From NCBI GenBank assembly GCA_016182905.1, contig JACPFR010000036.1:1-50782 (forward strand): DNA of 50,782 nt, read 5' to 3'. A program made the position numbers and the translations under genes. This DNA is from Elusimicrobiota bacterium (GTDB lineage: Bacteria; Elusimicrobiota; Elusimicrobia; UBA1565; UBA9628). Positions 1 through 50,782 of the stretch are shown here, in pieces (within the stretch, counting starts at the first letter, position 1; every line of letters begins with the position of its first letter). The notes beneath the pieces were generated by a model, which did not search any database, was not told the origin of the DNA, and saw only the letters and a list, made by a program, of their open reading frames with translations.

Positions 1-1039
1 CCGCCAGCCGGGGCCGGCCGCCGCGGCGCCACGGCGCGGCGGCGGCGGCGCCGGCGCCGAGGGCGAGCAGCGGGTACAGCGCCAGCACGTAGCGCACGCC
101 GAGTTGGCGCCGCGCGGACATCGCGGACACGAGGATGACGGCCCCGGCGGCCAGGATCAGGCGGCGGCGCTCCTCGCGGCCCGTCCACAAGCGCCCGTCC
201 GCCAGGCCCCAGGCCCCGAGCAGCAGCAGGGGCAAGGTCGTCTTGACGAGAAGGATCGCCGGGAAATACAGCGGATGGCCTTGCGGGTAGCCTTTCCCGA
301 ACAGGTAGGTCGGAGCGGGGGAGGCCATCTGCGCGGTCCGGAACGCGAGCATGTCGAAGAGGCCGCCGACCCCCGTCGGGGCGTAGCAGAGGACGGCGAC
401 GGCGGCGAACGCGGAGCACGCGATCAGCACGGACTTCAGCCGCGCGCGTCCCGCGTACAGGAATATCAACGGGAGGATCAGGCCCGTGGCCTTCGAGCCC
501 AGGGCCAGCCCGCCGACGGCGCCGGCCGCGGCGGGGGAGACCTCCCACAGCGCCAGCGAGGCGATGAACAGGGCGGTGAAGCCCCCGTCGGTCGTCGCGA
601 GCGAGGAGTGCGCGAGCAGGTTCGGGTCGAACGCGGCGAAGGCGAGGGCGAAGAGGCCGCCCCACAGGCGAAGGACGACGAGCAGCACGGCGAAGAGCAG
701 GAGACCGGCGGCGCGGCCCCAGAACAGCAGGGTCTCCGGCGGGACGCGGTTGTGGAAAAGGAACAGCTGGCCGAAGACGTGCGGCTCGACCGGCCCGGCG
801 ACGAGTCCCGGAGGCGGCGACGGCGCGCCGGCCCCCGCCGCGGCGAGCGCGGCGCCGCGCAGGTAGGAGAGGACCGGCGGGTACTCGCGCGCGGCGGCCT
901 TCGGCCCGCCGTGGAGGTAGGCCCAGGCGAAGCCGAGGTACGGGGGCTCGTCGTACGTGACCCCCGTCGTCCGCGCGAGGAGAAGCCCGAGCGCGAGGGA
1001 GGCCGTGACGAGAGCGGCGAAGACGAGCGATCCGCGCAT
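1..1039 (-). CDS. GT39/ArnT-like membrane glycosyltransferase, C-terminus cut by window edge
   Basis: Reading the minus strand from ATG at 1039 gives about 346 codons without a stop to the window edge, so the C-terminus is missing. The N-terminus is a hydrophobic helix followed by TTGVTYDEPPYLGFAWAYL, whose acidic pair (DE) in the first periplasmic loop fits the catalytic acid of the GT-C fold family 39 (protein mannosyltransferase, ArnT). Further in are FDPNLLAHSSLATTDGG and GLALGSKATGLIL, the usual order in bacterial GT39 proteins, and several more hydrophobic helices. Such enzymes transfer sugars from a polyprenyl-phosphate donor at the outer face of the inner membrane. The acceptor is unknown. 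The start lies 30 bp from the divergent hemD start, and both share an AT-rich centre. The family call is fairly safe; the substrate is not predictable. Confidence 0.82.
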   Translation of the reverse strand, partial: MRGSLVFAALVTASLALGLLLARTTGVTYDEPPYLGFAWAYLHGGPKAAAREYPPVLSYLRGAALAAAGAGAPSPPPGLVAGPVEPHVFGQLFLFHNRVPPETLLFWGRAAGLLLFAVLLVVLRLWGGLFALAFAAFDPNLLAHSSLATTDGGFTALFIASLALWEVSPAAAGAVGGLALGSKATGLILPLIFLYAGRARLKSVLIACSAFAAVAVLCYAPTGVGGLFDMLAFRTAQMASPAPTYLFGKGYPQGHPLYFPAILLVKTTLPLLLLGAWGLADGRLWTGREERRRLILAAGAVILVSAMSARRQLGVRYVLALYPLLALGAGAAAAAPWRRGGRPRLA

Positions 1040-1057
1040 GGGTCGCTTTTAAGGATA

Positions 1058-1063
1058 TATAAT
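1058..1063 (+). promoter_or_regulatory. -10 element TATAAT for hemD, leaderless layout
   Basis: A consensus TATAAT ends six bases before the GTG start at 1070, so the expected +1 falls on the start codon itself. No convincing -35 is visible 16-18 bases upstream. It sits in the only AT-rich patch between two divergent genes. Confidence 0.6.
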
Positions 1064-1069
1064 CGGGGC

Positions 1070-1828
1070 GTGCGCGCGCTCCTGCTCTCCGGCCGAACCG
1101 TCATCGTGACGCGCCCGCGCGCGAGATCAAGCGGCTCCGCCGCGGCGTTAGCCGCGAAAGGCGCTCGCGTGGTGTTCGCGCCCCTGATCAGGACCGTTCC
1201 TCCGAGATCTTGGAAGGCGCTCGACCGCGCGATCCTCGACCTCCGCCGTTACGACGCCGTCGCCTTCACCAGCGCGAACGCCGTTGATTTTTTCTTCCTG
1301 CGCTGCCGAAAACTCCTCGCCGAGAAAAAGCCGGTCTCTCCTCGAGTACTCGCCGCCGTCGGCCGTTCGACGGCGAAAGCCGTTGCTGCAAACGGTTGGG
1401 CTTGTACCATGGTGCCTGAAGACGCGCGCTCCGCCGGCCTAGCTCGGATCCTGCGCGTCCCGCGCGGCTCGCGCGTTCTGATCCCGAGGGCCGAGCGCGG
1501 CTTGGACACCCTCCCGCGAAGTCTTCGTAAAGCCGGCGCCCGCGTCACCGTCGTCCCCGCATACCGGACCGTTCCCGATCCCGACGGCATGCGCCGGCTG
1601 CGCCGCGCCCTCGCGCTCGGCGCCGACGCCGTCACCTTCGCCTCTCCCTCGGCCGCCGTCCTCGCCGTCCCCGACCTGAAGCTCTCCCTGGCCGCGGCCG
1701 TCGCCATCGGCCCGACCACCGCCGCGGCTTTGCGCGCGAAAGGCGTCGTTCCCGCCGCGGTCGCGAAGCGGCCCGATCCCGAGTCGCTCGCGCGGGCCGT
1801 CGTCGAAGGCCTGAAGGGGCGCCCGTGA
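1070..1828 (+). CDS. hemD: Uroporphyrinogen-III synthase
   Basis: The 252-residue product matches the length of HemD, which cyclises hydroxymethylbilane to uroporphyrinogen III in haem and corrin synthesis. Visible family signatures are VIVTRPRARSSG at the N-terminus, YDAVAFTSANAVDFFF near residue 65, VAAVGRSTAKAVAANG around 90, and TFASPSAAVLA near 190, with a second AIGPTTAAALRAKG repeat. These give the two-domain alternating layout of the family. I chose GTG at 1070 because it lies directly behind a TATAAT box and starts the conserved N-terminal strand. The open frame extends far upstream only as antisense of the neighbouring glycosyltransferase. The stop overlaps the GTG of the next gene by four bases (GTGA), implying translational coupling. 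No other haem gene is in the window. Confidence 0.88.
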   Translation: MRALLLSGRTVIVTRPRARSSGSAAALAAKGARVVFAPLIRTVPPRSWKALDRAILDLRRYDAVAFTSANAVDFFFLRCRKLLAEKKPVSPRVLAAVGRSTAKAVAANGWACTMVPEDARSAGLARILRVPRGSRVLIPRAERGLDTLPRSLRKAGARVTVVPAYRTVPDPDGMRRLRRALALGADAVTFASPSAAVLAVPDLKLSLAAAVAIGPTTAAALRAKGVVPAAVAKRPDPESLARAVVEGLKGRP

Positions 1829-2604
1829 CCCGCGCCTCGCTCCTCAAGTCGGCGTTGCTCGCGGCGGGAAAGGTCCTGACCAGGCACTTCGGCAAGGTCG
1901 GGTATAAGCAGAAGCGGCGAGCCGACCTGCTCACCATCGCGGACCTGGAAAGCCAGAAGACGGTCCTCGACGCGATCAGAAAGCGCTTCCCCGGGGACGA
2001 TTACAAAGCCGAGGAGAACGAGGAAAGGATCACGGGAGCGGAATATCTCTGGATCATCGATCCGCTCGACGGGACGACGAATTACGCGCATGGGTATCCG
2101 GTGGCGTGCACGTCGATCGGGGTGTTGAAGAACGGAACGCCTCGGCTCGGAGGGGTTTACGATCCGTTCAGGAAGGAGCTTTTCCTCGCCCAACGGGATA
2201 AAGGCGCGTTTTTGAACGGCAAAAGATTGAGGACATCGATGACGCCCCTTATGAAGGACTCCTTACTGATCACGGGCTTCGCGTATGACCGCGCGGAGCG
2301 GGCCGATTATTATTTGGCTCGGTTCAAAGCCTTCATGAAGAATAGTCACGATGTTCGCCGGTCCGGCTCCGCCGCGTTGGACATGGCCTGGATCGCGGCC
2401 GGACGTGCTGATGGATTTTGGGAGTTCGAATTGAACCCTTGGGACGTCGCGGCGGGTCTGCTTCTTATCGAGGAGGCCGGCGGGAAGGTGACGGATTTCA
2501 ACGGAAATGTTTGGAAAGACTGGCGCTCGATGGGAAAGCGCACTCTGGCGAGCAACGGCAAGATCCATACATCGATGCTGTCGACCCTCAGGAGGGTCCC
2601 TTGA
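1825..2604 (+). CDS. Inositol monophosphatase family protein (SuhB/CysQ-like)
   Basis: A 259-residue Mg2+/Li+-type phosphomonoesterase. The metal-binding acidic residue sits in YKAEENEERI, motif A is WIIDPLDGTTNYAHG (DPLDGT binds metal), and motif B is WDVAAGLLLIEEAGGKVTDF (WD caps the active site; AGG follows). The family hydrolyses inositol-1-phosphate, histidinol-phosphate, PAP or fructose bisphosphate, and sequence alone does not decide which. The GTG start overlaps the hemD stop, and the end overlaps the next gene through TTGA, so the three genes probably form one message. The C-terminus is complete. In high-GC bacteria this fold also acts as histidinol phosphatase, but no his genes are nearby. 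Confidence 0.88.
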   Translation: MTRASLLKSALLAAGKVLTRHFGKVGYKQKRRADLLTIADLESQKTVLDAIRKRFPGDDYKAEENEERITGAEYLWIIDPLDGTTNYAHGYPVACTSIGVLKNGTPRLGGVYDPFRKELFLAQRDKGAFLNGKRLRTSMTPLMKDSLLITGFAYDRAERADYYLARFKAFMKNSHDVRRSGSAALDMAWIAAGRADGFWEFELNPWDVAAGLLLIEEAGGKVTDFNGNVWKDWRSMGKRTLASNGKIHTSMLSTLRRVP

Positions 2605-3722
2605 ACGATATCCTCATCATGGCCGGAGCGCGCACCCCTTTCGCCGCGTGGAGCTTCGGGGCGACGGGGAGGGGGACTCCCGGGGGAGCCTTAAAAGAGC
2701 TCGATCCTCAGGATCTTGCCGCCGCGGCCCTCAAAGGGGCGCTATCGGCCGCGAGCTTATCACCTCGTGATCTTCAATTCATCGCCTTCGGCAATATGTA
2801 TCAAGCGGGACCTTACGGGTGCTACGGAGCCAGATATGTAGGCCACCGCGCGGGCTGCCCTTCCGAGACCACCGGCGTCGCCGTGAATCTCGCGTGCGGC
2901 ACCGGACTTCTCGCGCTCACCACCGCGGCGAGCGCCATCTCACGGGGCGAAGCCTCCAGCGCGGCCGCCGTCGGCGCGGACGCGCCGAGCCGCCTGCGGC
3001 GGGACATCTTCGTGCCGTCGTTCACCGACATATCCTGCGGAAAACATATCGCCAAGACCGCCGAGGAGCGGGCGGGCGAGGCGGGCCTGGCGCGCGCGGC
3101 GATGGACGCGTGGGCGTGGAAGTCGCACGCGCGGGCGCGCGCGGCCGTCAAGCTGCGCGCCGCGGAGATCGTCCCCGTCGCCGGCCTGGCCGGCGACGAC
3201 GCGGTGCTCGAGGACGCCTCGCCGGACCGCTTCGCGACCGCCAAGCTGCTGTTCAGCGACGGGACCGCGACGATGACGCACGCGAACGTGCACGGCGTCG
3301 TGGACGGGGGCGCCGCGCTGATCCTCGCCTCGGCGAAGACCGCCAAGGGCCGCGCCCTCGGCCGGCTCGTGTCCTCGGCCTTGGTCGGCGTCCCGCCGGA
3401 GCGCATGGCCTACGCCGCCGTGCCCGCGGTCCGAAAGGCCCTCGAGCAGGCCCGCTGGCGCGCCTCCGAGGTCGACGTCTGGGAGATCAACGAGACCTTC
3501 GCCGCCCAGGTCCTGCTCGATCAAGCCGAGCTCGGCATCGACGCCGAGCGCATCAACCCCAACGGCGGCGCGATCGCGCTCGGCCATCCCTTCGGCGCGA
3601 CCGGCGTGCGCCTCGTCCACACCTTGCTCCTCGAGCTGCGCCGCCGCTCCCGGCGCCGCGGCGTCGCCGCCATCAGCGTCGGCGGCGGCCTCGGCATCGC
3701 CGTCTGCGTCGAAGCCCTCTAG
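2601..3722 (+). CDS. Thiolase family protein lacking the usual C-terminal catalytic Cys
   Basis: A 373-residue thiolase (acetyl-CoA C-acyltransferase fold). N-terminal AGARTPFAAW, nucleophile region VNLACGTGLLAL, NETFAAQ, and the catalytic His in GGAIALGHPFGATG are all present. The final motif is AISVGGGLGIAV where degradative and biosynthetic thiolases normally have CIGGGQG, so the second catalytic Cys is replaced by Ser. That residue is the acid/base in condensation, so activity may be altered (SCP2-like thiolases also vary here). TTG at 2601 was chosen: AGGAGGG at 2590-2596 precedes it and it overlaps the previous stop. The start of the conserved N-terminus fits. The gene converges with the minus-strand gene downstream and shares stop-codon bases with it. 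Confidence 0.85.
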   Translation: MNDILIMAGARTPFAAWSFGATGRGTPGGALKELDPQDLAAAALKGALSAASLSPRDLQFIAFGNMYQAGPYGCYGARYVGHRAGCPSETTGVAVNLACGTGLLALTTAASAISRGEASSAAAVGADAPSRLRRDIFVPSFTDISCGKHIAKTAEERAGEAGLARAAMDAWAWKSHARARAAVKLRAAEIVPVAGLAGDDAVLEDASPDRFATAKLLFSDGTATMTHANVHGVVDGGAALILASAKTAKGRALGRLVSSALVGVPPERMAYAAVPAVRKALEQARWRASEVDVWEINETFAAQVLLDQAELGIDAERINPNGGAIALGHPFGATGVRLVHTLLLELRRRSRRRGVAAISVGGGLGIAVCVEAL

Positions 3723-4780
3723 CCGTTCGCGGGAACGGTCGCCGGCCGCGTGCCGAGGCGCGTGAGCCACACCGCGCCGAGCCCGAGCGTCATCCCGCAG
3801 CACAAGGTCAGGAACAGCGCGAGGCCGAGGATGCCGCCGACGACCGGCAGCAGCCCTCCCGCGATCGAGATCGCCGCGGTCGCGGCGCCGGCGCAGCCGA
3901 CGGCCTTGATCGTGGACGGGACGGGCTTCTCGAGGTTCAGGCAGGCGCGACGGGCCATCAGGAGGAAGAACGCGCCCGTGCCCATGACCACCGCCGCCGT
4001 GAGCGCGGCGTAGGCCACGGGGATGAACGGGATCCCGATCACCGAGACGGCCAGCGCGAGCGTCCCGGGCACGATCGCCATCTCGACGAGCAGGCCGATG
4101 CCGAGGGCGCGCCAGAAATCCGCCGAAGCGGCCGCGGCGATCGTCTCCACCTGCTTCGGGAAGAACAAGGTCGCGAGGAACGGGAGCAGGCACAGCCCGA
4201 GGAGGAAGCCGGAGATCAGGGCCTTGCGGGGCGCGGGGCCGTGCTTGGCGCCGCGGTCGGCGCGCATCGCCGCCAGGGCGACGCCCGGCACCATCGCGCC
4301 GATCATCGGCGAGCTGAAGTTGTGGAGCTCGCCCTTGATCGTCGCGCCGGGCTCCTGCTTCAGCCGGCCGCCGAAGATCGAGACCTCTCCCTCGATGGTC
4401 CCCGAGGAGCGCACGGTCAGGTCGCCGCCGAACAAGGACACGTCGCCGCCGGCGGCGCCCGCGAAGTCCACGGGGCCGCCGAAGGAAGACACGTCGCCCC
4501 CGACCTTCCCCGTCAGGCGCACCGGCCCGCCGAAGGAGGCCGCCTCGCCGCGGCACTCGCCCTCGATGACGAGCGGGCCGCCGAAGGCCGCGCAGTCGCC
4601 GGTGACGACGCCCTGCACGGTGACCGCGCCTTCCGCAGCGACGTCGCCGTCGAAGGTCCGGCCTTTCTCCACGGTGTAGTCGCCCTTGCGGACCTTGTCG
4701 TCGCCGAGCTGGAGCTTGATCGCCCGGGCGGGGACGGTCACGGCGAGGAGGACGGCGGCGAGCAGAAGTCGGTCGTTCAT
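3719..4780 (-). CDS. Bactofilin/beta-helix-repeat membrane protein in a sigma/anti-sigma operon
   Basis: 353 residues: a short signal-like N-terminus (MNDRLLLAAVLLAVTVPARA), then about 110 residues of a repeating GxxSxFGGxxxxxG pattern (AAFGGPLVIEG, ASFGGPVRLTG, SSFGGPVDFAG, SLFGGDLTV, SIFGGRL). This is typical of right-handed beta-helix polymerising domains related to bactofilin. The C-terminal half has about five hydrophobic helices. A bactofilin-like domain followed by a membrane region is known in DUF-type stress proteins; its biochemical role is not established. ATG at 4780 overlaps the anti-sigma stop by four bases, so it is the third gene of an ECF sigma operon and is probably a target or sensor of the envelope response. 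Its stop overlaps that of the convergent thiolase. Confidence 0.75.
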   Translation of the reverse strand: MNDRLLLAAVLLAVTVPARAIKLQLGDDKVRKGDYTVEKGRTFDGDVAAEGAVTVQGVVTGDCAAFGGPLVIEGECRGEAASFGGPVRLTGKVGGDVSSFGGPVDFAGAAGGDVSLFGGDLTVRSSGTIEGEVSIFGGRLKQEPGATIKGELHNFSSPMIGAMVPGVALAAMRADRGAKHGPAPRKALISGFLLGLCLLPFLATLFFPKQVETIAAAASADFWRALGIGLLVEMAIVPGTLALAVSVIGIPFIPVAYAALTAAVVMGTGAFFLLMARRACLNLEKPVPSTIKAVGCAGAATAAISIAGGLLPVVGGILGLALFLTLCCGMTLGLGAVWLTRLGTRPATVPANG

Positions 4781-5277
4781 GATTTGGCTCCGATGAGGCG
4801 GGTCTTTCGGTTGTGCGGCAGGGAGATCGTGAGGAACAGCGCGACGGCCAGCAGCGCCGCGGCCGACAGCTCGGCGCCGGCGCGCGGCGCGGGCAGGACG
4901 CGGAGCGCCAGGCGGCCGGCGAGCTCGAGCATGGCGGCGCCTTCGGCGAAGGCCGCCGCCAGGCGCGGGATCGAGAGGGACAGGCGCATCGCTCCGGCGG
5001 CGAGCGCCAGCGACGACGCCGCCCAGGCCGCGGCGAGCGGCCACGCGGGCATGGACTCCGCGGCCCTCGCCCGCTTGAGGGAGGCGAGCACGACCGTGCT
5101 GAACGCGGCGCTCGGGCGCAGCTGGGGCAGCGAGGCGAGCGCCGCGTTCAGAGATCGGGAGCGGGCCAGGACCCGCGCGCAGGCGGCGCAGCCGGACAGA
5201 TGCCCCGCGAGGGCGGCGTCCGGCCGTCCTCCGTCGAGGCTGTCGCTGATCCGGCGTCGGGCGTTCTCGCAGTCCAT
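4777..5277 (-). CDS. Zinc-finger anti-sigma factor, membrane-anchored
   Basis: 166 residues beginning MDCENARRRISDSLDGG, the usual opening of ZAS-type anti-sigma domains. HLSGCAACARVL follows, giving the HxxxCxxC zinc motif. Two hydrophobic stretches (around residues 80-100 and 135-155) would anchor it in the inner membrane. It should bind and hold the ECF sigma factor encoded just upstream until an envelope signal releases it. I placed the start at ATG 5277 because AGAGG lies seven bases before it. An in-frame ATG at 5292 overlaps the sigma stop (TAATG) and would add five residues. The C-terminal sensory part resembles nothing I recognise. The gene overlaps the following bactofilin-like gene. 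Confidence 0.82.
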   Translation of the reverse strand: MDCENARRRISDSLDGGRPDAALAGHLSGCAACARVLARSRSLNAALASLPQLRPSAAFSTVVLASLKRARAAESMPAWPLAAAWAASSLALAAGAMRLSLSIPRLAAAFAEGAAMLELAGRLALRVLPAPRAGAELSAAALLAVALFLTISLPHNRKTRLIGAKS

Positions 5278-5291
5278 GGCTCTACCTCTCA

Positions 5292-5876
5292 TTACGGACG
5301 GGGCGCCCCGCGGGTTTCATCTTTTTCGAAGGCTTCCCATTTCCGGCGCATCAGCTCGCGGGCCCGGAACAGGCGGATCTTCACGGTCCCTTCGGGAACG
5401 CCCAAAGCGGCGGAGACCTCTTCCACGCTCAGGCCCTCCCCGTGGCGCAGCAGCAGGGCTTCTTGATAGAGCGGCGGCAGCGCCGAGACCAGGCGCTCGA
5501 CCAGGGCGCCGTCCAGGGCCGCTTCCGCCAGCCGCTCGGGCCCGTCCGACTCGTCGGCCGGGTCGATCGGGTGCTCGTCGTGGTCGAGCGAGAGGTCGGT
5601 CTTCTTGGCGCGGAGGAAGTCGAGCGCGGCGTGGTGGGCGACGGCGAACAGCCAGGAGTGGAACGGCCGGGATAAGTCGAAGGTCTCCAGGGAACGGAAG
5701 GCTTTGAGGAAAACGACCTGGGCGAGATCCTCGGCGTCGTGCGCGTCGCCGGTCAGTCGATGGAGAAAGGAGTAGACGCGGTCCTGATGCCGGCCGAGCA
5801 AGGCGGCATAGCCGCCGTCATCGCCGGAGAGGCAGCGGCGGACGAGATCGGCGTCGGTGTCGAGGGGTTCGCTCAC
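5292..5876 (-). CDS. ECF-type RNA polymerase sigma factor (RpoE-like)
   Basis: About 194 residues with sigma region 2 (HQDRVYSFLHRLTGDAHDAEDLAQ, then VFLKAFRSLETFD and SWLFAVAHHAALDFLR) and region 4 (LPPLYQEALLLRHGEGLS, VEEVSAALGVPEGTVKIRLF), joined by a short acidic linker. Both regions are complete. It directs core polymerase to a specialised regulon, probably envelope stress, because its own operon encodes a membrane anti-sigma and a membrane beta-helix protein. GTG at 5876 is preferred because it follows a candidate autoregulated promoter; an in-frame TTG at 5885 would add three residues. An ATG at 5881 is out of frame. The product name is secure, the exact start is not. Confidence 0.88.
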   Translation of the reverse strand: MSEPLDTDADLVRRCLSGDDGGYAALLGRHQDRVYSFLHRLTGDAHDAEDLAQVVFLKAFRSLETFDLSRPFHSWLFAVAHHAALDFLRAKKTDLSLDHDEHPIDPADESDGPERLAEAALDGALVERLVSALPPLYQEALLLRHGEGLSVEEVSAALGVPEGTVKIRLFRARELMRRKWEAFEKDETRGAPRP

Positions 5877-5888
5877 GGCATCCAATAT

Positions 5889-5914
5889 TACGTAAAGGCG
5901 GAGCGGGAGGTTTC
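5889..5914 (-). promoter_or_regulatory. Candidate ECF autoregulatory promoter GAAACC-N16-CGTA
   Basis: On the minus strand GAAACC (5914-5909) is followed after 16 bases by CGTA (5892-5889), the two-box form common for ECF sigma factors controlling their own operon. A housekeeping-like TAATAT (5890-5885) overlaps it. Confidence 0.4.
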
Positions 5915-5956
5915 GTTTTCAGGCGGCCGTCTCCGGAAACGGCCGCCGGACGCCGC

Positions 5957-6937
5957 TCAGAAGCGGAAGGCGATGGTGATGCGGTTGACGGTGCCGAGGT
6001 CGCCGAAGGGGACCCAGGCGTAGTCGAGGCGCAGCGCCGAGAAGTCGAAGCCGGCGCCGGCGGAGAAGCCGGTGAGGCCGTCCACGTCGCGCGTGCGGTT
6101 CTGGTCGTAGCCGCCGCGGACGGCGATGACCCAGGGCTTCGTCGAGCCCATCCGGGAGGCCGGCAGGCGCCCCTCGAAGCCGAGGGAGGCGTAAGGGTCC
6201 TGGTCGACGGGGATGTTGACGTCGAGGCCGGCGTCGAGGGTCGGAGCGACCCGCCACAGGCCGCCGGCGCGGATGCGGGCGGGGAGAGGGTCGGACGAGC
6301 CGCCGAGCTTGAGAGGGGGGCCGATGTTCTGGATCGAGAAGCCCACGTCAAGCGGACCGTCGCCGATCTCGGCGACCTGCTTGGCGAGCAGCCCGAAGTC
6401 CACGGCGGCGGTCGTCCCGCTGCGGTCGTCGATCGCCGAGCGGATGATCTTCAGCCCGCCCGCGAGCGAGAGCGGCCCGATGAGGCGGCGCGCGTACCAG
6501 GCGCCGAGGGCCAGGTCGGTCGGCGTGAACTTGCCGGTCGCGTCGCCGATGGAGTTGTAAGCCGTCTGCGCGCCCTGCGACGCGTACAGGAGGCCCGCCG
6601 CGAAGGCGCCGTCGCGGCCGAGGGGACGCGCGTAGGCGACGGAGCCGGAGTAGGCGGATTCGAGCAGGGCGTCGTAGCCCAAGGCCACCTCGCTCGGGGC
6701 CTCGGCCGCGACGCGCGACAGCGTCGCCGGATTGAGGAACACGGCCTCGGCGCCGGCGCCGGCGGCGGCGGACACGCCGCCCATGGCCGAGGCGCGGGCG
6801 CCACCCGGCGATCGCAGGAAGGCGGCGCTCGTGGTCCCGCTGGCGCGCGAGGAGAACGCTCCGCCGGGGAAGAGGCCGGCGCGGACGGGAATCGCGGTTA
6901 TGAAAAAAATAACCGCGAAAGCGGTTATACGGGCCAG
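5957..6937 (-). CDS. PorV/PorQ-family outer-membrane beta-barrel protein with atypical start
   Basis: The family opening (GTTSAAFLRSPGGARASAMGG, compare TSAAxFLKxGxxARAxGMGG) and a signal peptide ending IPVRA lie upstream of the first in-frame ATG at 6784. No ATG, GTG or TTG exists in that upstream stretch. CTG at 6937 gives a plausible signal peptide starting LARITAFAVIFF, hence the coordinates here; ATA or ATT starts are alternatives. The body follows the FadL-like barrel pattern (EAVFLNPATLSRV, GGLKIIRSAID) and ends in a Phe typical of barrel insertion (RITIAFRF). It is a paralogue of the protein at 35018-36004. PorV-like proteins escort secreted proteins at the outer membrane. It lies 80 bp behind the start of the sigma operon, same strand, so readthrough into that operon is possible. 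Confidence 0.7.
   Translation of the reverse strand: MARITAFAVIFFITAIPVRAGLFPGGAFSSRASGTTSAAFLRSPGGARASAMGGVSAAAGAGAEAVFLNPATLSRVAAEAPSEVALGYDALLESAYSGSVAYARPLGRDGAFAAGLLYASQGAQTAYNSIGDATGKFTPTDLALGAWYARRLIGPLSLAGGLKIIRSAIDDRSGTTAAVDFGLLAKQVAEIGDGPLDVGFSIQNIGPPLKLGGSSDPLPARIRAGGLWRVAPTLDAGLDVNIPVDQDPYASLGFEGRLPASRMGSTKPWVIAVRGGYDQNRTRDVDGLTGFSAGAGFDFSALRLDYAWVPFGDLGTVNRITIAFRF
6893..6928 (-). terminator. Intrinsic terminator with overlapping antiterminator arm
   Basis: Minus-strand order: arm A (6928-6921, ATAACCGC), loop TTTC, arm B (6917-6909, CGCGGTTAT), a seven-T run, then arm C (6901-6893, ATAACCGCG). A:B plus the T-run is a textbook terminator starting at the stop codon of the upstream gene. 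B:C is an alternative hairpin that puts the T-run in its loop. Confidence 0.65.
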
Positions 6938-7812
6938 ACCGGCCCCCGCCGAGGCTTTTCGACGGGCGGAGCCTCTTCCTTGGACGGCTCGGCCGCGGCC
7001 GGGGCCTCGGGCTCCGTCCGCGCGGGCGGCGGCGCGACCAGCGCGCCGAGCTCCATGCGGATCGTCTCGTCGGGAGACGGCCCGGCCTTGACCTCCGGAA
7101 CGGGAGCGGCCGCCGGCTCCTCGGCCGGGGGAGGAGGCAGGACCTCGATGGACGGCTCGGCCGCGGGCTTCGGGGCCTCGACGACGACCTGCGCCGCCGG
7201 CGCCGGCGCCTCGACGACGATCTCGGCCGCGGGCTCGGGAGCCTTCTCGGCCTTGCGCGCCTTCCGGGCGGGCTTCGACGCTTCCTCCGTCTCGGCCGCC
7301 GGCGCGGGCGCCGCGGCCTTCAGCCCTTCGACAGCGCGGGTCAGCTCGCCGAGGCGCTCGATCAGGGCCTCGTCGCGGGTGGACACCGAGGACAGCTCGT
7401 CGTCGACGCGCTTGGACAGCGCGCGCAGGTCCTTATGAAGGTCGGCCAGCTCGACCTTGATGTTCTGGAGATAGACGACGGCGGGGCTGATGCCCCCGGT
7501 CGTGTTCGCGGGATCCTTCCGCCGCTCCGGGCCCGTGAACTCGGGACTCGCCTTGGGAGCGGCCTCCGCCTTCACCTCGGGCTTTTCCGTGTGAGAAGCG
7601 ACCTTGGGGGACGCGGCCTCCTCGGGGATGTACACCGGACGGATGGCCGCGGGGGCGGAGACCTCTTTTTCGGCGCCTTGCTCGCCCTCGGTGGCGTCGG
7701 CCGCTTCGGAGGCGACGCGGTACTGGCCGAGGAGGAAGAAGAAGAGGATCCCGCTGATCAGGAGCCCCGCCGACGAGATATAGAACCAGCCGTCCGCCCA
7801 TAGTCCCATCAT
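6925..7812 (-). CDS. Single-pass membrane protein with coiled coil and Pro/Ala/Glu-rich tail
   Basis: 295 residues with no recognised domain. MMGLWADGWFYISSAGLL opens an N-terminal membrane helix (to about residue 30). A charged, low-complexity linker follows, then a heptad-like segment VVYLQNIKVELADLHKDL to EALIERLGELTRAVEGL (about residues 125-190), and a long repetitive tail of PAPAAEIVVEAPAPAAQ-type repeats. The layout (helix, coiled coil, extended tail) suits a protein spanning or organising the periplasm, but that is inference. The ATG at 7812 or 7809 lies 10-13 bases behind a TTGACT-17-TACCAT promoter. The stop codon falls inside a terminator hairpin, and the end overlaps the proposed CTG start of the PorV-like gene. 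Confidence 0.65.
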   Translation of the reverse strand: MMGLWADGWFYISSAGLLISGILFFFLLGQYRVASEAADATEGEQGAEKEVSAPAAIRPVYIPEEAASPKVASHTEKPEVKAEAAPKASPEFTGPERRKDPANTTGGISPAVVYLQNIKVELADLHKDLRALSKRVDDELSSVSTRDEALIERLGELTRAVEGLKAAAPAPAAETEEASKPARKARKAEKAPEPAAEIVVEAPAPAAQVVVEAPKPAAEPSIEVLPPPPAEEPAAAPVPEVKAGPSPDETIRMELGALVAPPPARTEPEAPAAAEPSKEEAPPVEKPRRGPVWPV

Positions 7813-7822
7813 ATGTAACAGA

Positions 7823-7851
7823 ATGGTATCCGTATGGGGGGAGCAAGTCAA
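7823..7851 (-). promoter_or_regulatory. Sigma-70-type promoter TTGACT-17-TACCAT
   Basis: Minus strand: TTGACT at 7851-7846, 17-base spacer, TACCAT at 7828-7823. The expected +1 lies about three bases before the ATG at 7812, so the message would have almost no leader. Confidence 0.6.
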
Positions 7852-7900
7852 TCGGACTTTTAGCGGCGCCGCGATCGGGACAAGTCGGGGTGCGAAGAAG

Positions 7901-7906
7901 TATAAT
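7901..7906 (+). promoter_or_regulatory. -10 element TATAAT, leaderless layout
   Basis: TATAAT ends six bases before the ATG at 7913, so the expected +1 is the start codon. A weak GGGACA at 7877-7882 lies at -35 with an 18-base spacer. Confidence 0.6.
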
Positions 7907-7912
7907 ACTTAG

Positions 7913-8596
7913 ATGACCACGGGCCGGCCGCCGTACCGCCTCGCGTTTTGTCCGCGCCGCGAGGCCGAGAGGACCCTGTCCGAGCCCGCCGAACTGCGCG
8001 CGCGCTTCGGCGCCAAGGAGCTCGTCGAGCTCGAGACCCTTCCGGAGCGGCGCAAGCTCGACCGCGTGGCGGGCCGCCTCGCCGCCAAGCGCGCGCTCGC
8101 CGCTCACTTCCTCGACGAATACGGCTGGGAGGCGGACCCGGCCGAGCTCCGGGTCTCCAACGACGAGGCGGGACGCCCGCGCCTGACTTTGCCGAAGGGC
8201 GCCCCGGCCCCCGCGCCGTCCTTCTCGATCTCGCATTGCGCGCAGGGCGGCGCCGCCGCGGTCGCCGCGCCGGGCCGCTTCGTCGGCGTGGACATCGAGA
8301 CGATCGTGCCGCGGCCGGCGGACGTGATCGCATTCGTCGCGTCGCCCGGCGAACTCGCGGCGGGGCCCGACGACCCGGAGGCGCAGGCGCGCCTCTGGAC
8401 CGGCAAGGAAGCGGCGCTGAAGCTGCTGGGCCTCGGGCTCGACGCGGACGCGCGCGCGGTCCGGCCCGAAGCGGACGGCGTGACCTTGACGGGCGCGCCG
8501 GCGAAGGCCTGGGCCGACCTGGGCTCGCCGCGCGTGCGGCTGGACTACGACGGCGTCGAGGGCGCGCGCATCGCCGTCGCCTACACGGGAGATTGA
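7913..8596 (+). CDS. 4'-phosphopantetheinyl transferase (Sfp type)
   Basis: 227 residues, the usual length of Sfp/EntD-type enzymes that move phosphopantetheine from CoA to a Ser of carrier proteins. The two family signatures are FVGVDIET (Mg2+-binding Asp and Glu, around residue 122) and LWTGKEAALKLLG (around residue 161), with SFSISHCAQG before them. No PKS, NRPS or carrier-protein gene is nearby, so the partner may be the housekeeping acyl carrier protein. The ATG follows a TATAAT box by six bases with no ribosome binding site. The stop is followed two bases later by the carboxylase gene, so the two are probably cotranscribed. The assignment to the superfamily is firm; the partner is unknown. 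Confidence 0.87.
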   Translation: MTTGRPPYRLAFCPRREAERTLSEPAELRARFGAKELVELETLPERRKLDRVAGRLAAKRALAAHFLDEYGWEADPAELRVSNDEAGRPRLTLPKGAPAPAPSFSISHCAQGGAAAVAAPGRFVGVDIETIVPRPADVIAFVASPGELAAGPDDPEAQARLWTGKEAALKLLGLGLDADARAVRPEADGVTLTGAPAKAWADLGSPRVRLDYDGVEGARIAVAYTGD

Positions 8597-8598
8597 TC

Positions 8599-10209
8599 AT
8601 GATGGAAAAGGAAGCGGTGAAGAATCCGGAAAAGGCGAAGGCCGCTCCCCGGCCCGCCGCCGCGAGCGTCGTCAGGCTCCGGGCGGCCGTCGAGAAGGCC
8701 TCCGCCGGCGGCGGCCCTCAGCGCCTCGAGGCGCAGAAGGCCCGCGGCAAGTTCACCGCCCGCGAGCGCATCCATTACCTGCTCGACGAGGGCACCTTCC
8801 AGGAGCTCGACCTGCTCGTCTCCACGCGGGCGACGGATTTCGGCCTCAAGGACAAGGACATCCCCGGCGATGGGGTGATAACGGGCTTCGGCCAGATAAA
8901 CGGCCGCGAGGTCTGCGTCTACGCGCAGGACTTCACCGTGCTCGGCGGCTCCCTGGGCCTGGCGCACGCCAAGAAGATCGTGAAGGTCATGGACCTCGCG
9001 TACGAGAACCGCGTGCCGGTCGTCGGCCTGCTGGACTCGGGCGGGGCGCGCATCCAGGAGGGCGTGGACAGCCTCGACGGCTACGCCGAGATATTCCAGC
9101 GCAACGTGAAGTGCTCCGGCGTGATCCCGCAGATCTCCGTGATCCTCGGGCCCTGCGCCGGCGGCGCCGTCTACTCGCCCGCGCTGACCGACTACATCTT
9201 CATGGTCGAGGGCATCTCGCAGATGTTCGTGACCGGGCCGGACGTCGTGAAGGCCGCGACGGGGGAGGAGGTCACCTTCGACGGCCTCGGCGGCGCGGAC
9301 GCCCACAGCGCGAAGTCGGGCGTCTGCCACTTCGTGGCGAAGTCCGAGCCCGACTGCTTCCGCCAGGTGCGGGAACTGCTGAGCTATCTGCCGCAGAACC
9401 GCTGGGAGAAGCCTCCTCGAGTCGCGAATCCCGATCCGATCCGGAGATCGGTCCCGCTTCTCGAAAAAATGTGCGACCTGGACCCGCGCAAGTCCTATCG
9501 GGTCCACCACATCGTCTGGCAGATCGCCGACGAGCACAAGTTCTTCGAGGTGCAGGCCGGCTACGCCAAGAACATGGTCACCGGCTTCTGCCGCATGGGC
9601 GGAGAGGTCGTCGGCGTGATCGCCAACAACCCGGCGCACGTCGCCGGCGCGCTCGACATCAACGCGTCCGACAAGGCCGCGCGCTTCATCCGCTTCCTCA
9701 ACTGCTTCAACATCCCGGTGCTGACCTTGGTCGACGTGCCGGGCTACTGGCCGGGCGTCACCCAGGAGCACGGCGGCATCATCCGCCACGGCGCGAAGAT
9801 CCTGTTCGCCTACGCCGAGGCCACGGTCCCGAAGATCACGGTCATCCTCCGCAAGGCGTACGGCGGCGCCTACATCGCGATGAGCTCCAAGCACATGAAG
9901 GGGGACTTCAACTTCGCCCTGCCCTGCGCCGAGATCGCGGTCATGGGTCCCGCGGGGGCCATCGAGATCCTCTACTCGCGCGAGATCGCGGCCTGCAAGA
10001 CCGACGCGGACAAGGCCGCGCTGAGAGCTACGCTCTCAGCACAATATGCGGCCAAGTTCGCCTCCCCTTATCAGACGGCCTCGACCGGCTCCATCGACGA
10101 GGTCATCGAGCCCTCCTTGATGCGCTACAAGATCGTGCGCGCCCTGCGCTTCCTCAAGGACAAGCGCGTGCCCGGCACCCACGAGAACCGCGGCAACATC
10201 CCCCTGTAG
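8599..10209 (+). CDS. Acyl-CoA carboxylase carboxyltransferase (beta) subunit, PccB-like
   Basis: 536 residues, matching the beta subunits of propionyl-/acetyl-CoA carboxylases and the alpha subunit of methylmalonyl-CoA decarboxylase. The N-terminal lobe has GARIQEGVDSLDGYAEIF and GPCAGGAVYSPALTD (oxyanion region). The C-terminal lobe has ANNPAHVAGALDINASDKAA, VDVPGYWPGVTQEHGG, IRHGAKILFAYAEATVPK and RKAYGGAYIAMSSKHM. It would transfer CO2 from carboxybiotin to an acyl-CoA. No biotin carboxylase or biotin carrier gene is in the window, so the partner is encoded elsewhere. GGGAGA at 8587-8592 precedes ATG 8599 (ATGATG; 8602 is also possible). The first 45 residues are Lys/Ala-rich and probably disordered. 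A 9-bp hairpin lies inside the gene at 10020-10040. Confidence 0.87.
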   Translation: MMEKEAVKNPEKAKAAPRPAAASVVRLRAAVEKASAGGGPQRLEAQKARGKFTARERIHYLLDEGTFQELDLLVSTRATDFGLKDKDIPGDGVITGFGQINGREVCVYAQDFTVLGGSLGLAHAKKIVKVMDLAYENRVPVVGLLDSGGARIQEGVDSLDGYAEIFQRNVKCSGVIPQISVILGPCAGGAVYSPALTDYIFMVEGISQMFVTGPDVVKAATGEEVTFDGLGGADAHSAKSGVCHFVAKSEPDCFRQVRELLSYLPQNRWEKPPRVANPDPIRRSVPLLEKMCDLDPRKSYRVHHIVWQIADEHKFFEVQAGYAKNMVTGFCRMGGEVVGVIANNPAHVAGALDINASDKAARFIRFLNCFNIPVLTLVDVPGYWPGVTQEHGGIIRHGAKILFAYAEATVPKITVILRKAYGGAYIAMSSKHMKGDFNFALPCAEIAVMGPAGAIEILYSREIAACKTDADKAALRATLSAQYAAKFASPYQTASTGSIDEVIEPSLMRYKIVRALRFLKDKRVPGTHENRGNIPL

Positions 10210-10216
10210 GGAGGAG

Positions 10217-10284
10217 GGTGTCAGGCATTCCGCTTTTTTCACTTTCGCGGCCGCGAAAGTGAAAAAAGCGGAATGCCTGACACC
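10217..10284. repeat. 68-bp perfect palindrome with GGTGTCAGGC tips
   Basis: The two 34-base halves are exact reverse complements, opening GGTGTCAGGC and closing GCCTGACACC, with the centre GCGGCCGC. It begins seven bases after the pccB stop. The arms are unrelated to those of the other elements in the window. It would also act as a very strong hairpin at the 3' end of the message. Confidence 0.9.
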
Positions 10285-10289
10285 AAGTC

Positions 10290-10317
10290 GTGACATTTCG
10301 GCGAATTCTGCTATACT
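10290..10317 (+). promoter_or_regulatory. Promoter GTGACA-16-TATACT for the response regulator
   Basis: GTGACA at 10290-10295, 16-base spacer, TATACT at 10312-10317, then seven bases to the ATG at 10325. Leaderless or nearly so. Confidence 0.6.
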
Positions 10318-10324
10318 TCCGGCG

Positions 10325-11011
10325 ATGATCAAGGCGCAGATTCTCGTCGTCGAGGACCAGGCCGCCACGGCGGACCTCATTCTCGAGGTGCTCAAGGGCG
10401 AGGGCTACGAGGCCCAGACCGTCGACACCTTGGCGAAGGCCCGCGCGCGCCTCAAGAAGCAGCCGCCGGAGCTCCTGCTCCTGGACCGCAACCTTCCCGA
10501 CGGGGACGGCGTCGACCTCCTCGCCGAGATCCGGGGTGACGACAAGCTCTCGAATCTACCCGTGATAATCCTGACCGCGAAGAAGGACGTCGCGGACAAG
10601 ATCGCCGGCCTGCGCGTCGGCGCCGACGACTACGTCGCCAAGCCCTTCAACACCGAGGAGCTCGTGGCGCGCGTCGCGACGATCCTGCGCCGCGCCGGCA
10701 AGGTCGAGGAGCCGACCACGGTGGAGGCGGGGGGCGTCAAGCTCGACCGAGCCTCCCGCAAGGTCCACATCGGCGAGAAGGAGGTCGCGCTCTCCGCCAA
10801 GGAGTTCGACCTGCTCTGGTTCCTCGTCTACCGCAAGAACCGCGTGCTGACCCGCGACTTCCTGCTCCAGCACGTCTGGGGGTACGACTCGGGCATCGAC
10901 CTGACGACGAAGGTCATCGACGTGACCCTCTCCCACCTGCGCAACAAGATCGGCCCCGTCGCCGACAAGATCGTCGCCGTCCGCGGCTTCGGCTACCGCT
11001 TCGACGCTTAA
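10325..11011 (+). CDS. OmpR/PhoB-family response regulator, orphan
   Basis: 228 residues: a receiver domain (1-120) with acidic pocket E10/D11, phospho-acceptor D54 in LLLLDRNLPDGDG, T84 in IILTAKKD and K106 in YVAKPF, then a winged-helix DNA-binding domain (about 130-228) with LSAKEFDLLWFLVYRKNRV, ending VRGFGYRFDA. All switch residues are present, so it should be phosphorylated normally. No histidine kinase gene is adjacent on either side, so its partner is elsewhere. ATG 10325 was chosen because it sits just behind a good promoter; the frame is open further upstream only through the palindrome. The RF3 gene starts 14 bases after its stop. Confidence 0.9.
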   Translation: MIKAQILVVEDQAATADLILEVLKGEGYEAQTVDTLAKARARLKKQPPELLLLDRNLPDGDGVDLLAEIRGDDKLSNLPVIILTAKKDVADKIAGLRVGADDYVAKPFNTEELVARVATILRRAGKVEEPTTVEAGGVKLDRASRKVHIGEKEVALSAKEFDLLWFLVYRKNRVLTRDFLLQHVWGYDSGIDLTTKVIDVTLSHLRNKIGPVADKIVAVRGFGYRFDA

Positions 11012-11024
11012 GGCGCCGATCCCC

Positions 11025-12629
11025 ATGGCCGACATCACGACCGAAGTCGCCCGCCGCCGCACGTTCGCGATCATCTCGCACCCCGACGCGGGCAAGACGA
11101 CGCTGACCGAAAAGCTCCTGCTTTACGGCGGCGCGCTCCAGCTCGCCGGCTCGGTCACCGCGCGCAAGAACCAGAGCTCCTCGGCCTCCGACTGGATGGA
11201 GCTCGAGCGCAAGCGCGGCATCTCGGTCAGCTCCACCGTGCTCCAGTTCGACTACGAGGGGCACCGCATCAACCTCCTCGACACGCCCGGCCACAAGGAC
11301 TTCTCCGAGGACACGTACCGCGTGCTCACCGCCGTCGACGCCGCCGTCATGGTCATCGACGCCGGCAAGGGCATCGAGCCCCAGACGCTCAAGCTCTTCG
11401 AGGTCTGCCGCCTGCGCGGCATCCCCATCCTGACGTTCATGAACAAGCTCGACCGCGAGACCAAGGACCTCCTCGAGCTGCTCGACGAGCTCGAGAACCA
11501 GCTCCAGCTGCACCCCTACCCCGTGAACTGGCCGATGGGCGTCGGCCAGCGCTTCAAGGGCGTCTACGACCGGACCACGAAGCGGGCGCACATGTTCGAG
11601 CGTACGGTTCGCGGCGCCTACAAGGCGCCGGTGCAGGTCGCGGGCATCGACGACCCCGCCGTGAAGGACGCGCTCGACGCGGACTCCTACCACCATTTCG
11701 TCGAGCAGGTGCATCTGCTCGAGGCCGCGGGAGCCGGCTTCGACGCCGCCGACGCGCTGAAGGGGGGCACGACGCCCGTCTACTTCGGCTCGGCCGTGAA
11801 CAACTTCGGCGTGCAGCTGCTGCTCGAGGCCCTGCTCCAGCACGCCCCCGCGCCCGCCGCGCGCGCCTCGACGGCCGGCCTCATCCAGCCCGCGCGCGAC
11901 TCCTTCTCCGGCTTCGTGTTCAAGATCCAAGGCAACATGGATCCCAAGCACCGCGACCGCATCGCCTTCGTCCGCGTGGTGTCGGGGAAGTTCACGCGCG
12001 ACCTGACCGTGACCCACTCCCGCACCGGCAAGTCGTTCCGTCTGGCCAACGCCCATAAGATCTTCGGCCGCGACCGCGAGATCATCGAAGAGGCGTACGC
12101 GGGGGACGTGATCGGCCTGGTCGGCTACTCGGATTTCGGCATCGGCGACACCCTCAGCGAGGACCCGAAAGTGGTCTATGACGAGATCCCCCGCTTCGCG
12201 CCCGAGTGCTTCGCCCGCATCAGCAACCCCAACCCCTCGAAGTACAAGCCGTTCGCGAAGGGCCTCGAGCAGCTCCTGCGCGAGGGCGTCGTGCGCGCGC
12301 TCGTCCCGCGCGACATGGGCGACGCGAAGACCACCCTGCTCGCCGCGGTCGGGCCGCTGCAGTTCGAGGTCGCTCAGTTCCGCCTTCAGTCGGAATACGG
12401 CGTCGAGTCGCGCCTCGAGCCGATGGCCTGGACCCTCGCCCGCTGGATCGGGCCGAACACTAAGCCCGGCGCCGTCGAAGCGGTGGCCCTGCCCATGCAG
12501 TCCGCGCGCGTCAAGGACGAGGACGGCAACGAGATGATCCTGTTCCCGACGCCCTGGTCCCTGCAGTACCTCTCGGAGAAGCACCCCGAGATCGAGCTTC
12601 TCCGCCTCCCGCCCGCCAAGACGCGCTAG
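11025..12629 (+). CDS. prfC: Peptide chain release factor 3
   Basis: 534 residues, the normal length for RF3, the translational GTPase that removes RF1/RF2 from the ribosome after termination. GTPase motifs are G1 SHPDAGKTTLTEKLL, the switch region RKRGISVSSTVLQF, G3 DTPGHKDFSEDTYR, and G4 NKLDRE. The RF3-specific domain order continues to the end (QFEVAQFRLQSEYGVE near residue 450). That C-terminal stretch separates it from EF-G, which is longer. There is no Shine-Dalgarno in the 13 bases before the ATG; coupling with the upstream regulator gene is likely. The stop codon lies inside a tandem 14-bp duplication at the edge of a palindromic element. Confidence 0.93.
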   Translation: MADITTEVARRRTFAIISHPDAGKTTLTEKLLLYGGALQLAGSVTARKNQSSSASDWMELERKRGISVSSTVLQFDYEGHRINLLDTPGHKDFSEDTYRVLTAVDAAVMVIDAGKGIEPQTLKLFEVCRLRGIPILTFMNKLDRETKDLLELLDELENQLQLHPYPVNWPMGVGQRFKGVYDRTTKRAHMFERTVRGAYKAPVQVAGIDDPAVKDALDADSYHHFVEQVHLLEAAGAGFDAADALKGGTTPVYFGSAVNNFGVQLLLEALLQHAPAPAARASTAGLIQPARDSFSGFVFKIQGNMDPKHRDRIAFVRVVSGKFTRDLTVTHSRTGKSFRLANAHKIFGRDREIIEEAYAGDVIGLVGYSDFGIGDTLSEDPKVVYDEIPRFAPECFARISNPNPSKYKPFAKGLEQLLREGVVRALVPRDMGDAKTTLLAAVGPLQFEVAQFRLQSEYGVESRLEPMAWTLARWIGPNTKPGAVEAVALPMQSARVKDEDGNEMILFPTPWSLQYLSEKHPEIELLRLPPAKTR

Positions 12630-12648
12630 GTGCCACGCGCTAGGTGCC
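12621..12648 (+). repeat. Tandem 14-bp duplication spanning the prfC stop codon
   Basis: ACGCGCTAGGTGCC occurs twice head to tail (12621-12634 and 12635-12648). The first copy contains the prfC stop TAG; the second runs into the left tip (GGTGCC) of the adjoining palindrome. Confidence 0.85.
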
Positions 12649-12703
12649 AGGCCTCCCATTATCCCATTACTCGGAGTAATGGGATAATGGGAGGCCTGGC
12701 ACC
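12643..12703. repeat. 61-bp perfect palindrome with GGTGCCAGGC tips
   Basis: 30-base arms, exact reverse complements, around one central base. Tips are GGTGCCAGGC and GCCTGGCACC; the inner arms are AT-richer (ATTATCCCATTA) and unrelated to the other elements. It lies between the convergent prfC and DUF192 genes and ends three bases before the latter's stop codon. Confidence 0.9.
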
Positions 12704-12706
12704 GGT

Positions 12707-13195
12707 TCATTTATCCGGGATCGCGGCCTCGAACTTCAGCCGGTCGCCGATCTTGAGCTTCCGGCGCGACGCCTCGCCGGAGGCGAGCTCGAGGACGAAC
12801 TGGCCCCGGCCGCCGGCGGTGACGATCTTCTCGTCCGGCGTGTCGACCGTGGACTCGCGGAGCTTCTCGTGGATCTCGGTGATCCGCTTGTCCGGGCCGA
12901 GCCAGAGGATATCGAGCGGCACGAGGGTGTTCTTCATCCAGAAGTTCAGGTACATGTCCTGGGGGAACACGAACATCATCCCGTAGGCGCGCGGCATCCT
13001 CGTCACGCACATGAGCCCGATCTCGCGCGTCATCGGGGTGTCGACGAGATCGATCTTTATTTTTTTTCCATCCGGAAAGACGAGGGCGGTCTTTTTGGAC
13101 GCCGGCACGGTCTGGGGCACGCACTTCCCGGCGGCGGCTTCGCCGCCGGCGAACGCGGCGGGCGACAGCGCGAGGAGGAGCATCAGGGCTTTCAT
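12707..13195 (-). CDS. Secreted DUF192 family protein
   Basis: 162 residues: signal peptide MKALMLLLALSPAAFA, then a DUF192 domain (about 45-160) with the family marks TREIGLMCVTRMPRAYGMMF, YLNFWMKNTLVPLDILWL and a C-terminal GQFVLELASGEASR. DUF192 proteins are small extracytoplasmic beta-barrel-like domains of unknown biochemical function, often one per genome. The start overlaps the stop of the upstream TIM-barrel-like gene (ATGA), so the pair is cotranscribed and translationally coupled. The family assignment is solid; the role is unknown. The end abuts the palindrome shared with prfC, which may terminate both genes. Confidence 0.85.
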   Translation of the reverse strand: MKALMLLLALSPAAFAGGEAAAGKCVPQTVPASKKTALVFPDGKKIKIDLVDTPMTREIGLMCVTRMPRAYGMMFVFPQDMYLNFWMKNTLVPLDILWLGPDKRITEIHEKLRESTVDTPDEKIVTAGGRGQFVLELASGEASRRKLKIGDRLKFEAAIPDK

Positions 13196-14733
13196 TTTGT
13201 TTTCTCCGGCTGCGATTTGACGAACTGAGAGATCTTGCGGGCCTCGTCGGCCCAGCCCTTCGTGCCCCAGGGCCCGAGGCGGCCCCAGATCAACCGGGCC
13301 ATGTCGTGAAAGAATACGCCCCGCGCGGGGCCGTCGCCGTACACCCCCGTGACCGCCGCTTTCATCCGGCGGCCGAACTCGCCGGGGCCGGCCTCGTCCT
13401 TCTGGTGCAGGCCCCAATCGAAGATGTTCCCCGGAAGGAGCTGAACGTCGGAAGTCTTCACGTACTCGTTCCAGCTCTTCATCATCGCGGCGTACTGGGC
13501 CTTGTCCGCCTCGTAGAACATGAGCGCGTCGATGTCCACGCCCGCGTCGTTCATCATGACCGGGTCCTGGCCGTGATGCCAGCCCTTCTCCCAGGTCAAG
13601 GTGAACGCCCAGAGAGGCTTGTCGCCGAGCCGGGCCTTGATCTCGCGCACGATCAGCGCGACGCGCCGCGCGCGCCACCACTCCCAGGCCTCGACGAAGC
13701 CCATGTCGCGGCGCATGATCTTCTTGCGCGCGAGCCAGGTCATGCGCTCGTCGCGCGTCAGCGCGCGCCATTCCCGGGGGACGGCCACGCCGGGCATCTC
13801 GGCGACGAAGTCGTCGACGAGCTCGTAGCCGCCGAGCGCGTTGCGGATGTAGTCCAGGCCCACCCAGTCGACGTTCGGGTCGTCGGCGAACGGCTTCAGG
13901 AACGCGGCGACGTCCGACAGGCGCTTGCCGTCGCGGATCGAGATCGCGCGGGTGACGACGGGCGCGCCGTCCTTGATCTCCAGCCCATACTCGTATCCGG
14001 GGAGGGGGGCCTTCGACATCGTCAGCGAGAACATCGCGTACACCCCGAACTGCAGGCCGCGCCTCCTGCACTCCTTGGCGACCTCGGGGATCAGCTTCAA
14101 GTTGTCGGTCGCCCAGATCTCGTCCTTGCCTCGCCCCGGCGTCTGGCCGCCGAGCATCCAGAACGCGTCGGCGCCGAGGTGCTGCGCCCAGTCGAGCAGG
14201 CCGCGCCAATCGGTCGTCGTCCCGTCCGGCCCCCTGATCCGCATCGAGGCGAGCGGCATCGCGCTCTCGAGCGTGGCCGCGACGAAGCCCTTGGGCATCG
14301 GCTTCGGCGTCCGCCGCGAGACCCGGAAGGAGGCGACCTGCACGCGCGCCGCCAGGTCCGGCCGGCCGACGAGCGCCGGACGGTAGGCGCCGGACGGGGC
14401 GTTCCACGGCACGGGCCACTTCGCGGTCCAGCGGCCCGGCGCGATCCGGACGGCCCGCATCTCGCGGATGCCCGCGATCGTCGTCACGGTCTCGGTGCCG
14501 CGCATGACGACGAAGCGCGGCGGCGCCGCGGCGAAGGACTCGTCCAGGGACCGGTCGCCGGACAGCAAGGTCAGTTCGACGATGTCGAAGTGGAGATGGT
14601 CGGCCTTCGACGCCGCGAGCGTGAGCTCCCGGCTCTTGCCGCGCACGGTCCAGAGGCCGAACACGGCGGCGTACAGCCCCGCGACGGCGAGGAGGAGGGC
14701 GAGGCCCCGGCCCACGGTGTTTCGAAGGCGCAT
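13192..14733 (-). CDS. Membrane-anchored protein, probable TIM-barrel glycoside-hydrolase-like
   Basis: 513 residues with one N-terminal membrane helix (ALLLAVAGLYAAVFGLW, about 10-27) and no cytoplasmic domain. Residues about 30-140 look like a beta-rich accessory region. From about 150 the sequence alternates strands and helices as in a (beta/alpha)8 barrel: DWAQHLGADAFWMLGG, ECRRRGLQFGVYAMFSL, DVDWVGLDYIRNALGG-type segments (actual VDWVGLDYIRNALGG), KPLWAFTLTWEKGWHHG, DIDALMFYEADKAQ, and FDWGLHQKDEAG. Acidic residues at strand ends (D in GLDY, E in TWEKG, D in DIDALM) fit a hydrolase active site, but I cannot name a family or substrate. ATG 14733 lies nine bases behind a TAGAAT box on the minus strand. 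Confidence 0.6.
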   Translation of the reverse strand: MRLRNTVGRGLALLLAVAGLYAAVFGLWTVRGKSRELTLAASKADHLHFDIVELTLLSGDRSLDESFAAAPPRFVVMRGTETVTTIAGIREMRAVRIAPGRWTAKWPVPWNAPSGAYRPALVGRPDLAARVQVASFRVSRRTPKPMPKGFVAATLESAMPLASMRIRGPDGTTTDWRGLLDWAQHLGADAFWMLGGQTPGRGKDEIWATDNLKLIPEVAKECRRRGLQFGVYAMFSLTMSKAPLPGYEYGLEIKDGAPVVTRAISIRDGKRLSDVAAFLKPFADDPNVDWVGLDYIRNALGGYELVDDFVAEMPGVAVPREWRALTRDERMTWLARKKIMRRDMGFVEAWEWWRARRVALIVREIKARLGDKPLWAFTLTWEKGWHHGQDPVMMNDAGVDIDALMFYEADKAQYAAMMKSWNEYVKTSDVQLLPGNIFDWGLHQKDEAGPGEFGRRMKAAVTGVYGDGPARGVFFHDMARLIWGRLGPWGTKGWADEARKISQFVKSQPEKTK

Positions 14734-14742
14734 GAAGACGAG

Positions 14743-14748
14743 ATTCTA
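14743..14748 (-). promoter_or_regulatory. -10 element TAGAAT for the TIM-barrel-like gene
   Basis: Minus-strand TAGAAT (14748-14743), nine bases before the ATG at 14733. No -35 recognised. The 91-bp divergent gap with the next gene holds one -10 on each strand. Confidence 0.45.
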
Positions 14749-14777
14749 CTTGAATCACCGTCGTTTCCGGTAAATTT

Positions 14778-14786
14778 TGATATACT
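14778..14786 (+). promoter_or_regulatory. Extended -10 element TGATATACT
   Basis: TGA immediately before TATACT (14781-14786) forms an extended -10. The expected message has a leader of about 30 bases with AGGAGG at 14812-14817. This contrasts with the leaderless genes elsewhere in the window. Confidence 0.5.
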
Positions 14787-14824
14787 GCGAACCTCGACAA
14801 CCGTTCGATTCAGGAGGGCGCGAA

Positions 14825-15058
14825 ATGGTGACCGGACTGGTGCTGGTGCGTTTGATGGCGGGCAAAGAGAAGGTCGCGCTTTCCCGTATTAAGGAAATCA
14901 AGGGCGTTTCGCACGTCACCGCCGTGTTCGGCCGCTGGGACCTCGTGCTCGACATCGAGACCGAGGACGTCGGCACCCTCTCGAACGTCGTCGTGCGCGA
15001 CATCCGCGCGACCCCCGGCGTGCTCTCCACCGAGAGCCTCGTCACCACCTCCATCTAA
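14825..15058 (+). CDS. Stand-alone Lrp/AsnC-type ligand-binding (RAM) domain protein
   Basis: 77 residues that match only the C-terminal effector domain of Lrp/AsnC regulators: GLVLVRLMAGKEKVALSRIK, GVSHVTAVFGRWDLVLDIET, and DIRATPGVLSTESLVTTS. The helix-turn-helix half is absent, and the upstream sequence does not encode one, so this is a natural short form and not a truncated pseudogene. Such RAM-only proteins form dimers or decamers and bind amino acids. It is followed 11 bases later by the dppD gene, suggesting a sensor for amino acids produced from imported peptides; that link is inference. Start ATG 14825 has AGGAGG seven bases upstream. Confidence 0.8.
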   Translation: MVTGLVLVRLMAGKEKVALSRIKEIKGVSHVTAVFGRWDLVLDIETEDVGTLSNVVVRDIRATPGVLSTESLVTTSI

Positions 15059-15069
15059 GTGATCCTTCG

Positions 15070-16089
15070 GTGAGCGAGCCCGTCCTCTCCGTCCGCGGCC
15101 TGCGGACGCACTTCATCACGCGCGAGCGGACCGTCAAGGCGGTGGACGGCGTCACCTACCAGCTCCATCCCGGCAAGACCCTCGCCGTCGTCGGCGAATC
15201 CGGGTCGGGCAAGAGCGTCCACGCGCTCAGCATCCTCCGCCTTCTCCCGGAACCGCCCGCGAAGGTGGTCGGCGGCGAGATCCTGTTCCAAGGCCGGGAC
15301 CTGCTGAAGATGGGCGCCGAGGAGATGCGCGCGATCCGCGGCAACCGCATCGCGATGATCTTCCAGGAGCCGATGACGAGCCTCAACCCCGTCATCCGGG
15401 TCGGCGAGCAGATCGCCGAGGCCGTCGTCCTGCATCAGGGCGTCTCGCAGGAGAAGGCCTGGGCCAAGGCCGTCGACCTCCTCAAGAAGGTCGGCATACC
15501 GCATCCCGAGGAGCGGGTCAACGACTACCCGCACCAGTTCTCCGGCGGCATGCGCCAGCGCGCGATGATCGCCATCGCCCTGTCCTGCGAGCCCGACGTC
15601 CTCATCGCCGACGAGCCGACGACCGCCCTCGACGTCACCATCCAGGCCCAGATCCTCGAGCTGATGAAGGACCTCCAGCGCGAGTACCACATGGCCATCA
15701 TCCTGATCACGCACAACATCGGCGTCGTCGCGGAGATGGCCGACGACGTCGTGGTCATGTACGCCGGCCGCCCGGTCGAGCATGCGCCTATCGGCGAATT
15801 ATTCAATACCCCGAAGCATCCCTACACCAAGGGCCTGCTCGGCTCCGTGCCCTCGATCTACGTGCGCAAGGAGCGCCTCGAGGCGATCGCGGGCCAGCCG
15901 CCGGACCTCAGCGGCGGCTTCGTCGGCTGCCCGTTCGCGCCGCGCTGCCCGAGCGTGATGGAGCGCTGCAAGACGGACGACCCGCCCCAGTTCCACCTGG
16001 CGGGCGAGCGCATGTCCAACTGCTGGCTGATCGAGGGGGAGTCCACGGAGAAGTCCCACCGCCACGAGTCGACGGGGGCGGCCAAGTGA
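15070..16089 (+). CDS. dppD: Oligo/dipeptide ABC transporter ATP-binding protein, DppD/OppD type
   Basis: 339 residues. Walker A is GESGSGKS (around residue 42), the Q-loop [11 protein letters not shown], the ABC signature FSGGMRQR, and Walker [13 protein letters not shown]. The C-terminal oligopeptide extension has [15 protein letters not shown], whose Cys residues are typical of the Fe-S/peptide-transporter subfamily. It pairs with the next gene as the two ATPases of a peptide importer. GTG at 15070 starts the conserved [10 protein letters not shown]. No Shine-Dalgarno is visible, so it is probably coupled to the RAM-domain gene. The stop overlaps the next start (GTGA). The permeases and binding proteins are 5-10 kb downstream on the same strand. 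Confidence 0.9.
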
Positions 16090-17102
16090 GCCCGGCGCCC
16101 CTCCTGCGGGTCAAAGGCCTCAAGAAGCACTTCGACGTCCGCAAGGGCTTCTTCGGAGAGAAGACGACGGTCAAGGCCGTCGACGGCGTCTCCTTCGACG
16201 TGATGCCGCAGGAGAGCTTCGCCGTCGTCGGCGAGACCGGCTGCGGCAAGACCACGCTCGGCAAGCTCGTGCTCGCGCTCGAGAAGTCCACCGAGGGCTC
16301 GGTGCTCTTCGACGGCGCCGACGTCTCCAAGATGAACGCCGCCGAGCTCAAGACGATGCGCCGCCAGATGCAGGTCATCTTCCAGGATCCCTACTCCAGC
16401 CTCAACCCGCGCATGACCGTCGAGGACATCATCACGGAACCGTGGGTCATCCATGACATGCACAAGGATCCCGCGGAAAGGGCCCAAAAGCTTGCGAAGC
16501 TGCTCGACGACTGCGGGATCGCCAAGTCCTATCTTCCCCGGCATCCTCACGAGTTCTCCGGCGGTCAAAGACAAAGAGTCGGCATCGCCCGTGCTTTGGC
16601 GTTGGACCCGAAGCTCGTCGTGGCCGACGAGCCCGTCTCCGCCCTCGACGTCTCGATCCAAGCCCAGATTTTGAATCTCTTGAAGGATCTTCAGAAAGAG
16701 CGCAAACTGGCGTATCTGTTCATCTCCCACGACTTCTCCGTCGTCCGGCATCTCTGCACCCGCATCGCCGTCATGTATCTCGGCCGGGTCGTCGAGATGG
16801 CCGACTCCGAGACGCTGTTCAACGACCCCCAGCACCCCTACACCGAGGCCCTTCTGTCCGCCGTGCCGGTCCCCGATCCGTCCATCGAGAAGCGGCGCAA
16901 ACGGATATTGCTCACCGGCGACGTGCCCTCGCCGCTGAAGCCGCCGTCCGGCTGCCGCTTCCATCCGCGGTGCCGCTACATGAAGGAGACCTGCCGCGTC
17001 AACGATCAGCCGCTCATCGTGGCCAAGCCCGGACACGAAACCGCCTGCGAGGTCCTCCCGTTCAAGGACAAGCGCAGCGAAGCCGCGCTCGTCGCCCTCT
17101 AA
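16086..17102 (+). CDS. dppF: Oligo/dipeptide ABC transporter ATP-binding protein, DppF/OppF type
   Basis: 338 residues. It opens LLRVKGLKKHFDVRKGFFG, the F-type signature. Walker A is GETGCGKTT, the Q-loop IFQDPYSSLNPRM, the ABC signature FSGGQRQRVG, Walker B LVVADEPVSALDVS, and the H-loop FISHDFSVV. The C-terminal extension carries GCRFHPRCRYMKETC. It would heterodimerise with the DppD-like protein. The GTG start overlaps dppD by four bases. Codons near 16480-16740 are visibly less GC-biased than the flanks, perhaps relaxed selection; no frameshift is seen. The OPT transporter gene follows after 15 bases. Confidence 0.9.
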   Translation: MSPAPLLRVKGLKKHFDVRKGFFGEKTTVKAVDGVSFDVMPQESFAVVGETGCGKTTLGKLVLALEKSTEGSVLFDGADVSKMNAAELKTMRRQMQVIFQDPYSSLNPRMTVEDIITEPWVIHDMHKDPAERAQKLAKLLDDCGIAKSYLPRHPHEFSGGQRQRVGIARALALDPKLVVADEPVSALDVSIQAQILNLLKDLQKERKLAYLFISHDFSVVRHLCTRIAVMYLGRVVEMADSETLFNDPQHPYTEALLSAVPVPDPSIEKRRKRILLTGDVPSPLKPPSGCRFHPRCRYMKETCRVNDQPLIVAKPGHETACEVLPFKDKRSEAALVAL

Positions 17103-17117
17103 TGGAGATGACCCCTC

Positions 17118-19325
17118 ATGACCACGCACGCTAAAGAAGCGCACAAGCCCTACGTTTCCGACAAGACCGAGATGGCGGAGTACACGTGGTCGGCGGTCAT
17201 CGTCGGCGCGCTTCTCGGCATCGTCTTCGGCGCCTCCTCTCTTTATCTCGTGCTCAAGGTCGGCATGACGGTGTCCGCGTCCATCCCGATCGCGGTCCTC
17301 TCCATCACGCTCTTCCGCCTCTTCTCCAAGCTCACCGGCGCCCGCCAGACGACCATCCTCGAGAACAACATGGTGCAGACCGTCGGCTCCGCCGGCGAGT
17401 CCATCGCCTTCGGCGTCGGCGTCACGATGCCCGCGCTGATGATCCTGGGCTACGAGATGGACGCGGCGCGCGTGCTCATCGTGTCCTCGCTCGGCGGCCT
17501 GCTCGGCGTGCTGATGATGATCCCGCTGCGACGCGCCTTCATCGTCAAGCAGCACGGCGTCCTGCCCTACCCCGAGGGCACGGCCTGCGCGGACGTCCTC
17601 ATCGTCGGCGAGAAGGGCGGCTCCAGCGCCAAGACCGTGTTCACCGGCTTCGGCATCGCGTCCGTGTACAAGGTCCTCATGAGTGGCCTCAAGCTCTGGA
17701 ACGACACGCCCGAGCGCATGCTCAACTTCTTCAAGGGCGCCGCGATCAGCGGCGAGGTGGCCCCCGAGCTCGTCGGCGTCGGCTACATCATCGGCACCAA
17801 GATCTCCTGCGTCATGGTCGCCGGCGGCGTGCTGGCCTCCTGGGTGCTCATCCCGGCCATCAAGCTGTTCGGCGACGGCCTCACGGCCCCGCTGTTCCCG
17901 GCCACGAAGCTCATCCACGACATGTCCCCGGCCGAGATCTGGAAGTCCTACATCCTCTACATCGGCGCGGGCGCGGTCGCGACCGGCGGCATCATCTCCT
18001 TGTTCCAGGCCCTGCCCACGATCTACTCCTCGCTCAAGTCCGGCATCGCCGACATCCTCGCGGGCGGCACGGCGAAGGCCGCCGGCCCGAAGCTGCGCAC
18101 CGACGAGGACATGCCCAACTCCGTCGTCGTCGTCGGCAGCCTGTTCCTCGTGCTCGCGATCGCGGCGGCCCCGGGACTCGGCCTCGGCTTCGGCGTGAAG
18201 GGCATCATCGGCGCCATGCTGATCGTGCTGTTCGGCTTCCTGTTCGTGACCGTGTCCTCGCGCCTGACCGGCGAGATCGGCTCGTCCTCCAACCCGATCT
18301 CGGGCATGACGGTGGCGACCTTGCTGCTGACCTGCCTGATCTTCGTCCTTCTGAATCATTTCGACCCGAACGGCGGCTGGGTGGGCAAGGGCGCGCGCCT
18401 GACCGCGCTCTCCATCGCGGCCATCGTCTGCATCGCGGCCTCCAACGGCGGCACCACCTCGCAGGACCTCAAGACCGGCTACCTCGTCGGCGCCACGCCG
18501 CGCTACCAGCAGCTCGGCCTGCTCGTCGGCGCGCTGAGCTCGGCGCTCGTCATCGGCCTGACGCTCCTGCTCCTCAACAACGCGAGCACGACCTACGCCA
18601 AGCGGGACTTCCCAGCCATCACGGCCCCCGTCGCCGACCTGACGGTCACCGAGGGCCTGCAGGGCTCCGACTCCGCCATCGACGCCGCGACCTACAAGGT
18701 CTGGCACGTGGGCGAGGGAGAAGTGGCGGATCTGCCGCAAGGCAAATACCTCGTCGACGAGGCGGGCAAGATCAAGTACCTCGTGGACCCCGGCATCAAC
18801 GGCGTGGAGACCACGCGCCTCGACGGCACCAAGGTCCTCAAGTACAACGCGCCCAAGGCGCGCCTGATGTCCTTGATCATCGACGGCATCCTGACCAGCA
18901 AGCTCCCGTGGGGGCTGGTCCTGCTCGGCGTGGGCATCGCCTTGGTCCTCGAGCTGTGCCAGGTGCCGTCCCTGCCGTTCGCGGTCGGCGTGTACCTGCC
19001 GCTGTCGTCCTCGACGCCGATCTTCGTCGGCGGCCTGATGCGCTGGATCGCGGACAAGTGGACCAAGAAGACCGAGGCCGAGTCGGACATGAGCCCGGGC
19101 GTCCTGTTCTCCTCCGGCTACATCGCGGGCGGCGCCATCGCCGGCATCATCGTGGCCATCCTGACGATGAGCCCGAAGGTCTCCGCGCACCTGGACATGA
19201 GCGAGCGCTTCGCCGGCGTCGCCGGCAGCGACCTGACCTCGGTCCTGGCCTTCGGCGTGCTGACGGTCCTGCTCCTGCTGGTGGGCGGGGAGAAGTGGCT
19301 CTCGGACAAGAAGAAGAGGGCTTAG
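17118..19325 (+). CDS. OPT family oligopeptide transporter
   Basis: 735 residues with about 14-16 hydrophobic helices. Family marks include LYLVLKVGMTVSASIPIAVL (20-residue first core helix), TILENNMVQTVGSAGES, and LPYPEGTACADVLIVGEKGG. A soluble loop of about 100 residues (near 490-590) separates the two halves. OPT proteins are proton-coupled importers of peptides or metal-chelating peptide derivatives, distinct from ABC transporters. Its placement directly behind dppD and dppF, on the same strand, gives the locus two independent routes for peptide uptake. ATG 17118 follows dppF by 15 bases. The 12 bases between its stop and the convergent Fic stop hold no terminator that I can see. Confidence 0.9.
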   Translation: MTTHAKEAHKPYVSDKTEMAEYTWSAVIVGALLGIVFGASSLYLVLKVGMTVSASIPIAVLSITLFRLFSKLTGARQTTILENNMVQTVGSAGESIAFGVGVTMPALMILGYEMDAARVLIVSSLGGLLGVLMMIPLRRAFIVKQHGVLPYPEGTACADVLIVGEKGGSSAKTVFTGFGIASVYKVLMSGLKLWNDTPERMLNFFKGAAISGEVAPELVGVGYIIGTKISCVMVAGGVLASWVLIPAIKLFGDGLTAPLFPATKLIHDMSPAEIWKSYILYIGAGAVATGGIISLFQALPTIYSSLKSGIADILAGGTAKAAGPKLRTDEDMPNSVVVVGSLFLVLAIAAAPGLGLGFGVKGIIGAMLIVLFGFLFVTVSSRLTGEIGSSSNPISGMTVATLLLTCLIFVLLNHFDPNGGWVGKGARLTALSIAAIVCIAASNGGTTSQDLKTGYLVGATPRYQQLGLLVGALSSALVIGLTLLLLNNASTTYAKRDFPAITAPVADLTVTEGLQGSDSAIDAATYKVWHVGEGEVADLPQGKYLVDEAGKIKYLVDPGINGVETTRLDGTKVLKYNAPKARLMSLIIDGILTSKLPWGLVLLGVGIALVLELCQVPSLPFAVGVYLPLSSSTPIFVGGLMRWIADKWTKKTEAESDMSPGVLFSSGYIAGGAIAGIIVAILTMSPKVSAHLDMSERFAGVAGSDLTSVLAFGVLTVLLLLVGGEKWLSDKKKRA

Positions 19326-19337
19326 ACCGGACGCCGA

Positions 19338-20498
19338 CTATTGCGCGAGGTCGGGAAACAGCGCCGCGGCCATATCCACGGTGATATTGAGCCGCAGCGC
19401 CCCGTAGGCCGTCTCGCTGCGGACGGCCCGCGCGTCGAGCAGTTCTTTGATGATGATGGACGCCCGCCGCGTCTTCACCGCGCAGATCGCGGCCACCTCG
19501 CCGCGAGGCACCTCGCCCTGCGTCAACAGCCGCGCCAGGACCTTGGCGCCGGATCTGGAGACGAGTTTTTCGCCCAAGAGGCCGTCGACGTAGCGTCGGT
19601 AGCGCCGCTCGAGCTCCGTCAGCGTGAGCGCCGAATCCATGTATCGGATCTGCTCCAGGCAGGCCCGCAGGAAGAAATCACAGAAATCGGCCAAGGCCTC
19701 TTCAGAGAGAGGCCCGCGTCCGTCCAGCGAGTTCCGGGGGGGAAGGTCCGCGTTCGCGAGATGCCCGTCGTAGTCGGCCCGGTTCCGCGCGAAGGCCCGC
19801 GTGACGCTCCAAAGCCGCCCTTCGCCCACGCCGATGCGCGCGGCGTAGGCGCTCGTGAAGAGCCGCACGACCCTTCCATTCCCGTCCGAGAAAGGATGTA
19901 TCCACAGGAAGCGGTGATGAGAGGCGGCCATGCCGAGGAGCCTGCGCGTCCCGGCAAGCGCCTCGGGGCTGAGGAACTCCTCGAACTTGGCCAGAAAGCC
20001 CCGGATCTCCGCCCGCCTCTCGGGGGCGTCGTGCCGGCCCACGCTGATGCCCCGGTCGCGCAGTTCGCCCGGCACGACCGGGACGAGGTCTCCGCCCTCG
20101 GTCTTGGCGAACCGCATCGCCTCGGGAAGCTCGAGATAGAACCGCTCATGAAGCCAGCACAGGAACGCCTCGGAACAGACCCGAAGCCCGGGCTCGAGGC
20201 GCAGACGCTCGAACATCGCCTCTTGAACGCGGAGGTGGGCCAAGTGCTCCAGCTGATAATTGCGGGCCAGGGGGTCCTTCGATAGTTTTTTGTTGAGCGC
20301 CGCCTCGATGTCTTTGAGCCTGGACGGGTTGCCCTCCATGGCGTTCGTGTAGTAGCTGTTGATCTTCGCCATGAAACGCGCGATCTCTTCGAGGATGAGG
20401 GGGTGGAAGCCGCGTCCGAGCGCGGCGGCGGAGGAGGCGACGTCCAGCGCCAGTTGCTCGAGCGTCGGCGTTGATTTGGACGGGAGGACCGGGAACAT
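19338..20498 (-). CDS. Fic domain protein (probable AMPylase) with N-terminal inhibitory motif and C-terminal winged helix
   Basis: 386 residues. The Fic active-site loop is HPFSDGNGR (201-209), complete with the catalytic His, the Mg-binding Asp and the Arg. An N-terminal inhibitory helix TNAMEGN (51-57) fits (S/T)xxxE(G/N), making this a class II, self-inhibited Fic. The C-terminus (about 310-386) looks like a winged helix (EVAAICAVKTRRASIIIKEL), so it may bind DNA, perhaps its own promoter. Fic enzymes usually transfer AMP from ATP to a hydroxyl on a target protein; the target is unknown. It lies between the ATPase and permease halves of a peptide transporter, on the opposite strand. ATG 20498 sits six bases behind a consensus promoter. 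The AT-rich upstream region differs sharply from the rest of the window. Confidence 0.9.
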   Translation of the reverse strand: MFPVLPSKSTPTLEQLALDVASSAAALGRGFHPLILEEIARFMAKINSYYTNAMEGNPSRLKDIEAALNKKLSKDPLARNYQLEHLAHLRVQEAMFERLRLEPGLRVCSEAFLCWLHERFYLELPEAMRFAKTEGGDLVPVVPGELRDRGISVGRHDAPERRAEIRGFLAKFEEFLSPEALAGTRRLLGMAASHHRFLWIHPFSDGNGRVVRLFTSAYAARIGVGEGRLWSVTRAFARNRADYDGHLANADLPPRNSLDGRGPLSEEALADFCDFFLRACLEQIRYMDSALTLTELERRYRRYVDGLLGEKLVSRSGAKVLARLLTQGEVPRGEVAAICAVKTRRASIIIKELLDARAVRSETAYGALRLNITVDMAAALFPDLAQ

Positions 20499-20504
20499 GG
20501 GTCC

Positions 20505-20533
20505 AGTGTAGCCTGATTAGTGCTAGTTGTCAA
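20505..20533 (-). promoter_or_regulatory. Consensus promoter TTGACA-17-TACACT for the Fic gene
   Basis: Minus strand: TTGACA (20533-20528), 17-base spacer, TACACT (20510-20505), six bases, ATG at 20498. The best promoter in the window, and it predicts a leaderless message. The spacer contains the repeat TTAGTGCTAG (20517-20526). Confidence 0.75.
20517..20526 (+). repeat. Candidate operator TTAGTGCTAG, copy 1
   Basis: Lies between the -35 and -10 of the Fic promoter. An identical 10-mer in the same orientation is at 20606-20615. A bound protein here would block the promoter. Confidence 0.55.
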
Positions 20534-20570
20534 TGCCTGATTTAATTTAAATAAATTGTTAAATTAAATA

Positions 20571-20599
20571 TTGTTATTTAAATTATGCGCAGTTATAAT
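20571..20599 (+). promoter_or_regulatory. Candidate divergent promoter TTGTTA-17-TATAAT
   Basis: Plus strand: TTGTTA (20571-20576), 17-base spacer, TATAAT (20594-20599). The expected +1 (about 20606) falls on the second TTAGTGCTAG copy. It could drive a short RNA, a 12-codon ORF (20620-20658, MCAMMRSPLNQD) or the binding-protein gene at 20678. Confidence 0.45.
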
Positions 20600-20605
20600 T
20601 CCAGT

Positions 20606-20615
20606 TTAGTGCTAG
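20606..20615 (+). repeat. Candidate operator TTAGTGCTAG, copy 2
   Basis: Identical to 20517-20526, placed at the expected start of the divergent transcript. The interval 20499-20677 is otherwise an AT-rich island of about 180 bp with no gene longer than 12 codons. Confidence 0.5.
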
Positions 20616-20665
20616 ATAGATGTGCGCCATGATGCGCTCCCCGCTCAACCAGGATTGAAATAGTC

Positions 20666-20671
20666 TAGAAT
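20666..20671 (+). promoter_or_regulatory. -10 element TAGAAT, leaderless layout
   Basis: TAGAAT ends six bases before the GTG at 20678. No clear -35. Confidence 0.5.
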
Positions 20672-20677
20672 ACGCCG

Positions 20678-22399
20678 GTGCTGAGAATAGCGCTCGCGCT
20701 GCTCCTGACCTGCCCGTTAGGCGCCCGCGCCTCCAACGACCCCGCCGTCCTCGACTACGCCCTCGGCGCCGACGTGGACACGCTCGACCCGCACTGGGCC
20801 TACGACGCGGTCTCGCTGTTCGTCGTCGACCAGGTCTACGAGACCTTGATCGACTTCGCGGGGGACTCCCTCGACTCCTTCGAGCCGCGCGTCGCGACCG
20901 TCGTGCCGTCCCTGGCCAACGGCTTCCTCTCCAAGGACGGCCTGACCTACGCCTTCCCGCTGCGCCTGGGCGCGAAGTTCCACGACGGCTCGGCCTTGTC
21001 GGCCGTGGACGTGAAGTACTCGCTGATGCGCTTCCTGCTGCTCGACCGCGAGGGGGGGCCGTCGAACCTCCTGCTGACGGGGCTGTTGGGCGTGCGTCAT
21101 ACCGGCGAGCTGCCGCCCGACGTGATCTTCGACCTGGCCGACAAGGCCATCGCGACCGAGGGCGGCTCCGTCGTGCTCCGCCTGAAGAAGCCCTTCGCCC
21201 CGCTGCTGGGCATACTGGCCAACTTCGCCCACGTCGTGTCGAAAAGCCACGTGACCGCCAACGGCGGCTGGGACGGGCGCAAGGAGACCTGGGTCAAGCA
21301 CCGCAATCCGGCCAAGGAAGCCTCCGCGCTCTATTCCCGCGTCAACGGCACCGGCCCCTTCCGGCTCGAGTCCTGGGACCGGGAGGGCGGGAAGATCGCG
21401 CTCGCGCGCAACGACGCCTACTGGCGCAAGCCCGCGGGCCTCGCGCGGGTCAACCTGACGACGGTCGCGGAATCGCGCGAACGGCGACGGCGGCTCGCGG
21501 CGGGGGAGATCGACGTCGCGTTCGTCGAGCGGCGCTACCTGGACCAGTTCGAGGGCCTGCCCGGCGTGGTGGTGGCCGACGGCCTGCCCTCGCTCGAGGC
21601 CCAGAACACGGTGCTGTTCAACCTCGCCGTCGAGACGAAGGAGAACCCCTGGCTCGGGAGCGGCCGGCTCGGAGACGGCGTGCCGCCGGATTTCTTCGCC
21701 GACGCGGAGGTGCGCAAGGCCTTCGCGTTCGCCTTCGACTACGACGCCTTCATAAAGGAGGGCTACCGGAGCAAGGCCATCCAGGCGCACGGGCCCGTGC
21801 CGGCGGTGCTGTTCGGCTACAACCCGAAGCAGAAGCCCTGGCCGTTCTCTCCTTATCAGGCCGAGGGCGCGTTCAAGCGCGCGAGGAACGGGGAGGTCTG
21901 GGACAAGGGCTTCGCCCTGTCGCTGGCCTACACCGAGGGCAACTCCGAGCGCCGCATCGCCTGCCGCCTGCTCAAGGAGGGCGTCGAGAAGGTCAGCCCC
22001 AAGTTCCGCGTGGAGTGCCGCGCTCTGCCCGAGTCCAAGCTGCTCGACGAGTTCCGCGCCCGGCGCCTGCCCGCGTTCGTGTACCGCTGGATCCTCGACT
22101 ACCCGGACCCGCACAACGCCGTCGAGCCGTACCTGCACTCCCGCGGCTACTTCGCCTCGATGCTCGGCTACTCCAACCCGCGCGCCGACGCGATGATCGA
22201 GGCCGCGGCGGCCGAGATCGACCCGGCCAAGCGCAAGGCGCTGTACGCGGAGCTTCAGGCCCTGGCGATCTACGACGCGCCCGCGATCTTCACCGCGGAC
22301 AGCTACAGCATCGTCGTCCGCCGGGCGAAGGTGCTCGGCTGGCTGTATCACCCCATCCAACCCTACGGCACGCTGTACGAGGTCACCAAAATCCCATGA
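20678..22399 (+). CDS. Peptide ABC transporter substrate-binding protein (family 5), copy 1
   Basis: 573 residues with a signal peptide (MLRIALALLLTCPLGARA) and the cluster-C binding-protein fold: GADVDTLDPHWAYDA at the N-terminus, FPLRLGAKFHDGSALSAVDV (ligand-lobe signature), NGTGPFRLESWDREGG, and FAFAFDYDAFIKEGY. There is no lipobox Cys after the signal peptide, so it is probably soluble in the periplasm. It is the most divergent of the three adjacent binding proteins and may differ in ligand. GTG at 20678 lies seven bases behind a -10 box. The stop overlaps the next start (ATGA). It delivers peptides to the DppB/DppC permeases downstream. Confidence 0.88.
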   Translation: MLRIALALLLTCPLGARASNDPAVLDYALGADVDTLDPHWAYDAVSLFVVDQVYETLIDFAGDSLDSFEPRVATVVPSLANGFLSKDGLTYAFPLRLGAKFHDGSALSAVDVKYSLMRFLLLDREGGPSNLLLTGLLGVRHTGELPPDVIFDLADKAIATEGGSVVLRLKKPFAPLLGILANFAHVVSKSHVTANGGWDGRKETWVKHRNPAKEASALYSRVNGTGPFRLESWDREGGKIALARNDAYWRKPAGLARVNLTTVAESRERRRRLAAGEIDVAFVERRYLDQFEGLPGVVVADGLPSLEAQNTVLFNLAVETKENPWLGSGRLGDGVPPDFFADAEVRKAFAFAFDYDAFIKEGYRSKAIQAHGPVPAVLFGYNPKQKPWPFSPYQAEGAFKRARNGEVWDKGFALSLAYTEGNSERRIACRLLKEGVEKVSPKFRVECRALPESKLLDEFRARRLPAFVYRWILDYPDPHNAVEPYLHSRGYFASMLGYSNPRADAMIEAAAAEIDPAKRKALYAELQALAIYDAPAIFTADSYSIVVRRAKVLGWLYHPIQPYGTLYEVTKIP

Positions 22400-24144
22400 G
22401 ATCGATCCTGCTCGCCGCGCTCCTCGCCGTCCCCGCGTCCGCCGAGGTCAAGAACCCCGACGTCTTCGTGTACGCGACGATCGGAGACCCCGACAGCCTC
22501 GATCCGGCGTGGTCCTACGACACGGCGAGCCACAACATCCTCTCGAACGTCTACGAGTACCTGCTCGCCTACAAGGGCTTCGGCCTGGCCGCCAAGGACC
22601 TGATGCCGATGATCTCGGAGAAGGTGCCGAGCAAGGCCAACGGCCTCGTCTCCGCCGACGGCCGGACCTACCGCTTCCCGATCCGCAAGGGCGTGAAGTT
22701 CCACGGCGGGACGGTCCTCACGCCCGAGGACGCGCGCTACTCGATCCTGCGCTTCCTGCTGACCGACCGCGACGGCGGGCCCGCCTCTTTGCTGCTCGAG
22801 CCGATCCTCGGCGTGAACGGCACCCGCAAGGGCGGGAAGCTCGACCCGAAGGTCGTCGAGCGGGCGTTCAAGGCCGTGACGGTCGACAAGGGCGTCCTCG
22901 TGATCAGGCTCGAGCGGCCCTTCGCGCCGTTCCTCAGCATACTCGCCAACTTCGGCGCGATCGTCTCGAAGGACTTCTGCATGAAGAACGGCCAATGGGA
23001 CGGCGAGGCGGCGACGGTCGAGCGGTTCAACAACCCCCGGCGCGAGACGATGATCCCCAACGACAAGGCCGACGGGACCGGCGCGTTCAAGCTCGAGCGC
23101 TTCGACAAGACGAACAAGCAGACCGTGCTGACGCGGCACGACGGCTACTGGCGCGCGCCCGCGAAGCTGCGCCAGGTCGTCATCAAGGTCGTCGACGACT
23201 TCAACACGCGCAAGCTGATGCTCCAGGCCGGCGACGCCGACGCGGTGTACGGGCCGCAGATGTACTTCCCCCAGCTGCAGAGCGTGCCGGGGGCCGAGGT
23301 CATCGACGGCCTGCAGAACCTCGAGCGCTCGTCGATCCTGATGTTCACGTTCAAGATGAACCCGACGGCCAACCAGAACATCGGCTCCGGCCGGCTCGAC
23401 GGCAACGGCGTGCCGCCGGACTTCTTCTCCGACAAGGACGCGCGCAAGGCGTTCGCGTACAGCGTCGACTACGACGGGTACATCAAGGACATCCTGCGCG
23501 GCAAGGGACGGCGCACCTCGGGGGTCATCCCCTCGACCCTTCCCGGCGGGACGAGCCCCAAGCCGCAGTTCGCGCTCGACCCGAAGAAGGCGGAGGAGCA
23601 CTTCCGCAAGGCCTGGGGAGGACGTGTATGGGAGAAGGGGTTCAAGGTCTCCTTCGTCTTCAACGCCGGCTCCGCGCCGGCCCAGACCATCGCCCAGATG
23701 GTCAAGAAGAACGTCGAGGCGCTGAACCCGAGGTTCAAGGTCGACCTGCGCATGATCCAGTGGTCGACCTACCTCGAGCAGACCCAGGCCAACAAGATCC
23801 CGCTGTTCCTCGCGGCCTGGCAGGCGGACTACCCCGACGCCCACAACTTCGCCTTCCCGATCGTCCACTCCGCGGGCTACTACGCCGGCAAGCAGGGCTA
23901 CAAGAACCCGGCGGTGGACGCCGTCATCGAGGAGGCGGCCGCGACGGCCGACGAGACCAAGCGCGCCGCCCTGTACAAGAGGATGCAGTCCTTGGTCGAC
24001 GAGGACGTCCCGCACGTGATGCTCGCCGAGGGCGTGCGCTACCGGGCCCAGCGGACCTGGGTGAAGGGCTTCGTCTACCGCCCGACCTTCCCGGACATGC
24101 CCTATGGAGCGTACTACTACGACCTCCATAAGTCCGCGCAATGA
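22396..24144 (+). CDS. Peptide ABC transporter substrate-binding protein (family 5), copy 2
   Basis: 582 residues: signal peptide MRSILLAALLAVPASA, then EVKNPDVFVYATIGDPDSLD, FPIRKGVKFHGGTVLTPEDA, and DGTGAFKLERFDKTN. It is clearly closer to copy 3 than to copy 1: both mature proteins start EVKNP and share DPAxSYDTASH, NTRKLMLQAGDADA/GTRKLMLQAGDADA and KAEEHFRKAWGG. This argues for local duplication followed by divergence of the binding lobes. ATG 22396 overlaps the copy 1 stop. The C-terminus contains the start of a promoter for copy 3. Confidence 0.9.
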   Translation: MRSILLAALLAVPASAEVKNPDVFVYATIGDPDSLDPAWSYDTASHNILSNVYEYLLAYKGFGLAAKDLMPMISEKVPSKANGLVSADGRTYRFPIRKGVKFHGGTVLTPEDARYSILRFLLTDRDGGPASLLLEPILGVNGTRKGGKLDPKVVERAFKAVTVDKGVLVIRLERPFAPFLSILANFGAIVSKDFCMKNGQWDGEAATVERFNNPRRETMIPNDKADGTGAFKLERFDKTNKQTVLTRHDGYWRAPAKLRQVVIKVVDDFNTRKLMLQAGDADAVYGPQMYFPQLQSVPGAEVIDGLQNLERSSILMFTFKMNPTANQNIGSGRLDGNGVPPDFFSDKDARKAFAYSVDYDGYIKDILRGKGRRTSGVIPSTLPGGTSPKPQFALDPKKAEEHFRKAWGGRVWEKGFKVSFVFNAGSAPAQTIAQMVKKNVEALNPRFKVDLRMIQWSTYLEQTQANKIPLFLAAWQADYPDAHNFAFPIVHSAGYYAGKQGYKNPAVDAVIEEAAATADETKRAALYKRMQSLVDEDVPHVMLAEGVRYRAQRTWVKGFVYRPTFPDMPYGAYYYDLHKSAQ

Positions 24145-24148
24145 TTGC

Positions 24149-24154
24149 TAGAAT
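24149..24154 (+). promoter_or_regulatory. -10 element TAGAAT before the third binding-protein gene
   Basis: TAGAAT begins five bases after the copy 2 stop and ends seven bases before GTG 24162, so copy 3 and the permeases can be transcribed separately from copies 1 and 2. Confidence 0.45.
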
Positions 24155-24161
24155 ACGGCCC

Positions 24162-25916
24162 GTGATGCGGCTATTCCTCGTCGTGGCGCTCCTCCTGGCG
24201 ACCGTCCCGGCCTCGGCCGCCGGCGAGGTCAAGAACCCCGGCGTCTACACCTACCTGACGATCTCGGACGCCGACAGCCTCGACCCGGCGTACTCGTACG
24301 ACACCGCGAGCCACATGCTCGGCATGAACCTGTACGAGCCGCTGTTCCAGTTCGAGAAGACCTCGACCTCGAAGCTGATCCCGCTGATCGCCGCGGAGGT
24401 CCCGAGCCAGGAGAACGGGGGGATCTCGCCCGACGGGCGCACCTACGCCATCCCGATCCGCAAGGGCGTCCGGTTCCACGACGGCACGCCGATGACCCCC
24501 GAGGACGTGAAGTGGTCCATCCAGCGCTTCATCCTGTTCGACCGCGCCGCGGGCCCCTCTGCCCTGCTGATGGAGCCCCTTCTCGGGTACGCGTCGACCC
24601 GCGGAGAGGACGGCAAGATCCTGCCGGACGTCTGGAAGGACCTCCAGAGGGCCGTGAGCCTGCAGGGCGACAAGCTCATCCTGCGCCTGCCGCGGCCGTA
24701 CGCGCCGCTGCTGACCATACTCGCCTCGTGGGCCCCCGTGCTCCCCAAGGCCTGGGCCGTCCAGAACGGGGACTGGGACGGGACCGAGGCGACCTGGCAG
24801 AAGCACAACAACCCGAGCAAGGAGTCCTCGCCCTTCTTCGAGCGCGCGATGGGCACGGGGCCGTTCAAGCTCGAGCGCTGGGACCGCAAGACGAAGGAGT
24901 TCATCCTGGCCCGCAACGAGCTGTACTGGCGCGCGCCGGCGAAGCTCAAGAACGTGGTCATCAAGGGCGTCGCCGAGTTCGGCACGCGCAAGCTGATGCT
25001 CCAGGCCGGCGACGCCGACGCGATCTACGCGGACCGCCCGCTGCTGACCCAGCTGCAGGGCATCCCGGGCGTGAAGGTCATCGACGACCTTCCGACGGTC
25101 GAGATGAGCCCGGTCGTGTTCTTCACCTACCAGATCAACGCCCAAGGCAACTCCTTCCTCGGCAGCGGCAAGCTCGACGGCAAGGGCATTCCCGCCGACT
25201 TCTTCTCCGACAAGGACGTGCGCAAGGCGTTCGCCTACGCGTTCGACTACAAGGGCTTCATCAGCGACGTGATGCGCGGCAAGGGCACCCAGGCGACGGG
25301 CCCCATCCCGAAGTCGCTCCCCGGCCACAACCCGAAGGGACGGAAGTACTCGCTCGACATGAAGAAGGCCGAGGAGCATTTCCGCAAGGCGTGGGGCGGG
25401 AAGGTCTGGGAGCAGGGCTTCAAGTTCACCATCGCCTTCAACACCGCCAACCTCCCGCGGCAGACGGTATGCCAGATCCTGAAGCGCAACGTCGAGGGGC
25501 TCAACCCCAAGTTCAAGATCGACGTGCGCGCCGTCGAGTGGCCGACCTTCCTCGACAACTACAAGCAGTCGAAGCTCCCGATCTTCGTGATGGGCTGGAA
25601 CGCCGACTACCCCGACCCGCACAACTTCGCGTTCCCGATGCTGCACTCGAAGGGCGACTATCCGGCGACGCAGAAGTTCAAGAACCCGGAGTTCGACCGC
25701 CTGGTGGAGGAGGCCAACGCCGAGACGAGCGCCTCCCGGCGCAAGGACCTCTACGCGAAGCTCCAGGACCTGGCGTTCGAGGAGGCGCCGCAGCTCTACA
25801 TCATCGACGCCGTCCGCTACCGCACCCAGCGCGAGTGGGTGAAGGGGTGGTATCACAACCCCATCTTCCCCGACTCGCCCTACGGAAGCTACTTTTACCC
25901 GATCTCCAAGGAATAG
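24162..25916 (+). CDS. Peptide ABC transporter substrate-binding protein (family 5), copy 3
   Basis: About 584 residues. Signal peptide RLFLVVALLLATVPASA, then GEVKNPGVYTYLTISDADSL, IPIRKGVRFHDGTPMTPEDV, and GTGPFKLERWDRKTKEF. Starts at GTG 24162 or ATG 24165 follow a TAGAAT box; the upstream in-frame ATG 24141 would overlap copy 2 and put charged residues before the signal peptide, so I reject it. Being next to the permease genes, it is the likeliest cognate binding protein. Paralogous to copy 2. Confidence 0.88.
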   Translation: MMRLFLVVALLLATVPASAAGEVKNPGVYTYLTISDADSLDPAYSYDTASHMLGMNLYEPLFQFEKTSTSKLIPLIAAEVPSQENGGISPDGRTYAIPIRKGVRFHDGTPMTPEDVKWSIQRFILFDRAAGPSALLMEPLLGYASTRGEDGKILPDVWKDLQRAVSLQGDKLILRLPRPYAPLLTILASWAPVLPKAWAVQNGDWDGTEATWQKHNNPSKESSPFFERAMGTGPFKLERWDRKTKEFILARNELYWRAPAKLKNVVIKGVAEFGTRKLMLQAGDADAIYADRPLLTQLQGIPGVKVIDDLPTVEMSPVVFFTYQINAQGNSFLGSGKLDGKGIPADFFSDKDVRKAFAYAFDYKGFISDVMRGKGTQATGPIPKSLPGHNPKGRKYSLDMKKAEEHFRKAWGGKVWEQGFKFTIAFNTANLPRQTVCQILKRNVEGLNPKFKIDVRAVEWPTFLDNYKQSKLPIFVMGWNADYPDPHNFAFPMLHSKGDYPATQKFKNPEFDRLVEEANAETSASRRKDLYAKLQDLAFEEAPQLYIIDAVRYRTQREWVKGWYHNPIFPDSPYGSYFYPISKE

Positions 25917-25922
25917 ACCACT

Positions 25923-26951
25923 GTGCTCAAGTTCTGCCTGAAGCGGCTCGCCTTCCTGCCCTTCGTGATGTTCGGCGTCACCGCGCTGCTGTTCGCCTGC
26001 CTCCAATTCCTGTCCCCGGAGATGCGCGCGTCGCTGTACATCAAGGACCCCCGCCAGCTCTCCCAGCTCGAGGCGGTCATCGAGAAGCACGGCCTGCGCA
26101 AGCCGGTCTACGTGCAGTACGGCCTGTGGCTCAAGCAGGTCGCCCAGGGCGAGCTCGGATACTCGGAGACCGCGAAGATGCCGGTGGCGTCCGCCGTCAA
26201 GGCGTTCTTCCCGGCCACCTTCGAGCTGACCTTGATCACCTTCTTCCCGATCATGATCGTCGGGGTCTACTTCGGCGTGCTCTCGGCGGTGCACAAGGAC
26301 AAGTTCATCGACCACGCCTCGCGCTTCGTCGCGATCACGGGCTACTCCCTGCCGAGCTTCGTGCTCGGCCTCTTCCTGCTGATGGTCTTCTACGGGAAGC
26401 TGCACTGGTTCCCGCCGGGGCGCTACGACCTCACGACCGACATGCTCGTGCACTCGGAGACCTTCCGGCATTGGACCGGCCTGCTCACCTTGGACTGCCT
26501 GCTCAACGGCGAGTGGCAGGGCTTCCTCACCGTGGCCAAGCACATGGTGCTGCCCGCGACGACCCTGCTGTACATCTCGGTGGCCCTGCTGCTGCGCATC
26601 ACGCGCTCGACGATGCTCGAGGAGCTGAGCAAGGACTACGTGCGCACGGCCCGCGCCAAGGGCCTGCCGGAGAGCGTCATCATCCGCAAGCACGCGCTGG
26701 CCAACGCGCTCATCCCGGTCGTGACCCTGTCGAGCCTGATGTTCATCGGCCTGCTCGGCGGCGTCGTCATCACCGAGACCGTCTTCGACTTCCCGGGCAT
26801 CGGACGCTGGGGCGTGCAGGCCGCGCAGCAGCTCGACATCCCCGGGGTGCTGGGCTCGACTTTGCTCGCCGCGTTCCTGTTCGTGATCGCGAACCTCGTC
26901 TCCGACCTGCTGTACGCGGTCGTCGACCCGCGCATCCGGGTGGGGAGCTGA
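25923..26951 (+). CDS. dppB: Peptide ABC transporter permease, DppB type
   Basis: 342 residues, six hydrophobic helices. N-terminal LKFCLKRLAFLPFVMFGVTA and the long periplasmic loop typical of DppB/OppB. The cytoplasmic coupling (EAA) motif is in DYVRTARAKGLPESVIIRKH. The C-terminus ends with AVVDPRIRVGS, the normal end of this family. It forms the channel with DppC and receives energy from DppD/DppF. GTG 25923 follows the binding-protein stop by six bases. A 25-residue insertion near residue 170-195 (around LTTDMLVHSETFRHWTGLL) is also common in the family. Confidence 0.9.
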   Translation: MLKFCLKRLAFLPFVMFGVTALLFACLQFLSPEMRASLYIKDPRQLSQLEAVIEKHGLRKPVYVQYGLWLKQVAQGELGYSETAKMPVASAVKAFFPATFELTLITFFPIMIVGVYFGVLSAVHKDKFIDHASRFVAITGYSLPSFVLGLFLLMVFYGKLHWFPPGRYDLTTDMLVHSETFRHWTGLLTLDCLLNGEWQGFLTVAKHMVLPATTLLYISVALLLRITRSTMLEELSKDYVRTARAKGLPESVIIRKHALANALIPVVTLSSLMFIGLLGGVVITETVFDFPGIGRWGVQAAQQLDIPGVLGSTLLAAFLFVIANLVSDLLYAVVDPRIRVGS

Positions 26952-26952
26952 G

Positions 26953-27834
26953 ATGACGAAGCTCAAGTCCGCCTGGAAGGTCCTCAGATACCGGCCGATG
27001 TCCCTGCTCGGCTTCGGCCTGATCGGTTTCTTCCTGGCCGTCGCGGTCCTGGCGCCCGTCCTGGCCCCGCCGGAGGCCGGCTCGCGGGATTCCTACATCA
27101 TCCCTCAGTCCGGCTACAGCCCCGACCCGGTGCGTCCGTCGAAGGAGCACTGGTTCGGGACGACGGAGCAGCAGTACGACCTATACTACGGCATGGTCTG
27201 GGGCTCGCGCACCGCGTTCTCCGTCGCGCTCAAGGTCGTCGGCTTCTCGGTGTTCGTCGGCATCCTGCTCGGCGGCGCGGCCGGGTTCTACGGCGGCTGG
27301 GTCGACGAGATCCTGATGCGCTTCACCGACGTGATCCTCGCCTTCCCCGACATCGTGCTCGCGGTCGTCATCGTCGCGGTCCGCGGGCCGAGCCTCGAGA
27401 ACGTGATGGTCGCCGTCACCGCCGTCTCCTGGCCGTCCTACGCGCGCCTCATGCGGGGCGACGTCCTGTCCGTCAAGGAGCGGGACTTCGTCGCCGCGGC
27501 GCGCGCGATCGGCGCCTCCGACGCGCGCATCCTCTTCCGCCACATCATCCCGAACTCGATCTATCCCGTCCTCGTCGTCGCCTCCCTGTCCATGGGGCGC
27601 ATCGTGATCACGGCGGCCGCCCTGTCGTTCCTCGGCCTGGGCGCGCCGGTCGGCTACGCGGACTGGGGCCAGCTGATCTCCCTGTCCCGGAACTGGATCC
27701 TGGGGTCGTCCGGGAACCCTTTCGAGTACTGGCACACCGTCTTCATCCCCGGCCTCTCGATCTTCCTGTTCGTGCTCGGCTGGAACCTCCTGGGCGACGC
27801 CGTCCGGGACATCCTCGACCCTCGACAAAAATAA
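26953..27834 (+). CDS. dppC: Peptide ABC transporter permease, DppC type
   Basis: 293 residues with an N-terminal helix (LLGFGLIGFFLAVAVLAPVL), a periplasmic segment with HWFGTTEQQYDLYYGMVWG, and the EAA coupling motif in RDFVAAARAIGASDARILFR. It ends GWNLLGDAVRDILDPRQ, the family terminus. ATG 26953 follows the dppB stop by one base. Last gene of the peptide-uptake block; a 105-bp inverted repeat starts 13 bases after the stop. Confidence 0.9.
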   Translation: MTKLKSAWKVLRYRPMSLLGFGLIGFFLAVAVLAPVLAPPEAGSRDSYIIPQSGYSPDPVRPSKEHWFGTTEQQYDLYYGMVWGSRTAFSVALKVVGFSVFVGILLGGAAGFYGGWVDEILMRFTDVILAFPDIVLAVVIVAVRGPSLENVMVAVTAVSWPSYARLMRGDVLSVKERDFVAAARAIGASDARILFRHIIPNSIYPVLVVASLSMGRIVITAAALSFLGLGAPVGYADWGQLISLSRNWILGSSGNPFEYWHTVFIPGLSIFLFVLGWNLLGDAVRDILDPRQK

Positions 27835-27889
27835 CGGAGAACGGATTGAACCACAGAGACACAAAGACACCAAGAACAACGGAGAACGG
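27833..27889 (+). repeat. Direct repeat AACGGAGAACGG
   Basis: A 12-base motif, AACGGAGAACGG, occurs at about 27833-27844 and 27878-27889, once outside and once inside the inverted repeat arms. Confidence 0.6.
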
Positions 27890-27952
27890 GTTAACGGCTG
27901 AGCCGTTTACTCTTCTTACGTTCTTCTTGGTGTCTTTGTGTCTCTGTGGTTC
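27848..27952. repeat. 105-bp inverted-repeat element with ACCACAGAGACACAAAGAC arms
   Basis: 29-base arms (27848-27876 and 27924-27952) are exact reverse complements, opening GAACCACAGAGACACAAAG. The 47-base centre has its own small hairpin (AACGGCT/AGCCGTT). It fills the space between dppC and the acyl-CoA ligase. Very similar ACAGAGACACAAAGACAC-type repeats occur in intergenic regions of many phyla; origin unknown to me. No ORF worth calling. Confidence 0.85.
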
Positions 27953-27969
27953 AGCCGTTAAGCTCTAAC

Positions 27970-29550
27970 ATGTCGACCCTCAACGCGCTGCTCGACCGCT
28001 CGGCCCAGGAGGGCGGGGGGAAGACCGCCCTCGTGTTCGGAGAGCGGGAGGTCTCCTTCCTCGACCTGCGCCGGGAGGTCCTCGAGGTCGCCGCGGGCCT
28101 GCGCCGCGCCGGCGTGGTCAAGGGCGACCGCGTCGCGATCGTCCACCGCAACGCCCCCGAGTTCGTCGTCGCCTACTTCGCCGTCAACCGCCTCGGCGCG
28201 ATCGCCGTGCCGATCAACTTCATGGTGCAGAAGGCCGACGAGCTCGCCTACATGCTCGGCGACTGCGGCGCGAAGGGCGTCTTCACCCAGAGCGATTTCC
28301 TTCCCGGGCTGACGGCGGCCGCGGCCAAATGCGCGGCGCTGAAAAATCTCTGGGTCACCGATCTCTCCGCGCCTCCGACCGCCTTGATCAGGCCCTTGCA
28401 CGAGCTGCGGTCGCCCGTCTTCGCCGACGACCACGCGGACGCGGCCGTCGAGAGCGACGTCGCCGCGATCCTCTACACCTCGGGCACGACTGGCTTCCCC
28501 AAGGGCGTCATGCTCACGCACCGCAACCTCGTGACGAACGCCGAGTCCTCGCTGCGCCGGATGGTGCTCGACCGCTCCGACGTCACCCTGTGCATCCTGC
28601 CGATGTTCCACAGCTTCGCCTGGACCGGGATCGTGCTGACCTCGCTGCGTCTGACGCTGACGTGCGTCGTCTTCTCCGCGATCGCGCCGGCCAAGCCCTG
28701 GCTCAAGGCGATGGGCCGCCGCGGCGTGAGCCTGTTCGCCGCCGTGCCCCAGGTGTACGCCGCGCTCGTCCGCGAGGCCAAGGACTGGAAGACGCGCGCG
28801 TTCCTGCGATACTGGGCTTTCCGCCGCGTCAAGATCGCGGTCTCCGGCGCCGCGCCGCTCTCGAACGTCGTCGCCGACTCGTTCCAGGACGCCATCGGCG
28901 TCGCGATCGACCAGGGTTGGGGCCTCACCGAGACGAGCCCCGTGGCCACCATCAGCGCACCCGGCGCGATCCGCCTCGGCATGGTGGGCCCGGCCATCGA
29001 CGGCGTGAGGGTGAAGATCGTCGACGACGCGGAGAATCCGCTGCCGACGGGCGCCGAGGGCGAGATCTGCGTCTCGGGCGACTGCGTGATGAAGGGCTAC
29101 TGGAACCGGCCCGAGGACACCCGCGCCTCGTTCACCGCCGACGGCTGGCTCAAGACCGGCGACATCGGCGTCCTGGACGAGGACGGCTACCTCGCGATCC
29201 GCGACCGCAAGAAGGACATGATCATCGTGAAGGGCCTCAAGGTGTTCCCCGCGCAGGTCGAGGCCGTCATCGCCGAGAACCCCGGCGTCGAGGAGAGCGC
29301 GATCATCGGCGTGCCCGACGAGGTCGGAGACGAGGTCATCAAGGCCTTCGTCGTCCTCAAGAAGGGCTGCGTGCTCGAGAAGTCGGCCCTGCTCCAGTAC
29401 TTCAAGGACCGCCTCGACGCCTACAAGCGCCCGCGCGACGTCGAGATCGTCGACGCCCTTCCCAAGAACGCGCTCCAGAAGGTCCTCAAGCGCGAGCTGC
29501 GCGACCGCGAGCTGAAGAAACGCGCGGCCCCGCCCGCCGCCAGGTCCTGA
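27970..29550 (+). CDS. Long-chain fatty acyl-CoA ligase / AMP-dependent synthetase
   Basis: 526 residues of the ANL superfamily. The AMP-binding P-loop is ILYTSGTTGFPKGVMLTHRN (around residue 175), followed by QGWGLTETSPV (A5), GWLKTGDIGVLDEDGYLAI (A7) and DRKKDMIIVKGLKVFPAQVE (A8). The C-terminal Lys region is PKNALQKVLKREL (A10). It activates a carboxylic acid to acyl-AMP, then acyl-CoA; a medium- or long-chain fatty acid is most likely from overall similarity. The ATG at 27970 lies 17 bases after the repeat element. An in-frame GTG at 27946 is inside the repeat and is unlikely. The stop overlaps the next ATG by one base (TGATG). Confidence 0.88.
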   Translation: MSTLNALLDRSAQEGGGKTALVFGEREVSFLDLRREVLEVAAGLRRAGVVKGDRVAIVHRNAPEFVVAYFAVNRLGAIAVPINFMVQKADELAYMLGDCGAKGVFTQSDFLPGLTAAAAKCAALKNLWVTDLSAPPTALIRPLHELRSPVFADDHADAAVESDVAAILYTSGTTGFPKGVMLTHRNLVTNAESSLRRMVLDRSDVTLCILPMFHSFAWTGIVLTSLRLTLTCVVFSAIAPAKPWLKAMGRRGVSLFAAVPQVYAALVREAKDWKTRAFLRYWAFRRVKIAVSGAAPLSNVVADSFQDAIGVAIDQGWGLTETSPVATISAPGAIRLGMVGPAIDGVRVKIVDDAENPLPTGAEGEICVSGDCVMKGYWNRPEDTRASFTADGWLKTGDIGVLDEDGYLAIRDRKKDMIIVKGLKVFPAQVEAVIAENPGVEESAIIGVPDEVGDEVIKAFVVLKKGCVLEKSALLQYFKDRLDAYKRPRDVEIVDALPKNALQKVLKRELRDRELKKRAAPPAARS

Positions 29551-31061
29551 TGTCCGCCCGGCGCGTCCGTCTGGGCGCCGAGGCGCGCGCGACGCTGGCG
29601 AGGGTCTTCGCCGTCGCCCGGCAGCCGGTGTGGCTCGTCGGCGGCTCGATCCGCGACGCGGCCCTCGGCCGGCCTTTCGGCGACCTCGACCTGGCCTGCG
29701 CCGACGCGCGCTCCCTCGCGGCCCAGCTCGCGCGCGCGTTCAAGGGCACGCTCGTCACCCTCGACGAGACGAACGCCGTGTACCGCCTCGTCCTGATGCC
29801 CGCGCGGGGCAAGACGCTCAAGCAGATCGACGTCGCCGGCCTCCAGGGCAAGACCATCCTCGAGGACCTCGCCCGGCGGGACTTCACGGTGAACGCGGCC
29901 GCGCTCGAGCTGACGAAGGAGCTGCCGCCCTCGCTCCCCGAGTCGGCGTTCATCGACCCGCGAGGCGGGCTCAAGGACCTCGCCGCCGGGCTCGTCCGCG
30001 CGGACATCGAGGAGAACCTCAGCGACGACCCGCTGCGCCTCCTGCGCGCCTTCCGCCTCGCCGCCCAGCTCGGCCTGACGATCGAGGGGAAGACGCTGAA
30101 GGCGATCCAGCGCCGCTGCCGCCTGATCCAGGTCCCCGCCGCCGAGCGCGTCGCCGCGGAGCTGCTCATGCTCCTCGCGGTCCCCGGCGCCTCGTCCTGG
30201 CTCGCCCTGATGGACGAGCACGCCCTGCTCACGGCCGTCTTCCCCGAGCTCGAGCCGGCGCGCCGCTGCGCCGAGGATTACTACGGCCCCGGCGGGGTGC
30301 TGAAGCACACGCTCGAGGTCTGCGCCCGCGTGGATTTCCTGCTCGCGAACCTGCGCACGGTCTACCGGCCGCTCGCCGCCGACCTGGAGGCGCACATCGC
30401 GCTGCGCGGCGGCCCGCCGTTCCGCGCCCTGCTGCTCCTCGCGGCGCTTCTGCACGACGTCGCCAAGCCCGAGACCGCGAAGAGGATCGACGGGCGCCTG
30501 CGCTTCTTCGAGCACGACACGAAGGGCGCGGTCCTCACGGAGAAGATCCTGCGCCGCCTGCGCCTCTCGCGGGACCAGATCGGCACCGCGTCGGCCATCG
30601 TGCGCCAGCACCTGCGCCCAGGCCATCTGGCGGCCGGCGGACCGCTGACTGAGCGCGCGGCGTACCGCTTCTTCCGCGACCTCGGCCCCGACGCCCCGGG
30701 CCTGCTGATCGTCTGCTGGGGCGACCACGCCAGCTACCTTCCCGAGGCGCGCCTCAAGCGCCTCCTCAAGACGACCTCCGCCGACGTCAAGCGCGCCGAC
30801 CTCTCGACGTTCAAGCCGGAGGACGCGCGCAAGACCGTCCACCATCTCCAGCTCGTCTCGACTTTGCTGCGACGGTGGCGGGACCTGTCGCGCGCCCCGG
30901 TCCCCGAACGCCTGCTCGACGGCCGCGACATCATGAAGGCCCTGAAGATCCCGCCCGGACCCCGGATCGGGGAGCTCCTCGAGCGCGTCAGCGAGGCGCA
31001 GGCCGAGGGGGAAGTCAAAAGCCGCGACGAGGCCCTGGCCCTGATCTCACGCCTGAAATGA
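29550..31061 (+). CDS. CCA-adding enzyme / poly(A) polymerase family nucleotidyltransferase with HD domain
   Basis: 503 residues. The class II nucleotidyltransferase head has VGGSIRDAALGRPFGDLDLA (GG, RD, DxD catalytic residues) and DLARRDFTVNAAALEL. The middle contains LLRAFRLAAQLGLTIEG, then an HD-type domain (around 245-370) with GGVLKHTLEVCARVDF and LLAALLHDVAKPETA. The C-terminal LLDGRDIMKALKIPPGPRIG is characteristic of bacterial tRNA nucleotidyltransferases. It repairs or adds the tRNA 3' CCA end, or polyadenylates RNA; sequence alone does not separate the two. The ATG overlaps the ligase stop by one base. Confidence 0.85.
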   Translation: MSARRVRLGAEARATLARVFAVARQPVWLVGGSIRDAALGRPFGDLDLACADARSLAAQLARAFKGTLVTLDETNAVYRLVLMPARGKTLKQIDVAGLQGKTILEDLARRDFTVNAAALELTKELPPSLPESAFIDPRGGLKDLAAGLVRADIEENLSDDPLRLLRAFRLAAQLGLTIEGKTLKAIQRRCRLIQVPAAERVAAELLMLLAVPGASSWLALMDEHALLTAVFPELEPARRCAEDYYGPGGVLKHTLEVCARVDFLLANLRTVYRPLAADLEAHIALRGGPPFRALLLLAALLHDVAKPETAKRIDGRLRFFEHDTKGAVLTEKILRRLRLSRDQIGTASAIVRQHLRPGHLAAGGPLTERAAYRFFRDLGPDAPGLLIVCWGDHASYLPEARLKRLLKTTSADVKRADLSTFKPEDARKTVHHLQLVSTLLRRWRDLSRAPVPERLLDGRDIMKALKIPPGPRIGELLERVSEAQAEGEVKSRDEALALISRLK

Positions 31062-31091
31062 TTGCGTAACAGCCGGAAGCTAGCCTCTACT
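31062..31091 (+). promoter_or_regulatory. Weak promoter TTGCGT-18-TCTACT for the LamG gene
   Basis: TTGCGT (31062-31067), 18-base spacer, TCTACT (31086-31091), six bases to the ATG at 31098. The -10 is poor, but the spacing repeats the leaderless pattern. Confidence 0.35.
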
Positions 31092-31097
31092 AATAGG

Positions 31098-34000
31098 ATG
31101 GCGCCCACCTCGCGAAACGCTCGTGGTCATCTCATCGCAGCCGCGCTCGCGGCGGCGGCCCTCGTCGCCCCGGCGGCGTCCTTCGCCGTCCAGCCGACTT
31201 TGACTCCTAAGGTCCTGCAGTGCGACGGCAGCTTCGCGGCGGGCACGGTGACCAGCCACCCGGCCCCGACGGTCCTCGTCGAGGCCCAGAGCCTCGACCC
31301 CGGCCTGAAGGTCGGCCAGCGCCGCCTCAGCGTCCTGCCCACGAGCACGCTCGGCCTGTGGCGCTTCGACGGCAACTTCACGGTCACGGTCTCCAGCTGC
31401 TACACCGGCGGCTGCAACGGCGGCGCGGACTCGTGCAAGACCTGGACCTACCACTACATCGACGGGAACGGCTCGGCCGCGCTCCAGACGGGGCAGTGCA
31501 CCTACCGCGACACGGCCGGCGCCGCCTGCGCCAACACCATGACGCTGTACGGGTTGGGCAGCAACCAGGTGCCGGTGCCCATCGGCGGCGCCGCCTGCCT
31601 GGCGAGCACGACGACGCTTCCCGCCGCCAGCGGCAGCGTCGCCATCACGCCGGCCGGCCCGCTGCCGGGCCTGGCCGCCAGCGGCCTGTCCGCCCAGGCG
31701 CTCCAGCTCAACGGCTCCACCCTCTACGGATCGACGACCAATTCCGCCAACTGGGACCTGCCGGCGAGCTACACCCTCGCGGCGTGGGTCAAGCCCTCCG
31801 CCTTCAACGGCCGCATCGTCTCGCAGCAGGGCGCGACCGGGTACTGGGGCATCGGCGTCGGCGCGACCGGCGGCCTGCGCCACTTCGATTCGCGCGACGC
31901 CGTCCCCGGCGCCGACCTGGAGCGCGGCAGCGGCCTCACCGCCGCCGGCACCCTCGCCGGCTGGCACCTCGTCCATCTGGTCCGCCGCAACGGCATCGAC
32001 CGCCGGTTCTACATCGACGGGGTCCTCGTCGGCACGGCGGTCGCGGCGAGCACCAACTCCTTCTCCACGCATCCCAACAACGCCACCCTCGAGATCGGCC
32101 GCTACGGCGGCGGCTCGGAATACTTCAACGGCTCCATCGACGACGTCCGCCTCGTGAACACGACTTTGACGGACGACGACATCATGCTGGAGTGGACGAC
32201 CCAGTTCCACAAGTACTCGTCGGACGCCGGCGTCACCTTCAGCACCGCCGCGGGCACCTACGCGGGCTCCCCGGTCAACGGCACCACCGCCGTCGTCACC
32301 TACTCGACGGCCGGAGCGTCGCCCGCGGAGCCCTGGACGGCGAACGGCCGCTGGCAGTTCGTGGGGCAATCCATCGACGGCGAGGCCGCCTTCGGCACCT
32401 CCTACGGCGTCACGATCGACAATCTGCCGCCGATCGCTCCGTCCCTGGCCGCGGTCGCCACCTCGCCGAACGACATCACCTGGAACTGGAGCCTACCGCC
32501 GCGCGTCTGCCTGCCCCCGGGCTCGACCTCCGTCACCTATCAGCTCGTCGACGCCGTCTCGGGCGCGAACCTGATCCCGCCCGGCAGCATGGCGCATCCG
32601 ACCTTCACCGTCGGAGAGAACGTCGCCGGCGGGTCGAACCAGCTGGTCGGACGAAAGCTCCGCGTCACCGACGTCTGGGGCTCGGGCCTCAGCGTCGCGA
32701 CGTCCATCTACACCTTGGCGAACCCGCCGCTGGCGGCCAGCGTCGTGCCGAGCAACGTCTCCACCGGCAGCGCGCTCATCAGCTGGAACCAGAACGGGAA
32801 CCCGTCCTACACGCGCTATCTGGTCGCCATCTCGCAGGATCCGACGTTCGCGACCGGCGTCTCCACGCCCGCGACGGTCGCCAGCGACCTCACCGGCAGC
32901 TCGATCACGATCCCGATCCTCTCCATCGGCACGACCTATTACGTGCGGGTGCAGTCGGTCAGCGGCCGCTCCAGCGACGGCTTCGGGGGGACCGGCTCGG
33001 TGTTCGTCAGCACCTCCTTCACGACCTTGCCCGGCGCGCCCAACCTCGGCGGCGCTCCGCTGTCGAACACCTCCATCCTCTGGACCTGGACCGCCGTGCC
33101 GGGCGCCCAGTACTACAAGCTCTTCGACGTCGCCGGCTCGACCCTCTACACCGGCGGCGATCTCTCCTTCCCCCAGGGAGGCCTGACGACCAACTCGCAG
33201 TCCACGACCCGCGTCGAGGCCGTCTCGGCCAACGGCGGGGGACAGCGCGCCACCGCCACCGCCTTCACCTTGGCCAACAACCCGACGGCCCCGACCGTCA
33301 ACGAGGCCTTCGCGAGCAGCATCACCTACTCCTGGAACGGCGGGATCAATCCTTCCTATACGTTCTACGAGATCGCGGTCACCACCGACGCGACCTACGG
33401 CATCATCGTCACCACCTTGACCGTCAACGCGACGACCGCGACGGCGACCGGGCTCTTCCCGGGCACCACCTACTACGCGCGCGTGCGCTCCGTCAACGGC
33501 AGCCAGGTCTACGGCACCGCCTACGCCGTCTTCGCCGCCACGCGCACGATCCCCGACCCCGCGATCACCTCGGTCCTGTCCCCGCCCTCGGCCTACGTCC
33601 CGCCCGGCGGCTCGATCGGGCAATGGCATTTCGACGAGAGCACCGGCACGTCCGCGGCGGACTCCTCGGGCTTCACCAACCCCGCGCAGCTGACCTGCGT
33701 GACGGCGCTGTGCACCTCCACGCCCACCTTCGTCTCCGGCCCGGCCGGGCTCGGCGCCGCGGCGTCCTTCTCCGGCCTCGCGGGCAGCCTGGCGCGCGTC
33801 CCCGACGCGGCGCAGTACGCGTTCACCGGCAGCATGACCGTCTCGGCCTGGGTGAACCCCTCGACCCTGTCCCAGCCGAACGGCGCCGGGATCGTCGTGC
33901 GCGGCAGCGCCACGGTGGAGAACTTCGCCCTCGACGTCTCGAGCGGCCTGTACCGCTTCATCCCGAAGCTCAACTTCATCGCCGCGTCGACGAAGACCGT

Positions 34001-35021
34001 CGCGGTCGGGAGCTGGATCCACCTGATCGGCTCCTACGACGCCTCGGTCGGCAGCGCCACGCTCTACGTCAACGGCCGCCCCGCCTCGACCGTCCTGGCC
34101 GTGCCGGCGCGCACCGCGGCGAACCACGACATCACGATCGGCAACCGCCAGTCGGGCGCCACCGCCTACGACCGGGGCTTCCTCGGCGGCATCGACGCGG
34201 TGCGCGTCCAGAACCGCGCCCTGAGCGCGGCGGAGGCCTTAGCCGAGTTCGAGGGAAGCTACGTCTCCACCGTGACGCCTCCGTCCCCGAACAACGGGAT
34301 CCTCATCGGCCTCGCGCCCAACGCGTTCGGCGCGCCCGCCACGATCTCGGTCTCCGTGGACCCGCTCGCCCATCCGATCACGGTCACGGCCTCCGTCCTC
34401 AACGAGGGCCTCACGGTGATCCCCACCGGCTTCACCCTCGTCCCGAACAGCATCATCGAGATCGTGCCGATCGTGAGCGGGACGCCGTTCACGCAGACGC
34501 TCGGCTCTTCGGCGAGCGTCTCGATGCCCTACGCCGACGCGAACGGGGACAACATCATCGACGGCTCGAACCCGCCTCTCGCGGCCTCCGCGATCAAGGT
34601 CTACACCCTGAACACCACGGTCAACCGCTGGGAGCTGCTGCCGACCTACGTCGACCCCGCGACGCGGCGCGTCACCTTCTTCACGCCGCACTTCTCCGTG
34701 TTCGCGATGTTCGCTCCGCTGACCATCGGGACCGCCTTGGCGCAGGTCCGCGTCTACCCGGTCCCCTGGAAACCGGGCACGAACGGCCGCTTCGACGCCC
34801 CCGGCGTCACCTTCGACCGCCTGCCCGTGACCGGAGTCATCCGGATCCTGAGCCTCGCCGGCGAGCGCGTCCGCGAGTTCACCTTCGACGGCTCCTCCTC
34901 GGGCTCGGTCGTCTGGAACGGCGTCACCGACGGCGGCCAGCGCTGCGCCAGCGGGGTGTACTTCGCCCGGATCACCGGCGCCGGCGGAGAGTCGGTCGTC
35001 AAGTTCGCGATCGAGAGATGA
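31098..35021 (+). CDS. Large secreted LamG / fibronectin-III protein with FlgD-like C-terminal module
   Basis: 1307 residues. Signal peptide to about 33 (LIAAALAAAALVAPAASFA). A LamG/concanavalin-like domain at about 197-365 (YTLAAWVKPSAFNGRI, GSIDDVRLVNTTLTDDD), FnIII-like repeats about 545-820 (TTYYVRVQSVSGRSS, GTTYYARVRSVNGSQ), and a second LamG domain about 836-1055 (SIGQWHFDESTGTSAADSSG, MTVSAWVNPSTL). About 1070-1205 is a beta-rich region. The FlgD-Ig-like end (1215-1307) has RVYPVPWKPG and SGVYFARITGAGG, as seen in proteins secreted with PorV-like partners. Probably a surface or extracellular adhesin or carbohydrate binder. ATG 31098 starts the signal peptide; the open frame reaches 31062. 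The stop overlaps the PorV-like gene's ATG. Confidence 0.8.
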   Translation: MAPTSRNARGHLIAAALAAAALVAPAASFAVQPTLTPKVLQCDGSFAAGTVTSHPAPTVLVEAQSLDPGLKVGQRRLSVLPTSTLGLWRFDGNFTVTVSSCYTGGCNGGADSCKTWTYHYIDGNGSAALQTGQCTYRDTAGAACANTMTLYGLGSNQVPVPIGGAACLASTTTLPAASGSVAITPAGPLPGLAASGLSAQALQLNGSTLYGSTTNSANWDLPASYTLAAWVKPSAFNGRIVSQQGATGYWGIGVGATGGLRHFDSRDAVPGADLERGSGLTAAGTLAGWHLVHLVRRNGIDRRFYIDGVLVGTAVAASTNSFSTHPNNATLEIGRYGGGSEYFNGSIDDVRLVNTTLTDDDIMLEWTTQFHKYSSDAGVTFSTAAGTYAGSPVNGTTAVVTYSTAGASPAEPWTANGRWQFVGQSIDGEAAFGTSYGVTIDNLPPIAPSLAAVATSPNDITWNWSLPPRVCLPPGSTSVTYQLVDAVSGANLIPPGSMAHPTFTVGENVAGGSNQLVGRKLRVTDVWGSGLSVATSIYTLANPPLAASVVPSNVSTGSALISWNQNGNPSYTRYLVAISQDPTFATGVSTPATVASDLTGSSITIPILSIGTTYYVRVQSVSGRSSDGFGGTGSVFVSTSFTTLPGAPNLGGAPLSNTSILWTWTAVPGAQYYKLFDVAGSTLYTGGDLSFPQGGLTTNSQSTTRVEAVSANGGGQRATATAFTLANNPTAPTVNEAFASSITYSWNGGINPSYTFYEIAVTTDATYGIIVTTLTVNATTATATGLFPGTTYYARVRSVNGSQVYGTAYAVFAATRTIPDPAITSVLSPPSAYVPPGGSIGQWHFDESTGTSAADSSGFTNPAQLTCVTALCTSTPTFVSGPAGLGAAASFSGLAGSLARVPDAAQYAFTGSMTVSAWVNPSTLSQPNGAGIVVRGSATVENFALDVSSGLYRFIPKLNFIAASTKTVAVGSWIHLIGSYDASVGSATLYVNGRPASTVLAVPARTAANHDITIGNRQSGATAYDRGFLGGIDAVRVQNRALSAAEALAEFEGSYVSTVTPPSPNNGILIGLAPNAFGAPATISVSVDPLAHPITVTASVLNEGLTVIPTGFTLVPNSIIEIVPIVSGTPFTQTLGSSASVSMPYADANGDNIIDGSNPPLAASAIKVYTLNTTVNRWELLPTYVDPATRRVTFFTPHFSVFAMFAPLTIGTALAQVRVYPVPWKPGTNGRFDAPGVTFDRLPVTGVIRILSLAGERVREFTFDGSSSGSVVWNGVTDGGQRCASGVYFARITGAGGESVVKFAIER

Positions 35022-36004
35022 GACAACCGATCCTCGCCGTCCTGCTCCTCGCCGCGGCCCTCCCGGCCGCGGCGGCGGGCTTCGGCGCGACCCAGGCGGG
35101 TACCAGCGGGGCGCCGTTCCTCAAGCTCGGAGCGGACGCCCGCGCCGCGGGCATGGGCGGCGCCGTACGCGCCGCCGTCGACGACGCGACGGCGATCTAC
35201 TGGAACCCCGCCGGCCTCGCCGGCCTGCGCTACCGCCACGCGACGATGACCCACGGCGCCTCGTACCAGGGCACCTTTCAGGACTTCATCGCCTACGCCC
35301 AGCCCGTGGAATCGCCGTTCGGGCGCCAGACCGGGCGGGAACGCGACCTGCGGCCCGACCAGCTGGGCACGCTCGGCGTCGCCGTCCTCTATCAGAACTC
35401 CGGGAGCCTCTCCGAGATCGACAACACCGCGACGGCGACCGGAGACCGCTTCACGCCGCAGGACCTCGCGGTCTTCCTCGCCTGGGGCGCCACGGTCTCG
35501 CGCGGCCTCGACGTCGGCGTCGGCCTCAAGTACGTGACCTCGAAGATCCAGGGCACGGCCTCGACCGGCGCCGTCGACCTCGGCGCGCGCTGGCGCACCT
35601 GGCTGCCGGGGGAGTTCCCTTACGCCCTGTCCCTCAGCGCGCAGAACCTCGGAGGACAGCTCAAGTTCCGGGAGGCCGGCGACCCCTTGCCCATGCTCGT
35701 CACCGTCGGCCAGGCCCTGCGCGTCGTCAAAGGCCTCGTCGTCACCCTCGACCTCAACGCCCCGCGGGACCGCTCGCTCTACCCGAGCTTCGGCCTCGAG
35801 TGGCGCGTCCCGATGAAGCAGGGCCTCTCCGCCGCGCTCCGGGGCGGCTACGACGGCCGCCTCAAAAGCACGGATTCAGGAGGCCTGACGGGCGTCTCCT
35901 TCGGCGGCGGCCTCGGCGTCCAGCGCTTCGGCTTCGACTACGGCTGGTCGCCCGCCGGCGGCCTCGGCTCCACCCACAAGCTGTCCCTCTCCTACCGCTT
36001 CTGA
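35018..36004 (+). CDS. PorV/PorQ-family outer-membrane beta-barrel protein
   Basis: 328 residues: signal peptide MRQPILAVLLLAAALPAAAA, then the family opening GTSGAPFLKLGADARAAGMG and AIYWNPAGLAGL. The barrel ends in Phe (HKLSLSYRF). It shares a C-terminal pattern (GGYD..., GLTGVSFGGG, FDYGWSP) with the protein at 5957-6937, so the two are paralogues. The ATG overlaps the stop of the LamG protein gene, and the large secreted protein plus PorV-like partner is a recurring pair in FCB-type bacteria and Elusimicrobiota. It probably helps the secreted protein to the surface. No T9SS core gene is in the window. Confidence 0.82.
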   Translation: MRQPILAVLLLAAALPAAAAGFGATQAGTSGAPFLKLGADARAAGMGGAVRAAVDDATAIYWNPAGLAGLRYRHATMTHGASYQGTFQDFIAYAQPVESPFGRQTGRERDLRPDQLGTLGVAVLYQNSGSLSEIDNTATATGDRFTPQDLAVFLAWGATVSRGLDVGVGLKYVTSKIQGTASTGAVDLGARWRTWLPGEFPYALSLSAQNLGGQLKFREAGDPLPMLVTVGQALRVVKGLVVTLDLNAPRDRSLYPSFGLEWRVPMKQGLSAALRGGYDGRLKSTDSGGLTGVSFGGGLGVQRFGFDYGWSPAGGLGSTHKLSLSYRF

Positions 36005-36007
36005 CCG

Positions 36008-36027
36008 GGGACCCGGTGGGACCCGGT
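36008..36027 (+). repeat. Tandem 10-bp duplication GGGACCCGGT
   Basis: Two head-to-tail copies (36008-36017, 36018-36027). The second copy overlaps the first three bases (GGT) of the adjoining palindrome, as at 12621-12648. Confidence 0.8.
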
Positions 36028-36092
36028 GTCAGGCTCGCAAATTCCTTGAATTCTTGCGGCCCGGAATTCGACGAATTTGCGAGCCTGACACC
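36025..36092. repeat. 68-bp inverted repeat with GGTGTCAGGC tips
   Basis: 20-base outer arms are exact reverse complements (GGTGTCAGGC tips). The inner part is imperfect, with GAATTC on both sides of the centre. It starts 20 bases after the PorV-like gene's stop. The right tip supplies CTGACA, used as a candidate -35 of the aquaporin gene. Confidence 0.88.
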
Positions 36093-36113
36093 ACTTATGG
36101 GGAGATTTAGTAT
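36085..36113 (+). promoter_or_regulatory. Promoter CTGACA-17-TAGTAT, -35 inside the repeat tip
   Basis: CTGACA (36085-36090) lies in the right tip of the palindrome; 17-base spacer; TAGTAT (36108-36113); 11 bases to the ATG at 36125. Confidence 0.5.
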
Positions 36114-36124
36114 CCTCATCCGCG

Positions 36125-36808
36125 ATGGGTGGATTGAGGGCGTTCGCCGCCGAGCTGGCCGGGACCTTCGCGCTGACGCTCGCGGGGGCCGGGGCGCTCT
36201 GCCTCGACTACGCGACGGGGGGGAGGATCGGCCCCGTGGGCGTCGCGCTCGCCTACGCCGGCGGCGCCGTGACGGTCATGCACGCCTTCCCGTCGGCCGT
36301 CGGCCGCTTCAACCCCGCCATCGCCGTCGCCGAGCTGGCCATGCGCCGGGTGGACGCCCTGCGCGGCGTCTTCGCGCTCGGCGCCCAGCTGCTCGGCGCG
36401 ATGTGCGCGGGCCTGTTCCTCCGCGCGGTCCTCTCCGGCGGCCGGCCCGAGCTCCTGACCGAGCCGGCCTACCTCGGCTCCTGCCTTCCCGTCGGCATCG
36501 GCTACCGCGCCGCCACCCTCGTCGAGGCCGTCGCCACCTTCTTCCTCGCCCTGGCCGTCTTCGCCTCCGACCAGCCTCGCGCGCGCCGCGTCGGCCCGCT
36601 CGCGGTCGGGGCCGCCACCTTGTTCGGCTCGCTCGTCGCCGGCCCGCTCACCGGAGGCGCGATGAACCCGGCGCGAGCCTTCGGTCCCGCGCTGGCCGCC
36701 GGTTTCTGGTCCATGCATTACGTCTACTGGGTCGGCCCGCTCGCCGGAGCGGTCGTCGCCGCCTTCGCCGCCCCTTACCTGATACACGCTGAGGAGAACC
36801 GCCCATGA
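36125..36808 (+). CDS. MIP family channel (aquaporin)
   Basis: 227 residues with six hydrophobic helices and both NPA boxes: GRFNPAIAVAEL (around residue 61) and GGAMNPARAFGPAL (around 180), the second including the selectivity-filter Arg. The usual start ELAGTFALTLAGAGALC is present. It should pass water or small neutral solutes across the inner membrane; the filter is not clear enough to separate aquaporin from glycerol facilitator, though the short loops favour aquaporin. The stop overlaps the aminopeptidase start (ATGA). Confidence 0.87.
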   Translation: MGGLRAFAAELAGTFALTLAGAGALCLDYATGGRIGPVGVALAYAGGAVTVMHAFPSAVGRFNPAIAVAELAMRRVDALRGVFALGAQLLGAMCAGLFLRAVLSGGRPELLTEPAYLGSCLPVGIGYRAATLVEAVATFFLALAVFASDQPRARRVGPLAVGAATLFGSLVAGPLTGGAMNPARAFGPALAAGFWSMHYVYWVGPLAGAVVAAFAAPYLIHAEENRP

Positions 36809-38259
36809 ACGTCTCGCCCCTGCCGCTCAAAGCCCTCGAGTCCGACCACCGCGACCTGGCCGTCTTCGTCTACGAGGACGCCGGTCTGGCCGGCGCCAAG
36901 GTCCTTTCCAACGCCGCGAAGGTCGCGCTCAACGCCAAGCTGCACGAGGAGAGCTTCAAGGCCGGGGTCAAGGAGGTGTGCCGGATCGACCTCGACGTCC
37001 TGGGCAAGCACCGCCGCGTGTTCGCCGTCGGCCTGGGCAAGAAGAAGGGCTCGAACTCCGAGACTTTCCGCCGGGCGGCCGGATCGCTCCTCGGAGCGAT
37101 CCGCTCCAAGCGCGAGAAGATCGCGGTCCTCTGCTCCGAGCAGCCGCAGGCGATCGCCGAGGGCCTGCTGCTGGCCTCCTACAAGTTCGAGGAGTACAAG
37201 AAGGGCGACGCCGACAAGCTGACCTCCGCGACGATCGTCGTGCAGGACTCCGGCTCGCGCGTCGCGCTCGAGAAGGCCTGCGCCAAGGCGGCGACCTACG
37301 CGTCCGCCGTCTCCTTCGCGCGCGACCTCGTCAACCGGGGCCCCTCCGACAAGACGCCGCAGAGCGTCGCCGACCTCGCCTCGACCCTCGAGGGGGCCGG
37401 CGTGAGCGTCACCATCCTCGACAAGGTCGCCTGCGCCGACATGGGCATGGGCTCCTTCCTCGGCGTCGCGCGCGGCTCCGCGCAGCCGCCCGTCATGATC
37501 CACCTGGTCTACAAGCCCAAGGCCGCGACCAAGAAGCGCGTCGCCATCGTCGGCAAGGGCGTGATGTTCGACTCGGGCGGGCTGTCGCTGAAGCCGGCGC
37601 AGTCGATGGAGGACATGAAGTGCGACATGGCCGGCGCCGCCTCCGTCCTCGCCGTGTTCAAGGTCATCGCCGAGCTCAAGCCGAAGGTCGAGGTCCACGG
37701 CATCATCGGCGCGACCTACAACATGCCCGGGCCCGACGCCTACAAGCCCGGCGACGTGCTCAAGGCCATGAACGGCAAGACCATCGAGGTCTGGAACACC
37801 GACGCCGAGGGCCGGCTGGTCCTCGCCGACGCGCTGTGCCTCGCGGCGAAGCAGGAACCGCAGGCGATCGTCGACCTCGCGACGCTCACCGGCGCGGTCG
37901 TCATCGCGCTCGGCTCGAAGGTCGCGGGCATCATGGGAAATGATCCCAAGCTGATCGGCCAGGTGAAGGCCGCCGGCAAGCGCGCCGACGAGGCCTTCTG
38001 CGAGCTGCCGCTCGTCGAGGACTACAAGGAGAACATCAAGGGCAACATCGCCGAGCTCCTCAACATCTCCAAGGCGCGCGGCGAGGCCGGCTCCATCATC
38101 GGCGGCCTGTTCCTCCAGGAGTTCGTGGACGGCAAGCCGTGGGCCCACCTCGACATCGCCGGCACGGCCTTCACGGGCGGCGAGTCGGCGACCTACGCCC
38201 CGAAGGGCGCGACCGGCTCGCCGGTGCGCACCTTGCTCGAGTGGCTGGGGGCGCTGTGA
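36805..38259 (+). CDS. pepA: Leucyl aminopeptidase (M17)
   Basis: 484 residues with the M17 signature NTDAEGRLVLADAL (around residue 332) and the metal/active-site region GKGVMFDSGGLSLKPA with Lys and Asp (around 251), then MKCDMAGAASVLAVF. The N-terminal domain (1-160) is less conserved, as usual. A dimanganese or dizinc hexamer, it removes N-terminal residues from peptides in the cytoplasm and would process imported peptides. The ATG overlaps the aquaporin stop. Complete. Confidence 0.93.
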   Translation: MNVSPLPLKALESDHRDLAVFVYEDAGLAGAKVLSNAAKVALNAKLHEESFKAGVKEVCRIDLDVLGKHRRVFAVGLGKKKGSNSETFRRAAGSLLGAIRSKREKIAVLCSEQPQAIAEGLLLASYKFEEYKKGDADKLTSATIVVQDSGSRVALEKACAKAATYASAVSFARDLVNRGPSDKTPQSVADLASTLEGAGVSVTILDKVACADMGMGSFLGVARGSAQPPVMIHLVYKPKAATKKRVAIVGKGVMFDSGGLSLKPAQSMEDMKCDMAGAASVLAVFKVIAELKPKVEVHGIIGATYNMPGPDAYKPGDVLKAMNGKTIEVWNTDAEGRLVLADALCLAAKQEPQAIVDLATLTGAVVIALGSKVAGIMGNDPKLIGQVKAAGKRADEAFCELPLVEDYKENIKGNIAELLNISKARGEAGSIIGGLFLQEFVDGKPWAHLDIAGTAFTGGESATYAPKGATGSPVRTLLEWLGAL

Positions 38260-38277
38260 CCGAGCATAGCGCAGGAA

Positions 38278-38310
38278 ATGGTCGCGTCGATAGACCGGGG
38301 AAGCGACCAT
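38278..38310 (+). promoter_or_regulatory. Hairpin enclosing the ribosome binding site and start of folE
   Basis: ATGGTCGC (38278-38285) and GCGACCAT (38303-38310) are reverse complements. The right arm includes the first two bases of the folE ATG, and the 17-base loop holds GGGGAA, a candidate ribosome binding site. Confidence 0.45.
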
Positions 38311-38917
38311 GAGCCGGATCAAGTCCAAGGCGCCGCGCCTCGGCGCCGAGCCGGACATCGCTCGCATCGAAAGCCACTATAAAGAGATCCTCGCCGACCT
38401 CGGCGAGGATCCCAGGCGCGAGGGGCTGGCCAAGACCCCCAACCGCGTGGCCAAGGCGCTGCGCGAGCTGACGAGCGGCTACCGCGTGGACCTCGACGCC
38501 CTGATCAACGAGGCCCTGTTCACCGAGAGCTACGACGAGATGGTGATCGTGCGCGACATCGCGTTCTACTCGATGTGCGAGCATCACATGCTGCCTTTCT
38601 TCGGCCGGGCGCACGTGGCCTACCTGCCGAACAAGAGGATCATCGGGCTCTCGAAGATCCCGAAGATCGTCGAGGTCTTCGCGCGCCGCCTGCAGGTGCA
38701 GGAGCGCCTGACGACGGACGTCGCGTACACGCTCGCCGACAAGCTCAAGCCGATCGGCGTCGGCGTCATCATGGAGGCGCGACACCTCTGCATGGAGATG
38801 CGCGGCGCGGAGAGCCACCACTCGCCGACGACGACCTCGTGCATGCTCGGCGTGTTCAAGAAGGACGCGCGCACCCGCAAGGAGTTCCTCGAGCTCGTGA
38901 AGTCGCGCCCCGTCTAG
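38309..38917 (+). CDS. folE: GTP cyclohydrolase I (FolE1)
   Basis: 202 residues, normal for type I GTP cyclohydrolase, which makes dihydroneopterin triphosphate for folate (or other pterins and deazapurines). The zinc site is [10 protein letters not shown] (C, H) and HLCMEMRG (second Cys). [32 protein letters not shown] and [10 protein letters not shown] are family marks. It is complete. The start may be occluded by a hairpin that includes the ATG. It is followed by two perfect 22-bp palindromes and a terminator. Confidence 0.93.
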
Positions 38918-38920
38918 CCC

Positions 38921-38942
38921 GGACTCGCACCGGTGCGAGTCC
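38921..38942. repeat. 22-bp perfect palindrome, GGACT tips (copy 1)
   Basis: Begins four bases after the folE stop; tips GGACT/AGTCC, centre CACCGGTG. Confidence 0.85.
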
Positions 38943-38956
38943 GCGGATCTTCACGC

Positions 38957-38978
38957 GGACTGTTTCCGGAAACAGTCC
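38957..38978. repeat. 22-bp perfect palindrome, GGACT tips (copy 2)
   Basis: Same length and same GGACT/AGTCC tips as 38921-38942, but a different core (TTTCCGGAAA). The two are 14 bases apart. Confidence 0.85.
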
Positions 38979-38987
38979 CTCAAAAAG

Positions 38988-39027
38988 AAGAAGCCCCGAC
39001 TCGCGAGAGCCGGGGCTTCTTTTCTTT
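38988..39027. terminator. Bidirectional intrinsic terminator
   Basis: 11-bp stem AAGAAGCCCCG / CGGGGCTTCTT with a 12-base loop, followed by TTTTCTTT. On the other strand the A-rich left flank gives a U-run, so it can also end the minus-strand CDGSH gene, whose stop is at 39039. Confidence 0.8.
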
Positions 39028-39038
39028 ACGGCGTATTC

Positions 39039-39284
39039 TTAAGGCAGCGGCGGCAAGGTCCGGTGGGTCCCGTCGCAGAACGGCTTGTTCTTCGACTGGC
39101 GGCAGCCGCACCAGGCCACCTTCTTGGCCTCGGTGAGCTCCACGACGATGGGGGACTTCCCGGTGTTCTTGCGCGCGTGGGAGCCGTCGCAATAGGGCTG
39201 CTTCTCCGACTCGCCGCACGCGCACCAGGCCTTTCGGCCCGGCTGCTCCTCGCACACGTACGGCTTGTTCCGGATGCCGGACAC
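39039..39284 (-). CDS. Double CDGSH iron-sulfur domain protein
   Basis: 81 residues carrying two CDGSH motifs, each with the three-Cys-one-His ligand set of a redox-active [2Fe-2S] cluster: C21, C23, C32, H36 (CACGESEKQPYCDGSH) and C59, C61, C70, H74 (CGCRQSKNKPFCDGTH). This tandem form is common in bacteria and lies in the cytoplasm; the partner is unknown. GTG 39284 lies two bases after the upstream stop. The open frame extends further only in the wrong frame of the membrane-protein gene. Cotranscribed with the PuuD-like gene. Confidence 0.87.
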   Translation of the reverse strand: MSGIRNKPYVCEEQPGRKAWCACGESEKQPYCDGSHARKNTGKSPIVVELTEAKKVAWCGCRQSKNKPFCDGTHRTLPPLP

Positions 39285-39286
39285 GC

Positions 39287-39895
39287 TCAGACCGTCTGCC
39301 CGACGAAGGTCGAGTGCACGTACGCGGCCTTGATCATCGCCAGGCCGAGCAGCGCCGCGGTCAGCAGCGCCCCGTAGCTGAAGGGCATGCCCGCGTGGCC
39401 GGCGCCGAGCATGCCGACGAGCATCGGGGCCGACAGGTAGGTGTTGATGCGCGACGCCAGCGCCGCGCGGGTGCGCAGGGCGGGAGCCGCGTCGCCGGCC
39501 GTGCCGCCGAGGAGCTTCTTCTGCGCGGGCCAGATGACGAACCAGACGTTGAACCACATGATGGAGCCGAACGTCATGCCCCACATGATCCAGCGCGCGC
39601 GGTCGGTCAGGCCCTCGGCGCCCTTGAAGATCAGGTTCGCGCCCCAGCCGAGGTCGGGGGTGTACATGAAGATCTGGGCGAACAGGACCAGGCCCGACAG
39701 GAAGGTGACCATCGCGCCCCAGCGGAACCACCACAGCGCCCGCGGCATCAGGTGGGGGTTGACGAGCTTCTTGGTCGGGTCGTCCATCTTGCCCTGGAGC
39801 TGAAGGTTGACGAAGTTGAAGAAATAGAGATGACCGATCCAGACGATTCCCATGAACACGTGCAGCCAGCGGAACCCGAACTCGAGCTTGCTCAT
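39287..39895 (-). CDS. Urate hydroxylase PuuD-like membrane domain protein
   Basis: 202 residues with about five hydrophobic helices. MSKLEFGFRWLHVFMGIVWI, then PRALWWFRWGAMVTFLSGLV and WGMTFGSIMWFNVWFVIWPA, are typical of the membrane domain of PuuD (urate oxidase N-terminal family). The cytochrome c domain that follows in full-length PuuD is absent, and the gene ends here, so this is the stand-alone form. Conserved His residues in helices (H12 in RWLHVF, H20s) suggest haem or quinone contact. Urate oxidation is not established for this short form. AGGAGG precedes the ATG. Confidence 0.7.
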   Translation of the reverse strand: MSKLEFGFRWLHVFMGIVWIGHLYFFNFVNLQLQGKMDDPTKKLVNPHLMPRALWWFRWGAMVTFLSGLVLFAQIFMYTPDLGWGANLIFKGAEGLTDRARWIMWGMTFGSIMWFNVWFVIWPAQKKLLGGTAGDAAPALRTRAALASRINTYLSAPMLVGMLGAGHAGMPFSYGALLTAALLGLAMIKAAYVHSTFVGQTV

Positions 39896-39978
39896 CGCGC
39901 CTCCTGACGAATATTGAATCCTGACCAAATATATCGGATTTGTCCCGGCGGCGTCAATCGCCGACGGGTGACGCTCGC

Positions 39979-40007
39979 TTGACGCTCCCGGCCGCATCTG
40001 TTAAACT
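39979..40007 (+). promoter_or_regulatory. Promoter TTGACG-17-TAAACT for the metal-efflux cluster
   Basis: TTGACG (39979-39984), 17-base spacer, TAAACT (40002-40007), eight bases to the ATG at 40016. Confidence 0.65.
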
Positions 40008-40015
40008 GCCGCCCG

Positions 40016-40273
40016 ATGAGACGCTGGATCTTTCAGGGGCTGGTGTTCGCGGTTCTGGGCCTGTTCGCGTTCGATTGCGCCCAGGAAGTCGCGGGCCTCT
40101 GCGACACCACCGAGGCCTGCCAGGCCTGCTTCTGCGGCCCGCACCTCGCCCCGCAGGGGGTCGCCGAGATCGCGATCGCCCCCGTTCCGGCGAAGTACGC
40201 CTCGTACGAACGCTCCGCGTACGCCTACCTGCCGCCTTCCTCGATCTTCCGCCCGCCCCGCCTCGCGGCCTGA
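40016..40273 (+). CDS. Small secreted Cys-rich protein preceding RND metal-efflux genes
   Basis: 85 residues: a hydrophobic N-terminus (WIFQGLVFAVLGLFAFDCAQ) and then a cluster of four Cys in LCDTTEACQACFCGPHLAPQ, followed by a Pro/Tyr-rich tail. The first Cys at FDCAQ could serve as a lipobox. No family recognised. Small Cys- or His-bearing proteins often precede HME-RND metal pumps and may act as metal sensors or carriers; that role is inferred from position. It has its own promoter and is 90 bp upstream of the TolC-family gene, with nothing else coding in between. Confidence 0.6.
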   Translation: MRRWIFQGLVFAVLGLFAFDCAQEVAGLCDTTEACQACFCGPHLAPQGVAEIAIAPVPAKYASYERSAYAYLPPSSIFRPPRLAA

Positions 40274-40362
40274 CCGCCGCGCCCCGACGCCGCCGTCCCT
40301 GACGCATTCTCCATTCTTGCCGGTTGTTTTCCGGCAGGGCGACCCGCATCAACCGAGGCTCC

Positions 40363-41625
40363 ATGTCCACTCTTTTCGCCGCCGCCGCAGCCATTCTTCT
40401 CGCCGGACCGGTCTTCGCCCAGGAGGCCGCGCCGTCAGCCAAAAGGTACGCGCTGGCGGAGCTGGTGAGCCTGGCCCTGAAATCGACGCCGCTCCTGACC
40501 GCCCAGGACGCGCGCGTCGAGGAGAACAGCCTCTCCGCGGCGCAGGCCCGCGTCTGGGAGGGGCCTTCCGCCGGCATCCTGCTCGGCCGCAAGAGCGAGC
40601 CGGCGGGCAGCGGCCCGGCCTACGAGCTGTCCGCCTCCGTGCCTCTGCCCCTGACGGGGGAGCCGGGCCTGCGCGGGCGGCTTCTCGACCTCGAGACGGA
40701 GTCCTCGCGCGTCAAGCGCGCGGCGTCGGAGGTGCTCGTCACGGCCGCCGTCGCCCAAGGCGCGTTCGAATACGCCTCGGGGCGCCGCAAGGCCGCCTTC
40801 GCCGAGAGCCGCCGCAAGCGCTTCGAACTGATCCAGTCCTACCTGAGCGGCCGGGTGTTCCCGACCCCGCAGCGGAAGGCGGAGAGCCGCATCGTCCAGC
40901 ACCGACTCAACAACCTCGCCGCCGACGCGATCCAGAGCGAGGCCGGCGCGAAGGCTTCCCTCGAGAAGCTGAGGACGTACGCGCCCCTCGCTCCGGGGGA
41001 AACCCCCGACGTCGAGGTCCCGTGGCTCTCGGGCGCCCGGCGGCTCGACGGGAAGGAGTGGCTGGACAAAGCTTTGGCGGATAACCCGGAGCTCCGCGTC
41101 CAAAGGCTCTCGGTCCGCGGAGCGGGGCTGGACCGGGCCTTGGCCTCGCGCGAAGGCTTGCCGGACGCCTCTCTCGTCGCCTCCTACGAGAGGGCCAAAG
41201 CCGCCGAGACGGAGAAGACCTACGGCGTGGGTCTGAGCTTCGCCTTCCCGTCCTGGAACGCCAACCGCTCCGGGATCAGGAGCGCGGAGAAGAAAAAGCT
41301 CGCCGAGGAGCGCCTGCTCGGCTTCGCGGAACGCAAGCTCCAGGCCGACATGCTCCACGCCTTGGTGGAGTACGAGGCGGCGCGGCAGGTCGTCCTCAAG
41401 TACACGCCCGAGACCTTGACGGACCTCGAGGCTCAGCTGCGGGCGGCGGACGAGGGCTTCAGCAAAGGCCAGGTGGACCTGCTGACCCTCCTGGAGCTCG
41501 ACGGCTCCGCGGCCGAGACCTTCGGCCGCGCCCTCGACGCCCAGACGGACCTCGCCGCCAAGGCGGCGGAGCTGTTCGTCCTGACCGCGGACCGCGACGC
41601 TTTGACCAAGCTCGCCTCGTTTTAG
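40363..41625 (+). CDS. TolC-family outer-membrane efflux protein (CusC/CzcC type)
   Basis: 420 residues, signal peptide MSTLFAAAAAILLAGPVFA, then two long helical hairpin repeats (ENSLSAAQARVWEG, AARQVVLKYTPETLTDLEAQ and DEGFSKGQVDLLTLLELD), the usual CzcC end. ATG 40363 opens the signal peptide; the open frame to 40324 would add charged residues. It supplies the outer-membrane duct for the RND pump encoded nine bases downstream. Cotranscribed with it (AGGAGA overlaps the stop codon). Confidence 0.82.
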   Translation: MSTLFAAAAAILLAGPVFAQEAAPSAKRYALAELVSLALKSTPLLTAQDARVEENSLSAAQARVWEGPSAGILLGRKSEPAGSGPAYELSASVPLPLTGEPGLRGRLLDLETESSRVKRAASEVLVTAAVAQGAFEYASGRRKAAFAESRRKRFELIQSYLSGRVFPTPQRKAESRIVQHRLNNLAADAIQSEAGAKASLEKLRTYAPLAPGETPDVEVPWLSGARRLDGKEWLDKALADNPELRVQRLSVRGAGLDRALASREGLPDASLVASYERAKAAETEKTYGVGLSFAFPSWNANRSGIRSAEKKKLAEERLLGFAERKLQADMLHALVEYEAARQVVLKYTPETLTDLEAQLRAADEGFSKGQVDLLTLLELDGSAAETFGRALDAQTDLAAKAAELFVLTADRDALTKLASF

Positions 41626-41634
41626 GAGAACGCC

Positions 41635-44600
41635 ATGACTCGCCTTCTCGACTGGACTCTCAAGAACCGGCTCGCCGTGATCCTCTTCTTCGCGCTCGGC
41701 TGCGCGGCCGGGCTGTACGCCGTCTCCGTCACGCCCGTGGACGCGGTGCCCGACATCACGCCCGTTCAGGTCATGGTCAACACCAAGACCGGGGCGCTCG
41801 ACCCGGAGCAGATCGAGAAGACCGTCTCCTTCCCGATCGAGACCGACATGAGCGGCATCGCCCATGTCAAAGACGTCCGGTCTCTGTCCAAGTACGGCCT
41901 GTCGCAGGTCGTCGTCACCTTCGAGGACGGCACCGACATCTATTGGGCGCGCCAGCAGGTGAGCGAGAAGCTCCAGGGCGCGAGCGGCGAGCTGCCCGCC
42001 GGTCTCTCGCCCCACCTCGCCCCGATCAGCACCGGCCTCGGCGAGGTCGTCATGTACGCCGTCAAGGCCAAGCCCGGCACGCCGCTCGCCGCCAAGCCCG
42101 AACGCGAGCGGCTGCTCTACCTGCGGACCATCCAGGACTTCGTCCTCGTGCCTTATCTTCGGCGTTCGATCAAGAACGTGGCCGAGATCGACGCGACGGG
42201 CGGCTACAAGAAGGAGATCCACATCGATATCCACCCCGAGCGCCTCGAAAAGGTCGGCGTGACCATCGAGCAGGTGGCCGAACGCCTGGAAGGCGTCGGC
42301 GAGAACTCGGGCGGCGGCTACATCCAGCCCAAGGGCCGTCAGGTGATCGTGCGCGCCTCCGGCCGGCTGAGGAGCCTCGACGAGATCCGCGTCATCCCCG
42401 TCAAGCTCGACGTGCGCGGCAAGCCCGTCCCGCTGTCGGCGGTGGCCGACGTCAAGGAAGGCTTCGCCCAGCGGATGGGCGGCGCGACGGAGAACGGCGA
42501 GGAGACGGTCATGGGCATCATGCTCATGCTCAGCGGGGCCAACTCCCGCCAGGTGGCGATCGACTCCGAGCGCGCCCTCAAGGAGGCCCCTCTGCCGGAC
42601 GACGTGGAGGTCGAGCTGCTCTACACGCGCAGCGACCTCGTCGACGCCACGCTCAGGACCGTGGTCGTGAACATGGCCGAGGGCGCGGTCCTCGTCGTCG
42701 TGATCCTGCTCGCCGTCCTCGGCAACCTGCGCGCGGCGCTGTTCGTCTCGCTCGCCATCCCGATCTCGATGCTGTTCGGCGCGATCGGCATGCGCCTGTT
42801 CGGGGTCTCGGCGAGCCTGATGAGCCTGGGCGCCATCGACTTCGGACTGCTCGTCGACGGCGCGGTGGTGATGATCGAGAACGCCCTGCGCCGCCTCGAG
42901 GCTCATAAGGGCCCGCTCGACCGGGAGACCCGGCTCGCGCTGTTCATCGATTCCGCCGCCGAGGTGATCAAGCCGGTCTCGCTCGGCCTGCTCATCATCA
43001 TGCTCGTCTATGTTCCGATCCTTTCGCTCGAGGGCGTGGAGGGCAAGCTGTTCCACCCGATGGCGATCACGGTCCTGATGGCCCTGGGAGCCTCCCTGCT
43101 CGTCGCCGTGCTCCTCATGCCGGTGCTCGCCTACCTGTTCCTCAAGGCGCCCGCCGTCCACGGCGGCGGCGAGAGCCCGCTCTACGCGCGCCTGCTGCGG
43201 GTCTACGAACCGGCGCTCGTGGCCTGCCTCCGCCGGCCGGTCCTGGCCGCGGTCCCGGCGGGCCTTCTCCTCGCCGGCTCGCTCCTGGCCTACGGCCGCA
43301 TGGGCGCCGACTTCATGCCTCCGCTCGACGAGGGGGACATCGTGATCAACTTCACGCGCGACTCCGACATCGGCGTGGACGCCTCGCTCGAGATGCAGCG
43401 CAAAAGCGAGCGCGTCATCGCGAAGTTCCCCGAGGTCGCGCGCGTGTTCGGCCGCCTGGGCACGCCCGAATCCGCCACCGACCCGATGGGCGTCCATCTC
43501 GCGGACACCTTCGTGATCCTGAAGCGGGACCGCGAGCGCTCCAAGGCGGAGGTGTACGCGGCCATCAAGGAAGCGATCGAGAAGGAGGTCCCCGGCCAGG
43601 AGATCGCCGAGACCCAGCCCATCGAGATGCGCTTCGGCGAGATACTGGAGGGGAGCAGGGCCGACGTGAGCCTGCGCATCTACGGCCCGGACCTCTCCGT
43701 CCTCATCGACCTGCTCGAGCGGTCGAGAGAAGTCCTCGAGGAAGTGCCGGGGACCGACGAGGCCGAGATGGACCCCCTGACGGCGCTGCGGAAAAGCCCG
43801 GTGCTCAGCGCGCGGCCGAACTACGGGGCCATCGCGCGCTACGGCCTCGACCTGGGCCGCGTCAACGGCCTGCTCGAGGCCGCCATGGCCGGCCGCGAGG
43901 TGGGCAGCTTCTACGAGGCGCAGTGGCGCTTCCCCGTGGTGCTGAGGGTGGAGGAGGAGCACCGCGAGAACGTCGAGACGATCAAGTCCCTGCCCGTCGG
44001 CATGGACGGCGGCTCGATCCCGCTCAACAAGGTCGTCGACTTCGAGACCAACGACGAGGTCACGACCATCGCCCACCACTACGGACAGCGCTACGCGGCG
44101 GTCGCCGTGTTCCTCGCCGGGCGCGACATCTCGAGCTACGTCGCGGAGGCGCGCGCCGCCGTCGAGCGCGAGGTGAAGCTGCCGCCGGGCTACACGATGT
44201 CCTGGGGGGGGCAGTTCAAGAACCTGGAGCGCGCCCAGGCGCGGCTCTCTTTGATCGTGCCCGCGGTCCTGCTCGCGATCCTCGTCATCCTCTGGTGGAG
44301 CTTCGGCAACCTGCGCGACGCCGTCCTCGTCTACACCTGCATCCCGCTGGCGATGACGGGCGGCATCTTCTCGCTGGCGCTGCGCGGCATACCGCTGAGC
44401 GTCTCGGCGTCGGTGGGCTTCATCGCGCTGATGGGCATCGCCATCCTCAACGGCATGGTGCTCGTGACCTTCTTCAATCAGCTGCGCGAGAAGGGACGGA
44501 CCTACGCGGAGGCGGCCAAGGAAGGCTCGCTCACGCGCCTGCGCCCCGTGGCCATGACGGCTTTGGTCGCGGGCCTGGGCTTCGTGCCGATGGCGCTCAA

Positions 44601-44742
44601 CACCGGCATCGGCGCCGAGGTGCAGAGGCCTCTGGCCACCGTCGTCATCGGCGGCCTCCTCACCTCGACCTTGCTGACCTTGATCGTGCTGCCGGTCCTG
44701 TATAAGTGGGTCCGCCCGTCCCGTCGCGAAAGCATGACATGA
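41635..44742 (+). CDS. CusA/CzcA-type heavy-metal efflux RND transporter
   Basis: 1035 residues, normal for HME-RND pumps. The signature proton-relay helix IDFGLLVDGAVVMIEN (around residue 401) matches CzcA/CusA. N-terminal VTPVDAVPDITPVQVMVNTK, PISMLFGAIGMRLFG and C-terminal GIAILNGMVLVTFFN fit. It pumps a metal cation (Cu, Ag, Zn, Co or Cd; not decidable by eye) from periplasm or cytoplasm through the TolC-type duct. The expected membrane fusion protein (CusB/CzcB) gene is absent from the whole cluster. ATG 41635 has AGGAGA upstream. Confidence 0.9.
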   Translation: MTRLLDWTLKNRLAVILFFALGCAAGLYAVSVTPVDAVPDITPVQVMVNTKTGALDPEQIEKTVSFPIETDMSGIAHVKDVRSLSKYGLSQVVVTFEDGTDIYWARQQVSEKLQGASGELPAGLSPHLAPISTGLGEVVMYAVKAKPGTPLAAKPERERLLYLRTIQDFVLVPYLRRSIKNVAEIDATGGYKKEIHIDIHPERLEKVGVTIEQVAERLEGVGENSGGGYIQPKGRQVIVRASGRLRSLDEIRVIPVKLDVRGKPVPLSAVADVKEGFAQRMGGATENGEETVMGIMLMLSGANSRQVAIDSERALKEAPLPDDVEVELLYTRSDLVDATLRTVVVNMAEGAVLVVVILLAVLGNLRAALFVSLAIPISMLFGAIGMRLFGVSASLMSLGAIDFGLLVDGAVVMIENALRRLEAHKGPLDRETRLALFIDSAAEVIKPVSLGLLIIMLVYVPILSLEGVEGKLFHPMAITVLMALGASLLVAVLLMPVLAYLFLKAPAVHGGGESPLYARLLRVYEPALVACLRRPVLAAVPAGLLLAGSLLAYGRMGADFMPPLDEGDIVINFTRDSDIGVDASLEMQRKSERVIAKFPEVARVFGRLGTPESATDPMGVHLADTFVILKRDRERSKAEVYAAIKEAIEKEVPGQEIAETQPIEMRFGEILEGSRADVSLRIYGPDLSVLIDLLERSREVLEEVPGTDEAEMDPLTALRKSPVLSARPNYGAIARYGLDLGRVNGLLEAAMAGREVGSFYEAQWRFPVVLRVEEEHRENVETIKSLPVGMDGGSIPLNKVVDFETNDEVTTIAHHYGQRYAAVAVFLAGRDISSYVAEARAAVEREVKLPPGYTMSWGGQFKNLERAQARLSLIVPAVLLAILVILWWSFGNLRDAVLVYTCIPLAMTGGIFSLALRGIPLSVSASVGFIALMGIAILNGMVLVTFFNQLREKGRTYAEAAKEGSLTRLRPVAMTALVAGLGFVPMALNTGIGAEVQRPLATVVIGGLLTSTLLTLIVLPVLYKWVRPSRRESMT

Positions 44743-44812
44743 CCGTCATGGTAGACCGGCGCCATCCTCGCTAGTGTAGCTCCGGAGGATATCCCAGCCT
44801 ATTCACGGCGCC

Positions 44813-45787
44813 ATGATCGACCGCCGCATGATCGTCTGCTCGTGGATGACACTGTGCACGGCCGCCTGCGCCGGGAGCCAGTCGGCGCTCGACCCGGCGG
44901 GCGTCGGCGCCGAACGGATCGCCGGCCTCTTCTGGCTGATGACCGGGGGTTCGGTCGTCGTGTGCATCGCCTTGACGGCCCTCACGATCCACGCCGTCAG
45001 CGCCCGCCCGGAGGCGTACCCGGAGCGCCGGGCCAGGCGGCTGATCATCGGAGGGGGCGCGCTGGTGCCGACCTTAGTCCTCGCGGCGCTGCTGGTCCAC
45101 GGCCTCAGGATCCTCCCCGGCCTCCTGGCGCGCGCGCCCGCCGGAAGCCTGCGGATCGCGGTCACCGGCGAGCAGTGGTGGTGGCGCGTCGTCTACCATC
45201 CGCCTTCGGGCGGGAAGGTGGAGGCGGCCAACGAGGTCCGCCTGCCGGTCGGCGAGCCCGTCGAGTTCGTGCTCGACAGCGCCGACGTGATCCACTCCTT
45301 CTGGATCCCGGCCCTCGGGGGGAAGACGGACATGATCCCCGGCCGGCGCACGCGCCTCGTCCTGCATCCGACGCGGACCGGGACCTTCCGCGGGGTCTGC
45401 GCCGAGTACTGCGGGGCCTCCCACGCGCTGATGGCGTTCGACGTGATCGTCATGGAGAAGGAGGGCTTCGCCCGCTGGCTCGACCTCCAGCGGCGGCCCG
45501 CGCTCGCCGGAGCGGCGCCCGGCCGTTCGCATTTCATGGCCAACGGCTGCTCCGCCTGCCACGCGGTGCGCGGCACCACGGCCGACGGCGCGGTGGGCCC
45601 GGACCTGACGCACGTGGGCGGACGGCTCAGCGTCGGGGCCGGGACGCTGCGCAACGGGCCGGAGGGCCTGAGGACCTGGCTCGAGCGGACCGACCGCGTG
45701 AAGCCCGGGGCGGCCATGCCGCACTTCGGGATGCTGCCGCCCGAGGAGCTGCGCGAGCTGGTCGCCTGGCTCGGATCGCTGCGATGA
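44813..45787 (+). CDS. coxB: Cytochrome c oxidase subunit II with fused cytochrome c (caa3 type)
   Basis: 324 residues. N-terminal TLCTAACAGSQS resembles a lipobox, so it may be a lipoprotein (ATG 44813, or 44828). Two membrane helices (about 40-60, 80-105), then the CuA domain with QWWWRVVYHP and CAEYCGASHALM (around residue 195, Cys, Glu, Cys, His, Met ligands). A C-terminal haem c domain follows: CSACH (around residue 246) and MPHFGML (Met ligand). It receives electrons from cytochrome c and passes them via CuA to the CoxA haems. The ATG overlap with the next gene is four bases. Confidence 0.9.
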   Translation: MIDRRMIVCSWMTLCTAACAGSQSALDPAGVGAERIAGLFWLMTGGSVVVCIALTALTIHAVSARPEAYPERRARRLIIGGGALVPTLVLAALLVHGLRILPGLLARAPAGSLRIAVTGEQWWWRVVYHPPSGGKVEAANEVRLPVGEPVEFVLDSADVIHSFWIPALGGKTDMIPGRRTRLVLHPTRTGTFRGVCAEYCGASHALMAFDVIVMEKEGFARWLDLQRRPALAGAAPGRSHFMANGCSACHAVRGTTADGAVGPDLTHVGGRLSVGAGTLRNGPEGLRTWLERTDRVKPGAAMPHFGMLPPEELRELVAWLGSLR

Positions 45788-48318
45788 CCCCGCGCGATCC
45801 CGAGCCGCTCGAGCACGAGCCTCCCCCGGAGCTGCGCCGCGCGCAGGAGGAGCGCCTGCTCGACGCGTGGCGCACGCCGGAGGGCTGGCGCTACTGGTCG
45901 GAGGTCAACAACACGGAGGTCGGCCTGTGGTACACGGCGACGGCCTTCGCGTTCCTGCTCTTCGGCGGCGTGCTCGCTCTCCTGATCCGGCTGCAGCTCG
46001 CCGTCCCGGGCAACGATCTCCTCTCGGCCGAGGCCTACAACCAGGTCTTCACGGTCCACGGGTCGGTCATGATGTTCCTGTTCGCGATCCCGATCTTCGA
46101 GGCGGTGGCGATCATCTTCCTGCCCCAGATGCTGGGCGCGCGCGACCTGCCTTTCCCGCGCCTGTCCGCGTTCGGCTACTGGTGCTACCTGATCGGGGGG
46201 CTCTTCCTGTGCGGCTCGCTCTTCTTCAACGCCGCGCCGGCGGGCGGCTGGTTCATGTACCCGCCGCTGACCTCGGCCTACCAGCCCGGGATCGGCGCGG
46301 ACATCTGGCTGCTGGGCTTCTCCTTCATCGAGATCGCGGCGATCGCCGCGGCGGTCGAGCTCATCGTCGGCGTGCTCAAGTGCCGCCCCCCGGGCATGCG
46401 CATCAACCTGATCCCGCTCTACTGCTGGTACGTGCTCGTCGCCGCGGTCATGGTCCTGTTCGCGTTCCCGCCGCTGATCGCCGGCAGCCTGCTGCTCGAG
46501 CTCGAGCGCGCCTTCCGCTGGCCGTTCTTCGACCCGGCCGGCGGCGGCGACCCGCTCCTGTGGCAGCACCTGTTCTGGCTGTTCGGCCATCCCGAGGTCT
46601 ACATCGTCTTCCTGCCGTCGATCGCGCTGCTCGCGATGATCGTGCCGACCTTCGCGCGCCGGCCGATCGTCGGCTACAGCTGGATCGTGCTCTCGGCGGT
46701 CGGCACGGGCTTCCTGAGCTTCGGCCTGTGGGTGCATCACATGTTCACGACCGGCCTGCCGGGCATCTCGCTCGGCCTGTTCTCGGCGGCCTCGGAAGCC
46801 GTGGCGATCCCGACCGGAGTGCAGATCTTCTGCCTGATCGCGACCTTGGCCGCGGGCCGCGCGGTCCGCTCGACGCCGATGCTCTTCACCTTCGGGGGCC
46901 TGGCGGTCTTCGTCGTCGGCGGGCTGACCGGCGTGATGCTGGCGCTGGCGCCCTTCGACTTCCAGGCGCACGACACGTTCTTCGTCGTCGGCCACCTGCA
47001 TTACGTCCTGGTCGGCGGCGCCCTCTTCCCGGTCATCGCGGGCTGCTACTATTATTATCCGCTCATCGCGGGCCGGGAACTCTCCGAGCGCCTGGGCCGG
47101 ATCGCCTTCTGGCTGATGTTCGCCGGCTTCAACGCCGCATTCCTGCCGATGCACGTGACAGGCCTGCGCGGCATGCCTAGGCGCGTGTTCACCTATCCCG
47201 CGGGCATGGGCTTCGACGGCCTCAACCTGCTCTCGACGATCGGAGCCTTCGTCCTCGCGGCCGGGCTCGCGATCATCGCGTGGGACATCCTGCGGCCGAA
47301 GTCCCAAAGGCCCCTGTCCAAGCGCAACCCGTGGGACGCGGGGACGCTCGAGTGGCTGGCGGAGAATCCTTCCCAGCCCTGGGGCGTGCGCTCGATCCCC
47401 GAGATCGACGGCCGCTACCCGCTGTGGGACCAGCCGGACTTCATGCGCGACGTGGACCAGGGCCGGTTCTACCTTCCCGACGCCGACGACGTCAGGCGCG
47501 AGACGATCGTCACCACCGTCATCGACGCGCGGCCGGTCCAGTGCCTGCAGCTCGGCGGCCCGACTTTCGTCACGTTCTGGGCGGCGCTCACGATCGGAGG
47601 ATTCTTCGTCCTCGGCACCTACCATCGGTGGGGAGCCGCCCTCGTCAGCGCGCTCCTCGGCGCGGCGGTCGTCTGGCATTGGATGTGGACCGGCACCGCG
47701 GCGATCCCGGCGAGGGCCGAGAAGGACGTCGGCCTGGGCGTGACTTTGCCGCTGTACGCCTCGGGCCCGTCCTCGGTCGGCTGGTGGGCGATGCTGATCA
47801 CGATGCTGGCGGACCTGACCGCCTTCGCGTCGCTCGTGTTCGGCTACTTCTTCTACTGGACCTTGCGTCCCGATTTCCCGCCGAAGGACTCCGCGGGGCC
47901 GGGCGTCTTCTGGCCGTGCCTCGGAGCGGGGCTCGTGCTCGGGTCCTGGGCGCTGACGTCGCTCGCGGCCCGCTGGAACCGGAGGGGCCGGGCCAGGTCC
48001 TATTACGCGGGGCTGGCCGCCGCATTCGCCCTCGGCCTCGCCGGCGCCGGCGCCCTCGCCGCCGGCCCAAGGCTGACCGGGCTGGACCCGACGAAGGACG
48101 TCTACGCCGCGACCGTGTGGGTCCTCGCGCTCTGGACCGCGCTCCACGTCGCGGCGGGCGGGCTGATGCAGCTGTACTGCCTCGCGCGCGGCCTGACCGG
48201 ACGGCTGACGGCGCGTCACGACATGGACATCGTGAACACGGCGCTGTACTGGCACTTCGCCTTGATCACGACCGTCGTCACCGTCGCCGTGATCTCGGGC
48301 TTCCCCTTGGCGAGATGA
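45784..48318 (+). CDS. Cytochrome c oxidase subunit I fused to subunit III
   Basis: 844 residues. Residues about 40-500 are CoxA: VHGSVMMFLFAI (haem a His), LFGHPEVYIVFLPS (around residue 268; CuB-ligand His and the HPEVY box, Glu included), WVHHMFTTG (CuB His pair), and FFVVGHLHYVLVGG (haem His pair). After a soluble linker of about 70 residues (DILRPKSQRPLSKRNPWDAG to VTTVIDARPVQ), five or more helices (WWAMLITMLADLTAFASLVF to HFALITTVVT) match subunit III. Such I+III fusions are known in Thermus-like and other caa3 oxidases. The proton-pumping terminal oxidase of the respiratory chain. ATG 45784 overlaps coxB. Confidence 0.9.
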   Translation: MTPRDPEPLEHEPPPELRRAQEERLLDAWRTPEGWRYWSEVNNTEVGLWYTATAFAFLLFGGVLALLIRLQLAVPGNDLLSAEAYNQVFTVHGSVMMFLFAIPIFEAVAIIFLPQMLGARDLPFPRLSAFGYWCYLIGGLFLCGSLFFNAAPAGGWFMYPPLTSAYQPGIGADIWLLGFSFIEIAAIAAAVELIVGVLKCRPPGMRINLIPLYCWYVLVAAVMVLFAFPPLIAGSLLLELERAFRWPFFDPAGGGDPLLWQHLFWLFGHPEVYIVFLPSIALLAMIVPTFARRPIVGYSWIVLSAVGTGFLSFGLWVHHMFTTGLPGISLGLFSAASEAVAIPTGVQIFCLIATLAAGRAVRSTPMLFTFGGLAVFVVGGLTGVMLALAPFDFQAHDTFFVVGHLHYVLVGGALFPVIAGCYYYYPLIAGRELSERLGRIAFWLMFAGFNAAFLPMHVTGLRGMPRRVFTYPAGMGFDGLNLLSTIGAFVLAAGLAIIAWDILRPKSQRPLSKRNPWDAGTLEWLAENPSQPWGVRSIPEIDGRYPLWDQPDFMRDVDQGRFYLPDADDVRRETIVTTVIDARPVQCLQLGGPTFVTFWAALTIGGFFVLGTYHRWGAALVSALLGAAVVWHWMWTGTAAIPARAEKDVGLGVTLPLYASGPSSVGWWAMLITMLADLTAFASLVFGYFFYWTLRPDFPPKDSAGPGVFWPCLGAGLVLGSWALTSLAARWNRRGRARSYYAGLAAAFALGLAGAGALAAGPRLTGLDPTKDVYAATVWVLALWTALHVAAGGLMQLYCLARGLTGRLTARHDMDIVNTALYWHFALITTVVTVAVISGFPLAR

Positions 48319-48322
48319 GCGC

Positions 48323-48697
48323 ATGAACGAGAATCCGCCGGAGGAAAAGGAGAGCCTGTGGAGGCTCGCCGCCGCGCCCGCGATCTGGGCCGGCCATTTC
48401 CTGCTCTGCTACGCGACGGCGGCGGTCTGGTGCGCGAAGGCCGGCGCGCGCTCCTTCGGGACCGTGCGGCTCGCGATCGCCGTCTTCACCGCCGCCGCGC
48501 TCGCGGGGATATTCCTGGTCGGCTTCGGCGGCCTGCGCCGCCACCGGTTCGGCCGCGAGCCGCTCTCGCACGACTTCGACACGCCCGCCGACCGCCACCG
48601 GTTCCTCGGCTTCGCGACCTTGCTGCTCTCCGTTCTGAGCGCGACGGCGGTCGTCTTCGTCGCGGCCGCCGCCGTCTTCTTCGAGGACTGCCGGTGA
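48323..48697 (+). CDS. Small membrane protein of the cytochrome oxidase cluster
   Basis: 124 residues with three hydrophobic helices (PAIWAGHFLLCYATAAVW, LAIAVFTAAALAGIFLVGF, FATLLLSVLSATAVVFV) and a His/Arg-rich loop between the second and third. It has a short charged N-terminus (MNENPPEEKES). Small proteins of this shape often lie between cox and ctaG genes; no function is established. ATG 48323 lies four bases after the oxidase stop, and the stop overlaps the ctaG start. Confidence 0.6.
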   Translation: MNENPPEEKESLWRLAAAPAIWAGHFLLCYATAAVWCAKAGARSFGTVRLAIAVFTAAALAGIFLVGFGGLRRHRFGREPLSHDFDTPADRHRFLGFATLLLSVLSATAVVFVAAAAVFFEDCR

Positions 48698-49305
48698 CCT
48701 TCCTGCTCGGTGCCGCCGCGCTGACGGCCCTCTGGCTCGGGCCGCTGCCGCGCCTGGCGGGGGGGTCCTTCTCGGCGCACATGACCTTGCACATGGGCGT
48801 CGTCGCCGTCGCGGCGCCGCTGCTGGCGCTCGGGCTCGCGGGCGGCCCGTTCGATCCGGTCCGGCGCGCGCCCGCGCTCTTCCCGCCGGTGCCGCTGTCG
48901 CTCGTCGAGCTCGTCGTCGTCTGGGCCTTCCACGCTCCGGCCCTGCACCACGCGGCGCGCCACGGCGCCCTCGGCTTCGCGGCCGAGCAGGGCGCTTTCC
49001 TCGCCTCCGGACTCCTCGTCTGGCTCTCCGTCCTCGGCGGGGACCGCGCCCGCCGCGAGGAGCGCGCCGGAGCCGGGATCGCGGCCCTGCTGCTGACCTC
49101 GATGCACATGACCTTGCTCGGGGCCCTGCTCGCCCTTTCCCCGCGCGCGCTCTACGCGCACGCGGGCGGAGGGCTTACTCCGCTCGAGGACCAGCATCTC
49201 GGCGGCGCCATCATGCTCGGGGTCGGCGGCGTCGTCTACCTCGCCGGAGGGCTGCGGCTCACGGCCGGGCTGCTCCGCGCCCGCAAGCGGGAGGCGTCGG
49301 CATGA
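48694..49305 (+). CDS. ctaG: CtaG-family cytochrome c oxidase assembly protein
   Basis: 203 residues, about six hydrophobic helices. SAHMTLHMGVVAVAAPLLAL, LVVVWAFHAPALHHAARHG and LEDQHLGGAIMLGVGGVVYL are the CtaG (caa3 assembly, DUF1404-like) marks with conserved His residues in helices. The family is needed for Cu insertion in caa3 oxidase in Bacillus; the mechanism is unclear. GTG 48694 overlaps the previous stop (GTGA), and the end overlaps the next ATG. Confidence 0.8.
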   Translation: MTFLLGAAALTALWLGPLPRLAGGSFSAHMTLHMGVVAVAAPLLALGLAGGPFDPVRRAPALFPPVPLSLVELVVVWAFHAPALHHAARHGALGFAAEQGAFLASGLLVWLSVLGGDRARREERAGAGIAALLLTSMHMTLLGALLALSPRALYAHAGGGLTPLEDQHLGGAIMLGVGGVVYLAGGLRLTAGLLRARKREASA

Positions 49306-50378
49306 AGCTCACGCCTCTGACGGTCGCCGCCGCGCTCGCGGCCGCGGCGGCGGCGAGCCTGCTCGTCGTCGCGAGCGGCCTCGTGCCGGTCGGAGCGAGC
49401 GCGGGGCATTGGCGGATCACGGAGGCGTTCCTGCAGTTCGCCATGCGCCGCTCGATCGCGACGCACAGCCTGGGCGTGGAGGCGGCGCGGCTCGACGTCC
49501 CCGGCCTCTTGCTCAAGGGCGCGGGTCATTACGAGACCGGCTGCCGCTCCTGCCATGGAGCGCCGGGACTCCCGCGATCTCCGATCGCGCGCGCGATGTC
49601 TCCGCCTCCGCCGAATCTCGCCGAACGGGCGGCACGGCGTACGCCCGAGCAGCTGTTCTACGTGGTCAAGCACGGCGTGAAGTTCACCGGGATGCCCGCG
49701 TGGCCCGCGCCGGGGCGCGACGACGAGGTCTGGGCCGTCGTCGCGTTCCTGCGCGAGCTTCCGCGCCTCGACGGCCCGGGCTACCGCGCCCTCGTCCACG
49801 GCGACGGCGCTCCGTCGGGGCCGGCGCGGTCCTGCGCGCGGTGCCACGGCCAGGACGGGCTCGGCCGGGGAAGCCCCTTGTTCCCGCGGCTCGCGGGCCA
49901 GCGCGAGGATTACCTGCGCGGCGCGCTCGAAGCCTACGCGCGGGGCGCCCGCCGCAGCGGGACCATGGGGCCGATCGCCGCGGCGATGGGCGCCGAGGAG
50001 ATGCGCCTCCTCTCCGCGTACTATGCGGGCCTTCGTCCTTCCGCCGCGGCCGGGACGCGGCAGGAGGCGGCCGTCGCGCGGGGGCGCGCGATCGCGGAGC
50101 GCGGCATCCGGGAGCGCCGGGTGCCGTCCTGCCTCAAGTGCCACGGCCCGAAGAGCGAGCCGGTCAAGCCGGCCTACCCCGCGCTCGCCGGCCAGCCCGC
50201 CGCCTATCTCGAGCTGCAGCTGCGGCTCTTCCAGGACGGGATCCGGGGCGGCTCCGCGTACGCCCATCTCATGGCGTCGGTCGCCGCGCGCCTGACCCGC
50301 GCGGAGATGCGCGACGTCGCGCTCTACTTCGAGGCCATGCCGCTTTTGCGTCCTGAAACCGTGACGCGTCCGCCATAG
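49302..50378 (+). CDS. Triheme c-type cytochrome
   Basis: 358 residues with an N-terminal membrane anchor or signal (TVAAALAAAAAASLLVVASG) and three CxxCH haem sites: CRSCH (about 80), CARCH (about 178), CLKCH (about 277). Met-bearing loops (FTGMPAWP, GTMGPIAAAMGA, SAYAHLMASV) probably give the sixth ligands. The domain order looks like a cytochrome c4-like pair preceded by one more class I domain. It is probably an electron donor to the CoxB haem. ATG 49302 overlaps the ctaG stop. The cluster may end here: 50379-50431 holds only a strong Shine-Dalgarno for the next gene. Confidence 0.82.
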   Translation: MKLTPLTVAAALAAAAAASLLVVASGLVPVGASAGHWRITEAFLQFAMRRSIATHSLGVEAARLDVPGLLLKGAGHYETGCRSCHGAPGLPRSPIARAMSPPPPNLAERAARRTPEQLFYVVKHGVKFTGMPAWPAPGRDDEVWAVVAFLRELPRLDGPGYRALVHGDGAPSGPARSCARCHGQDGLGRGSPLFPRLAGQREDYLRGALEAYARGARRSGTMGPIAAAMGAEEMRLLSAYYAGLRPSAAAGTRQEAAVARGRAIAERGIRERRVPSCLKCHGPKSEPVKPAYPALAGQPAAYLELQLRLFQDGIRGGSAYAHLMASVAARLTRAEMRDVALYFEAMPLLRPETVTRPP

Positions 50379-50431
50379 GAGGGCCGTCCGCATCAAAGGT
50401 AGATTGCGTCCGGAAGCAAGGAGGTCGGATC

Positions 50432-50653
50432 ATGCCCGAGAAAGCCACGTTGGAACGCGCGCGGCGGCGCCGAACGCCCGCGTCGCAGGCCGGGGAGTTC
50501 GTGCGCGAGGAGATACGTCATATCCGGGAGCGGAAGCACGGCGCGCGCAGCGTCGAGCAGGCCATCGCGATCGGCCTGTCGAAGGCCCGGCGCGCGGGCG
50601 TGCGCGTCCCCGCCAAGAAGGGCCTCGGCCGCCGGCGCCGGAGCGCGCGATGA
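50432..50653 (+). CDS. Small basic protein, DUF6496-like
   Basis: 73 residues, very rich in Arg/Lys/Ala: MPEKATLERARRRRTPASQA, GEFVREEIRHIRERKHGARS, VEQAIAIGLSKARRAGV. The last two segments match a family of small proteins found near stress genes (DUF6496 type) with no known function. A perfect AAGGAGG precedes the ATG by ten bases. Possibly DNA- or RNA-binding from composition only. The stop overlaps the next start (ATGA). Confidence 0.7.
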   Translation: MPEKATLERARRRRTPASQAGEFVREEIRHIRERKHGARSVEQAIAIGLSKARRAGVRVPAKKGLGRRRRSAR

Positions 50654-50782
50654 GGACCATGCGCGCTCCCGGGAAGCCGTCGCGGCGCCGGTCGCGCGCC
50701 GTCCTCGGCGCCTTGAAGAAGGAGGGAAGCTCCGCCGCCTCCCCGCCGGCGCTGGCCGAGCACGCGCGCGCCGTCGCGCGGC
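50650..50782 (+). CDS. Small basic protein, cut by window edge
   Basis: An open frame from ATG 50650, overlapping the preceding stop, to the window end (44 codons visible). MRTMRAPGKPSRRRSRAVLG then ALKKEGSSAASPPALAEHA; composition and the LKKEG...AASxxALA pattern recall the same family as the upstream gene. The C-terminus is missing. Confidence 0.5.
   Translation, partial: MRTMRAPGKPSRRRSRAVLGALKKEGSSAASPPALAEHARAVAR

What the first reader, a model, noticed from the sequence alone, without database searches (positions are those of the whole stretch)
20499..20677. AT-rich divergent control region of a Fic gene with a duplicated operator
This 180-bp stretch is far more AT-rich than the window. 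It contains a consensus promoter for the Fic gene (TTGACA-17-TACACT-6-ATG) with TTAGTGCTAG between the boxes, and facing it TTGTTA-17-TATAAT with an identical TTAGTGCTAG at its expected +1. One regulator could repress both. The Fic protein has a C-terminal winged-helix-like domain and could be that regulator, an autoregulated self-inhibited AMPylase.
Basis: partly seen in the sequence, partly recalled or inferred. Interest (0 to 1): 0.6.

Follow-up and report, generated by a model that had tools for sequence, protein, structure and literature searches.

The report
Self-repressing Fic gene's direct-repeat operator
The repeated DNA word in front of this Fic (AMP-transferring, toxin-like) enzyme gene is part of a four-part binding site that the enzyme's own DNA-binding tail very probably reads to switch off its own gene, and the same layout, with matching changes in the protein's DNA-reading helix, recurs across many unrelated bacteria.

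Summary
TTAGTGCTAG occurs twice (20517-20526, 20606-20615), 89 bp apart, and nowhere else in the 3.98 Mb Elusimicrobia genome. The Fic promoter TTGACA-17-TACACT-6-ATG is as described.

The 10-mer is half of a larger operator. Each copy is the inner member of a tandem direct repeat (GCAY...TAGCAYT, period 13), giving half-sites at -128/-115 and -39/-26 from the Fic start. Orthologs with unrelated upstream neighbours keep this layout. Wider family members have CGGCA, CGGACA or CGGCCA repeats with period 12 (61/72 upstreams against 166/1680 control windows). The two clusters lie 55-57, 65-68, 75-79 or 97 bp apart, in about 10.5-bp helical steps.

Of all Fic columns, recognition-helix residue 348 best predicts operator type (Arg in 18/18 GGMCA genes, 0/28 GGCA genes); 15 of 15 readable held-out loci obey. 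This points to Fic itself as the repressor.

Not supported: control of a facing promoter. That box is missing in the closest ortholog, which keeps the same divergent gene.

Fic autorepression is known (CccR), but through inverted repeats. The direct-repeat, helically phased, probably looping operator and its recognition code were not found described. No binding or repression was measured.

The parts
19338..20498 (-). Fic gene, 386 aa: N-terminal inhibitory motif TNAMEGN (51-57), Fic motif HPFSDGNGR (201-209), C-terminal winged helix (about 315-370) with recognition helix 343-355
   Evidence: Pfam Fic E 5.6e-13; AlphaFold2 mean pLDDT 93.5; invariant columns across 50 homologs
20505..20533 (-). 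Fic promoter TTGACA-17-TACACT, 6 nt before ATG; leaderless mRNA likely (inferred)
   Evidence: the same geometry, 5-7 nt before the start codon, in 7 of 8 Elusimicrobia orthologs
20519..20525 (-). Proximal inner half-site TAGCACT (-27 to -21), in the -35/-10 spacer; core of the first 10-mer 20517-20526
   Evidence: Conserved in all Elusimicrobia orthologs at the same place
20533..20537 (-). Proximal outer half-site GGCAT (-39 to -35), touching the -35 box, 13 bp from the inner one
   Evidence: degenerate in L038
20538..20605 (.). AT-rich spacer between the two operator clusters (84% AT in the Fic-direction spacer)
   Evidence: Spacer AT-richer than the gene in 31 of 31 family loci
20608..20614 (-). 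Distal inner half-site TAGCACT (-116 to -110); core of the second 10-mer 20606-20615
   Evidence: Conserved in 7 of 8 orthologs, lost in L036
20622..20626 (-). Distal outer half-site CGCAC (-128 to -124), 13 bp from the inner one
   Evidence: degenerate in L033
20571..20599 (+).
   Evidence: Consensus match; absent in the closest ortholog L033

Best explanation
The stretch is the self-operator of a class II Fic protein. The winged helix at the C-terminus of Fic reads each GCA-containing half-site through its recognition helix (343-355; residues 347 and 348 set the specificity). Binding to the proximal pair covers the -35 box and the spacer of the Fic promoter and blocks RNA polymerase. The second tandem pair about seven helical turns upstream lets symmetric Fic dimers hold one winged helix on the distal cluster and one on the proximal cluster, closing a short loop through the AT-rich spacer and tightening repression. 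The gene so keeps itself at a low level; repression would lift when Fic is diluted, consumed or changed in shape. Shown by sequence: four-part layout, its conservation, helical spacing, promoter overlap, covariation with the recognition helix. Inferred: binding, repression, looping, leaderless translation, AMPylation activity, release signal. Confidence below is for direct self-repression through these repeats; for looping alone it is about 0.5.
For: Half-sites at -128/-115 and -39/-26 recur in Elusimicrobia orthologs. Period-12 tandem repeats upstream of distant homologs: 54/65 against 2.6 in shuffles, 61/72 against 166/1680 real control windows. Residue 348 is the best of all columns for operator type, Arg in 18/18 GGMCA and 0/28 GGCA; residue 347 is Arg with CGG, Ser/Thr with TAG. 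Operator class and residue 348 each change six times on a tree made without the winged helix; the supported foursome L189/L190 (Asn, CGGCA) and L191/L194 (Arg, CGGCCA) differ together. Held-out loci: code obeyed in 15 of 15. Cluster spacing in about 10.5-bp steps. Model with confident winged helix; best fold and sequence match is CccR, shown to repress its own promoter.
Against: No binding or repression data for any member of this family. Residue-operator statistics are inflated by kinship: about five independent switches, only two on strongly supported branches. L036 lacks the distal pair; some half-sites are degenerate; no repeats of the known words found for L091, L106, L193. The only characterised relative, CccR, uses an inverted, not a direct, repeat. 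Some family members seem to have a single cluster.
Confidence: 0.85

Rival explanations
1. Divergent control region: one repressor (Fic) controls both the Fic promoter and the facing TTGTTA-17-TATAAT promoter, whose +1 carries the distal 10-mer.
For: Both consensus promoters are present with a 10-mer at a sensible place; a solute-binding-protein gene starts at 20678 on the plus strand.
Against: The facing promoter is absent in L033, which keeps the same divergent gene (88% identical) and the distal site; the solute-binding-protein gene is not detected beside the other seven orthologs. Chance -10 boxes are expected in a 20% GC stretch.
Confidence: 0.08
2. The repeats are operators for an unlinked transcription factor, not for Fic.
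For: Many regulators bind tandem sites over promoters; no binding by Fic was measured.
Against: The repeats follow the Fic gene across phyla and onto plasmids, and the repeat sequence covaries best with the Fic recognition helix among all Fic columns, including within one supported group.
Confidence: 0.05
3. The direct repeats are a target-site duplication or recombination site of a horizontally moving gene.
For: The gene is patchily distributed and common on plasmids, some beside IS elements and toxin-antitoxin genes; an AT-rich insert between 10-bp direct repeats can look like a target duplication.
Against: Fixed place relative to promoter and start codon, period of 12 or 13, helical phasing between clusters and a sequence tied to the winged helix; a target duplication would show none of these.
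Confidence: 0.02

Closest known systems
CccR (YPK_0951, Yersinia pseudotuberculosis; PDB 7XUX; PMC9755527)
   Same: Class II Fic with C-terminal HTH; shown to repress its own promoter by binding around the -35 and -10 boxes; best sequence match in the PDB (E 3e-15) and best fold match (TM 0.76).
   Different: CccR's footprint is an inverted repeat AGATAATCAT-N26-ATGATAATCT; here the half-sites are tandem direct repeats (period 13 or 12) in two phased clusters. CccR is a T6SS effector that AMPylates FtsZ; nothing of that kind is known here.
SoFic / SO_4266 (PDB 3EQX, 3ZCN) and the Sofic defence protein (PMC12249575)
   Same: Fic domain with C-terminal winged-helix domain; PADLOC SoFic profile matches at E 5.7e-25.
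   Different: Far below NCBIfam's SoFic cut-off (35 against 550 bits). The small antitoxin gene AS1 lies downstream of E. coli Sofic; here a convergent transporter gene ends 12 bp from the Fic stop. No operator is reported for Sofic in the paper read.
CbFic2 (CBU_0822, Coxiella burnetii; PDB 8CIL; PMC10628234)
   Same: Class II Fic with C-terminal winged HTH that binds DNA; fold match.
   Different: DUF4172-type N-terminus; bound random DNA with nanomolar affinity and no specific site is known; proposed to act on host histone.
DNA-looping repressors with two phased operators (lac, gal, araC; general knowledge)
   Same: A remote and a promoter-overlapping operator at helically phased distance.
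   Different: Looping itself is inferred.

Membership tests
Class II Fic (AMP-transferase) protein | Fic motif HPFx[DE]GN[GK]R | tested here: met
   HPFSDGNGR at 201-209; H201, P202, F203, G206, N207, G208, R212 invariant in 50 homologs; Pfam Fic
Class II Fic (AMP-transferase) protein | N-terminal inhibitory helix motif [ST]xxxE[GN] | tested here: met
   TNAMEG at 51-56; E55 and G56 invariant
Class II Fic (AMP-transferase) protein | AMPylation activity | not testable with these tools
   No assay
CccR-type autorepressing Fic | C-terminal (winged) HTH domain | tested here: met
   AlphaFold2 helices 315-327, 332-339, 343-355 and strands, pLDDT over 90; matches 7XUX over 384 columns
CccR-type autorepressing Fic | Operator overlapping the gene's own promoter | tested here: met
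   Conserved half-sites on the -35 box and spacer
CccR-type autorepressing Fic | Inverted repeat with a 26-bp gap | tested here: not met
   Half-sites are direct repeats at 13 bp (12 in most of the family), duplicated about 90 bp away
CccR-type autorepressing Fic | Binding and repression by the protein | not testable with these tools
   Only covariation evidence
SoFic defence protein | NCBIfam NF046030 cut-off 550 bits | tested here: not met
   35 bits
SoFic defence protein | Small downstream antitoxin gene (AS1) | tested here: not met
   The convergent plus-strand gene ends at 19325, 12 bp from the Fic stop at 19338; no room for it directly downstream
DNA-loop repressor | Two operators at helically phased spacing | tested here: met
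   Vector length at 10.5 bp 0.84 for 25 loci under 80% identity and 0.87 for 9 under 60%; uniform null reaches it in 0 and 7 of 20000
DNA-loop repressor | Protein bridges both operators | not testable with these tools
   Needs footprinting with spacer-length variants or microscopy

The most novel reading that the evidence does not exclude
A large, horizontally spread family of Fic AMP-transferases are one-protein self-regulating modules: symmetric Fic dimers bridge two direct-repeat clusters into a tight, helically phased loop over their own leaderless promoter, with a simple recognition code at residues 347-348, and the catalytic or oligomeric state of the enzyme opens the loop, so that the enzyme reports its own activity to its promoter.
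Probability: 0.35. Interest if true: 0.78.

Novelty: new variant of a known kind. Interest (0 to 1): 0.6.

Why it matters
The CccR paper (PMC9755527) says class II proteins are about 80% of Fic proteins and that almost nothing is known of their function or control. A conserved self-operator shared by roughly a hundred examined homologs from many phyla, with a readable protein-DNA code, would explain how such enzymes are held at a low level without a separate antitoxin and would give an experimental handle on the signal that releases them. It would also add a case of direct-repeat reading by what are probably symmetric HTH dimers, which is rare (PMC9723621). The rule (Arg at 348 with GGMCA, other residues with GGCA, Ser/Thr at 347 with TAG) can be tested quickly.

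Tried and rejected
Rfam: no RNA family in 20300-20900. Terminators: none in 20400-20800. Facing promoter: rejected on conservation. Wider regulon: in the own genome the pair pattern gives the two Fic sites and one further match (C61:30736) that was not examined; of four AT-rich hits in other Elusimicrobia genomes none showed a Fic gene just downstream in the sequence held (L121, L129, L136, L140). ACCGGCA-N5-MCCGGCA in 30 other genomes gives 0-6 hits each, too close to chance to claim other targets. Target-site duplication: considered and rejected. Exact 6-mer repeats in 12 other Fic subfamily genes: no general lag-12 signal, but two interesting cases. Literature: CccR is the only autoregulated Fic with a mapped operator found in the library held; subscription-only papers could not be searched.

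Full report
What is there. The window lies in an Elusimicrobia genome of 3.98 Mb (nearest named relatives are Elusimicrobia MAGs). The Fic gene is 19338-20498 on the minus strand, 386 aa. Its promoter is TTGACA (20533-20528), 17 bp, TACACT (20510-20505), 6 nt, ATG. The 10-mer TTAGTGCTAG lies at 20517-20526 and 20606-20615, both on the plus strand, and nowhere else in the genome. GC is 37% in the stretch and 20% between the two copies, against 69% for the window. The facing TTGTTA-17-TATAAT is present as a consensus match.

The operator is bigger than the 10-mer. Read in the Fic direction the word is CTAGCACTAA. Eight orthologs (65-86% identical) were found in Elusimicrobia. In these and in the window, NGCAY half-sites sit at about -128 and -115 and at -39 and -26 from the start codon: 13 bp within each pair, 89-91 bp between pairs. 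Example, L040: CTAGCACTAAAATCTAGCACT (distal) and TAGCATTGACAAGTAGCACT (proximal). Exceptions: L036 has no distal pair, L033 a degenerate distal outer half-site, L038 a degenerate proximal outer one. A pattern for the pair (GCAYNNNNNNSTAGCAYT), searched in 58 related whole genomes, finds the Fic promoters, often twice each, among few other matches. Fic promoters of 7 of 8 orthologs have TTGACA (or TTGAAA), 17-18 bp, a TATAAT-like -10 box, and only 5-7 nt to the start codon; this suggests a leaderless mRNA, an inference.

The same plan holds far beyond Elusimicrobia. In 65 non-redundant upstream regions of more distant homologs (mostly 33-51% identical: Proteobacteria, Acidobacteria, Cyanobacteria, Planctomycetes and others, as named in the record titles), an identical 6-mer recurs at a lag of exactly 12 bp in 54, against 2.6 in dinucleotide shuffles. 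Against real DNA from the same loci the figures are 61/72 and 166/1680. The repeated words are CGGCA, CGGACA or CGGCCA. L087 has five copies in a row. Often there are two clusters, as in the window.

The two clusters are in helical register. The distance from the last repeat of the distal cluster to the first of the proximal one is 55-57, 66-68, 75-79 or 97 bp by an automatic rule on loci with two full clusters; a wider, hand-read set gives 55-57, 65-68, 75-79 and 97. The best period is 10.2-10.4 bp in the automatic set and 10.5 in the other. At 10.5 bp the vector length is 0.84 for 25 loci under 80% identity and 0.87 for 9 loci under 60%; uniform nulls reach this in 0 and 7 of 20000 draws. 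The spacer is AT-richer than the gene in 31 of 31 loci. This is what a short DNA loop would need; the loop itself is inferred.

The Fic protein itself is the probable reader. AlphaFold2 on a 50-sequence alignment gives mean pLDDT 93.5, with a C-terminal winged helix whose third helix is 343-355. Among all Fic alignment columns, number 348 in that helix carries the most information on operator type. It is Arg in 18 of 18 genes with CGGACA/CGGCCA and in none of the 28 assigned to CGGCA (one of the 28, L036, is really of the TAG type, miscalled by the counting rule). Column 347 is Arg where the operator word starts CGG and Ser/Thr where it is TAG. On a tree built without the winged helix, operator class and residue 348 each change six times. 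The clearest case is one supported group of four: L189 and L190 (Asn348, CGGCA) beside L191 and L194 (Arg348, CGGCCA). Column statistics are inflated by kinship: only about five independent switches exist, two of them on strongly supported branches.

A test with a prior prediction. It was written down beforehand that new family members should have an identical 6-mer at lag 12 and obey the code. Sixteen new loci were then read (14 plasmid, 2 viral). Readable repeats of the known words are present in 15: eleven with period 12 and an exact 6-mer (in L187 the exact 6-mer lies outside its degenerate repeats), L188 with one mismatch, and L189, L190 and L192 with period 13, a departure from the predicted 12. 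L193 (Hymenobacter) has only a CGGAA pair at lag 12 and was counted as unreadable. All 15 obey the residue-348 rule: 7 of 7 with Arg have GGMCA, 8 of 8 without have GGCA (L195 and L196 are close relatives of each other). The annotated start codons of the plasmid genes lie mostly 5-10 nt after the last repeat (with 56), again leaving little room for a ribosome-binding site.

The facing promoter. In L033, the closest ortholog, the same solute-binding-protein gene (88% identical) lies divergently, but the facing promoter is gone while the distal site stays. In the other seven orthologs this gene is not detected in the sequence held. The distal cluster thus belongs to the Fic gene, not to a neighbour.

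What is known. CccR of Yersinia pseudotuberculosis is the closest solved relative by sequence and fold. It represses its own promoter through its HTH domain, on an inverted repeat with a 26-bp gap; its regulatory and toxic activities are separable, and its two recognition helices stand about 70 A apart (PMC9755527). So a self-repressing Fic is not new. The direct-repeat, two-cluster, phased operator and the recognition code were not found in the papers held. A symmetric dimer with far-apart DNA-binding domains could place one domain on each cluster, which would explain why half-sites are direct rather than inverted repeats; this is inference. CbFic2 binds random DNA tightly, with no specific site known (PMC10628234); one can now ask whether its own promoter holds one.

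Limits. No binding, repression, start-site or enzyme assay. Catalytic activity and biological role (defence, stress, other) are unknown; the PADLOC SoFic profile match is only a hint of a defence role. Operator classes were assigned by simple patterns, a few by hand (L034 and L036 set to TAG; L041, L091, L106 and L193 left without a class on the tree).

Noticed in passing
L014 (upstream of 1119) and L030 (upstream of 1014): Members of another, about 30%-identical Fic subfamily with a C-terminal HTH-like segment carry three tandem direct repeats of ACTTTAYG type at 12 and 11 bp directly before the start codon: self-operators may be general to Fic genes with a DNA-binding tail.
   Followed up: partly
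L018, upstream of 620: A further Fic gene has GGGTAATA words in direct and inverted orientation just before its start.
   Followed up: no
L087, 100-150 bp upstream of the Fic start: Five head-to-tail copies of a 12-bp operator unit (ACCGGCATAGGA) in Neorhizobium, a natural repeat expansion.
   Followed up: no
L184-L197: Fic genes of this family are common on rhizobial, roseobacter and cyanobacterial plasmids, some beside IS elements, AbiEii-type or VapBC genes.
   Followed up: partly
L036, upstream of 3001: This ortholog has lost the distal cluster and lacks a recognisable -35 box at the usual place.
   Followed up: no
window 20678-25916: Three adjacent peptide-type solute-binding-protein genes in a row, followed by transporter permease-like genes.
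   Followed up: no
window 20620-20658 (+): A 12-codon open frame (MCAMMRSPLNQD) follows the facing consensus promoter; probably chance.
   Followed up: no
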